Under the pieces are notes generated by a model that saw only the letters and a program-made list of their open reading frames with translations, searched no databases and was not told the origin of the DNA. A program made the position numbers and the translations under genes. Source: Antennarius striatus (taxonomy: Eukaryota > Chordata > Actinopteri > Lophiiformes > Antennariidae). From it: 64,000 nt of DNA. The stretch spans positions 10,330,501 to 10,394,500 of the forward strand of contig NC_090785.1 of assembly GCF_040054535.1 (NCBI RefSeq), given 5' to 3'. Below, one piece after another: positions 1 to 64,000 of the stretch (position 1 is its first letter; the number at the start of each line of letters is the position of its first letter).

Positions 1-83
1 ACTCTTGCAGAATCCTGAATGACGAGCTGCAGCAAAACACCTAAAAACAAAATAAATGCACATTTTAAGAAAAAAACACTCAC

Positions 84-129
84 TTTTGATGTTGAAGGCA
101 GTGGCGCCTTTCCCGGAGCAACGACTCAT
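84..129 (-). CDS. Possible first coding exon of a minus-strand gene leaving the left edge
   Basis: On the minus strand a TATAAAAG box (264-271) is followed by a GC-rich leader, an ATG at 129-127 with G at -3, fifteen codons beginning MSRCSGKGATAFNIK, and a strong donor (GTGAGTG) just below position 84. Promoter, leader, start and donor in the right order and spacing suggest the first exon of a gene whose other exons lie to the left of the window. The transcription start would be near 235. I do not recognise the peptide. It could equally be a non-coding leader exon containing a chance ATG. Only sequence beyond the edge or a transcript would settle it. Confidence 0.35.
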
Positions 130-263
130 CTCGAACCAAAAGCCGAAAGCGAGTTAGCCTGCACGGCGAGGAGATGCCTGCTTGCTGCTATCTCTGCTGA
201 GGTTCAGCTCTGGCGACCGAGCGCTGCGTCTTCAGGCAGTGATGACAAGGAGCCCCGTGGAGC

Positions 264-271
264 CTTTTATA
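264..271 (-). promoter_or_regulatory. TATA box of the left-edge minus-strand gene
   Basis: TATAAAAG is read on the minus strand inside a GC-rich stretch (about 90-340). It lies about 30 bp upstream of a plausible start site and about 135 bp upstream of the candidate ATG at 129. The element is seen directly; the promoter role is inferred. Confidence 0.35.
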
Positions 272-1194
272 CCGTCAGCCGGCGAGGCGCCTACGTCCGT
301 GGGCAGCGGAGGATACTTTCTACGTCAGCCCGGGAGGAGGGATGAGAGTCTCCGGAGGAAAGACAATAAAGGCAGCAAGCAGGGTGGGCTGTCCCTGCGG
401 AGACACCTAAAAAGGAGAGCACGTTTGTCAGAGTCAACAAGTTATTACTCATTATATCAGGCAGTGAAAAGCAACGCATACTCATTGTTTTGCATTTTAG
501 GAAACACTGAGGAATCTCCTGAAGATGAGCAAATTCATTTTTATAAGGCAAGTCGTTCTCATCACAGAAGACAAAGCCTACTGTGGGAGGAAGCCAGCTG
601 ATAATGAGGAGTGGAGGTGGTGACAAATTATTTCTTCTTGGAGAAAGGTTACCATGTTGACTTCACTAGGATTGGTTATGGGCTGTGTTTGTGTGGCTCA
701 GCCGAGGGTACATGTGCTCACAAGCGGGTTGGAGGAGGACAGAAGGTGGGAAAAGTCATATGGTAATTTAGAATGAATGTAAAAAACCCCCAATAATAAT
801 CTGCCTCATTTGCTGTGGGCTAATTTGGAAAGAAGCCGAGAGCCACCTACAATTCAGAACGGCAGATGAACAAGAAGAGGAAAGCCAGTGGTAGGGCAGA
901 GTGATGAGACCAACATACTGAGTCGGGGGCAAAGATGACAAATATCAGACTGACAACAGTCTCATCACAGATGTCACAATGCTAGTGTTGAGTCAGTTGA
1001 GAGAGGGGGGTTTATATTATGGAACTGGTTTTGAAAGAATGATTGACGTGGGCAGCCCCATGTATGGAGGCCTAGGTTCAATTCCCGCTTACAATCTATT
1101 GCTACATGCCTTACCTCTCATCTTTCCTCCACATTTCATATTATCTCTTAGGTAGTCTTATCCATAAAAGAAAAAAAATGTCAAAAAATGCCAG

Positions 1195-1195
1195 C

Positions 1196-1262
<67 letters not shown>
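1195..1262. repeat. (AAT)n trinucleotide microsatellite
   Basis: About 22 uninterrupted AAT units, flanked by A-rich sequence. No gene is seen around it; 345-1480 holds nothing else I can support. Confidence 0.95.
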
Positions 1263-1490
1263 TTTAAAAAAAAAGAGATACTGTACTGTCATCACCGTTA
1301 ACATCCAGGCATTTAGGTACTTAAGGCAATTCGCCATTTTTTACTAACATGTTATTGTTGTTTCTATTAAAACATGCATACAATATATTTGCTTGCTACA
1401 GATTTTGGGGACAGGAATAAAGCTTGTTGCATCACTATCGAGTCACTGTAGTCATTTCCTTGCTGGTATTCAGGTGAATATAAATGTGGT

Positions 1491-1818
1491 TGAGGGCGGC
1501 ACAGCAGTGCAGTGAGTATTTGTTCCTCACAGCAAGAAGGTTCTGGGTTCGTTCCCCTTCAGTGTGGAGTTTATATGTTCTCCCCCATGTTTGTGTGGGT
1601 TCTCTCCAGGTTCTCTCTCCTGTTTCCTCACACCTCCAAAAACATGCAAAGCCGGTGAAATGGTTACACCAAATTGTCCATAGGTGTGAGCCTGAGTGGC
1701 TGTTTGTCTTTCATGTAGACCTGTGATGAGCTGGTGTCTTCTCTGGGATGTACCCTGCCTCTCGTCCATAATGAGATGATTGCGATCATCTCATCTACAA
1801 GAAAATGGATGGATGGAG
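1491..1818 (+). mobile_element. tRNA-derived SINE with ATGG tail
   Basis: The element starts with a GGCGGCACAGCAGTGCAGTG head and has a B-box-like GGTTCTGGGTTCGTTCCCC segment. The body is typical of fish SINEs (GTGTGGAGTTTATATGTTCTCC, then AAATTGTCCATAGGTGTGAG) and the tail is AGAAAATGGATGGATGGA. A diverged relative lies at 32849-33066 in the zinc-finger gene. The tRNA-like head and ATGG tail are visible; the family name is not assigned. Confidence 0.7.
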
Positions 1819-1913
1819 TTACTTGTGAGATAATTTGGACAACATGATAAGCTGATTAAACTATGAAAATAATTTAAAGGTGTTAGAATCAAGCATGTAT
1901 CAGGGTTTTTTAG

Positions 1914-2283
1914 GGCAGTGGTGGCTCAGTGGTAGAGCACACAGTAGAGCGCACGGTAGAGCGGGTCGTCCAATGATCTGAGATCGGCGGTTTGATTCCC
2001 GCTCCCGCCCAAAAAACACCCGGAGGTGAGCTGACAGTGGGAGATGTCAGCTCACCAGAGCACCGCCGAGGCATCCTTGAACAAGGCGCCGTCCCCCTTA
2101 CAGGTTGCTCATTTGGGGCGTACCAGGAAGGAGCTGCCTGCCACTCTACCTCCCTCTGCATGCGTACAGGCCCCATGTGTGTGTTAGTTAGTAAAATATG
2201 CATGTGATTGGATTTGATTTGACTAACTAAAGTGTGCTCTTAATTTCCCTTCAGGGATTAGTAAAGTATATTAAATCTTAAAT
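1914..2283 (+). mobile_element. Second, different tRNA-like SINE
   Basis: The head contains a near-canonical RNA polymerase III A box (TGGCTCAGTGGTAGAGC) and a B box (GGTTTGATTCCCG). A duplicated stretch between them (GAGCACACAGTAGAGCGCACGGTAGAGC) lengthens the spacer. The body ends with CCCTTCAGGGATTAGTAAAGT and a short AATCTTAA tandem tail. It belongs to a different family from the neighbour at 1491. From here to 3532 I see no gene. Confidence 0.6.
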
Positions 2284-3555
2284 CTTAAATATAAGGAAGC
2301 AGGGGGCATTACAGTACTGATCAAAATGAGTCCACAGGTAAGCAAAAATGCATTGACCTTGCAGGAATCTTTGAGCATATTTGGTAAATTTCAGTATTCT
2401 ACTGAAATAGATTGTAAAACATCACTGTCATTCACACTAATGGCCTAAATTAAATATCTGATCTAACTCTGGCAACAGTTCCAATCTCCCAATGAGCCTC
2501 ACTTTGTGTCATCAAACTAGGGAAGAGGAAAAGGAGAGTCCTAATTTATAACACCAACATCCACTGAAAGCACATAAATGCAGGGTTTGTCTCAACTGCC
2601 TGACTCATTGATCTGTTATTTGATTGAGATTTGAGCAAGTCAGTATGTTCTCTTTTGTCAATGGCCTAACTGCTGTGTATTGATCTATCCATGGCACTGT
2701 CCCTGGTGGGGAAGAAGCAGACAAAATTTAATTGTTATTCTTTTTTATTTTGCTCTCCTGCCCTTCTGTCAGTTTCTTTCCACATCTTTATTACCTATAT
2801 GGTTTCAAAGAGGGAACAGAAGAAAGAGAAAGTGTAGCAGCAGCACTTCAGCCTGTTGGTCTAAGTAAGCTGCTGCTGAATGTCCTTTTACTGTTCTCAC
2901 TTCAGTGTTTATTTGACCACATGATGTAGCAACCAGGAGAGCAGTGGGTGTTAGTGTGTGGACAAATGGTAGGAAGGTAGAATTAGTCTCTCAGTGAACA
3001 AAAACACAATTCTATGAAATACCCTGGCTGCTGTGAAAGTGACTAGCAGTCCAACAGCTGTGGCATTTAAGAGGCAGAAATGCTCAAAGGACTGCTTTTA
3101 AACACAACTTGGAAAACACTTTTGTAAATTTTCCTCGTTGCAGTCAGTTATGCCTTTTTGTCTTGCTTGACTAAATGACTTAACTCTTCTGTGTAAACTA
3201 CAGTGAAGGAGAAGCAGGAACAATGATTCACAAGACTGATCACAAAATAAAAATCTCATTGTTAGATAATGTCAATATGTTATAAGTGTCACTATGACCA
3301 TATTTGAATTTCATATTTTTTTCTGCTAAATCACATTTTTGTAGCAACCTCAGACATGAAACTGGTGGACTCAAATGGACAACTCCTAAAAGTTAGTTGG
3401 CATATCAAAGTTATTTTAATAGATAAAGATCAATCAAACCAAATGTTTTCTTAAAGAGGAAATAGAAAATGCAAAACAAAAACACTGACAATGATTATAA
3501 AGTCTTATTTCAAACATGTATAAATCCTCCCTCCATCCATTTTCTTGTAGACAAG

Positions 3556-4816
3556 ATGACCGTAGACTCTTTGTCTGGGGATTGGGTCGTCGAGCCCTGA
3601 TGACTGCCTCCCAAACCACACTGCACCCATGCCCTACAGTTTCCTCGGCGGCTGGTGAGTCCACCTGAGGTTGGGCCCACGTCATCCTTTCAGGGTGAGC
3701 CTGGCTGGGCCCTGTGGGCAGAGGCCTGGCCACCAGGTGCTCAGATATGAGCCCCAACCCCGGGCCTGGCTCCAGGGTGGGGCCCTGGTTGCGCCATACT
3801 GGGCAATGTCACGGTCCTTGTTATTCTACTTGCCATAGGGGTTTTCTAACTGCTCTTTGTCTGGTCCGTCACCCAGGGCCTGTTTGCCAAGGGACACCCA
3901 AGCAGGAGCATAAAGCCCCTGACAACATAGCTCCTGGGATCATTCGGGCACTCAGATTCCCCCACCATGATAAGGTGGTGGCAGCTCCCGGGGGAGAAAG
4001 TAAGCCAGACCTGTTCCAGGTGCATGTTGAACTTTGGCAAGGCTGCCCTCTATCACGGGTTCTGTTTATAATCTTTATGGACAGACTTTCTAGGCGCAGC
4101 CAGGATCCGGAGGGAGTCAGGTTTGGGGACTGAAGGATTTCAGCTCTGCTTTTAGCGGACAATGTTGTCCTGTCGGCCTCATCAAACCTGGACCTTCAGC
4201 GTGCACTGGGACGGTTTGCATCTGAGTGTAACTCAAGTGGGATGAGGATCAGCATCTCTAAATCCGAGGCCATGGTTCTCGACTGGAAAAGGGCGGTGTG
4301 CCCTCCTCAGGTCGGTGGAGACTCTTTGCCCCAAGTGGAGGAGTTTAAGTATCTTGGGGTCTTGTTCACAAGTGAGGGAAGGGTGGAACGTGAGATTTAC
4401 AGACAGATTGGTGCAGCTTCCGTAGTGATGCGGTTGCTGTATAGGTCTGTCGTGGTGAAGAAGGAGCTGAGTCGCAAGGCAAAGTTCTTGATTTATTGGT
4501 CAATCTATGTTCCTACCCTCGTCTATGGTCATGATTCTTTGGGTCACGACCGAAAGGACAAGATCCCAGATACAAGCGGCTAAAAAGAGTTTCCTTCGTA
4601 GAGTGGCTGGGCGCACCCTTAGAGGTAGGGTAAGGAGCTCAGTCACCACAGAGGAGCTCGGAGTTGAGTCGCTACTCCTCTACCTCGAGCGGAGCCAGCT
4701 GAGGTGGCTCGGGCATTTGTTCCGGATACCTCCTGGACGTCCCCCTGGGGAGGTATTCCGGGCATGTCCTACCGAGAAGAGACCTCAGGGAGAGATAGGA
4801 CATGCTGCAAATTTTG
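3556..4816 (+). mobile_element. Degenerate LINE, 5' part inverted relative to its reverse-transcriptase part
   Basis: From about 3996 to 4816 the plus strand encodes pieces of a non-LTR reverse transcriptase. These include QGCPLSRVLFIIFMDR (palm), SISKSEAMVLDWKR, VEEFKYLGVLFTSEGRVE (thumb) and SQLRWLGHLFRIPPGRPPGE. Stops and frameshifts interrupt it, and the FADD catalytic box reads LADN at about 4152-4166. The stretch 3556-3995 reads as the same LINE's GC-rich 5' untranslated region only on the minus strand, so the 5' end is inverted. The 3' end is lost at about 4816. The element is dead. The clade is not assigned, and recognition of the 5' UTR is from memory of fish repeats. Confidence 0.7.
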
Positions 4817-5301
4817 ACACTATGAGGATGTAACAAATTTGGTTTAATTTTTTTGTGTACTTAAAAAATTGTTTTTTTTAAAATTTACATTTATTGAGGC
4901 AATTATTATGCATTCACTGTAAATACTGTAATGGACAGGCGATAAGATGATCCTTCTTTGCATGTGATGTAGAAGAGGCTGACAGTGTGCAGAACCTGAT
5001 GGCTGAAAAGCACAGTTTCTCTCTAATTACACTTTGGCTGCAATGCAAAAATCAGGCTGGAGAAGGTTTGGTGCAGCATGGGGGGGTTGTGACACTGAAC
5101 ATGAAGGCCATCTACTTTTCAACTAAAGTCTCAATTTCTTTGGCAGATCCTTTATGGCAAAGGTCAAGACCAGGTTCACCATGATGCACATCATCTGTTA
5201 GCAAGAGAACAGTGACATGAATCGAAGGTCATCTGCAACTCCAAGCTGTGAATCGCTGCAATCACAGTAGTTCTGCTGTTCACACCAAGCAGACAGCACA
5301 C

Positions 5302-5429
<128 letters not shown>

Positions 5430-6419
5430 CATGCATGCGTGTGCCTGCTGTGTCAAAAGTGAATCACGGGCTCACTGGCATTTGAACTGGTATAAACACA
5501 ACATGTTCAAAGGTTCTGTCCGGATCCTAAAAAAATGTGTTGGTGAGTGTTCATAACCTCAACTCACCCACGCAAACACACACAAAAATTGTGCTAAAGA
5601 CCTTGTGTATGGATAAACTGCATATCTCCTAGTTGAGTAGGTTAAATTAGGAATGACAGGCAAGACTTGGAGTTTTAGTATCTGAATGCTGAGCATATTT
5701 TGAGACAGGATCTCAGTCTTCTATCACAAAATTGCATCTATTTTTTTTATCTGTCTTTTCATGGAATGGTGAAGATGTTAAAACATTCTCTAGATCCCAA
5801 CATCAACTAGTTAACAAATGCAAGATTATCACATTCCTCCAATCAAAGCTATTAAATACTGAAATTGAAACATGTATGAATCACAAAATGTGGGTGTCAC
5901 TTTGGACGGTTCAGGTCCCACAAGACTTTGTTAACAAGATGATGAATCATTTGATATTAAGTTTCTGTGTCAAACAAACCTTCAGTGTGTTGAGTTAATA
6001 TAATAATACACTTGTTTACACAAGTGTAATGTGGATATTAGAATGAATCATTTTTTGGATTTTTTAAAAATTCATTGTACCTTTCCAGTGATAGTCAAAA
6101 TTTAAATCCCGGATCTTTAAAATCTCATTTAATTTTATAAACATGGAGGAAAAGAATGAGAAGCCTAGATTGTGAGTGGTGGAGGTGCTTGGATCAGACC
6201 AACAACCAGGAGAAACAGGACTCTATGGAAAAAGAAATCATGTGTCTCAACGGTGGAGAAATAAACCCCGAAACTGTAAGACTTTTCTCCAAACAACTTC
6301 TAATTTGTTTGTCTAATTTTCTCCTCAGCAGGTTCTTGTTGTTTATCCCTAATCTCCCCTGTTAAAGTGTCCATGTTATTAAAAAAATGGTGGTCACAAT
6401 GTTTTGATTTGTTACAATA

Positions 6420-6760
6420 CAGTACCCCCTCATTCCTCACGGGTAATGTGTTCCAGGAACCACACACAATTAAGGAATTCCGCAATAGAACGATGAACTA
6501 TTTATCTTATTATTTACGGTAATTTAAATGTTTATGACCCTCCACATACTGATATTAAACCACCTTCTATCTGTATTACCTTTTCCCACACTCTTATCGA
6601 CTGTTTAAAGCACTTTTGTGTCTCATGTAAGTCCGAGACTCACGGAACACAGCGCCGTCAGCCAATAGAATGCGTGTACGGTATCATGTGACTGCCTACC
6701 AAAAATCTGTGATGAGGTGAAGTTGCGAGCATTGATGTGTAAATGCTTAAGGGTGCACTG
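6420..6760. mobile_element. Pogo/Tigger-like MITE with TA target duplication
   Basis: The 341-bp unit begins CAGTACCCCCTC and ends with AAGGGTGCACTG, so its two ends form imperfect terminal inverted repeats starting CAGT. It is bounded on both sides by TA, the usual duplication of Tc1/mariner-superfamily transposons. It has no coding capacity. A fragment of the same family lies in opposite orientation at 41728-41786 within ctnnd1 intron sequence. The CAGT ends and the Tigger-style internal sequence are the basis for the call. Confidence 0.65.
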
Positions 6761-7185
6761 TAATCACAATTCTTCTGGATATATATCTTGCATAAAAATT
6801 CTTGTTTCTACACCTGTAGGGTTTTTAGTTCCACTCCGGTGACATGTTCTTCAAAATAGCAAGGACCTGTTCCAAATCAGGTATTTGTACCGGCTCTGCA
6901 CCTAAGTTGGTAACGCCTTGGAGGAAAAGGAGGTATGACAGTCCTGGTATTCTGAGTTGTAGTTCCTGTGTGGTTGTATTGCTTAGGAGAGGCTTTACAT
7001 ACGGCTAAACCATTTCAGGGGAAGCACTGACAAGTTTAAACCTGAAATAGCAGAACATTCCCCCACAACAGTCTGTGACAGTTCTCTGTAAACCTGGCGT
7101 GTGACATTGCTGTGAGCCCACAAAAAAAACTTGTATAAGTGAGAGTGAATCTATTAGTGCACCACAGTCTGTCACGTTATATCCT

Positions 7186-7189
<4 letters not shown>

Positions 7190-7248
<59 letters not shown>

Positions 7249-7287
7249 GTGTGTGTGTATGTGTGTGTGTGTGTGCGCGTGTGTGTG
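7190..7287. repeat. (TG)n microsatellite with interruptions
   Basis: A TG tract of about 100 bp with TATG and GCGC interruptions, about 0.5 kb past the predicted 3' end of slc43a3. Confidence 0.95.
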
Positions 7288-7777
7288 CTGCCAGCATGTG
7301 CATGGTCACAGGTTCTTCTAATTTGTGGTCTAAAGTATCATCTTGCTAGGTTATAATTGCATTATTTTTTATCATCAGTAGTATTATTTAACAAACTGAG
7401 CTGTAAATATAAAAAGTAATCATGTTTACTAAACCAGTTAAGTCCATATCAAACACACTTCCTCTCACTTAAATATTCACAATTGCATATTTTTTTCAGG
7501 GGTCAATCGTGCCTTTTCTGTTTGCACCTGGTTGGGGAAGGAAACTATGGTTTCAGATGCCATCTGTGCTCTGCTAGCATTCTCAACCACAACTGCAAGC
7601 TGTCATGTGTCACAAAATGTAGCTGGTTTTTGTCAGCTAATACTAATCAGTACAGCTGTGATAAGGAATTATACTGTATGTTAGGTTTGTTAGGACTTAT
7701 GTTTGGGTTGGTGGTAAACATGGACAGAGACACAGAGTCAGCATTAGTGCCCACTTCCCACTAAATGCTGAGACATC

Positions 7778-7800
7778 TTTATTTGGATTTAACATTTATT
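7778..7800 (-). terminator. slc43a3: Polyadenylation signals of slc43a3
   Basis: Two AATAAA hexamers on the minus strand (7800-7795 and 7783-7778) follow the slc43a3 stop codon by about 320 and 340 bp. This gives a short 3' UTR of about 350 nt. The assignment is by position only. Confidence 0.5.
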
Positions 7801-8120
7801 TATCAAACAGATAACTGTATGTAATCTGTGTTTTACTGGCAGTTACAATTCTTTTTTAGGGAATAGCACAACACCGTTAAAAAATATGTTACAAAAACAT
7901 GAGTTAGATGACTAAGCGTAAACAAAATAATGTTCTTCAGGCAGTCTTTCCAGAGGTTAGAGGTCATCCACAACAGCGAGCCCACAAGAAAATCATTATT
8001 ACTGGATTCACTCATTGTGCATGTGACCATGCTCGAACAGCTGGCGGAGTATGACAGCTCTCCAAACTGCACGTCACTATAGTCTGAAATGTAGCGGTGC
8101 TACACGAGACTCTTGGCTGG

Positions 8121-8486
8121 CTAGGAAGCGGGTTTTCGACAGTACAGGTAGACGGAGATGGGATGGATGAAGGCGAACAGACTGAGTAGCGCCAGAGCGA
8201 TATTCACCTGCATACAGGATGGGACAGAGATTAAGATGTTTACAAGGAAAGAGAGGCCAAAGTGAATACAGATGGTGGGATTTGTAATATCATTAATGAA
8301 AATATAGTATAATGTTCTCACGTATAGAGGGTCACCATCCAAAACATCGTTCACCAGAATGAAGCAGGGATATTGCAGCAGGGCGAACACAGCCGACAGA
8401 GCCAAGACCATACCATACAGCTTCCCAAAGTGGATGGATGGGAAACTACACACACACACACACACACGCACGCACGCACGCACACA

Positions 8487-8520
<34 letters not shown>

Positions 8521-11500
8521 AAATGTAATTTCTCATTTATCTGCTGTATATAAGAATATAATAGTGTGTTTGTAACTTTAAAAAAAAAATTAAATAAGCG
8601 CCTGTGGTGCCAGATTTTTGAATAACTGGTATCAAAATAAACCTTAAAAGAAAATTATTGCACAACCATATCGTCACAAGAAAATCATCAGTGGTCCTAT
8701 GCCCTTCTCCACCATACCCATCAGCTTTTTGACAGAAAAAAATTCTGGAGCCCATTTGGGGCCAGTTTTGGGCTTTTTCCTGGTTTGTCTTGCAGGTGAA
8801 AGGTCAAAAGACTGGCAGGACCGTGTTTTCTGTGAGCCCATCCTGTAAATGACCTTTATAAAATCTCTCATGAATTTGTTGCATGTAAACAAAGAATAAT
8901 ACTATTTGCCATAATGTAAACATTTTTGGTATAATTATATCGAACGGACATCTTATTTATTAGCATCATTCTCACAAAAAAGAAAAATTTGTGGATATTG
9001 TTCATATTATCATATATTATTTATTTGCGTGTGATTTCATACTCACGCCACACTGATGAAAGCTGCGTTGCCACCATAGAGGAAAGAGCGGTTGATCACC
9101 TGTAGGATGAAGGTGAGGTACTGAAGTGGAAGGTAGGGTGTGGCAGCACTGATGGAAAACAATACACACTGAACTGACGTCAGGGTAAGGGAAAGAACGG
9201 AAGCACGCAGGTCTGCTTGTTCTTCAGTCTCTCCTGTAAGTACGCAAACAGAATCACTTGTTAATCCAAAGAGGTTAAATGAAGTCATCACAGAAGGTGC
9301 AACTTGACTCTGTAAACTAAAGGATCTAAAAGGAAACTAAAGCTGTGACTTCATACAAATTCACAATCCACGACTCACTCTGCAAGTGACTCACAACTGA
9401 TTTGTAAAGCATTTAAAGTGTTACTGAACACAAATAAATTAATTCCCTACATCTGACACACCCCTCACAAAGTATGCATTATTGTTGATGTATTATTGAC
9501 ATTCAAGCCACAAATAAAAATGATAGAAGTTGCAACCGTCAATGTCGATGTTAAACAGTTTGATGGTATCTCAGGTCAAAAAAAAAAGTCCCCACCTGAA
9601 TTCACCAGGGAAATAGGTGAGAATCTACCATCGGATGAACACTACTAGGAATCACTTCTTTAAAAAAGTCAACAGAAGAACACACAGCTATGCTTAAAAA
9701 TGAATTCAATAGTATTTCCATACACAATGTGAGGAGAGCTCAATGGATTGGGACTGAACAGCTGTGTAGCATTGCGAAAAACACATCTCAGTGTGGCTAA
9801 TTGAGAAAAAGGCATAAAGACTGGAAGTGATGGATGAGTCATTGTAAGAAAACAGCGTGCTACACAACTTTGTGGGAGTAGTGTTATAATATAGGATTGC
9901 TTGTGTTGGTCGGGTCTACAGTACCGTAGCAGAGTTGCTTTTATGTCCAACAAAACAATGTCAGCTGACACCCTTAATAAACGGAGTGACCAAGTTTTTC
10001 AATCAATGGATTTTCTCTGGCATGATGGCAAAGATCACCACAATTCATCGGGCTCAATTTGTGCAATTAGACATAATCTTCACACACAGATTGACTACCT
10101 CAAAGTCCAGACCTTAACCTCGCCGAGAATCTTCAGGGTACGCAGGAGAGAACTTGCACGTGCTTTTTTTGGCAGACCAGTGTATAATGCAAGGAATCCC
10201 TGTTTGCATGTCTGTCTCTATATAATTCACCTACCTCAACAACCATTTATCTGATCTACTTTAAATGTAAGTTGAGGAGCCAGATTTACATTAACTTGGA
10301 TTTCCAACAATATCATATCAATACATTTAGTATAAACAGGTGAACAGCACTCTCTACAGAAGTGGGGCTACAGCTTAGAGGCCCTCACCTGCATCTGAAG
10401 CCAGTGATTCAATAAAGCTCTTACTATTGATGTCACAGTCTAAACAACAGTTCAGATCCACAAGCACGACACCTTTAGAACCTTTACTCATAACTACTGA
10501 AATGAGCATCAGGGCTGAGGTTTATGTACAATAGGATTGATGAAAGCGATGCCTGGGACCCAGGACACCGTGGTAGTAGATCTGCTTGTCGCATTCCTTG
10601 GTTATGGTTATGATGCCATGTGTTTATTACCTTCAGCGAGAGGTTTGCCCTTGTGTCTGTCCATGATGAGACCATTCCAAGGAGCACACAGCACGCCGCA
10701 CAGCTGCGTCAGAGCGAAGGCGTTGAGGTACTGGCTCACTGTGGAGGCACACAAACATAGAGAGGGTTTTCAGAGTAAAGGACTGGAGCAAATCTTTGTG
10801 TATTTTATGACCAATCCTACTACCTTGACATTAGCTTCTTGCTCATAACATTACTTCAGGCAGGTCATGTTAATTTTTTTTGAACATCCCTTGTTCAAAG
10901 GGAGGGTGATGTGGATTTAAAATGAGTTAAAGCAATTGTACATGTTGGTTTAGTTTGTTCATGCACGTTCGTTACAATATAGGGACAACATGATGTAGTC
11001 ATGAGCTGCGTGTGTGTTTACCCAGGGAATGCTTTCCCTCTGTCAACCTCTGCAGCAAGGGATTGAGAGTACCGATGAAGAGCAAATGTCTTAGCTGTAT
11101 CACCGACAGCCAAAGCAGATGCAACAAGAACAGCCTCGACAGAAGGCACTGACGGAGTGTTCTCTCTGTGACAGACAAGTTCAGACATGTAGAATGAATG
11201 AAAAAGAGAACCAAAGGAGGAAATATGACATTCTAGTGAAGAAACAGGACATGAGTTTTTGTAATTCCGTTGTAGCATATTGGGAATTTACACAGTAATA
11301 AACGGCACAAGTTTTTTAGTTGCGCACACCTTGATTCACAGGGGCATCCTTGTTTGGTGTCTTTTCATTTGACATCTCTGTGTTGCCACTTTCTATCGTC
11401 TGTTGTGACATCTGGTCAAGAAGAGGCTTTGATTTACAGCAAGTTACTCTGAAAGAGGTTAAATGTCACAGTGGATCGAATATTTACACTAATTTTAGTC

Positions 11501-14500
11501 CTGAAACATAAATGAGGTGTCTTCTGTGTTTTTGTACCCGTATGTGTACCCATCAGGCAGTGGGTAAGGAATTAATTTCTTGGGCATCAGGAAGAAAGTT
11601 CTGAGAAGGTGAATGATGCTACAGGCGGAGAGAAAGAGGAAGGAGGCCTGGAGAGAGATTCCAGATTCATGTAAAATCTGCAGGAGAAGAAAAGATGTGT
11701 TAGATATAATTAGTATAGTATATAGTATAGTATTAGCATAATAATATAGTGTCCTGTACAGTTAAATCATAAGAATAGCTTATGGCTGTTACCTTAATGA
11801 CAAGGAAAAGTGCTGATGATGAGTCAAAAGCTCCATTGTAGAGAGTGATGATAGTGGAGCGACGTAAACCAAACAGGTTTCCAACCTTTAGGACAGGAAA
11901 TTAAGTAGATTAAAAGAGATCAAAATGGCATTTAAGTGTCTGTGGGACTTTAAAGGTTCCGAGGAAAAGCATTCTTAGGATTCATCTTTGTCTTATTAAA
12001 TATCAAATTGGCTACAGCTGAGGTTAGTTTCTGCTTCAACATCTGGAAGTGATTTTGTCTCACTGCTACACTGCTCATACTACCAGCGCCAGACAATGTG
12101 GGTTTTTTTCCGATAAAGAAATCATGAGGCTTCTCTGGGACAGTATTACAACCAAAAAACAGTGAACCAAAAATAGATTCAAAGCTGTGCCCCCAAACCA
12201 AAAGCTCTTACCAGAGTTGTTATTCAGCCATCCTCATGCACTGATCATGGGACTAGCCTGAATGGTGGTTTCAGATCATGTCTTTTTTGAAAGCACCTTT
12301 CTTTTGATACACAAGAGTCAGAGTACACTTTCTTGGATTTGGACTGGACTGTACATGATAATTGAGCCGTAAGGAATTGGGTTGGGCACATTATTATCTG
12401 AGTCTGAACTAGACTATTTTTTTGAACATAACAATTAATGGATTATCTTATGACAGATGTTAAAATGAAAGTCCTACATGCAGATCTATACCAAAATGAA
12501 ATGAGTTTTCTCCAGTGCCTCATCATTCTGATTTGTTTTTTGAAAATCAGTTTTTGTCTGATTTTGTTAGGAAATAAACATACTATTAGTTTGTAATACA
12601 ACGTCTTTGAATTATGGAGAAAATAATAGAATATTAATGCAAAACTCATTCATTAATTTCTATTCTGAATCATTGCTTCCGTACCTGCATGTTTGTGATC
12701 AGGAGCATGATGCCACCCACTGCTAGGAATGGGAGAGCTGCGAAGAGCAGGTCCGACATTGCTGGTAGAAAAAGACAAAAGTGAGCATTTGCAATTCTAA
12801 TAAAGAGAAGAACGAGACAAAGAAATGTTTTCACCTGGAGTAGCGAAGGCGAACATCAAAGTGCCCATAGTGTAAAGAGGTCTGGTGGAGAAAAGAAACG
12901 CCATTGTTTCACAGTATCAAGCATTAAATCAGGATGTTCAATATTTTCAAGGATAAGACAAACAAACAGAATCTAATTTCAAGAATTAAAAAATGTCGGG
13001 ACACAAGTTAAAGAAAACATGCCATTCATTCCAAAAGCATTGCTGTACAGTTTTCTAGATCTGCCTGGTGTTAATTTCTTTTTCTTGGCCATACAAAGTA
13101 CAAATCCAACTCGCCTCCTTCTGTCAAACTATTTACATTCCTTGGCATTTGGCTCTCATTTCATACTCTTATGTTTAAACACATGGGTGGCATAGCAGCA
13201 GTCTGTTGTAATGGATTTAGATACAGTATATTTGGGGCCCTCCTTTGGAGATGATGATCCTGACTCATTTAAACTCCCACTAAGGAGTTGTTGATTTATT
13301 TTATAATCTCATAAATCTCACATAGGATTGCGAAGAATGACTGCCGAGGTGATTCATGGAATGGGAAAGAGATGATAAGATTTTGAAGTGGGTCTGAACC
13401 AAGGTGTGAGGAGAATTTCTTTTTTTTTTTCATTTTCTTATAAAACTGTGCCAATTTTCAACAAAAATACACATAATTAAATATTTTGTAACATTTTTCC
13501 ATTTATATTATAAAGTACTCGCAAAAAGTATATTGTTTATTAATCTTCATAATTTTACAATCTTGTAGCCCTTAGCTCGTATCTCATCATAATGTTTGAT
13601 GCTATAAACCTCTTCTCCTTTCATAACATTTCACCCTGCTGGATCTGTTGTCTTATCTTGTCTTAGATTCCCCTGGAATGAACTTTATTATGGTTATAAA
13701 CATATACCACCAGTCCAGATTATAAAGAGTGCAATTTCTGCAATGGCCTTCTGTGTCTGTAGGTAATAAAGCCGTTTTCCCCGAGGTATTTCCCCTCTGA
13801 GTGATTCTGTCACTCTTTCTACTTATAGGTACTGAAGTATTTTTAGTGCCGTTTTCTGTGTTGTTTGATTTCTTCATTATCTTAATCATGTTCATCTGTC
13901 TTTGGCATACCTGTCAAATACTTTCCAAAACATTAATTACATCCTGCTTCAAAGCGGTGATGTATTTTAACTATGAAAGTAGGTCAGGGTAAAATTTTTG
14001 GATTAAGGGGTGTTGCGGGATGTTGCAGTCTCTGACTGCCTTGTTTAGAATGTTTTTCTTCGATTATTTTTCTCCATGCCTACTATTGTACCTGCCCTAC
14101 TCGTTCCTCTTACCTGGAGCATATGAGGTTTAGTTCATATACATAACAATGCCCATTTTCTTATTGGAAGCCAACATATTCAATATAACCCTCTGGGCAA
14201 ATAACAGAGACAGGCCCAGCCATGCTTCAGAAGCAGCATGAAGAAAACATGTTTCGAGAATAGGTTTCTTTAAAGAAAACAGAAGAATTCAAAAATCCTT
14301 GTTTTGTTACTTTTACTGTCGAATCCAAAAACATGAAGTGTGGATTACGTAAATCTTTACAAACATTTGCTAAATAGGAACTGCTTTGCCTTTTTCATTT
14401 GGGTTTTGAATGAAAAAAATGCCAGTAAGCATTCTCTTATTTTATCTTCTTTGATCTCATGTATGATATACCAGGTCGATGCAACCAGTTACATAATGCC

Positions 14501-15367
14501 ATGTACCAGTTTTAGTCCTACTACTGCGAATGTACTAACAATCATTTGTAAGTTATAAGATCACTGTATAAGTCAATTACGAATCAATTCATTTAAACAG
14601 CATTGCTTTTAAGCCCACTCAGATTCAGTACTTGAATTTGTGCAGAAGTAAAAAGGACAAGAGGAATGAGAAGCAAAACAGGAAGGCATTCCTCATATTT
14701 CATATTTACTGACAGAGGTCCCAATCATCTTGTCCTCAGCCGCTTATCTGAAACACTTCACAAGTTATTCTGAAGCCTATCTCATCTGGCTATGGTCCAG
14801 ATGGAACATCCCAGTCAATAAACAATCAGTTTTGAAAGGAAACTGACTGTTTATCAACCAAAAGTAATTAAGATTGTTGGACTTACATTCCTACGAGGCG
14901 AGCGACCGTGGTACCAAAACGGTCAAAGATGAAACCATTTGGAAGGGTTAGGAAATTGTTCATGAAGGAGCTGATGGTGAAAATGACTGAGAACTGTTCA
15001 TCCTGTTCACTGCAATCTTTAGACGTAAAAAAAGAGAGAAATATTTTATTAAAAATACCAACTGAAAACATAAGAAAAAATACCCAATGTCTGTCTGATT
15101 TGTTTTTTCCTTTGTGTCTTGTATTTTAATTTGTGTCAAACAGGTTCTTTCAGGAGAAGTAGTGAGAATATCAAACTTACCCAAGACCTGTGTTGCATTT
15201 GCATCTGTGGTGTTAAAGCACAGGTAGCTGAAGTAGCCTTCTGACTTCAGGACAAACACAAGTGAAGCCCATCCAAACATGGCTCCGGCAAAACACAAAC
15301 ACTCCACCAGACCCGTAAAAAAAGTAAAGTAGTGTTTCATTTTCCCGCTGTTCCTGCACACTGCCAT
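8121..15367 (-). CDS. slc43a3: SLC43A3-type equilibrative nucleobase transporter, 12 coding exons, 480 aa
   Basis: A plasma-membrane 12-TM major-facilitator protein. SLC43A3 (ENBT1) carries purine nucleobases by facilitated diffusion. Exons in order on the minus strand: 15367-15181, 15016-14887, 12881-12835, 12761-12685, 11885-11793, 11677-11538, 11448-11330, 11165-11022, 10738-10631, 9233-9047, 8445-8322, 8207-8121. Every junction is GT-AG, phases match, and the sum is 1443 nt ending in TAG. Diagnostic stretches are [16 protein letters not shown] (TM1), [51 protein letters not shown] and [19 protein letters not shown], with [17 protein letters not shown] near the end. These follow SLC43A3 closely; SLC43A1 and A2 differ at the start. 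The human protein is 491 aa. The start lies in AAACATGG. An NTTDANAT segment in the first extracellular loop offers N-glycosylation sites. The loop of exon 7 is short and variable. Confidence 0.93.
8448..8517. repeat. (CA)n/(ACGC)n tract abutting slc43a3 exon 11
   Basis: A dinucleotide tract that on the gene strand reads (TG)n and runs directly into the TAG acceptor of exon 11 (exon boundary 8445). It therefore replaces the usual polypyrimidine tract of intron 10. Confidence 0.95.
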
Positions 15368-15530
15368 GTTTCCACACAAGCTAAGACACGCAGGCAGACA
15401 AACACACTACTTTCACCAGCAAGCTCCAGTGGGTTCTGTCACTGCACCTAGCAAAAACAAAACCACGCATGAGAAAAGTGAGTCAGTTCCGGCCATCAAT
15501 TTCAACATTCATTTTCAAGTACATATATAT

Positions 15531-15532
<2 letters not shown>

Positions 15533-15619
<87 letters not shown>
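15533..15619. repeat. (CA)n microsatellite in slc43a3 intron 1
   Basis: A pure 87-bp CA tract between the non-coding first exon and the first coding exon of slc43a3. Confidence 0.97.
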
Positions 15620-15621
<2 letters not shown>

Positions 15622-15900
15622 CAGTATAAATCAGTAACTTACTTAAAGAAGAGATAAACTAAAACAAAAAAAAGCCCCAGCTACAACCCAACCCCTTTCT
15701 CCAAATCTGCTTCACAAAGCTGCAAGTTCATGTCTGACCCACTTCTCATCCTCCCAAGGTTTTGTAAAATTCAGTCCAATCCTTTTTTGAATAATCCTGT
15801 CAGTGGTTGAACAACCACCAGGCAAAGAAGAAGAGTCAAAGAAGTAAAATCCAGAAGTAAAGGCAAGATTGTCTTGAGTTTACGGACTTTCAGTACTTAC

Positions 15901-15977
15901 AGTTCAGCATCTAAGAATCTTCTCAAATGTGCTCTGAAACCACACCCCTCCTCTCTCCAGAACTCTGCCTTTATATA
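15901..15977 (-). promoter_or_regulatory. slc43a3: slc43a3 TATA promoter and non-coding first exon
   Basis: On the minus strand TATATAAA (15977-15970) precedes a probable start near 15940. A short leader follows, ending at 15901 with the strong donor GTAAGTAC. It would splice to the exon carrying the slc43a3 ATG, using an acceptor at about 15447 or 15380. The leader contains an upstream ATG (ATGCTGAAC). The box and donor are visible; the link to slc43a3 is inferred from strand and distance. Confidence 0.55.
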
Positions 15978-16472
15978 GGCGTGCGCTTCCTTCCTCTTCA
16001 ACAGTTCACTCCCTCTGATATGTGTTTTCTTTCAGTCGCTCTACTAAATACGCCAGAAATTCCTTAATCCGGCAAACCAGGCACCATTTTCACTGAAACG
16101 GGTGTATGCTTGCTCCCGACAGGTTTCTGGATCTGTGTTTGATACATACAAGACACTGATCTGATCTTAGTGCATCGATTCCCAAAATTCTATCCTGTGT
16201 GTGTATAATCAGAAACAGATTCTCCTACATAACCCAAGCTCCACATACAGTACATGACACCATAATGTGTTTTTTGTTCATAGTTCTGTTGCATAAAGAA
16301 AAAGTAAACACATACATTTTGTAAAACATGTAAATATAAGGTATACTCTACACAGAGTTAAGGATGTACCATGTTCCAAAAATGGAGTTTATTGTTGGGG
16401 TATGACACTAGATACATCTTTAAAATTATGTCAACAGGCAGTAGCATCATTTAGTAATGCATGATAATCAGG

Positions 16473-16552
16473 ATGCAGAAGACAGGGTTAGATAGAGGCA
16501 ACTGATTCGCTGTGGCGACCCCTGAAGGAAAAAGTCAAAAGGAAAAGAAGCA
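16473..16552 (+). mobile_element. 80-bp 3'-end fragment of an RTE-type LINE with perfect 10-bp duplication
   Basis: The fragment matches the last 80 bp of the LINEs at 18180 and 58393, including GAGGCAACTGATTCGCTGTG and GCGACCCCTGAAGG. It is flanked by identical GATAATCAGG copies (16463-16472 and 16553-16562). It is a severely 5'-truncated retrotransposition. The interval 16563-18170 holds nothing else I can support. Confidence 0.85.
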
Positions 16553-18179
16553 GATAATCAGGTTAAAGGTTGCGCTGATTGATCCATCCTGAACTCTGTT
16601 TTTTCTTTCTCTCTCTCTGCAGAGTAAAGAGCGGATGCTACAGCATTTAATACTTTTTTTAAATAGCTGTTGATATTTATTTTCAATAAACATTCTTAAC
16701 AAATAAGAGTCCTAAATCCCTTAAATGACATATGCTGTTTGAATCTCAGCTGATCACAGGTGTCTTTTGAGAGACAGAACTATTTGCCACCACAGCATTT
16801 ACTACAGTTCCCTTTATAAGTTGTTCCTCATTTGTCTCTCCTTTCAAAGTGCATTACAAATAAGGTGAATTGTATATATCTTATTCATTTCAACTTGGTG
16901 TTTGACATTGCATCATTTTGGATTTGCCTAGAAATGTGCCTCAAATGACACAAATATAAAGTGAGCCAATTATAATGTAATTAAAAATTGTTTTATTTGT
17001 ACTTGACCACAGGACATTCATCTACTTCTGTTGCTCTTTTATTCCAAGCATATTTTCGTTCTATTTTATCCGGTTCCTGAGTGTACAAAAGTTGAAATTT
17101 GACCTTGACCTAGTTTTCTCAAGATCAAGGTCATCATGTCATTTTCATCCCCTTTGCTGCCTGAGTAATGTGCTTTTTGTTTCATCTTTCTATCTGCAAT
17201 GGTTGCAAAGAAATTGATGGATATACTAACAAATGAACAGATGGACGGACAAACAGTGAAAATTACAATACATCACTTTGACTACACCCTGCTTTGAAGC
17301 GGGATTTAATCACACTTGGTTTGTGATGAATTGGGTTACATTCCACCTTTGAGTCCAAGCAGAAATGTTTTCACTCGAACCTCAAAGGCACCTATAGATA
17401 ATGAGTGGTTTTGATCACAGGTCTCTTGTTTGTATGTCACACGGTTTCTGTAGATTAGAACTATGTGACATCTTGTGATCATGTGATAATTTAGTCTGAA
17501 TAATTACTATTGCCTTGACCTTCAAGTTACAGTATCTTGCTCTTACACAACTTGTCTGGAATCTTTGTCAATGAGTTGTCTGAATGACAAAACACCTGCA
17601 GATCAAGTAACCTTTAAACATAACATAGGGTGGTACAAGGAATTAATGCATTAAAGAAATGGACTGGATTTTCACAATTTATGATGAATAAAAAAATTTC
17701 AAGATTCCGTTTACTGTTTTCTTAGTTTGTTGAATAACTATTGACGTGCTTGGACATTAACTGCCAATGGTTGGTTGGTCTGTCTTCATGTTGCTTGGTC
17801 CCCATCGGGGTCTGTGTGTCAGCTGGTGGGGGGACTGGCTGGATCGAGGACAAGATTAGAGTTGGTTTTCATCCTCTGGGGGTCTTCATCTGTTGTTGTG
17901 GCATCTTTACAAATGATTCTCCCAGTAGTAGACTATGATGCCCAGAAAATGGCCAGCGACTGACTGGTCCCTGATACGTCTGCCTCCTCAAGGGATATTC
18001 AACCTGAAGCCCCATCACCCCCAAAATTGGGGACCACAGGATCTGAAGAGGTCTGTTTGGCTGTTTGCACATTCACTGCCCAGAGAACCATATTGCCATT
18101 AGGATTTAAGGTAACTTACTGACAGAATAGAAGTGTTTTTGTTTTTTTTCATAAAAGGATGGCATCAGTTAGTCTTTGG

Positions 18180-20099
18180 AAGAAGGAAATGCTTAATCAC
18201 AGTCAGGAAAGTAGATAAGGGGACTTGGTGGTGGAAAGAGGACGTACAGGAGTGTATACAGAGAAAGAGGTTAGCTAAGAAGAAGTGGGACACTGAGAGG
18301 ACTGAGGAGAGTAGACAGGAGTACAGGGAGATGCAGCGCAAAGTGAAGGTAGAGGTAACAAAGGCCAAACAAGGGGCTTTTGATGACTTGTATGCTGGGT
18401 TGGACAGTAAGGAGGGAGAGAGTGATCTATACAGGTTGGCAAGACAGAGACAGAGATGGGAAGGACGTGCAACACGTTAGGGTGATTAAGGATAGGGATG
18501 GAAGTCTATTGACAGGTGCCAGTAGTGTGATGCGAAGATTGAAAGAGTACTTTGAAGACTTGATGAAAGTGGAAAATGAGAGAGAACAAAGACTAGAAGA
18601 GATGACTGTTGTGGACCAGGGAGTAGCAAAGATTAGTCAGGATGAAGTGAGGAGGGCATTGAAGAGGATGAAGAGTGGAAAGGCAGTCGGTCCTGATGAT
18701 ATACCTGTAGAGGTTTGGAAGTGTCTAGGAGAGGTGGCAGTAGAGTTTCTGACTGGGTTGCTCAACAGGATATTAGATAGTGAGAAGATGCCTGAGGAAT
18801 GGAAGAGAAGTGTGCTGGTGCCAATTTTTAAGAACAAGGGAGATGTGCAGAATTGTGGCAACTACAGAGGAATACAATGAAGTTATGGGAAAGAGTAGTG
18901 GAAGCTAGACTAAGGGCAGAAGTGAGCATTTGGAAGCAGCAGTATGGTTTCATGCCAAAAAAAGAGCACTACAGATGGAGTATTTGCTTTGAGGATGTTG
19001 ATAGAGAAGTACAGAGAAGGCCAGAGGGAGCTGCATTGTGTTTTTGTAGACCTGGAGAAAGCTTATGACAGGGTGCCCAGAGAGGAACTGTGGTATTGTA
19101 AGAGGAAGTCTGGAGTGGCAGAGAAGTGTGTGAGAGCGGTGCAGGACATGTATGAGGACTGTAAGACAGTGGTGAGGTGTGCTGTAGGTGTGATGGAGGA
19201 ATTCAAGGTGGAGGTGGGACTGCATCAGGGATCAGCTCTGAGCCCCTTCTTGTTCGCTATGGTGATGGACAGGCTGACAGACCAGGTTAGACAGGAATCT
19301 CCATGGACTATGATGTTTGCAGATGACATTGTGTTTTGTAGTGAGAGCAGGGCAGAGGTGGAGGAGAAGCTAGAGAGGTGGAGGTTTGTCCTGGAAAGGA
19401 GAGGAATGAAGGTTAGCCGCAGTAAGACAGAGTACATGTGTGTGAATGAGAGGGACCCGAGTGGAAGAGTGAGGTTACAGGGAGAAGAGATCAAGAAGTT
19501 GGAGGATTTTAAGTACTTAGGGTCAACAGTTCAGAGCAATGGAGAGTGTGGAAAAGAGGTGAAGAAGCGTGTACAGGCGGGATGGAACAGGTGGAGAAAA
19601 GTGTCACGTGTGATGTGTGATAGAAGAGTTTCAGCTAAAATGAAAGGAAAGGTGTATAAAACTGTGGTGAGACCAGCGATGTTGTTTGGTCTAGAGACAG
19701 TGTCACTGAGGAAAAGACAGGAGACAGAGCTGGAGGTAGCAGAGATGAAGATGCTGAGGTTCTCTTTGGGAGTGACCAGGATGGATAGGATCAGGAATGA
19801 GTACATCAGAGGGACAGCACATGTTAGAGGTTTTGGAGATAAAGTCAGAGAGGCCAGACTGAGATGGTTTGGACATGTCCAGAGGAGAGATAGTGAATAT
19901 ATTGGTAGAAGGATGCTGAGTTTTGAACTGCCAAGCAGGAGGCCTAGAGGAAGACCAAGGAGGAGGTTTATGGATGTAGTGAAAGAGGACATGAAGGTAG
20001 TTGGTGTGAGAGAAGAGGATGCAGAATACAGTGCTAGATGGAGGCAACTGATTCGCTGTGGCGACCCCTGAAGGGAAAAGCCGAAAGGAAAAGAAGAAG
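18180..20099 (+). mobile_element. 5'-truncated RTE-type LINE with reverse transcriptase, frameshifted
   Basis: The endonuclease is missing; the copy begins in the endonuclease-RT linker. An open stretch at 18944-20071 encodes most of the RT: CVFVDLEKAYDRVPREELWY, LHQGSALSPFLFAMVMDRL, the intact catalytic box MMFADDIVF (about 19312), KLEDFKYLGSTVQSNGE, and the C-terminal ARLRWFGHVQRRDSEYIGRR ... RWRQLIRCGDP. Upstream, 18133-18880 is open but in shifted frames. A 16-bp loss near 18877, compared with the copy at 58393, is one cause. The 3' end is GCGACCCCTGAAGGGAAAAG plus an AAG-rich tail. A 9-bp duplication AGTCTTTGG flanks it (18171-18179, 20098-20106). It is not autonomous. The family resembles Expander/RTE elements of fish; that name is from memory. 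Confidence 0.9.
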
Positions 20100-20127
20100 T
20101 CTTTGGTGTCAAGTAGTCCGTTGTCAG

Positions 20128-20243
20128 GAAGTGTTTGGTGTTAGAAGGGGTTTGATAACAGGAAGTGTTTGGTGTTAGAAGGGGTTTGATAACAGGGAGT
20201 GTTTGGTGTTAGAAGGGGTTTGATAACAGGAAGCGTTTGGTCT
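20128..20243. repeat. 34-bp minisatellite
   Basis: Three full units and part of a fourth start at 20128, 20162, 20196 and 20230 and share GTGTTTGGTGTTAGAAGGGG. A degenerate unit precedes them at about 20102. The array sits directly behind the 3' end of the RTE insertion. Confidence 0.9.
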
Positions 20244-20293
20244 GAGGAAGTTTCTATGTACAGTAAAAATTGTACAAAGAAACACCAAAGGAG

Positions 20294-20345
20294 GGGGCAG
20301 CACATTGCACAGTGGGTAGCATTGTCAACTCAGTCAAGTGAACCT
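20294..20345 (+). mobile_element. SINE head fragment
   Basis: GGGGGCAGCACATTGCACAG followed by TGGGTAGCATTGTC resembles the tRNA-like head of the SINE at 32849. The body is missing. Confidence 0.35.
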
Positions 20346-20432
20346 TTCATGCAAAAGCCAATTAAAAATAGCCACATTGCCCCCGGGGCCAGTCTGGACA
20401 CCCTTGATCTGCAATGTAGATGTTCAGAATTG

Positions 20433-21376
20433 TCTGTGGAGGTTCTCAGTCATCCATGTCATGAAAATGATGAACAGCGAAAAGAACCAAAGGGACTGCT
20501 TCAGGTTGATTGAAACCTAAGTGACCAGGGAATCAATGAACCAAGGAAACAAGGTCTAAGGATAGATTCCATCTCATTACATTTTGACCCAATGGCATGG
20601 CATTAAATGTTGAGGTTGGAACTCGAGACAAATCTTTTTATCATTGTTTTGGATCGAGATTTTTTCCCTACCCTTTTTACATTGTGAGATTGTGTTTTGC
20701 CATTTGTCAACAATTTATCTGTATGTTTGCTTAGTATAGGGTAGTATAGAACAGTGTAACTCAGTATGGTATATTAAAGGATAAATATAATGTAGCATAG
20801 CATTGCATAATATAGTAACGTATAGTATGTATACAGTATAGTATGGTATAGAATAATATACAACTAAACACTCAATCTGCTCCTCAGCCAGCCTCTCAAA
20901 TTTTAGAAATCTGTGTGGCCCATCATTCAAAATGTTTGCCCACCCTGGTCTAGGTGTAATGATAAGATGTGTCTGCATATAGTGAATTAAGTAACTGGTT
21001 AATGAAAAAGTTTCACATCCCAAAAAAAAGGGTTTTATTCGTTATTCTACCATACCTACCACTGAGGTCATAAAACAATTGTGTCTACTTCAGAAGATGA
21101 ATAAATAAATGATTGAATTAATGAATGAATGGATGGATGAATGAATGAACGAACGAACGAACGAACGAACGAACGAATGAACGAACGAACGAACGAACGA
21201 ACGAACGAACGAATGAATGAAATCTAGAAGAGCAACAAGAATCGACCGACCTTCAGAGCTGAAGATGTCTCCCAATAAAAGGTGAAACGTCTTGAACCAA
21301 CCAAAAACAAGTCCAGTTGACTCCTCTGGCTCTCCTAAATTTGCCTCGACCTGGATGACTGAGAACCTACACAGAC
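20433..21376. mobile_element. Possible non-autonomous element bounded by inverted copies
   Basis: A segment with GGTTCTCAGTCATCC at the left end (about 20440) recurs as its reverse complement near 21350 (CTGGATGACTGAGAACCT, then ACACAGACATG). The same motif family ends the foldback at 36011-36175. The interior is non-coding and contains a (GAAC/GAAT)n array. It may be one transposon-like unit or two independent insertions in opposite orientation. No target duplication was identified. Confidence 0.35.
21098..21221. repeat. (GAAT)n/(GAAC)n tetranucleotide array
   Basis: Tetranucleotide units shift between GAAT, GGAT and GAAC over about 120 bp. From 21380 to 25560 there is only AT-rich non-coding sequence with no gene or structured repeat I can support. 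Confidence 0.93.
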
Positions 21377-24300
21377 ATGAATGAATGAAATGTGAAGAAA
21401 TGCAAAGATATTGTACAGTGTTAAGAAAATCACTGTCACATTTATTCTCCGGCATCTTAAGCAGACTGGGAGTGCCGGGGAGGTGTTGGAACAAAATGCT
21501 CGTCCTTTCAAGATCTCTTTGTTCAACAAGGTAGTTCTCAGATTATGTCAATAACCTGACAGGTTGGTGTAACGCATATAGCTATGGTGGTTACGTGTGT
21601 TTTTGATTGGATTGTTTTTGGTGACATATAAACAATGTTATCATTTTTGTTTCAGGAAAGGGATAAGGAAAATATCACATTCTATTAATTGTTTATGCTT
21701 TACTACTTTTTTAGTTTAAGAGAGGTTTGGTCGATTAGAGGTCCAAGTCCACAATGAACTGTTGATCCCTGTCCAAACATTAGATGATATGAACTGCAGG
21801 AATCATGTAATACATCACTACCTTCCTCTTAAAAACAAAACAAAACAAAATAAAACAATACCCAAAATGCTAAATGCTGATTTTCCACATTCATAATGGG
21901 AAAAAAATATGAAGCAACAGTTTAAATTTCAACGTCTTTGTTTTGCTGTCAATGTGAATTAGAGCAAAGCAAAGCAGATAAGCAGCTGAACAAAATTGGC
22001 TTTGTCTTCAAGAAGATAGATGGATAAACATTAGTTCAAATATTCAATTTCAATCAGTCACTTTCTGAAAAACATAACTAAAATTAAATGATTACTTAAG
22101 TTAAATAAAGTAAATTAAACATCTTGTCAAGATGTAGCGCACAACTTCCCTGATCTTTATTTTCCTAACACAATTTTGACACAAGCTTCAAATCTGCCTT
22201 TATATCCTAAACTGGTGATGGTTCAAGACTTAGTAATCCTGCTCAAGCGTCTATAAATTATCCCACAAGAAGTTCTCCTCATCTCCTCAAATGCACCTGA
22301 TTCAAATGAACATTCTGCATCACGCTCCGTACAAAGACACAGTCAGGTGCACAGAAATGACCGTTACCTGCTTCGAAAGAAGACAGCCTAATTTGTGACA
22401 CGCTTTGAAGTCAATTTGCTTTTTGGTACATAATTTCTTATGTTTTTAAGTTAGAATTTGTTGGACTTGATAATGCCTCCATCCACACAGAAAGGAAGTA
22501 ATTAGATAATTTTGCTTTTTGTGTACATGTAACCTTGTCCAAAATCCTCCTCATTATTTATCATCTTCTTTCTTCTTTCTCAGAATGCACAATTCTGAAT
22601 AACTGCTGCACCAAGGCTCCGATTAAGAGTTAATATGAATGAAAATTCTTTCTTTCATTTATTCAAACCAGAATTTTAAAAATGACAACTCACTATTTTA
22701 TATTTGATTTTATGCACGACTTCTTTTGCAGGAAGAAGGTTAATTCTGTCTTGAAAACTCTTGTGGCAACATGAATTTTAAAGTTTTTTCCTGTATAAAG
22801 ATCTGAAAATCAAAATGTGATGTTTTAGTCCGTGAGCTTTACTGGTGTTGGTTTACAGATTTGATCATGTTTGAACAGAACCAGGCAAGCTGTCTTCACT
22901 CTTGCTTTATACTAAGCTAACCAGCTGTTAGCTGTAGCTTCATAACCTACTAGTGATAGTGTTACAGTTAGCAGTTTCCTAAAATGTTCAAATTACTGTA
23001 CTGTATTTATTTTTCACATTTGACACAAGTGGGCTCTTAAGAGAAGACATCAGAATCTGGAACCATCTTTATGCTGTATTACTCACGTGTGCAGAAAATA
23101 CTGGTTGATTATTTTATCAACTCGACCTGTCACACTGTTATCTTGGTGGTATTGGGTGTTAAGCAACTGACCTGGAAGGGTTGTGGAATTAATGGTCCTT
23201 TTGTAAAAGCACTGTAGTGTGTGTTTGACAACAGAGTCACATGACATTATTTCTCTTCTCATTTCCAAATAAAAAATTGTAATAATAGAGACATAGCACA
23301 AGACTGTATTGCACTAGGTTTATAGGCTTAATGGTCTTCTTAAGTGTTTCATAACCAGAAATTTAACATATTCTGCAGGAAAAGTGCAACAGCAGTAAAT
23401 TCATGACAACTGTCAGATGATATCATTTCTCATATATTTTGAAACACATGCCTGAATACAGAGATCACAGGACTTTCTTTCCTCATCTCACTTCTTCTTC
23501 CTAAAAATATTAATCAGGAAGAGGAAGTTGAAGGAAAATTTGAAGATCTTTTTTTTTTGACAAATTACTTAATATTTTCCATTATCATTTTAGTCTACAT
23601 GCTTGTGTCACACTTCTTTTGTGTGTTGCTGTCTGGGAGAGGTTTCTGAAGTTTGTTCGTCCAACATGAATAAAATGTACTGTTCTTGTAATTTAGTTAA
23701 AAAACCTCTAAATGAAACATGAGCTAAAACATACAGATTTAAAGTGAATCAAATTAGTCTGACCTTTTGGTAACAACGGTTATTTTATTATTATTCCACA
23801 ATATTTTATGCATGTATATTTTAAACACTTCCTTGTATATTTAATGGAAACTAACACTTTGAACTGATTACAACAAATTAAAATCGGTTTTTTAATTTTA
23901 ACACATATTAATCCACCATGAAAATATTAATTGGCTGCAGTAATGTAATACTGCAGTGTAATAAGAAAATAGTTCCATAGGAATAATACATTGTGATGAT
24001 ACATTATTTTCCTTTGAACTCATTTAATAGACTTAACAAAGATTATTTCCTTCTCAGTTTTTATTTTTTTTATACCTTTCACGACCAATAGACGATGGCA
24101 AATTATTTCCTCATGCAGATTGTGCAAAGAGAAGACTCAGCACAAGCATGATTGATTGTGATTAAATATATTTGAGGAGTACCTGAATGACTTGCAAAAT
24201 ATTCACAACTATCCTCTTCTTTCTGCAGCACTCATACAGACTTCATTGCTGCAGTACGTAGTGCAATGTGTGCTTATCCATGTCGTTAGGCTGTGGGATG

Positions 24301-25563
24301 CTGAGTGATCATCGCCCACACTGAGCTCTATCACACATTAAGTAAACAGCAAAACGCTGTTAGTAAGGGCTGTCCTGTGAGTCTGATCTATGTTCAATCT
24401 ATTGCTAACAGATGTCTTGTCATGGCAGGATGTATGGTAGTACAGTATGACATATATATGAACGTATACCATACAACCAAAATATTGTTCATCTCAAACT
24501 GTAATCATTAGGGGAGTATGTCTGGAAATTCATGTAAACGTCTTGAGACAAACACCTGCGATTTTGTTGCCTATTAATCCACAAGAAGTAATTTGTTAGT
24601 GTATGAATAAATTTGATCTATTAGATTGTAACTGCAGCTGTATCAGCTATTCATCTGGTGCCACCAACAAAACAGCAGCGAAATGAAATACATAATGTCT
24701 TTGTTCTTTGGGCATTTGGCGCTATCATGTGGCCTGTTGGTAATATGACATGGACTTGTGTGTAAGTATTGAGATACAATATTTGTGACAACTTGGTTTC
24801 TTCTATCTTATGTTACACACCAACCTTCTGCACCCCTATGTTTTCCTTTACTTATTTTTCAGCTATTTTCAGAAAAATCACCTCCCAACCTCTGAAATGA
24901 CTTGAAGAGCTCCCATTATGGGCCAGGATTTAAATAAATCCAGTTAAATCCTGCAAGCTCTCAGTTCGTACTGGAGTTAGAAATGATAACATCGTGCCAT
25001 TGGTCAATCCAGCAAGGATATGGAATGCTAAGAGCATCAGGGATCAACTTGGTAAGTTTCCCACAGACTGGAGTGTTCAAACTTTTGGCTCTTCTTTTGA
25101 GAAAAGAGCAAAACATGGGGCATGCAAGGGTCATTGGCCTCGCTGCAGGGTGTTGTAGGGAGATGTGTTCTGGAGTTGAATGTATGTAAGGTTATAGAGG
25201 AGGATTGCCTGGCACGAAAGCTCAGCGATGGTCCACCTGTGCTCACATTTAAATCAGGAGAGATGAATGAAGTAGAAATAAGTGTTTATTACAGCAAATG
25301 ATAGAGAATGTGATAATAAATGGTGCTATTTCTGCTCAGACAGAAGTCAGACTAAAGAAAAATAGATACTTCAAAGTTACTTGATCTGATTTGAAGTTAT
25401 GTTGCTTACAGAACTTTCTGCCTTGTAAACTGATAATCTGGGGCGGTGAAAACAATTACCACATACCAGAATGCAGTCACTTTAGTCCAGGAGATAGAAG
25501 ACCACAGCCAGCATGATTCACCAGAACAAATTAGGAGGAAAGGCATCCAAGGCAGCTTCTGTT

Positions 25564-25746
<183 letters not shown>

Positions 25747-26239
25747 AACAGTCTACAAGTAAGGCAGAGGAGGGGAGAGGTGGGGAGGGGTGTGGTAGAT
25801 AATGAAAGACAGAGTGGGAATAAAGATAGATATTTATTTTTAAAACCATCTGCTTTGTGTTGAATGAGTACGTACTTTGTCCACTTAAAATTATGTAAAC
25901 TTGAAAATCTGACTTTTTTTGTTTAACTGTATGTAAGAATATCTGTATATGCCATTTAAATATTATAAGAGAATATAGAATATACAATCTCATAGATAAT
26001 ATGGATAATATTTCTATTTGGCAGCTCAGACAACACAGCGGCAAATACCTTGAAAAAGCTTTTGTACATTCTGTATGTGTAACATTACTTAAACAAATTA
26101 CTTTATAGTGACTGTTTATGATGATTTAAAGCTGCCCAGAAGAAGAGAGGAATGCTGGCAGCTTCATATATTTTCCTTACTAAGATCAAAGATTTAGATA
26201 CATGGCTAAATAACAGCATTTAAAATGAGGATAAGTTTC

Positions 26240-26640
26240 AAGTTTATGTATTCATATATAGCCCAGATTCACAAAAATGTCTCAAAGGGCTTTAGAATCT
26301 GCACATGGACGATATCCCTCTGACCTTTGTGCACTGCGAGCAGTATGACCCTCAAATTGGAAAAGGAACAGCTCACCCCAAAACCCTTTTAACAGGGAAA
26401 AAAAATGGATGGGAGAAACCTCAGAAAGACTGCAGAGGTGGGACCCCTCTTCCAGGAGCGGACAGACGAAGCAATAGATATCGCATGTACAGATTAACAA
26501 CACAATAATAATAACAATGACAGTAACAATAACAATAATAAATGTATGACAAAAGCACGCTGATCCATCCAGTAGAGCGAGTCACCTCCAGCCCATGAAG
26601 CACACAGAGGTCACCAATTGCCGAGGATCCACCACTCTGA
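26240..26640. repeat. Degenerate dispersed repeat
   Basis: The segments TCTCAAAGGGCTTTAGAATC, GAGAAACCTCAGAAAGAC and GGACCCCTCTTCCAGGAGCG occur in the order typical of a widespread fish interspersed repeat. The copy is old and carries an (AATAAC)n-like insertion. The identification rests on recollection of similar sequences in fish genomes. Confidence 0.4.
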
Positions 26641-26787
26641 GGACAGACCAAATAATGCCTAAGTCATTGTTCTCAATAAAGTTAGTGTATGATTACCCCC
26701 CGCCAAAACCCAAAACACCACAGCAGAACCACATGAGATGGAACCAGACTCCCCTAGGGGATGGAATAGGATAGAAAAGAAAGTGAC

Positions 26788-26922
<135 letters not shown>

Positions 26923-27325
26923 AGTGATGGTTTCCACAGCAGATGCAGCTGTCTGGGCCGTTGGACTGTGTGTATGTTTCTGCAACTCTATTTCAGGCTC
27001 CTGTGTTGTTCAAAAGGTCAGATAAAGAGGAATAGGAATCCTCACAAAGAAGAGGGTGGGGGTGTTGGGTGAACAGGGTTAAATGGAGATCCAGGAACAA
27101 TCACACACACACTTCTCAAACATAGGGTAGTAGTGGTGGAGAGCGGGAGAAAGGAGAGACAAAGTCAAATCAGAAGCATAGCGAGAGAGATAATACCCAG
27201 GGTTCATTAGTAGAGCACTTTGTTTTGACTGAATGAACTGTTCAAGATAGAGGACATCCTGGCATATTAATTAAAAAAGGACCCTGATTTAACCTCTAAG
27301 TGTAGAAAAGACATTTGTGGAAATC

Positions 27326-30130
<2,805 letters not shown>

Positions 30131-30325
30131 AAAATACTACCATCAAGAAGAAAAAGCGACCACTGGAACAGTAAAGAGGAAATCAGATTCACTCTAACCC
30201 TAACCCTAATGCTGGCAGTGTTAAAAGTGTTCTTTTCCATTCACTGGTGTGTTGTGTAGATGTTTGTTTTGTGCACATGAGGCTGAAATCCAGTTCTCCC
30301 TTTAGCTTTGTCTTTACAGAAAATT

Positions 30326-30331
30326 AATAAA
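30326..30331 (+). terminator. smtnl1: Polyadenylation signal of smtnl1
   Basis: AATAAA lies about 195 bp after the smtnl1 stop, giving a 3' UTR of about 220 nt. The interval to the next promoter (30350-31370) is AT-rich with no gene seen. Confidence 0.6.
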
Positions 30332-31414
30332 GGGACCTTAACAGTTTACTCTGCAACAACAAAGTTTGTGTTGAAGTGTTGAAATGATGCTCAGTCAAGC
30401 TGAATGAAATCAGTGATGATAAAGGTGTAATGGAGGGTGAATTTGCTGGGATAGCATAATGAGTAGAAGTCTCTCAATTGAGACACCATTTTGTTTGGAA
30501 TAAATTATCAATACTAAAACTAGTAATCAATAGTGATAATAACTAGTCACACTAGAGGCTACAAAGGATCAAAATATATGTCCAACATTTATGCATATAT
30601 CCTAATTCAGTAAAATCCTAGTATGCTACAAAAAAGAACAACTCCTAATCAAACAATTGTGTTTTAATGACCAAAACTGAAATGCCTAAAAAAAATATTT
30701 AAATCTAATGTCTTTGCCTGTCAGTGCTCAAAATCTCGCTTGATCCAGCTGCCATCTCTCATTGTTGTCATGTTTTTCAGGCTAGAACTTTTTGCTTATC
30801 TCAAGCTCTGCTGACAGGTGTTACAATAGCAATCCTACCTAAAAACTCACTTCCTCCCGGAGGTCTTTGGTTTCATCAGATATTACGCCAAATTTTCAGA
30901 ATAATTATTATTAATTATTTTATCATTATATGTTATAAAATGTTGAAATGACAATTTTATAATTTTATAACTTTTCTTATAGATAGTTAGTACTGTAGTT
31001 ATCGTGACATGACTCTATACAAAACAACTACACATCAATCAATGTCAAATGTCAAAAAATATCTGTACATCAAAATGTCTTAAGGGAGCGAAAAAACTAT
31101 TAAAATGACTGCACAGGGTCCTGTGGTCTGTGCTGGGAAAATCAATATAGATAAATTGTTACTAAAATATAAAAGCATATTCTTTCCCATGAATCTACTA
31201 TGATCTCCTAAGCATTCATCATCTGAATATTTATCCAGAAGTAGCTAATCTAATTTAGATTTTTTTTTTCTACAACTAAAATAATTTGATAGCAGCACAC
31301 CATTACACCCTACAGCAAGTGACTGGACAGGATTTTAGATGCCAATCCCATTCGGTAGGGCCAGACCCTGTGGGGCCCCATCCACCCCCTGCAACACCAG
31401 CTCGGCAGAGGAAA

Positions 31415-31422
31415 TGACGTCA
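31415..31422. promoter_or_regulatory. Palindromic CRE in the zinc-finger gene promoter
   Basis: A perfect TGACGTCA octamer lies about 160 bp upstream of the zinc-finger start codon, in a locally GC-rich, TATA-less stretch (31340-31580). A full CRE at this distance is typical of CREB/ATF-responsive promoters; binding is inferred. Confidence 0.5.
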
Positions 31423-31580
31423 CCCCAGACCGAGCCTGCTCCTTTTCTCCAGGAGTTACGGTAAACCGCGTCACTCTCCAGGGAAGGCCATTGTGTAGCT
31501 GCTCCTGTAAGCTAACCTGATAGTCGTGCCGTGCTTTTTCCCTACATAACTGTAATTTTCTGGCACTACCGGATTAAAAC

Positions 31581-34500
31581 ATGTCGACAGACATGTCACC
31601 GAGTACTTTGAACCTGGAGTCCCAGCTTTTGTCAATAATGGACGTGCTGGTGAAAGCGGCGGTAGCTGAAATTAGCCAACTGTTCTCGGAGAGCTCATCG
31701 TCGCTCCGCTTGCATTTATCCCAGAGCCTGCGGGAAAACGAAGCCCTGAGGATGAGGATGAAGGTGACGAGGAGTGAGCTCTTCTCGCTCAGGCTGCAGA
31801 CCAGGAGCAACCGGCCGGTCAGCCGCTTCTCCCCTTTCAGGGCAAATACTCCCAAAACACGGGCTAAGTCACAAGGTAACTCTCATGTAAACTACCAGCT
31901 GCTATAAAGTAAAGTCGACAAGTATTTGCTATTAAATTGCTGCTGCTTAGTATCACGTGATGCATGCGTCATGTGTACCGATTATTATAGTTAAGTACAC
32001 TTTAATGTTTGATTTCCAGAGATGCGGATTTTTTTTAAATTTAAAATAAATAATAGGATAGCAGAAATTAATATATAATTTCTTCATACTTCATTGATAA
32101 CCCTTTGACAAAAATTACAACACTCTCACGTAGATCTACAAGTCAAAGGCTGATCTAGAGTTTTAAAAACATCTTGTAGATCTGGTGATCCTGAGTATTT
32201 ACATTTATTGTCTAGCTACTGAGTTAATAAAATTACAATCAACTTTCTTATTTGTGTTTTGATCGTTTAATTCACAATTCTGGTGCTGTTCTGGTGCTGT
32301 TGATATAACCTCACCTCCTGCTCATTCGTCGCCATCCGTGATCTTGAAATTAATGTTTTTTCTTCTTTTAAGTTGTCATTCGGCCATCAGCGGCTCAAAA
32401 GGCTGCTGCTGAAAGGTCTTCTATTACCCTGCAACCAGAGAACAAGTCATCTGCCCCTGCCACTCAAGTGAAGGTAATCAAAGTTCAAATAATGTATGTT
32501 GTTTCATTAATGCCTTTGTCTGCTGATTGAATTTAATTTTTATTTATTAGTGTGCTGAAGTGGAGACTCCAGATGTCATTCTCATCAAAGATGAAGATGA
32601 GGTTGGTGGATGTGGACCCATTGTAGGTTCGTAGCTGTTATTTTAAAATTGTGTTTTCTGATCATATACCTCTGTAAATCTGTCCATCTCATTCTCCTAA
32701 ACATGATGTCTTAACTATGACATTAACTATGACACACAAATTTCTATGGGGGTGGGGATAGTATTTGATCAAATTCAGACCTGTGTCCTTTCTGTGTGGC
32801 GTTTACTACCGGAGTAGGCTACTAAGTTTTCCAAAGACGTGAATGTGAATAGGCACAGTGGCGCAGTGGGTAGCGCTGTCGCTGCACAGCAAGAGGATTC
32901 CTTGCTCGACCCCCACACTGTATGGAGTTTGCACGTTCTTCCCATGTCTGTGTGGGTTCTCTCCAGGTTCTGTGTCTACATGTGGCACCACGGTGCACTG
33001 GTATCGTACCTGGAGTGTCCCCTACCTCATGCTCCCAGTTAGCTGGGATAGGTTCTAGCACCCTGCGACAGTGGGTTTTGAATATGAATGATTGAATTTG
33101 AAGAGTTGTTTGTAGTGTGTTGGCCCTGTGACAAACCAGCTTCTTGTGCAGAATGTACTCCACCTCCTAGCATCAGCTGGGATTCAGGCCTTTCCCCTGT
33201 GATCCTACTAAGTATGAACATTTATGGAAAATTAAAGGATGGAAGAGTCTAATTTTCAGAGATGTGATGACATTTTATGTATAAAGGTATTTTAATATTT
33301 GCTTCTGGTTGTGATTCAGCACCATTACTTAAGAACAGAGGACAGTAACACTGTAGATCACACCTGATCAGACATGAATTGGTTGAAAATAATCCTACTT
33401 CTACTTTGATCCACATTGAAACTGTAGAGATTGTGTAGATGTTGTGTTTTGCATCCTTATCTTTAAATTTGTAGCCTCTTCAGGTTTTATCAGTTGATAA
33501 ACTTGTGATCTTGCACCAAAGGTCAAAATCACTTTTTCCCTTTTTTTTTTTTTGTCCCTTCTTCAACTTATTGGTTTTGCTGTTATCCACCTTGAAATGG
33601 TTGTCTTGCCTTTTGAAGAAATTAGTTACTTCTCTGCAAGAATACCCTCGCAGTGAAGGCGACATGTTTCTCACTACAGACTATTTAAGAATGATTGTCA
33701 TGATAGTAATAACTTCAATGCTGGTTAATATTTCTCTCATTTTCTTCTACTGAATTCCTTCAAAGTCTTACCAACATACTTGAGACAAACACAGTTGTAA
33801 GCTGTTGTGTGATTGGTGTGGCATGAAGCCAAGAAACATGAGTTCATAGTTCTGGTTAACTATGTAATACCTGACTGTCAGTTAGCAAACCCTCGAGGGC
33901 TGACAGGAATTCTGTGTATTGCTCAAAGTAGACAAATAGGTCAATTGATTAATTACGATCATTGATTAGACAGCAGTTTCTTCTACGTAACAGCAAAAGC
34001 TGCTGACTTTGCATGACAAAATTTAGGCAGGTATGAACTGGCCATAATATTTGTAAATTGTTGGTTTACTCATCAGGAGATTGATCACTGTACACATAAA
34101 TGACATGCAGCATGAGAAGTACGATGTAATCATTTTAATAATAAACTACCCAAACTGCATATTTTGTGGTGTTATAGATACACATCTCATTATACTAACT
34201 TGCAGCTTCCTTGTGTTGAATCATGGATTGTGGAAAACAATAAGTAGGCTTTCAGACTGTTTTATTGCTGGGCAGAGCATAGTAAAGCAAGATGAATGGT
34301 ATGAGTCAATTTATGACACATAAGTGGTTGGTCAGACATCAATGCACTTGTTGTTTTAGCTTTTAGTCAGCGTCTGACAATCTGGGTTTGCTGATGGTGC
34401 TTTTAGCTGCTCTGTACCAAATATTTCTTGTAGTGTGATTTTTTTTTTCACTCAAACTTGATGTGTAATATGGATTGTCTGACATTTATGACATCACTTT

Positions 34501-35319
34501 GTGGTTTGTCTTTTAGGTCAGGACGATGTTGGAAACATCAGAACTGATTGTGGTGTTGACACAGGAACTCAGACTTTGCAGTCTTCCTCCCTGACGGGTG
34601 ATCACAATGAGCTGAGGATCGTGAGTGTTCATGGAGCAGGAGATGGGACGCTGCAGGAGACAAGCGACACCCTCTTCACTGCCTCGGAGCTCCAAGCTTT
34701 CAGCTCCCTGTCTCCTGATAACAACGCAACCAATGACTGTCTGCTCAATTTCACCGCTGGTGCCAGTGACACAGCGCCGATGAGAGGGATGCAAGATAAC
34801 ACTGTTGGGCTGGGAAGAAATGGTCAACTGGAAAGAAATCATTCCATTCAGATGGTTTCAACAGCCCTGAACACTGAAACACCAACAGTAGGAGCTGACG
34901 ATCACGTGGAGTACCCCAGTCATGTCAGCCAGTTCTCCCAACAGCAGAATGTCTTCCCTTACACCTGCAACAAATCCCTGGACTGTAGCTTCTGCGGGAA
35001 GTGCTTCCTCACCCGCGAAGAGCTGATCGTACATCGAGCAACTCACACTGGGGAGACGCCTATTCCTTGTTCCTTTTGTGGGAAGCCTTTTGTCAACAGG
35101 ACCACACTGACCATTCACATGCGCATTCACACCGGGGAGAAGCCATATGCATGCACGCAGTGTGGGAAACGCTTCACACAGAACGGTAGCCTTAAGATCC
35201 ACCTTAGGACTCACTCTGGAGAGAAGCCGTACACCTGCAATCAGTGCAGCGCCAGCTTCAACAACCCCAGCAATCTGCGCAGGCACATGATCACACACAG
35301 CACCAACGATGTGCTCTGA
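31581..35319 (+). CDS. C2H2 zinc-finger protein, four fingers, 4 exons, 424 aa
   Basis: A probable nuclear DNA-binding transcription factor. Exons: 31581-31875, 32373-32473, 32551-32626, 34517-35319. Phases close to 1275 nt. The N-terminus (about residues 8-70) is leucine-rich and helical (LESQLLSIMDVLVKAAVAEI ... LRENEALRMRMKVTRSELF), like the dimerising N-terminal helix of many fish zinc-finger genes. An acidic VILIKDEDEV segment, a common SUMO-type motif, lies near residue 145. Four consecutive fingers occupy about 312-420, joined by TGEK/SGEKP-type linkers. In finger 1 the linker reads TGETPIP. No KRAB, SCAN or BTB domain is present. A SINE lies in intron 3. The orthologue is not identified. 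Confidence 0.88.
32849..33066 (+). mobile_element. tRNA-derived SINE in intron 3 of the zinc-finger gene
   Basis: GGCACAGTGGCGCAGTGGGT is followed by an AGCAAGAGGATTCC head, a diverged B box (CTTGCTCGACCCCC), GTATGGAGTTTGCACGTTCTT and a terminal AGCTGGGATAGGTTCTAGCA. It belongs to the same broad family as the copy at 1491. Confidence 0.7.
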
Positions 35320-36010
35320 CCAGGAAGAACACAGAGGGTCTTCAGCGTGCTGCTTCTACTGACACTTCGTCTACAATGTGTATTTGGCACAATATGTTCA
35401 CTGTGGCAGAATCTCACAATGTTATTCCCATTGGCTGAGTTAAGGAACTTTTCATGGATAAAACATGCTTATGTTAATCTTTGGATTTACTAATGTAAAT
35501 CTTGACATCTTAACTGTAAAATAACTTGATTGCTGTGAGCTGATATAAGGACATGAGCTAGAGTAGTATCTCTCCATCTGACGAACGACACATTTTAGTT
35601 CAACCTATGACTTCGAACCTATGACTTGGATGTGTCTCATCGTGCCTCTGCACAGTACCCTAATTTAATTCGAATTTGATAAATGCTCTTCATTGTTTTT
35701 TTAATCTGATATGACTAACTTTTTACACAACAGTATCTCAATACTATACAAATATCAAATGTGCAGACAATACTTCATTGATGGTTCTTACAGTCGTCAT
35801 CTTGATTTCTCTGTTTGCTTGATTCAGTTTTTAATTTTGTGACAAATTCATGTCGTGTCACTCCAATGTAGCCATGAGACTCGTTCCTTTTTTAACCTTT
35901 TTGCCAAAATATTAAGAGTTTGGCATAGTGACTAGTAATATTTAGTTACAAAGTTAATTTCTATTGTATCACAGAAAAGTTTTCCATACACTTCAATGCT
36001 ATTGTTTAGG

Positions 36011-36138
36011 TATCCAAAGCTGTTTGAATCAATCCACTGGACTTTAAGAAAGTTTCTTGAAGATGTTCACCTCTCATCCAAGAGGCTTCTTCAGTGCTGA
36101 ACTGAAGTCAAGTGGATTGATTTAAACAGCTTTGGATA
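36011..36138. repeat. 34-bp-arm inverted repeat (foldback)
   Basis: The arms at 36011-36044 and 36105-36138 are reverse complements with two mismatches (TATCCAAAGCTGTTT pairs with AAACAGCTTTGGATA). The 60-bp loop carries CTCATCCAAGAGGCTTCTTC, a motif common in fish interspersed repeats. The downstream ACCTACACAGACAT matches the element ends at 20433-21376. The rest of 35320-37180 is the 3' UTR of the zinc-finger gene and AT-rich spacer; the polyadenylation site is not fixed. Confidence 0.7.
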
Positions 36139-37179
36139 ACCATGACCTGGATAACAGAACCTACACAGACATATTGTATAGGTACGATAAAAACTACGAG
36201 AGAGCTGTTTAACCCTAAGTTACAAAAAGCAGTGTACCTCATCATGGTGGACAGAGACCTCATTATTATTTTTTTACACTGAAAATGTTTTTGGAATTAA
36301 AATCATTTGGTTTATAGTAATGTGTGTACACAAATATCTTCTTGATTTGATAAGTCTCTTATCATTTTATGCCTCTAGAGTGCAGCATTGTTGGTGTTTC
36401 CTGTGATGATTCTATCTCAGATATGCTGATACTGAGGGGGACTCGGAAGGAAACTGGGGGAAATTCCTTGCATTGTTCCTGTTTCCACCCTGCCTCTGTT
36501 TTAGTATTGTTTATCAGGCTTCAGTTATTTGACTGTTTACCCAAAGGTGTTAAAAGTCCAGGATATGTCAAATACTAATGTCTGTAGTACAACACAATAC
36601 AGATTTACAGTAGCTACTAGTAGAGAAAGCGTGCAGTTTAATGTGTCAAAGGTAATTATAAGTTAAGTGTCACCAGGAGGCCTTTAATGTCAAGCTGTTG
36701 ATTGATCAAGATCACACAGAGGATGTAAAGGTCACTGGAATTGTTTTTTTTTAAATAGTTCTGGTGTGTAGGTGTGAAACGCAGTTACACTTTTCCAAGA
36801 AATTCTGCTTCCCCTCAAGACATTGTTCTTGGGTAATCAAGTGACATCAGTGTGTGCGTAGGTGGGATAGAGAGGAAGCAGGAGGAGGTAGCCTATGCCA
36901 ATGGTGGTCAAACTTTTTTTTTTTTTAAATTACAGATTGTGTAATAAAATGTTATTAGTAATTCATGCCCAAATATATGTATAGAAGTTGTAATTGTCTT
37001 TGATATATGCAAGTGCAGGAAATTAAACCGTTCCTTTTTCGTATGGTGAAAAACAGAAGTTCATAACCCTTTTGAATAATTTAAATCATCCTCCTTATAA
37101 TCTTTTTACTTGCTCGTATTAATTCCTGGTTGGTGTTATGGAATAAAGGGCCTTTCTTCCCGTTACATTGGTCAGAGAC

Positions 37180-37394
37180 AAACACCTGTACGAGAGGAGG
37201 AAATCTGCTTGCGCCGTATTTACGGTAACGCCGCTCGTTGATCCCGCCCTCTCTTTGAAAGAAAACTCGGTGATGTCGCTGCTCTTTAGACGAGCTTGAC
37301 CCGGAGCCCAGGAGAGGAGGTGAACGGCGGGGGAGAGAACACGCTGTGATACAGAATAGTTTGGAGGGCATCGAGGAAGGATTTCCACTTATAG
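37180..37394 (+). promoter_or_regulatory. ctnnd1: ctnnd1 CpG-rich promoter and non-coding exon 1
   Basis: A CpG-rich, TATA-less stretch leads into a leader ending at 37394 with a strong donor (ATAG|GTGAGTCG). CpG density stays high through about 38300 in the first intron. It is the nearest promoter-like sequence upstream of the ctnnd1 coding exons and lies on the correct strand; transcription from it is inferred. Confidence 0.5.
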
Positions 37395-40042
37395 GTGAGT
37401 CGTCTTATAAATGCCACCAGATGGTTGATGTAGAAATGGAGGCTTTCCTCCGTAGAGGGTGTACTGCGGTGTTGGCAAGGAGTGGTCACATCAACATCGA
37501 CATATCAGAAACACCAAAGCTAGCAAACATTTAAAGTTGATATATTCTCCTCTTAAAATAAATTTAAACTAGCTAGCTAAAAAAAATGGAGAACGTCGCC
37601 TAAATTGACTTGATTTGCTGTTTATCCGAGTAGAAGCTAACTCCTCCTGTAGGAGGCTAATCTTTTAGCAATGCTAACGCTAGCCTGGCTATGTGGGTTA
37701 TTGTGATGCTAACGTAGCAAGACAGCCGAACCAGGTCATGAGAGTGCTGAGCGAGCATTCGAGCCAACCGGCCTGATTTGATCTTCAGCGTTGTGTTTTC
37801 CGGGCATTCGCGTTCAAGCAGCCACCGAGTAACCCACAGCTCCAAACACGCCAGTCTTTGTTCCGCCAGTCATTTTATACACGCCGTGTTATTAACGTTT
37901 GTAGCCATCTCCGTTCGAGGCTCCTGCTCCACGTTGTTATTTTACACTACAGAACATTTTAATAACAGACTGGGGGTGGGGGTGGGTATTGGGGGGGTTC
38001 TAGGCCGTAGTCGTGTCAGCTGCTTCAGATGGAACGAGACGATTGGGGAGTTTCGACTCGGAACGCGAAGTTAACGTGATGGTCATGCGGGTTTCGGTTC
38101 CCTGGTTGTGTATATTTAGTGTTTACAGTGTGTTAATAACACAGTCATCATCCCTGTTCAAGTGTTCACTAAAACAGGGAAATCACGTCTATCTATCGGT
38201 TTCGAGTCCGGATAGAGGAGTGTTTTAAAATCAAACAATAAACCCGGTGTTTGTTTGACAAAGCATTTCGTCCTCTGGACCGCTTTGTGTTTCTGGTTCT
38301 GTTTCCACCGTGCTGCTTTTCCAGCTGTGCTTAGTGGGATTTTAAAGGCTGTCGGCGTGTGAACCTGTTGGGTGGGTCCTGTGTGAACTTGTTTTGTTAG
38401 GAATGGGTGGAGATAACTGTCAGGTTAGGTACTTCACAAATAAACTAGTTTTTCGTTGGAAACTTTACTTTCGTCAAGGCGATCCTGTGTCAGGGTTCAC
38501 ACCCCCGGGGTTCAGACCGAGTTTGAATCAATGGGGCAGGACTCCCAGTTAGGAAGTTCCACCATTAGTGACCCCCTGTGTCTGTGAACACACGTTTACA
38601 AATCTTTACTGGCGACTTGTCTCAAAGTGGTGGTTTGATTGTTTAATCATGCTCTCAATGCCCACTGCCATTGTTTGAGGTGTGCAGGTTAATCTGCTGA
38701 GAGCCTAACCTGTGTTTGTCTGCTGCATGTATGTTAGCGTCATGCTATGTGTTAGGGGGTAAATGGATTAGCGGACTAAGTCTTCAATCCCATTACTAGA
38801 CACATTCATCTTAAACCTGTGCTGATGGCCTCATGCTGACTTTTTTGCGAAGTGCAGTGTGGGTCGGCTCAAGATGGGCGTTTTGACAGTGAATGTGTTA
38901 TTTTAGTGAGAATCTTTGCAGGTGTAGGAATTCTTGCATCAAGGAGAGTTTCATCAAGTTGACAAAGACTGTGTTGTTGGTTGCATATAAGTCTGATCAC
39001 AGATATCCTCTGACGAGTCACACTGAGTGATGGCTGTAGAATCAGATGAACATGTGTGACTCATTGTGTGTCAGAGCTTGATCAGATGTTTGAGGTATGT
39101 GCGGGAGGAGGTTACATTTTATAATGTGTTCTGCTGATGTATGTGTTTCTCAAAGTGGTCTACTTGTACACGTTTTTAACATCTTTACTCAAATTTACTG
39201 AGCACATTATATTAAACACCAAAAAACAGTCTGAGGTGTTTTCACTGTCGTTTTATTTTGATAAAGGGACAAAAACCTGAACATAAGCAGTCAGCTAATA
39301 GAGAAAAGTCATTCTTGATTGTTTTTCAATAAAGCAATTGTATGACTATTCATTAGTTCAAACCACACTTTAAGTCAATATATAAAAAGCAATATGTGTC
39401 AACCCAGACATACTGTGTCTCATAGATTACATCTGAAGGTTCATGGATGGAGAACTTAAAGTGTCAAATGGAGAACATTATTATTTAAAGAGGAAGTGGT
39501 TTGTTGTCCTATGATCAACATAATGACCATGGCGGAAATAGCCACTGATGGTAGGTGGTTTCTTGGAGTATCAATACTATGAACTGTGGTTTTGTGCATG
39601 AGTACTTCTTTTGAAGAATTGGTTTTTGGTCCATTTAAGTAGCCACTGCATGCCTTTGCTCATCTCTGATATTGAATCCATAACATCCTGTTTCTCAGGA
39701 AGAGGGGAAGGGCAGGGGAGCAGCAAAGCTACTGCATCGATTGTTTTCATTGTTCAACGAAACTTGCCGCTGATTTTCAAGACCGAATGTAACAGCCGTG
39801 AAATGAGGAGAAGAGTGGCGACAGAAGTCAAAGAGGGAAGTGAACTCAAAATCACTTCCAGACGCATAAAAGGAAAGATGCACACTGTACTTGAACATGT
39901 TCAGTAATGTCGTCCTTGCTGTCAAGTCTCACATTCATGTGTTCATTCGCACAAATAAGCTCTTGTTCCTCCAACCTCCCAGACTGACAGCTGCAAATTT
40001 CTGTCTCCAACTGCTGCTGAACGCACGCACAGACTTGACACC

Positions 40043-40043
<1 letters not shown>

Positions 40044-40112
<69 letters not shown>
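40044..40112. repeat. (CA)n microsatellite in ctnnd1 first intron
   Basis: A pure 69-bp CA tract. The rest of 38.3-42.0 kb is non-coding intronic sequence. Confidence 0.96.
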
Positions 40113-40115
<3 letters not shown>

Positions 40116-41727
40116 ACATTCCATGTACACTTGCCAAAAAAAATCAACCACAGTTTATACTGTATATCATTTATCTCATTAGTGAAGTCAGATGCCATTT
40201 TTATGATAGATGAGCTTGGTGTTAGAGGTGAGCATGGAAATGATTATGTGTTATAAATGTCGGATAAGGGGAGAATTGTTTAGTTTGTTTTTCTGTGTTT
40301 GAATAATTATAAACGCTCAACTTTAAAGGAAACAGTGGTTTCTAATTTTAGCTTTCTGAAACGCTAAGGTTCCTCAGAGAATGAGTGGGTGGGCTGCTGT
40401 GTTGAATTGGCAGTGAGACAATGCTAGGAATGCGAGATAAGCTTTTAGTTTCTATTCAGCACTTCTTTGCATATCTCAAGGCATACTCCCCCCCCCACTC
40501 CTCCCTTTTTTTTGCCCCATTTATCCTCTGACTCCTGTGAAAGCCTACCTGTGTTGCCCCTGCTTTTGTTTCCAGCTCCTACTCTGCCTGTCTCTCTGTA
40601 ATGGATAGTATCAGCTCTTGTCCTGGCTATGACCATATATGGGCATGTGTGGTGCAGGACAGCAATGTGTGATTTGCCCAGGTAGGAGGCAAACGATGAC
40701 TCGGGGCCGTCAGAGCCTGAAGGTAAAAGAGAGTGAGTGACGTCATGCCTTCCTGTCAGTCGTTTGTAGCCCCTCTTCAAGTCACGGTGTTGGTTTTCAC
40801 AAATTCCTCCTTTGTTTTGTGAAACATGCTTCAACCATTCCTCATTTTCTCATCGGACCATCCCACTTTTTTCCCACACTGAGCACACCCTAAGCTGGGG
40901 GGGGGAGGTTAGGGTTGTGTGTGTGTGAATGTGTGTTACTCATTCATCTGACACACAAATGGGAAGAGGCAAATTCTGTAGGCTTAGAAATTTCCAAATA
41001 AAGGTTGTCGTAATGCTCTATCAAGGGGTGACATCATCTCGTCTGTCTTTTGTTTGCAAGAACATACTAACTGTCATAAACTCAAACCTGCTGACTAAAA
41101 TGTAAATGCAGGCCCCCATTTCTCAAATTACTGTTAACTTAAGCTCTCACAAGACTGTTGTTGGCTTGTTTCCTAAAGATAGAGAGGGATTCGTGGAGAA
41201 ACTGAAATTTGGTAGGTCCTTGTCTTCCTCGTCCAACCGGTCGTGTGTGTTTGACAATGCCTGGGTTTATTCGCTTTTGATGCAGGAGCTAATGGAGAGT
41301 CAGACTACCACAGAGGGCAGCAGATAAGGGGATCTGAGTCTTAACTTGTTTGCCTTTGATATGACAGTGTCTGCCTATCAGACCAAGGTAACAGAGGGAC
41401 ATGGGGGAGGGATGAAAAGCAGCCACTCAAAGTTGAGAGGACAAGAGCAGCAGATTAAAGGAGTTGGGCAGGCGATCAATGAAAAAAAGGATTATAGTGG
41501 ATAAAAGAGGCAAGATGGAACTGTAGAACAGGAGTTGAAGAAAAAACAATTATGGTCATTGAAAGATGTTACAGTATTTAAAACTTTCAGTTCAATAGCA
41601 TATCAATTTGTGATGAGAATGATTATATAAGAGTGTGGGAAAAGTTGATACAGATATAAGGTGGGTTAATATCAGTATGGTGAGGCTTCATAAAAGTTTA
41701 AATTACTGTAAATAATAAAATGTCACT

Positions 41728-41786
41728 GCATCGCGGAATTTCATTTTTGCGGGTGGTCCTGGAACGCATTAACCGCGAGTAAATTG
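41728..41786 (-). mobile_element. Fragment of the pogo/Tigger-like MITE
   Basis: Read on the minus strand, GGTTAATGCGTTCCAGGACC then AAATTCCGCGATG aligns with the left part of the MITE at 6420 (GGGTAATGTGTTCCAGGAAC then GAATTCCGCAATAG). Only about 60 bp remain. Confidence 0.5.
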
Positions 41787-42055
41787 GCCCAGACGGAGCT
41801 GCAGGCTGGTCAACTTTCCATAGCTAGCTGCCATTTGCAGACCAAATGTCGGGTAAATACAGGGTGTGTCTGAAAGCTGGAGCTACTGTTTGTGTCTTCC
41901 CTGCGTTTTTCAGCTTGTAGAGAAAATACATCTGCATTGGCACACTTGTATGAAATTCTCACTATGTTGTGGCTTTTCAGACAGAGGCTTCTCTCTTCAC
42001 CAAAAAAAACAACGTTTCCTTACGTTTCCCTCTGTGTCCGTCTTTCCTCCTACAG

Positions 42056-42173
42056 TCCATTGCTTCCTGTTTCTGGGCTTTGTGGTTTGGTGACATTCTA
42101 CCCATGAGCAACTAGAGCTCTACCTCTGACCTTGGTGTGATCCCTCACCTCTACTTCCAAACCACGCCCACAG
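42056..42173 (+). other. ctnnd1: Possible non-coding 5' exon of ctnnd1
   Basis: A 118-nt block bounded by a good acceptor (CTTTCCTCCTACAG) and a good donor (CACAG|GTGAGG), 0.9 kb before the first coding exon. It has no long reading frame. Mammalian CTNND1 has several 5' UTR exons and promoters, so an extra leader exon is plausible. Confidence 0.4.
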
Positions 42174-43065
42174 GTGAGGTGTCTACTTTGTTATTTTTCT
42201 CGAAAATGAGCTTTGAGTGTGTGCATGTTTGCATGTTTTGCTTTGCGTGTAGATCAGGAGAAAGCAAGTATGCAGTATTGTGTAGATAGAATGTTAAGTG
42301 TGGTGTGTTATTTCCAAGAGGGATAGAAAGTCATGATTTCCTAAACATCTTGGGACCGTAGAGGTTCTTTTGGAAAAAAAAAACCCCTGTAGATTTATTC
42401 TATATTGACACGATGAATACAGCGCATCAATGCAAGTAATGCAGTGATTTTTTTATCCAAAATCTGTCTGCCATTTTTAAATAATGTATTTTCTGATGTG
42501 TTGTGTGAGAATATAAAAAGCCTGGAGGTCCATGATTCCATTAGGAGGCTGTAGATTAAACTCTCCAAATTACTAATGACTGATTAGAATGGAAAGTTAA
42601 AAAGCTGGATTTTCATGCATAGTGTGGTTAACATTTGTGAGTGGGACATTCATCACTCGTCTTGTGATTATAGGTTCTTGAAGCGATCGTTGTTTGAATC
42701 GGTGAATCACAGGAATTCTAAAGAAATAAAACTGTACACGGCGATCAAACGAAGAGACCTGGGCGGGTTTGATGTTGAGATTTTAGTCTTGACCGTGTCT
42801 TCACTGAGGTTACTACCATATATATTCTAAGGCCAGAGGAAGTGATTCATACAGTGTCACTCACAATCTGTCAACAGGTAAATCAGATTCAAACCAAAAT
42901 ATAACACCATAGAATCAGCCCATAAGACAATGCATCTCTACTTTGTGTGGCGAGTTGTGTCTTTTCGTTAGACACCCACTCCCAGAGCTGTGGTGTTTGA
43001 GCACGTTGGATGTGTGTAACACCCCCCCACCCACCCCTCTTTCCCCTTGGGGCAGTGTAGTGTGT

Positions 43066-46000
43066 ATGGAGCAGTGTGAGAGTGCAGCGGCTCTGCTGGA
43101 GTCTGTCAGGGAACAGGAGGTGCAGTTTGAGCAGCTGACCCGGGCGCTGGAGGAGGAGAGGAGGAGGGTCGGCCTCCCTGCCACCAGCCCCTCAGCCCTG
43201 GGTCGCCCCCTCCCTCACACACAGGTAATTCTTTCCGGTGAACCCGGTCACGTCCATCCATTCCCTCATTTGCATTCACGGCTCCTGATTTCGACTTCCA
43301 TCCAATAGCCGGATCATCATTTCTCCGTCCGTTCTGGAATGGCTTCTCACTGAGCTCCATGCATCCGTCAGTCATCTTTCTCGCCCTCCTCTTCTTCACT
43401 AGTGCTCGGCAGATGTGTGTGTCATTAATTGTTGTTCTTTTCTACATTATCTCCTAAACCATCCAGCTTTTATCCCCACATTGTGCACAGCATGTGCATT
43501 AACCTGATATTTTCTGCCATTGACTGATTGCATCCTTCTGACAGAATGGAACGCTGAGAATGATTGTTTCAGTAATTCAACCCAATAACCACCTGCCTGA
43601 GAGCCTACTGGCTATCTGGGGGTCTTCAAGCATGTCTGTGACCCTTCATAAGCGTGTAGCTGCTCTCATGGTCCACATGCATGACCTGTGATTACAGGGT
43701 CGACATCTTGCACTGGTAATTCTCATCTCCAGTGCTGCAGCAGTGTGCAGTTTCAGAACAATCTGTACATACTGTACGTTTGGGTTCAGACTCGACCACA
43801 ACTGTGTGGTTGGAGTTAAAGTTGATGTCCTCCAAGTGTTTTTTTTTATACTTGAGTCTGCTGTTGACATGAAAATCACCATTATCTTTTCTGTTTATCT
43901 TTCTTGTCCATGTCCCTATAAATATTTAATTTGTTCCATACCATTATGCTGTACATAAAAATTTAATGCGATTGTGTTGCTATTAAATAGGCAGCGGGTT
44001 GTTATCGGGAGAACCTGATTTAAGAACATTAGTAATGATGAGAGTTTTCACAATCATCTCAATAAGCAATCAAACCCTAATGTGACCTCAGCGTGCGCCG
44101 ACTTCTAACACACTACCTACTAGCCATCATCACACACATTCAGCATGCCTACTGTGTCACTCACCTAAAGCACACGAAGACCCCCCCCACCTCGGTGGAA
44201 TCTCAGGTATTTTGCTTTGTTTCAGCATGTCCTGTCATGAAATGCTGCCATGCATGTGTCACATAATGCGGCATCCAGTGTTTGTTTTTTTTTCATTTTA
44301 AAATGGAATTTTTTTTTTCCCTGTCTAAATAATTTAACAAAGACTTGTGTGGTTCCAGCTCACATGACAATGTGTGATAAAGTCACTGGTATCCTTTCAT
44401 GCTGCATGATGTGAGTGATTTAACTGTGCAAATGTTGTTAAAGTTGGGTGTTTGGATGGAATAGCAGTCAATAAGCAGCTGTTTCCCGTGAACATAAAGG
44501 TTATTAAAGTTTATTTTTCAGTATTTAGCCATGTGCATTATTTAGAGAATATGTGAGCACATTGCTGGTAAAATGGAGTTTTTGTTGATGTATCTGTATT
44601 TTTTTTAAATGTGTTTAAGGTCACCTGTGGTGATTTTGAAGACTGCCGTTAGGATGATCTAATCACATAACTCATCCTAACAGCAGTTTAGCCGTCCTGT
44701 GTTTCAAACGTTTGTGTTTGGCCAAAGCTGCTGAAGGAGAATCTTACTGTGTTCTCAGGCCTCATTGTCAGCATTGTTGAACCCTCACTGAGTAGAGAAC
44801 GTGTTCTCAACTATCTCCGGCCTTTAAGGACATTAGATGAAATCTCATGTTTTGTCTCATTGAATCCTTGGAAATAACATTAGGTTCAGTTTTTAGTTAC
44901 TTCAAATACCGAGGAAAACCAACGTATGTGTTGTATTTCTATAAGCGGTCAGGAAGATAAGGGTACTTTTGTTTCTGCAGTTTCACAATGTGAACATTTC
45001 TCCATCACCCGAGCACAATTCTCGCTATACCTTTTTTTAGCCGACTGTCAGCTGGAGTAGAAATGTACCAGTACTCTTTTTGTTCTAGGAGCCAGTCTAC
45101 ACTTCCTTTTGCATCCTAATAACAAATCTGCCTCCTTGTGGACACACAGTGATATAAAATGCAATAACATACTGATACAAATTAAATGGGTGATAGATTT
45201 ATTTTTTGTGGTATTCATTCATCACAGTGAGCGCTGATGAAAGACGTCGTGATGAGACAGACTTACAGAGAAGCTTGGCCATGCTCTGATTTATTTCGCT
45301 GCTGTTCCATTTATGTTAATGTTGCATAAATGTGTTCCCATGAATTCTGAAGTTGCCCAAGTCCTACTGTGTGGCAGTTATGTACTACATAACAGAGTGT
45401 GGCAGGAAGTTGACGTGAGTGGCTACACTCGAAAATGTCGTCCTCATCTTGGAAGTGATTGAGAGATCCTGAACTCGCAGAGACAGTTTGGTCAGTAGTG
45501 AATGTGCTCTATCAGCAGTAACATCATCTGGCTGGTTTGCAGGAAGTTGACAGGGGAAGCTTGCTTTGGACCTCACTGTTATGTATTTCACTAAAAATTG
45601 TGTGTCTTTAGAATCCAACAGTATACGTTACACAGTTGTGTCTTTCTCTTTCATCCCAGAATGGGCATTTAGGGGAGGCAGACATAGAGCGATTGAAACT
45701 GACTGACTCCTACATAAACGGCACACAGGTATGGGTTTGAGTGTGATGTTGCATGTAAATATTTTCCGTGTATTCATGCGGTTGAGTCCGTGTGATTTTA
45801 AACATGTTGTGTCTCATACAGTACAGAATGGTTGACCCGGCGCACGGAGCTCTTGATGAGAGCTACACTCCCGAGGATGACTCCCAGGAAGTTCACTCCG
45901 TCTTTTCTGAAGAAGGAACGGCACGACGGCCAGAGAATGGGGTAAATGTTTCACACATGTACAATCGTATGATCAGCCAGGAAACAACGTCCCCAGTTTT

Positions 46001-49000
46001 TTTTTTACCCATATTATTGCTGTTAAATTTTAATATTGTGCTCTCTTCCTGATCATCTTTTAGATGAAGAAACCAATGTCACGCACGGTCCTGCCCCCTG
46101 ACTCGATGTCCATTGACGGGGGCTTGTCAATGACCGGTATGGGGGGCTACAGCGCTACGATGGACCGTCCTTACAGGCAGCCTGGAGTCGGAGACTACCC
46201 CACAGCAACAGTTCCCCGAAACTACCACTATGGCCCTGTGGGGGGTTACGATGATTACCGTGGAGGCCCCCCTTCAGAGGCGTACCCCAGCCTGAGCAGG
46301 GGCTCACACATGGACGAACGCTATAGGTAAGAGAGAGGGAGAGAGAGCTGTGAATGTTATCTTCAGTGGAATGTTTTATTTTGAATTTTACTTCGGCTTG
46401 TCTTATATTCTTTATCACAAAACAAGACCTTGAATCGTAACAAAGTTATGTAATAACTCGAAACAACAGATATTTTCAGCTCAACTTCAGATTTTAGAAT
46501 AGAGTAGACTGTTTCAGCGGTGTGGGACTTGATTTCTTTCTGTAAAACTACATCATATCACTGTGAAATGTTCTGGTAAAGGATGGGGGGCTCATTCATT
46601 GTGAGGTTAAATGTCTATATTATTCTATCCTCTTTAACTGAGCTGTCCGTAGAGTTAGTTCTCTTGTCATCAGGGAGTGGAGGGATAACTTCTCCATAGA
46701 GACAAAGTTTTTCATATGTATTGTTTTGTACTTTAAACAACACAAGCAACATACAATGAAGTTCCATATCATTCGAGTGATGGACCTACAGCTAGCTCCA
46801 AAAATCAGGTTCTTATACTTAGGGCTGTGATGATGTTCTCATTCCCACAATACTTTGGTCTACCTGTTGAGAAGGTGAGCTCAGTACCGTCACACCCACT
46901 GTTTTTTTTTTTTTTTTTTGTGTGTGTGCAGTTGTTTTTTGAGTGAAAGCTAAATGCGTGCATTTCGTCTGGTCTGTGCAGCAGAATCCCTGTCATTTTA
47001 TCTGGCAAGGCCAGCTTGCTTGCATGTCCTGTCACTGCTTACGTTTTGCCCCCCTCCCTGATTAGGAAGATGCCAGCAGCACCAATGCAAACCAGAATGT
47101 CCAGTCAGCATTAAAATAAAAACTGAAATGTTCCACTCCTTTTTAAAGTGAACTTATAGCAAACGGTACAGCTTAAACATCATGGAACAAATACAAAATG
47201 TTCTAACTTTAATGTCCCTCCTACAGAGGGTTTTGGAATGATGTATGCGTGTTCTGTTACTCTCTAACAAGAGCCACATTTCTGGTTAAGTCGATCCATG
47301 TAAAAGGAGAGCATTCAGAAGGGAGTCTGTAACAGTTTTGTTCTCTTTGGTCCTCTTGTTGTTTACCCAGGCCGGTCGATGGCTACAGGACTCTGGACTC
47401 TGGCTACCGGGCACCGAGCCGTCAGCAGATGGACCCGTACGCGGCGCAGCCCCAGGTGAGCCGGGGGATGAGGGCTCTTGGCTCGGCTTTGGAGATGCGT
47501 TACGGTCAGGGACACTTCGGTCTGGAGGATGACCAGCGCAGTGTGGGATATGATGACTACGGCATGGGCCCCCTACCCATGCACCCTGGAGGTTATGGTA
47601 CTATGCCACGCCTAGGACCTGGCCTTGGTGGTGTAGACAGGCGACGACTCAGGTAAAACACAAACATGTTAAATGCATTTCAATCAGACCGTGTGTGGAG
47701 CTAACCAGTGTTCTTTCCCCTGCATCGTGCAGGAGCTGTGAAGATACTTTAGATAGCGACATGGTGGCACCTGACCCTTATGCTTGGGGCATTCCAATGA
47801 CGATGGAGAGGGGGAGCATGGCTTCACTCGACAGCACGCTGAGGAAGGGCCCTCCCACTTCCTGGAGACAGCCCGAGCTGCCCGAGGTCATCGCCATGTT
47901 AAACTACCGTTTGGATCCTGTCAAGACCAATGCAGCCGCCTTCCTCCAACATCTCACATTTAAAAATGATAAGGTAAAGACATTGTGGCATTCAAATGCA
48001 GAATAGTGTATTAAGCAGATTTCTGTGTTTTAATAACATCAACTGGACTTGTTAGAAACAATCTGAAGATGTTGACCTGAAGAACCCTCAGTTCTCATTG
48101 AGCAGATGATAATCTGTATGAATTTTATTTGTCAAATTCTTGCTGTGAGCAGAATAAAAAATAAATTCGGTTTTGTGTCCAGGTTAAGTCGGAGGTGCGT
48201 CGCCTGAAGGGTATCCCCGCTCTGGTGTCACTGCTGGACCACCCCGGCAAGGAAGTGCACCACTCGGCCTGTGGAGCGCTGAAGAACATTTCATACGGGC
48301 GAGACCAAGACAATAAAATTGCCATAAAGAACTGTGATGGAGTGCCAGCACTAGTCAGGTTACTGAGAAAAACCCACGATCAGGACCTCACTGACACCAT
48401 CACAGGTATCAACGTCATGGTTGTAACATGAATCATTCCTTAGTCACTCTCTTATCCAGATTCTGTCTGTATTGAAAGTAAAAGTAATACCTCTGTCTCT
48501 CCAGGAACCCTGTGGAATCTCTCATCCCACGACTCTGTGAAGATGGAAATTGTGGACCACGCCCTGCATGCTCTAGCTGATGAGGTCGTTGTTCCCCACT
48601 CTGGTTGGGAGCGAGGGAGCAACGGAGGGGAGGAGAGCTGCAAACCACGCCATTTGGAGTGGGAGACTGCCTTGACCAACACTGCTGGCTGCCTTAGGTA
48701 CAAGTTCTCAATGGATTGAAATGAGTCAGTCCAAGAAGGAGAAATAGAGAATTATTTTTAGAAGAAAACCTATAATTATGGGCTTAACTTGTCCTCTCCA
48801 ACAGGAATGTGAGTTCAGAACGCAGTGAGGCCCGACGAAAGCTAAGGGAATGCACAGGATTGGTGGATTCACTCATGTACGTTGTCCAATCGCAAATCAA
48901 CCGCAAAGATGTGGATAATAAGGTACCTTAAGTTAGCTGAGAGGTTTTATCTTTGGGTCTTTTAAAAATATCTTTAAAGCATTGTTAAGTATTTTAATCT

Positions 49001-52000
49001 AGAATGAATTTATCCCCTTCCCTTATCTTTCTACAGTTGGTGGAGAACTGTGTGTGCCTCTTGAGGAACCTTTCCTATCAAGTCCACCGTGAAGTTCCTG
49101 GAAGTGAGCGCTATGTGGAGACCATTCCCGTCAACCAAGGGCCGGCCTCCTCCAACAAAGGTGGCTGCTTCGGCTCTCGGAAGGGTAAAGGTCAGTGTCG
49201 ACCATCGGAGCTCAGCGTGTAGTCACACCTGTAGGTCAGTTCTGTGTGCAACAAGGGAGAAATGATCCGTTTGAAGTCCGATCCGGTTCATGGTGACTTT
49301 AATAAGTAACGCAGACAGATTCAGCTGATTTGTCACTCTGAGGGATTGTTTCCCTGCATCATCAGCACATCATCAAGACCTGATTGGGGAAATCACATCC
49401 AGCTGAAGGACAAAAACTGTTTCAGCTTTTTTTAACAGAACAATAGCCTTTTTTGACAACTCTTGAAGTATTAGTCAGAAATACTTCCTGCTCTGACTGA
49501 GTGCATGTAAAGAGATTTGATAGATGGATGCTAGTGGATTTGAGCTTGGTGGTGGGAGCAACTTTGCTGTTTTTTCACACTCTACCACTGTCTTCCTCCT
49601 CTCCTTCTGATCCTTCTCCCATCTTTCTTCCCACCCTACTTCACCTCCCTGTTTTTTTCTCCACTGTGTTTAGATGAGTGGTTTTCCAAAGGTAAGATTC
49701 TCCCTTTGGTGTTCTTGTGAACTTTTGACCACTCTCATCACTCTTTAAACTAATGAAGATTAATGCCTCACTAGCAAAAATTTTGAAAGCATATCACAAC
49801 CAGCTCACAAGCATGACTTCTGGATATCAAGCCAACGACATTGCATGTTCACAAAGCCTGTTACACTCGCTGCATGGTTACATTTTACATAAAGATAGAT
49901 GTCTGTGTTGAATGAAGTCAGATGGACCTGTAGGAAAAGCTTGAAGACATTTCTCTTAGAAGCTTTGTTAGTTCTGAACAGCTGGTGGGTTCTAGTGGTT
50001 GAGGTTGTCATAATGAGTGTGGTTGAACCTATGGGCTGCAGCCCCCCCCCATCCCCCCAACCGTTCTGAACTAGAGAAGGCTCTTGGAATAGAGGTGTAA
50101 TGTCTCTGAGCTTTTCCTGCGTGACCACTTGACTTTATGTGACGCAGATCTACCATGACCTGGATGGACATTTCACATTAGGATATACAGCTTGAGTTTC
50201 AAAGACCAGAGAAGAGGACTGGCATTAACAAACTGTTCATCTCACCCATCTTTACTTAAGCCCTGTTATATCTTCAGGATAATATTTTATCTTCTCTTCT
50301 TTTTTTCAATTTGATGTCTTGCTTCAGGTAAGAAGGATGGAGACGATGGAACTGGAGACCAGGTTGACATTCCAAAGAGGACCACGCCTGCCAAAGGTAT
50401 GAGCAGCTCTCCTCACTTTTTCTAACTGATCGGTTTTCAGTGTAGTGAAATAAAAATCCCCTCACTTTAACATTTTATGTTTTTATTAGGTTATGAACTG
50501 TTGTTCCAGCCAGAGGTGGTTCGTGTTTACACATCCCTTCTCAGAGAGAGCCAGAACCCCTCGGTGTTAGAGGCTGCTGCTGGTGCCATCCAGAACCTGT
50601 GTGCTGGCAGATGGACTGTTAGTATCTTTTGTTAACAAAAACTCTGTTTTTGAATGAGATGTTAGGAAATCAAATGAGTAATATCATCAGATCAAAATGT
50701 CTCAATATGAGGAAGTTTAATCTGTCGTTAGTTGAATTCATGATATTGCTGTGTTGATTCATTTTTCCTCTCAATCCTTTTGTTCTTCAGTATGGTCGAT
50801 ATATCCGGGCCACCGTGCGCCTGGAGAAAGGTCTTCCTATGATGGCAGAGCTGCTCTCTCATGGCAATGACCGCGTGGTTCGGGCAATGTCCGGAGCGTT
50901 GAGGAACCTGGCCATTGACAATCGTAACTGTGAACTTCTTGGTAAGCATTTTGGTTTGTGAACCCAAAGAGAAAAACTAACGTAGCAAAAATATTTTAAA
51001 AAAAGAATAAAGTTCAGGTATTGTTCAGCATTCTATGCGCTTTAATAGGTGCATGCAAGTTTCTGAACTGAAGGGGTTTACATTTGCATCATTCAGATTT
51101 CCTTGCTTCACTGCCCGTCTCTCCTGCAGGCTTGCATGCTGTGCCGCACCTTGTTGCCAACCTGCCTGGAGGCCAGAGCCAGTCTGGACGCGCTCTGTCC
51201 GAGGAGACGGTGGTGTCGGTTCTGAGCACGCTTGCTGAGGTGCTAGGCAACAGACTGGAGGCAGCGAAGACCCTTCGTGCATCACAGGGTATTGAGAGGC
51301 TGGTGCTCATCAATAAGGATGGGTAAGTGTGTTCTGTGAGCTGAGAGAACAAGTATTCTGTATAATATTAAAAGATGTGGTAAAAATGAGAATTTTGGAT
51401 CTGTTTGTACTGCAGGAAGCGTTCAGACCGTGAAGTGCGTGGGGCCGGCCAGGTGCTGCAGCTTATCTGGGCTCACAAAGAGCTGCGCCGACCTTTAGAG
51501 AAAGATGGCTGGAAAAAGACCGACTTCATGGTCAACCTGAACCCGAACATGGGCACGACCAACGGCCCCAGCACACGAGCCAACGGCACCCACGAGGACA
51601 GCACCACGCCGCTGCTGGACAGAGGTGAGAGTGCAAGAAATAACGTGTGATTAGAATATTTAAGCAGTTAATCAGTGGTAGAACTCAAGCTGTGTTTTCA
51701 TTTTGTTTAACTGGATGGTTTCCTGTGTTGAAGGAGAAAAGAGGGACATGATTCCACTGAATGACCTCGGCCCTGGTTAGTACATTTGTTATCACTGCTG
51801 ATGAAGACATTGTAGCTGTGTTTGTCAGGATGAGATGAAGCATCGTGTTTATTTCCCCCCAGAGGCTTACTCTACACTGGACCAGAGGGAGAGGAGACAC
51901 ACTCTGGATGAATCCACAGACACTTTACCGGTACTTTATAATATCTCACGTCTTCTCACACACTGCTCACTTAACAACACTAACTCATCTCCTGCACCGC

Positions 52001-53246
52001 TATGAATAATTCCTGTATAACCTCTGGCAGCCTTTATAAACTTCACAATGACTGCAAATTTTCTTTTCTCACACTCACCTCCTGTCCTTCTTCTCTCTTT
52101 GTCTTTGGTTGTCTCTCAGCGAGGGGTATATGGGGGCAGAAAGGGCTCCTTGCCCCTGTTGGACTCATACGATGGTTAGCCCCCCCTCCCCCCTTCTCTC
52201 CTCTAACCTCCCTCTGCATGTAACAGCATGGTATGTTGAACGGGTCTCTTGTCCTGCATGGACACCACAAGCTCATTTTGTTAACTTCTTACCCTGACAA
52301 TGTTGGCTTTTATACCAAAAATCAGAAGAAATCACCAACTTCTGTTTTAGTTCCCTCTTGTGGCTTCATTGGGTATTACAATACTCTAGGCCAGGATTTG
52401 TATCTTTATGCCACCACAATGGACTGTGGGCTTATTTTGTTCATTTAATTGTAGGTAACAGGTATAATCTATCAGCAACTCACAGGGCAGAAATCAGAGA
52501 TATTCACACACGCTTATTCAGTTGTGTTTTTCAGTGGAGACATCGTTCATCTCAGTTTGCTCGCTATCATCTATGATGCAGCATCATCTGTCCACATCAG
52601 TGCAAATGGATGAAATGAGAACTAGCAGCTAAGCGCATTCTATTGATTAACTACATGTCAGGTTTGGCATTAATAAAAAAAATCAACTAGAGTAAATGAG
52701 AGAGTGTAATTTACCTCAGTGTATTTATAAGTTAAATAAATCACACACTTACTATTCTTCACATTGAAACATTTTACTGTAAAGTTGTTAGGTCTGTTTG
52801 CAGGGAGTCAATCACTGTAATAAAAACAACTTCATGCTTAAACTGATAGTTTTAATTTTTCTTCTTATAAATTCAAATTAATGTTTTTTATCACCAGGAC
52901 GTTGTTCTTAATGTTAATAAATGAGTGGTGACACAGCAAAAACTCATCCGAATACAAGAAAAAATAAAACTTCCCCTCCAGCATCTGAGAGCTTGTTAAA
53001 CAAGTCATAGAAGTAAATCAGACGAATCTTGGTTTAGGGTTAGTTTTATAATTCTGCCATGCCGTACTTAAACCACACAAGTCCCTGTGTTGCCTCCAAT
53101 GTTTTCTGTGAAAATGTCCCACAATTAATTTTTTCTGATTTTATACTGAATCTCTTTTAATCCATGTTTTTTCCTCTTTTCCTGTAGAAAAATTGATAGT
53201 GTGCATCACCCAGACCGGGCCATCCCTACCCTACCACTGCTACTGA
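43066..53246 (+). CDS. ctnnd1: Catenin delta-1 (p120 catenin), about 20 coding exons
   Basis: An armadillo protein that binds the cadherin juxtamembrane domain, stabilises adherens junctions, regulates Rho GTPases and can enter the nucleus to bind Kaiso. Coding exons: 43066-43224, 45660-45728, 45822-45941, 46064-46326, 47371-47652, 47733-47973, 48183-48405, 48505-48697, 48805-48922, 49037-49190, 49674-49691, 50328-50396, 50490-50617, 50791-50941, 51130-51322, 51416-51624, 51734-51775, 51863-51930, 52120-52174, then 53188-53246. All phases agree. The N-terminal coiled coil reads LLESVREQEVQFEQLTRALE. The Gly/Tyr/Met-rich regulatory region spans about 95-330. ARM repeats cover about 340-840 (RQPELPEVIAMLNYRLDPVK, GRDQDNKIAIKNCDGVPALV, NCVCLLRNLSYQVHRE, ELLFQPEVVR). 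Length is 937 aa, or 919 aa if translation ends at the TAG at 52177-52179; human is 968. The ATG follows a good acceptor at 43055. Confidence 0.93.
49674..49691 (+). other. ctnnd1: ctnnd1 18-nt micro-exon (exon C equivalent)
   Basis: Flanked by TTTAG and GTAAGA, this exon encodes DEWFSK, against DEWFSR of mammalian exon C. It sits between KGK and GKK. With the exon the basic run is split; without it the protein reads KGKGKK, the arrangement that forms a nuclear localisation signal in mammals. The 18-nt length keeps phase, so inclusion is optional. Confidence 0.85.
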
Positions 53247-53942
53247 AGAGAGAAGAATCAGATCCAGATTCCCTCCCCCTTGTCTGTCCTCCTCTCTCCT
53301 CTTCTGTCAACACACAGATGGAAGACGAGGGTCGGAATCCAAAGAAAGCGACTGTGCTGCAGGCGAAACCTTTCACGCAGCACAAACGTACAAACTCATT
53401 CGACTGTAGCAACAGAAATATATATTCAGTTTTTTCTTAATTATAATTCTTCTGTTAGGGCAATCAACTTTGTCGACAATCATTTAAATTCTGGTGTTGT
53501 TTCTCTTTTCTTAAATTTTGTTTGTTTGTTTTTTTCTTGCTATTGTCAACATTTGGTCAATTTTGTCATGGTCGATATATTGCTGCCAATACCTGCATCC
53601 TATTGACAAATTTGTATGTAGACTTCTATGTAGGGTATATGCTGTATATAAAAAAAAAAGAGAAAATGAATGGGATGACTGCATTGCTTTTGGCTCATTA
53701 ATTTAACTGGTCCCTTTACTGGGATTGTTGGAAGGTTTGGAACGCACCGTCAGACCAACAGCTGACCTGTAGATTGAGAATGTTGTTTATATTGGAGTTA
53801 TTTTCCTGTCTAGAGTTATTTTCTCTCGGTTGGGACGAGCACAAGTTCAGACAAGAAAGGGCAGGTATGTGTATATTTGTCATACAGTAAACCTGTTGCT
53901 ATATGAGTGTGGTTGTGTGTTTCAAAATGAATTTGGACCTTG

Positions 53943-53943
<1 letters not shown>

Positions 53944-53975
<32 letters not shown>

Positions 53976-53996
53976 CGCGAGTGTGTGTGTGTGTGC
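53944..53996. repeat. ctnnd1: (TG)n(CG)n(TG)n tract in the ctnnd1 3' UTR
   Basis: An alternating purine-pyrimidine tract with a central GCGCGCGCGCGC core, inside the probable ctnnd1 3' UTR (53247-54860). Confidence 0.9.
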
Positions 53997-54836
53997 ACGG
54001 ACCAGTCTTTGGTTATTTAATCCGTTCATAGCATCATGTTTTTACCTTGTGCTTCGACTCCAGTGACTAAACAGTAAGATTTCCTAGTTTTTCTGTTCAA
54101 ACTGCCTTTGTGTTATTAACACTTTATTTCAAACTTCCTTCTCACCCCTGTGAGATAGAAGCGAGAACCTTTTTAGCTGCTACGTCTTGACTTCCTGTCT
54201 GTATTTAGCCATTCAGAGTAGAACACAGTAACCTTGGTACCGAGGTGTGAAGCGAAGAACGTTCACTAAACCACTAAAACGTATCACTTCAGCTGCCATG
54301 ACTGTTCACACTATATCTGTAGCTTATTCACTCAGAAACTAACACTTTGGGAGGAAATATTTCTACTCTAATCTTGAGTTAAATTATTTTCTCATTAATA
54401 ATGTCTCAGTTTAATAAAACACATAATTACAGGAGGCTTCTCCACACAGATGAGACGGAGTTTGACGAAATGGGGTTAACAAACTGAAACTACATTTTGA
54501 GGTCAAAAAGCACATTTTGAACTAGGATCCTTTTTTTTTTTTTTTAAACCTCTCGTTCTTTTTTTTAACTTTGATTTATCTCATATGTTTGTATGTGTGG
54601 TGGTGGCGGGAAAGCATTATGCAATTTGTCTAACTTTTAATCTCAGTTTTATCGCCAACATGTTTTTAAGACAAAGGAGACCAATCATCTTTGTTTTTAT
54701 TTTTACTCTATGAACACAGTACATTTGTATTGTTGCCTATCCATGTAAATTCATGATGTAACATTCATACCTGCCTTGGCTCTGAATTTTTTTTTTTCCA
54801 GTAAAGTATGTAACTGGTAGTACTGTTGTTTTTATA

Positions 54837-54842
54837 AATAAA
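54837..54842 (+). terminator. ctnnd1: Polyadenylation signal of ctnnd1
   Basis: AATAAA lies about 1.6 kb after the coding region at the end of an AT-rich, ORF-poor 3' UTR. From 54860 to 56490 no gene is seen. Confidence 0.6.
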
Positions 54843-56492
54843 GATCGTTTCCTAGACAAGACTCGGCATCATGTGATCAATGTCACTATGACCACGTGAA
54901 GAGCTGCTGTTTGACATAAACATGTCAAATTAGAGGGAGGCAGTCTGTCTGGTCCAAAAACAAAATCAACACAATGTGAGACCTTCACGCTCCAACGCCG
55001 TTCATCTCTGAAGTCGTTAAACTCAAACTGCTCAAGCCTGGATGAAACCTATTAAGCTTCAAACAAGACACAGCATAAAAGAAGTGTTGACATTCTCAGC
55101 TTTGCATTGGACTCCGGTTACACATGCTGACAGGAGAAGAGCTGACATGTAAGTGTGTGTTTGTCAGCCTCCACAGAGACGGTGGAGAAATGCATCAGAT
55201 TTCACGGGGACGTGAAAATGTCTTGGCGTTTCGGGAATGCTGCACATGTGAAATTCATCCGGCACAGATTGGGAAGCAGCTGCTGAGGGTTTAGACAAGT
55301 TTGATGTTGTGTCGTGATGTTCATGCATCAGCCTGTATCCAGTGCAAAGTCACATTCCACTCAGGACAATGAAGTTGTGTTTATGAATAAAGTCTTATAG
55401 CAGCGTTGGAGGAGTTAACATTTTATTATTGAATCCTTTCACAAGTGTTTTAGGGCTCGATACGACACAAACCTCAACAACTCTGTCATTAATTTTTTTT
55501 AATGTATCTACAGGAGGTTTCACTCTCACATTTTCTTTAAGATTCCATTCTGTGCTTTTTGTTAGATTCTTCTCCAAAGTGACAACTAAGTCTTATTTTT
55601 AATCTATGTGAGGAAGAGGTGCACCAATCACTTTTCTTTTTCTCCAAATACCTTCAAGATTTCTGATTTAAATCCAAAACTCCAAGAGTCTAACTATAAA
55701 AACGTTTATGAAGTTACGTGAAATGCTTTGTAATGGACAAATGCAATATCGTGAACACATTGGTTGATGCTCAAGATGTAGAAAAGGATAGTCACAGTTA
55801 ATTTAGAGCTGCAGCAGAGGGATCAGAAAACCACGAGAGAAGAGACATGTTTGTAAATATAATTTAAAGAATTTATGATTGACTTTAAAATAAAATATGA
55901 CTGGGGAGGTTTTACGTTTTGGGACTGGTGGATTATTTGTCTATCCCCAAGAACAACTGTAAAACAGGCTAATAAAAACATCCACAACTGCTTTTGCCAG
56001 TAATTGCTTTGAAGAAATAATATCTGAATGACTGGTGAGTGTGTTCGCAAGTCTGGTGTTTGTCACTAAGTTTGCGTAACGTTTCTAACCTGTGCAAGTG
56101 GTACATACACCATTCCTTAAACATGAGACCTCCAAGAGCAGCAGATTCTCCCTCCCACTTTTCCTGTCATTCGGTGTCATATCTATTTCTGGCGATCCCG
56201 CTTTATTCCTCTCTATCACTCTCTCAAGCTCAAATAGGAGCAGCAGCATTATACTTCAGCACTGGATCCAGTGAGGGTAAAGCTGAAGAAATGGCCTGGG
56301 GCGTATGAACAGAGAGGAACGACCGTCGTGACAGATTTAGAACCACACCACCTGGTGTGTTACCACCCACGAGGAGAGTCACGACACTGGGAGATGATTT
56401 GTGCTTCTTCTTCTGGATGATCCCTGAAGTTGGCTCGTGGAAGAAAGTAATCACAAACAGCTGAAATCAAAAGAAACAGCTCAGGATAAATC

Positions 56493-56891
56493 ATGGGTTC
56501 ACTTGGTGTGTCCCCCTCAAACTCAGACGACGAGTCACCTGATCGCACCCCGGTCCCGGACTCCTCTCGCCACACCACCCACACTGGGAAGCAGACTGGT
56601 TTGAGTGGCTTAGGCTATGGTTTCTGGGTGGCCTGGGATCACCTGAGGCCCTTCATCCCCTTCTTCCTAATCAGCTTCATGGTTGTGGCCCTCGTGTACC
56701 TGATGCAGGCCATCATCTTCGGGGGACCCTACAAAGACCCGCTGTTCTTCGTCAAGTTCAACGAACGCTGGCCTCGGCCCGCTCCAAACAGGGAAGATTC
56801 AAGAACTCCTGCCGTGGCGTTCAGTCCAGTGTATCCAACATCCTTCATGCAGGTCCTTGTCGATTTGCACAGACACAATGAGACAATGTGA
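56493..56891 (+). CDS. Unrecognised single-pass membrane protein, 132 aa
   Basis: I do not recognise this protein. One open exon starts at an ATGG context and ends with TGA. Residues 1-36 are Ser/Thr/Pro-rich (SPSNSDDESPDRTPVPDSSR). A Gly/Trp/aromatic stretch GLGYGFWVAWDHLRPFIPFF leads into a hydrophobic segment (about 53-77, FFLISFMVVALVYLMQAIIF). A conserved-looking GGPYKDPLFFVKFNERWPRP follows, then a polar tail. There is no signal peptide, so an N-in, C-out anchor is likely. GC-rich codons contrast with the AT-rich flanks, which favours real coding sequence. A weak donor-like CAG|GTCCTT near residue 120 means the last dozen residues could be intron read-through. It lies between ctnnd1 and btbd18 on the same strand, but nothing ties it to either. 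Confidence 0.6.
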   Translation: MGSLGVSPSNSDDESPDRTPVPDSSRHTTHTGKQTGLSGLGYGFWVAWDHLRPFIPFFLISFMVVALVYLMQAIIFGGPYKDPLFFVKFNERWPRPAPNREDSRTPAVAFSPVYPTSFMQVLVDLHRHNETM

Positions 56892-57955
56892 ACATTCATT
56901 TTAGGACGCTTTCTTTTCCCTGTGGATGTGAGCAACAAGGAGTTCCTGAGGACTACATCACGTCTACGTGACAGACTTGATTTCACGAGTAATTTAACTT
57001 GCTATGTTTTATATGTCCTTTATATTCCCTTTATTTTCAAGCATAAGGATGAGTTCAGTGATGGATTGGAAAATGACATGTATTGGATGAGATTCACACA
57101 TCTTCGAGTAAGGTTCAGTTGAATCAGGTAATTGCCACGTGGAAAAGAGACTTCATTCAGTCGGAGTGCCTCAGTTGGTCTGTTTCTCATCTTACTCATG
57201 TGTGATTGGGTCCTGGTGACGTAACTTTCTTGTCTAGTCTAGTCAGCGATACTGAAATTTATTCATGTTATTCATCTTGGTAATGACTTTTTGGGATCAG
57301 GTTTTTGGATTTTGTACATCCCTTACAAAGACAACATTTAAATGACCCTTAAAGTTGTAAAACATAACCGATAGGTCAGCATCAGTTTCATAATGAATGT
57401 TTTAAATAGTTCATTTGGCTGTCTGATATGTAGGCCCTCCATACAGCACCAATGACATCAGAAAAAACTGTTTGGCTCTATTTGCATCTGTTGTGATGGG
57501 TATTAAAAATTGAAAAAAAATAGTTATATTAACCAGTTTTTAAATTGTTCCAAAATAAGACTTGCACTTTGTGCTGGTTTTCCTTTGTGCACCGCCTTGA
57601 TTCCACTGTGTTGTATTAACTTCCGCTATAATTATCTTGATGTACTTCTATATTGCAGAAACCAACTGTTACCATATTTGTCCTTGACATAGCATGTCAT
57701 AAAAATTGTTGAAATTGCTTTGTAAATTAGACTGGATCATTTTGATGATTTGAAGGTTTACATCAGGTCTGTTTTAGAAATGGTATAGGTAGTAGTTGGT
57801 ATAAATAGAATGGTAGTGATGCAAGCAGCATTCATACACTTTAATCTTCACGAGCAAAAATAATGATAATGAAATATTCAGAAACATTGTATGCTTGAAA
57901 TTTTATTGAAGAAGGAAAATGTTTTTTTAGGAAAATGTACAGATGATACAAAGCC

Positions 57956-57961
57956 AATAAA
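57956..57961 (+). terminator. Possible polyadenylation signal of the 132-aa gene
   Basis: AATAAA is the first clear plus-strand signal downstream, about 1.07 kb after the stop codon. The assignment is by position only. Confidence 0.3.
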
Positions 57962-58250
57962 TCATGACTTAATTATTAGATGGATTGACTAACTATTTAT
58001 TATCAGCCTCCAGAGTGACATAACAAGTGTTTTAAAGGTGGATAAAAACCCAACGTGTTCTTTCAAAATCAGTCAAAAGCAATTACATGAAAACACTCAA
58101 TAAAATTTCAACGGGTGCAAAACACAATAGAAATATAAAAAAAGTAGGTTTCGTTTTGATTCTCTTCTTTTGAAGGGAACAGGAGAGTAAAACAGATAAT
58201 ATTCTTGTTCTGTAATCTGTTGCTATTTGTCCTGCAAGAAATACCACTCT

Positions 58251-58269
58251 ACCGCAGTAGGGGGTGCTC
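58251..58269 (+). promoter_or_regulatory. CTCF-like motif, G-rich strand on plus
   Basis: ACCGCAGTAGGGGGTGCTC resembles the CTCF core CCACNAGGGGGCGC with two or three differences. It lies just left of the RTE insertion and points right. Confidence 0.3.
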
Positions 58270-58392
58270 ACGAACTGACCCAAAAGAATTGGGCCCTATT
58301 CATACATGTGATAACTCATCACTAGCAGGTTAGTGATCATTAACTCGATACGTTTTTAAAAAAAAAATGTATATATTGATCTGATCCCCGAA

Positions 58393-60239
58393 GAAGGAGA
58401 AGAAGGAGAGGAAGAAGGAGAAGAAGGAGAGGAGGAAAGTGTGTTTGTAGGTAGAGAGAGAAAAGGATAGCCAAGAGTATAGGACTGAGAGTAGGAATAT
58501 TGAATGTTTGGACTATGACAGTGAAAGGTAAAGAGTTGGTTGACATGATGTAGAGAAGGAAGGTACTGTGTGTCCAAGAGACCAGGTGGAAAGGTAGCAA
58601 GGATGGAAGTTTAGGAGCAGGGTTCAAATTGTTCTATCATGGTGTAGATAGGAAGAGAAATGGAGTAGGAGTTATCTTGAAGGAGGAGTTCGTTAGGAAT
58701 GTCCTCAGAGGTAAAAAGAGTCTCAGAGTGATGAATCTGAAGCTAGAAACAGAAGGTGCGATGTTCAATGTTGTTAGTGGGTATGCTCCACTGGTAGGAT
58801 GTGAGCTGGAGAAGGAGAAATTCTGGTTGGACTTTGATGAAGTGATGCAGAGCATACCTAGAAGTGAGAGAGTTGTCATTGGTGCAGACTTCAATGGACA
58901 TGTTGGTGCAGGAAACAGAGGTGATGAGGAGGTGATGGGCAGGTTTGGTATCCAGGAGAGGAATGTAGAAGAACAGATGGTAGTTGACTTTGCAAAAAGG
59001 ATGGAAATGGCTGTAGTGAATACTTTCTTCCAGAAGCGGCAGGAACATAGGGTGACCTATAAGAGTGGTGGTAGGAGCACACAGGTAGACTACATCTTGT
59101 GTAGATGGTGTAACCTGAAGGAGATCAGTGACTGCACAGTAGTGTTAGGCGAGAATGTAGCCAAACAGCATAGGATGGTGGTGTGTAGAATGACTCTGGT
59201 TGTAAGGAAGATGAAGAGGGCAAAGGCAGAGCAGAGGACAAAATGGTGGAAGCTAAAAAAGGAAGAGTGTTGCATGACTTTTAGGAAGGAGTTAAGTGTG
59301 CTGGTGAACATTTTGAAGAACAAGGGAGATGTTCAGAGTTGTGGCAACTACAGAGGAATAAAGCTGATGGGTCATACAATGAATTTATGGGAAAGAGTAG
59401 TTGAAGCTAGACTAAGGGTAGAATTGAGCATCTGTGAGCAGCAGTATGGTTTCATGTCAAAAAAAGAGTACTACAGATGCAGTTTTTGCTTTGAGGATGT
59501 TGATAGAGAAGTACAGAGAAGGTCAGAGCATTGTGCTTTTGTAGATCTGGAGAAAGCTTATGACAGGGAGCCCAGAGAGGAACTGTGGTATTGTATGAGG
59601 AAGTCTGGAGTGGCAGAGAAGTATGTTAGAGCGGTGCAGGACATGTGTGAGGACTGTAAGACAGTGGTGAGGTGTGCTGTAGGTGTGACAGAGGAGTTCA
59701 AGGTGGAGGTGGGACTGCATCAGGGATCAGCTCTGAGCTTTTTGTTCACTATGGTGATGGACAGGCTGACAGATGAGGTTAGACAGGAATCTCCATGGAT
59801 GTTTGAAGATGACATTGTGATCTGTAGTGAGAGCAGGGAACAGGTGGGGAGAAGTTGGGGGGGGGGTTGTCCTGGAAAGGAGAGTAATGAAGGTTAGCCG
59901 CAGTAAGACAGAGTACATGTGTGTGGATAGGATCAGGAATGAGTACATCAGAGGGACAGCACATGTTAGAGGTTTTGGAGATAAAGTCAGAGAGGCCAGA
60001 CTGAGATGGTTTGGACATGTCCAGAGGAGAGATAGTGAATATATTGGTAGAAGGATGCTGAGTTTTGAAGTGCCAGGCAGGAGACCTAGAGGAAGACCAA
60101 AGAGGAGGTTTATGGATGTAGTGAAAGAGGACATGAAGGTAGTTGGTGTGACAGAAGAGGATGCAGAAGACAGGGTTAGATGGAGGCAACTGATTCGCTG
60201 TGGCGACCCCTGAAGGGAAAAGCCAAAAGAAAAGAAGAT
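58393..60239 (+). mobile_element. Internally deleted RTE-type LINE with endonuclease and 22-bp target duplication
   Basis: One open stretch (58629-59897) joins an APE-type endonuclease to part of the reverse transcriptase. The endonuclease part includes VVSGYAPLVGCELEKEKFWL, VVIGADFNGHVGAGNRGDEE and STQVDYILCR. The RT part includes VNILKNKGDVQSCGNYRGIK, FVDLEKAYDREPREELWY and GLHQGSAL. The linker and RT N-terminus are deleted at about 59308. About 340 bp of thumb sequence is missing near 59930 compared with the copy at 18180. The catalytic box reads FEDD, not FADD. The last 320 bp encode the shared C-terminus ending RWRQLIRCGDP and the GCGACCCCTGAAGGG end. The flanking 22-bp duplications (58371-58392 and 60238-60259) differ at two sites. 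The GAAGAAGGAG repeat at 58391-58437 may be its 5' end. It is not functional. Confidence 0.88.
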
Positions 60240-60470
60240 ATACTGATCTGATACCCGAAAGGAAATTAAGAACATACCGTTTTATAAGCAAATTCGTTTT
60301 GGTTGTAAGAATAATAACAAATAAATATTGGCGTGTTTTTATTTAACTTTTCGTATACAATCAATTTTGTGCTTAAAAAAGCCATAATTGGCTTTTTGTC
60401 CACAAGAAGGTGAAAAATATATTTTCTAAATACTTAATCCTCCATTTATCTCCATTCATTTAGTCGTCAA

Positions 60471-60575
60471 GAGCGCCCTCTAGGTGAATTGCAGCTAATT
60501 TTGGTGCACCGGAGGTAGAGGGTTGTTCCTCCCACTGACACACGGGCACACTTCCACCGCCCCCTGGCGGTGGAA
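60471..60575 (-). promoter_or_regulatory. CTCF-like pair including a perfect palindrome
   Basis: GAGCGCCCTCTAGGTG (60471-60486) and CCGCCCCCTGGCGG (60557-60570) both resemble the CTCF core read on the minus strand. The second lies in a perfect inverted repeat with 10-bp arms, 60552-60561 and 60566-60575 (TTCCACCGCC/GGCGGTGGAA), around CCCT. It lies about 180 bp before the probable btbd18 leader exon. Binding is inferred from motif resemblance only. Confidence 0.35.
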
Positions 60576-60639
60576 ACGACGAACTACAACGACCTGTTTC
60601 CGCTGCTGACCACGCTGACCCCGGGATAACCACTGGCGT

Positions 60640-60756
60640 GCAGTGAATCAAAAGAACAGTGGCATACCTTTTTGGTCACTTGTATACGAAATTTTAAAAC
60701 GAATAATTGTATTTCTAATGACGGATTTATAGCGAGATTTACGAGAGAGAATAAAG
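60640..60756 (+). other. btbd18: Possible non-coding first exon of btbd18
   Basis: A leader-like stretch ends at 60756 in a consensus donor (AATAAAG|GTGAGTAAA) on the btbd18 strand, with no coding potential. The start is arbitrary. It would be joined to the coding exon at 61722 or to unseen leader exons. Confidence 0.35.
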
Positions 60757-61732
60757 GTGAGTAAACTCCAATGTGTATTAAATATCGTGCAAAATGTTCA
60801 GACCCATGCATTGGTTAAAACGCTCAGGTTGTACTCGGAAGCATTGTTATACAAATACTGTCATGTTTATGACATGTTTACCACTTTTAACTAGTTTTCT
60901 TGCTAACTGGCCAGCCAGGTGGCCTCACCACCGTTAATTAGCTGCTAGCTGTCAGCAGTGATGCTAATCTGCAGGGGTTTTGATCCCAGCTCCAACTCCG
61001 GATTCAATGCTCAGCTGTCACAACCTCATTGTTCAGAAAGCCTTCATCTGTTTAAGGTGTTATCAATAGTTTAATGACTGTAGTAAGCTTACATTGGAGA
61101 AAAATTCAAAAATAATTTACAGAAAAAAAAGGCACAAATTATCTTTTAACCCAATTTCTGAAATAAATAAATCCATTTTAAATCCCCTTATTGTCTATGG
61201 AGGGTAGGTTTTATGATCATTTGTTCATGTTTGTCCTTCAAGAAGTGGCTCAAGTGCAAACAACACATATTTATACAAATATCCTCAATATCTCTATCCA
61301 GCTAATCCAAAATGACTCAACAGTCACAGGGAATGTGGAGAAAACCCCATCTGCTGAAATACCTCAGCTGGAAAAGCATGACTTAGATCATGATTTTGAA
61401 ACGGTAGAAAAAGGCCTTCACAGCTCAGGAGCAGCTAGAGATGAGCCATGAATGGATCCCCATTGAAAACCTTTGAAATGACCATTTGGACAGTTGTGTT
61501 ATTAAATAAACTCCGAGCTGTAGACCAGTGGTAGGCGACACAGGCACAGTATTAAAAATAAGAACTGTTGCGATGGTAGCCAGAAATAATGACTCCAACA
61601 TTCACATCCTTAAGTTGTGGGGTCTTGTTACGTACATATTACTACAGACCCCTCAAGTAGTCAACTGTCTTTACTGTGGCGTTATAACCACCACCTTCTC
61701 TAACCGGACCCCCCCTCTCAGTGGATGGGGAC

Positions 61733-64000
61733 ATGTGGTGCTACCAGAAGCCGGGGTTCCACGGCCTCCTCCTGGCTGAGCTGCAGCAACAGCAACAGCG
61801 TAACCAGTTCTGTGACACTCTGCTCAGGACAGAAGGTATTCAGCTCAAAGACACGCGACATGTTTCATTTTGTCCCATTCAGGTTAGTTTAACTAACTTT
61901 AAGATCATGTTTTGTTCCTGATTGAGATGTTTCCTGTCCCACAGGTGTATCGGTGCCAGTGCACAGCTGCATCCTCTCAGCCTTCAGCCCACACATTTCC
62001 TCCGTTCTGTCCTCCGAGCCATCGCCTCCTCCAGGACAGAGCCATGTGGTAGACTTTGGAGCTCTTGGCGCCTGTTCGCTGCTCCATGTGGTCAGGCTGT
62101 TTTACTCTGGGGAGATGGCAGGGGAGGGGGAAAAAGAGAAGCAAGAAGCTATTTCTGCTGCAGCTAAGCTAGGCATCCATGGGCTGGTTGAGGTCACGAG
62201 AAGAGATAATAAGAGTAGACATGGGGAGGAGAGAAGACGGCACGCAGAGGCAGAAGTGCAGACGGAGCCTGAGGAAAGTGAGGGGAGGCGAGAGAAGTGG
62301 AGGAGAGACGTGAGGGATGGGCTGACGTTTCTGTGGAAGGAGACACCGTCAGATGGTCAAAAAGATGCGTGGACTCAGACGGAGGAGCTGCTGGGAAACG
62401 CTGCTCCGTCTCACCATGCAGTGTCTTATGACACCATTGATATTGCTGCTTTCCAGAGTCTGAGAGAGCCGGAACCGAGTTTTATTTCCTCTCAAATGCC
62501 CTATGTTCCTTTTGGCCTTATCTACCAACCAGATGCAAACCAAGCACACCAGCCTTTCTCTGCTGCCACGGACGACTTGCAAGGATCTGCAGCAGCTGGA
62601 CAGACACAGCCAAACACAAACGTCTCCTCCTCCATCCCATCTGGGTCCTGTGACCAGAGCTGGTTGGCCAGTCCAGGAGGGGCACCCAGAGATGTCGCAG
62701 TAAATGGAGAATTGGAGAACCAAAGGTTGAACCAATTTCGAGACAACATCCCAGGATACATCGACTACTTCTTCAAACCAGAGGCTGAGGGCGACTCCCC
62801 CAGTGGACGTGGAAGGGGAATGCGGACAAGAGGAGCGGCAAATGTCAGGAGAGCCAGGACAGGTGAGAGAAGAGCCAGGAGACCACAAGCAAGTACAGGA
62901 CGGAGGGGTAGAGGTGGGTTAACCCAGAAGGTGGATGTTCAGGAGGTGGGGGTGAGCAGTTTACAGAAGTTCTTCCTGCAGAAGTCAAGGAGGAGGGTCT
63001 CCAAGACGGGTCAGGGCGGCGGAGCTGCAGGTAGGAGTCTGTGCCTAGAGACCAGAGAGCTTCTGAAGACGGCGAGGAAAGGGAGGAGAACAGCGCTTGT
63101 AACATTTTGGAAGGACAGCCCAAGCAGAAATGCACCGCTGAGAGGAGGAGGAGCCGGAAACACGAAGCGTGGAAAGAAGAAGAATGCTGCCCCAGCATCG
63201 AAGCAGGTGAGAGCGCTGGTAGATCTGCTAAGCTCAAATCAAAAAAAGGGGAATTCTTTTTTATTTTCATTTACTTGATCAAAAATATCAATATATGTGA
63301 AATGATAAACTTTATGTGTTACTAATCCTCTTTTCTCCTTGGCTGCAGGCTGAGCGTCCTGTCAGCAGGCCTCAGAGGGTGAAGGCTAAACCCACATCAC
63401 CTCCCCTCTCCTCCCCCCGCATGCAGCCCTCCAGTACCTTATGGTCCTCAAACCCCTGCGTCCAGCCTTCTCCATCAACCAGTCTCTTGTCACCCGCTGT
63501 GTCTTACATGTCTCCAGCAGTGTGCCCCCTCCCCACCACCTCCGTCTGTCCCTCGGTCCCTCCGACTCACCAGGAAAATATCAGTCAACTGCTGGAGGAC
63601 GTGTCGCTAGATTTTGACATTTTACCAAACAACAACATTCCGCATCCTCAGCGTCTTCCTCCAGCTGGTAGCAGCAGTAGGACCTCCGTTGAAACTTCTG
63701 CCCAAATCAAACAACACCACGGTGCTGCAGAGGAAAGAGGAGCTGATGGTTCCAGTTCTGCAAACGCTGAGGCGCTGGTCGTGCAGGAGCAGAGCGAGTT
63801 GGACCTGAACGAGATGCTGGAGAACATCCTCCTCTCCTTTGAGCAGCACTTTGACAGCCGGGCTGCCGGGAAAGAAGTGGAGATGGGTTGCCAGAGCGAC
63901 ACAACTGCTCCAGCGAGTAGCCCACAATTACCCGAGCGACAGCAGAACAATAGAGATGAAGCACCATCAGCGTCTCCTGATGTTTCTTCTCATGAGAGAC
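61733..64000 (+). CDS. btbd18: BTB/POZ domain-containing protein 18, 3' end outside the window
   Basis: A nuclear BTB protein; mouse BTBD18 promotes transcription elongation at pachytene piRNA loci in the male germ line. Exons: 61733-61835, 61945-63206, then 63349 to the edge, still open. The first ATG in frame in the exon (acceptor at 61721) is 61733, out of step with another ATG at 61725; an upstream coding exon is possible. The BTB domain covers about residues 8-110: FHGLLLAELQQQQQRNQFCD, VPVHSCILSAFSPHISSVL, VVDFGALGACSLLHVVRLFY, SGEM and AISAAAKLGIHGLVEVT. It matches human BTBD18 in order and spacing. Beyond it lie long polar regions, a basic Arg/Gly-rich stretch (about 325-365: GRGRGMRTRG, RRARTGERRARRPQ, GRRGRG), and acidic leucine motifs (LLEDVSLDFDILPNNN, LDLNEMLENILLSFEQHF) like the C-terminal ELEEILDFML of human BTBD18. 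Confidence 0.82.

Follow-up and report, generated by a model that had tools for sequence, protein, structure and literature searches.

The exon C switch of p120-catenin is already known in mammals; what we add here is a fish member of the system and a comparison of related genes. In PMC4996431, mammalian exon C is described as optional, with C isoforms relatively abundant in mouse brain, and amino acids 622-628 of p120 are described as both RBD2 and nuclear localization signal (NLS). Exon C residues placed inside this NLS prevent nuclear GFP in HeLa cells, just as mutation of the NLS does. Overexpressed p120 isoforms with C give no branched cell shape, and exon C blocks branching as does deletion of 622-628 (PMC4996431). 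A second study reports that skipping of exon 10 in mouse Ctnnd1 makes an NLS appear, and that oligodendrocyte precursors of the mouse contain more nuclear p120 than neural precursors do (PMC7236505); we infer this exon 10 to be exon C. The nuclear GFP and branching results of the first paper and the NLS gained on skipping in the second make sound the premise of the initial annotation that mammalian exon C interrupts an NLS.

Our literature searches were confined to open-licence PMC papers. In this literature we came across no mention of a fish ctnnd1 exon C, and the peptide DEWFSR was found in PMC4996431 alone. According to PMC7821500, 402 micro-exon pairs are common to mouse and zebrafish, and that list may well include ctnnd1 exon C. 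The words ctnnd, p120 and catenin are absent from the main text of a zebrafish micro-exon paper (PMC12626424).

The stretch of DNA analysed here, the window, comprises 64 kb (C10:10330501-10394500) of the 548-Mb genome of Antennarius striatus, and its ctnnd1 gene lies on the plus strand. The features around the micro-exon are:

43066 to 51624, plus strand: 16-exon ctnnd1 coding model, covering this span only; based on splice sites and open frame
49037 to 49190, plus strand: upstream Arm-repeat exon, ending CFGSRKGK, the first half of the basic cluster; its first 31 residues align to human Catenin delta-1 (3l6x)
49191 to 49673, plus strand: intron 5′ of the micro-exon, pyrimidine-rich before the 3′ splice site, with no TGC in its last 100 nt
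49674 to 49691, plus strand: exon C, a micro-exon of 18 nt encoding DEWFSK, with phase 1 on either side; based on splice sites, frame and 16 of 18 bases shared with mouse exon C
49692 to 50327, plus strand: intron 3′ of the micro-exon, 636 nt
50328 to 50396, plus strand: downstream loop exon, starting GKKDGDD, the second half of the basic cluster

The joined frame of the 16 exons is open with the micro-exon (863 amino acids) and without it (857), and Pfam finds Arm repeats in the model. The best PDB match of the Arm region is human Catenin delta-1 (3l6x, E 1e-217), with plakophilin 1 behind at 1.1e-66. This alignment does not extend over the loop with the micro-exon, which is consistent with the loop being flexible or removed in that construct. 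Over one Arm exon of 43 residues, 35 are identical to human Catenin delta-1 in the window gene and 37 in a second ctnnd1 copy on C8, so that the C8 copy is marginally nearer; the corresponding counts are 29 and 25 for two arvcf-like genes, 23 and 24 for two pkp4-like genes, and 20 and 20 for two ctnnd2-like genes. The sequence GKKDG, which we take to resemble human ARVCF, was the reason for considering that the window gene is arvcf. That identity is ruled out by the closeness of the Arm exon to human Catenin delta-1 and by the neighbouring genes. Pfam detects a CH-domain stretch (29171-29377), presumably smtnl1-like, and a BTB-domain stretch (61926-63278), presumably btbd18-like, and SMTNL1 and BTBD18 lie near human CTNND1; these neighbours fit the human CTNND1 surroundings and thus support ctnnd1 over arvcf.

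The junctions of the initial annotation (49190-49674-49691-50328) are borne out to the base by the splice dinucleotides and exon ends. The upstream exon ends at the donor AAG/gtcagt (49190), the micro-exon lies in the context ttag/ATGAGTGGTTTTCCAAAG/gtaaga, with consensus AG before and GT after, and the downstream exon begins at ttcag/GTAAGAAGG (50328). Both micro-exon junctions are in phase 1, falling between the first and second bases of a codon. As had been proposed, the 18 nt encode DEWFSK with in-phase flanks, and the frame is open with and without them. The inclusion product reads ...CFGSRKGK-DEWFSK-GKKDGDD..., and the skip product ...CFGSRKGKGKKDGDD... (in a shorter reading, SRKGKGKKDGDD). 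The translated junction also agrees with the proposal that skipping joins KGK to GKKDGDD and creates a basic cluster, the full core of which is RKGKGKK.

We compared the micro-exon with the bases of mouse exon C, taken from an oligonucleotide printed in PMC4996431; the two agree at 16 of 18 bases, and their peptides at 5 of 6 residues. By eye, one of the two base differences is silent (TTT/TTC) and the other gives K for R. Like the fish exon, mammalian CTNND1 exon C has 18 nt, splits a basic cluster and places DEWFS[K/R] between KGK and GKK; the last residue is K in the window gene and R in mammals. DEWFSK has a net charge of -1, the same as DEWFSR of the C8 copy and the mouse insert. Position, phase and length, together with the peptide and the bases, give good support to the identity with mammalian exon C claimed in the initial annotation, and so does the corresponding exon of the second ctnnd1 copy. 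In the fish skip product the core RKGKGKK is followed by acidic DGDD, whereas the mouse oligonucleotide reads KKGKGKKP. With R as the first core residue and acidic residues after it, the NLS strength of the fish core could differ.

Taken together, the locus reads as a fish equivalent of exon C in p120-catenin, an optional switch that splits an NLS/RhoA-binding cluster, and we hold this whole reading with reasonable confidence. The mammalian splice switch is probably shared with fish, and the micro-exon is most likely optional there too; by analogy, its effect would be the same as in mammals. The exon lies in the loop within the Arm domain, and inclusion should leave the Arm repeats unchanged. 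Skipping would join RKGK to GKK into a lysine-rich cluster, a candidate NLS and RhoA-binding site as in mammals, and inclusion would divide this cluster with the negatively charged DEWFSK and switch its activity off. What the switch decides in this fish may be nuclear versus junctional placement, as the initial annotation suggests, or RhoA binding.

A closely related possibility, to which we give a little under an even chance, is that the exon is optional but acts mainly on RhoA inhibition and cell branching through RBD2, nuclear entry being secondary. It overlaps with the preferred explanation and differs from it in emphasis. The double description of residues 622-628 as RBD2 and NLS, and the block to branching by exon C as by deletion of these residues, speak for it. 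Against it, the isolated NLS no longer brings GFP into the nucleus once exon C residues are placed inside it, which indicates that both effects occur with the mammalian sequence (PMC4996431).

The age of the exon can be judged from its relatives in the same genome. Searches with the upstream exon and with the next Arm exon each gave 13 matches, the latter including an extra match on C19 at E 0.89. Since 10 family members are given for zebrafish and 13 for pufferfish in PMC3013132, extra family copies are expected. We compared eight genes: ctnnd1 on C10 and C8, arvcf-like on C3 and C15, ctnnd2-like on C18 and C20, and pkp4-like on C12 and C24. The names of the relatives are our assignments, made from similarity and background knowledge beyond the match to human Catenin delta-1. 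The exon is present in four of the eight, as DEWFSK (C10), DEWFSR (C8) and EEWFNQ (both C3 and C15), in each case with 18 nt, AG/GT borders and phase 1. The second ctnnd1 copy (C8:24608500-24618400, L019) thus carries its own exon C, ATGAGTGGTTTTCCAGAG, encoding DEWFSR in phase 1; its products read SRKSKGKKDEE on skipping and SRKSK-DEWFSR-GKKDEE on inclusion. Between the two ctnnd1 copies 17 of 18 micro-exon bases are identical; three neighbouring exons share 108/150, 48/63 and 96/129. Where both copies have the same degenerate residue, the third codon position is unchanged in 4/4 cases in the micro-exon and in 18/37, 10/15 and 19/36 in the neighbours, numbers too small to weigh alone. The arvcf-like exons (L020 on C3 and L021 on C15) resemble ctnnd1 exon C in length, phase, EWF core and position after the equivalent Arm exon, and differ from it in the peptide, EEWFNQ. 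The exon is, then, retained in both ctnnd1 copies and has a relative in two arvcf-like genes, which argues that it is old.

No EWF-type peptide was found in the two ctnnd2-like and two pkp4-like genes by a motif scan of about 9.9 kb each, spanning the equivalent inter-exon interval. A wider micro-exon scan, which did not extend to C24 (covered by the motif scan alone), gave nothing convincing, with one candidate in each ctnnd2-like gene, neither containing EWF. Five other matches (C4, C2, C22, C1 and C5), which we take to be plakophilin-like, have no EWF-type motif in about 1.5 kb downstream.

These comparisons bear on whether the exon C peptide also acts positively in its own right, with a partner bound through its W-F core and the broken cluster accounting for a part of the effect. 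By eye, the exon after EEWFNQ in the C15 arvcf-like gene appears to begin G-WKNG, so that this gene retains EEWFNQ without the second, basic half of the cluster. Given the constant EWF core, the peptide may do more than interrupt. EWF is kept in all four exon-carrying genes, including this one, where skipping gives no full basic cluster, and nearly any acidic spacer should break an NLS. On the other side, base conservation may reflect splicing signals within a very short exon, the exon following EEWFNQ in the C3 arvcf-like gene was searched for and not located, and we know of no partner for the W-F core. We regard an own role of the peptide as a tentative and rather unlikely alternative, and regard as similarly speculative its evolutionary form, in which the EWF micro-exon is a functional peptide with its own binding role that predates the ctnnd1/arvcf split, NLS interruption being later or secondary in ctnnd1. 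If the peptide is indeed older than this split, the two ctnnd1 and two arvcf-like genes would make four natural variants separating the two roles.

For the preferred reading, an exon C switch, our results suggest that the switch goes back to the ancestor shared by fish and mammals, and that arvcf-like genes contain a related exon. If it is shared, fish could be used to test the exon C switch in a living animal.

We also looked for candidate splicing regulators, testing 13 motifs in four regions around the micro-exon against shuffles (P values are nominal). Two sites stood out downstream:

49811 to 49876, plus strand: RBFOX-type sites, suggestive only, consisting of three GCATG, of which two extend to TGCATG; starts at +120, +152 and +181 downstream of the micro-exon
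49749 to 49764, plus strand: ACTAAT-N6-TAAT, a weak QKI-type bipartite site; nominal P 0.04

RBFOX-activated exons carry (T)GCATG downstream, kept among relatives. The first 200 nt downstream contain three GCATG against an expectation of 0.31, a count that no shuffle out of 500 reaches; for the 636-nt intron as a whole the nominal P is 0.016, and at least three GCATG occur in 0.6% of 200-nt windows across the 64 kb. Upstream there is a single TGCATG, at 49502 (P 0.126). In the relatives, the 300 nt downstream of the exon contain no GCATG in the C8 ctnnd1 copy or the C3 arvcf-like gene and one in the C15 arvcf-like gene; ACTAAY is likewise absent from this interval of the C8 copy. Because 13 motifs were tested in four regions and the C8 copy has no counterpart within 300 nt downstream, neither the RBFOX-type nor the QKI-type sites are claimed. 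Knock-out of QKI is reported to increase the inclusion of a CTNND1 exon, which the passage concerned does not specify (PMC8464043). Among the other motifs, ESRP-type words upstream (3 against 0.90 expected, nominal P 0.040) and TCTT downstream (10 against 5.94, nominal P 0.050) were somewhat enriched, and PTB-type words upstream were not commoner than in shuffles despite the pyrimidine-rich stretch. SRRM3/4-dependent neuronal micro-exons have a TGC shortly before their 3′ splice site. The window micro-exon is like them in being very short and frame-keeping but, unlike them, lacks TGC in the last 100 nt upstream, and SRRM4-type control was rejected for it; the C8 copy has one TGC, at -5.

The strength of the splice sites leaves room for constitutive inclusion. 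Scored with general consensus frequencies, the micro-exon donor reaches 6.85 and ranks first among the model's 16 donors (the others range from -1.76 to 5.85), and two ctnnd1 copies exist, which would allow the window exon to be constitutive and the C8 exon to be the optional one, the copies having split the work between them once duplicated. We consider this improbable: strong sites are expected anyway for very short exons, and mammalian exon C is optional (PMC4996431).

There are 459 AG-N18-GT stretches in the window (265 on the plus and 194 on the minus strand), and among them the micro-exon alone equals DEWFSR at more than 3 of 6 residues, scoring 5; the other four of the five such stretches in its own 1137-nt inter-exon interval match at one residue at most. 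That it is a chance open stretch or a decayed relic is practically inconceivable, being contradicted by this sole match and by a matching exon in three further genes, with nothing found in its favour.

Several other stretches of the window were noted by eye. Beyond the end of the coding model, an exon-like stretch at 51863-51930 reads EAYSTLDQRERRHTLDESTDTLP and is, we presume, a possible counterpart of mammalian alternative exon A; a possible small C-terminal exon at 52120-52174, flanked by AG and GT, reads RGVYGGRKGSLPLLDSYD. Elsewhere, two ORFs (18926-20071 and 58554-60213) encode similar protein, by its look the endonuclease/reverse transcriptase of a non-LTR retroelement, and an ORF at 34492-35319 contains C2H2 zinc-finger motifs.
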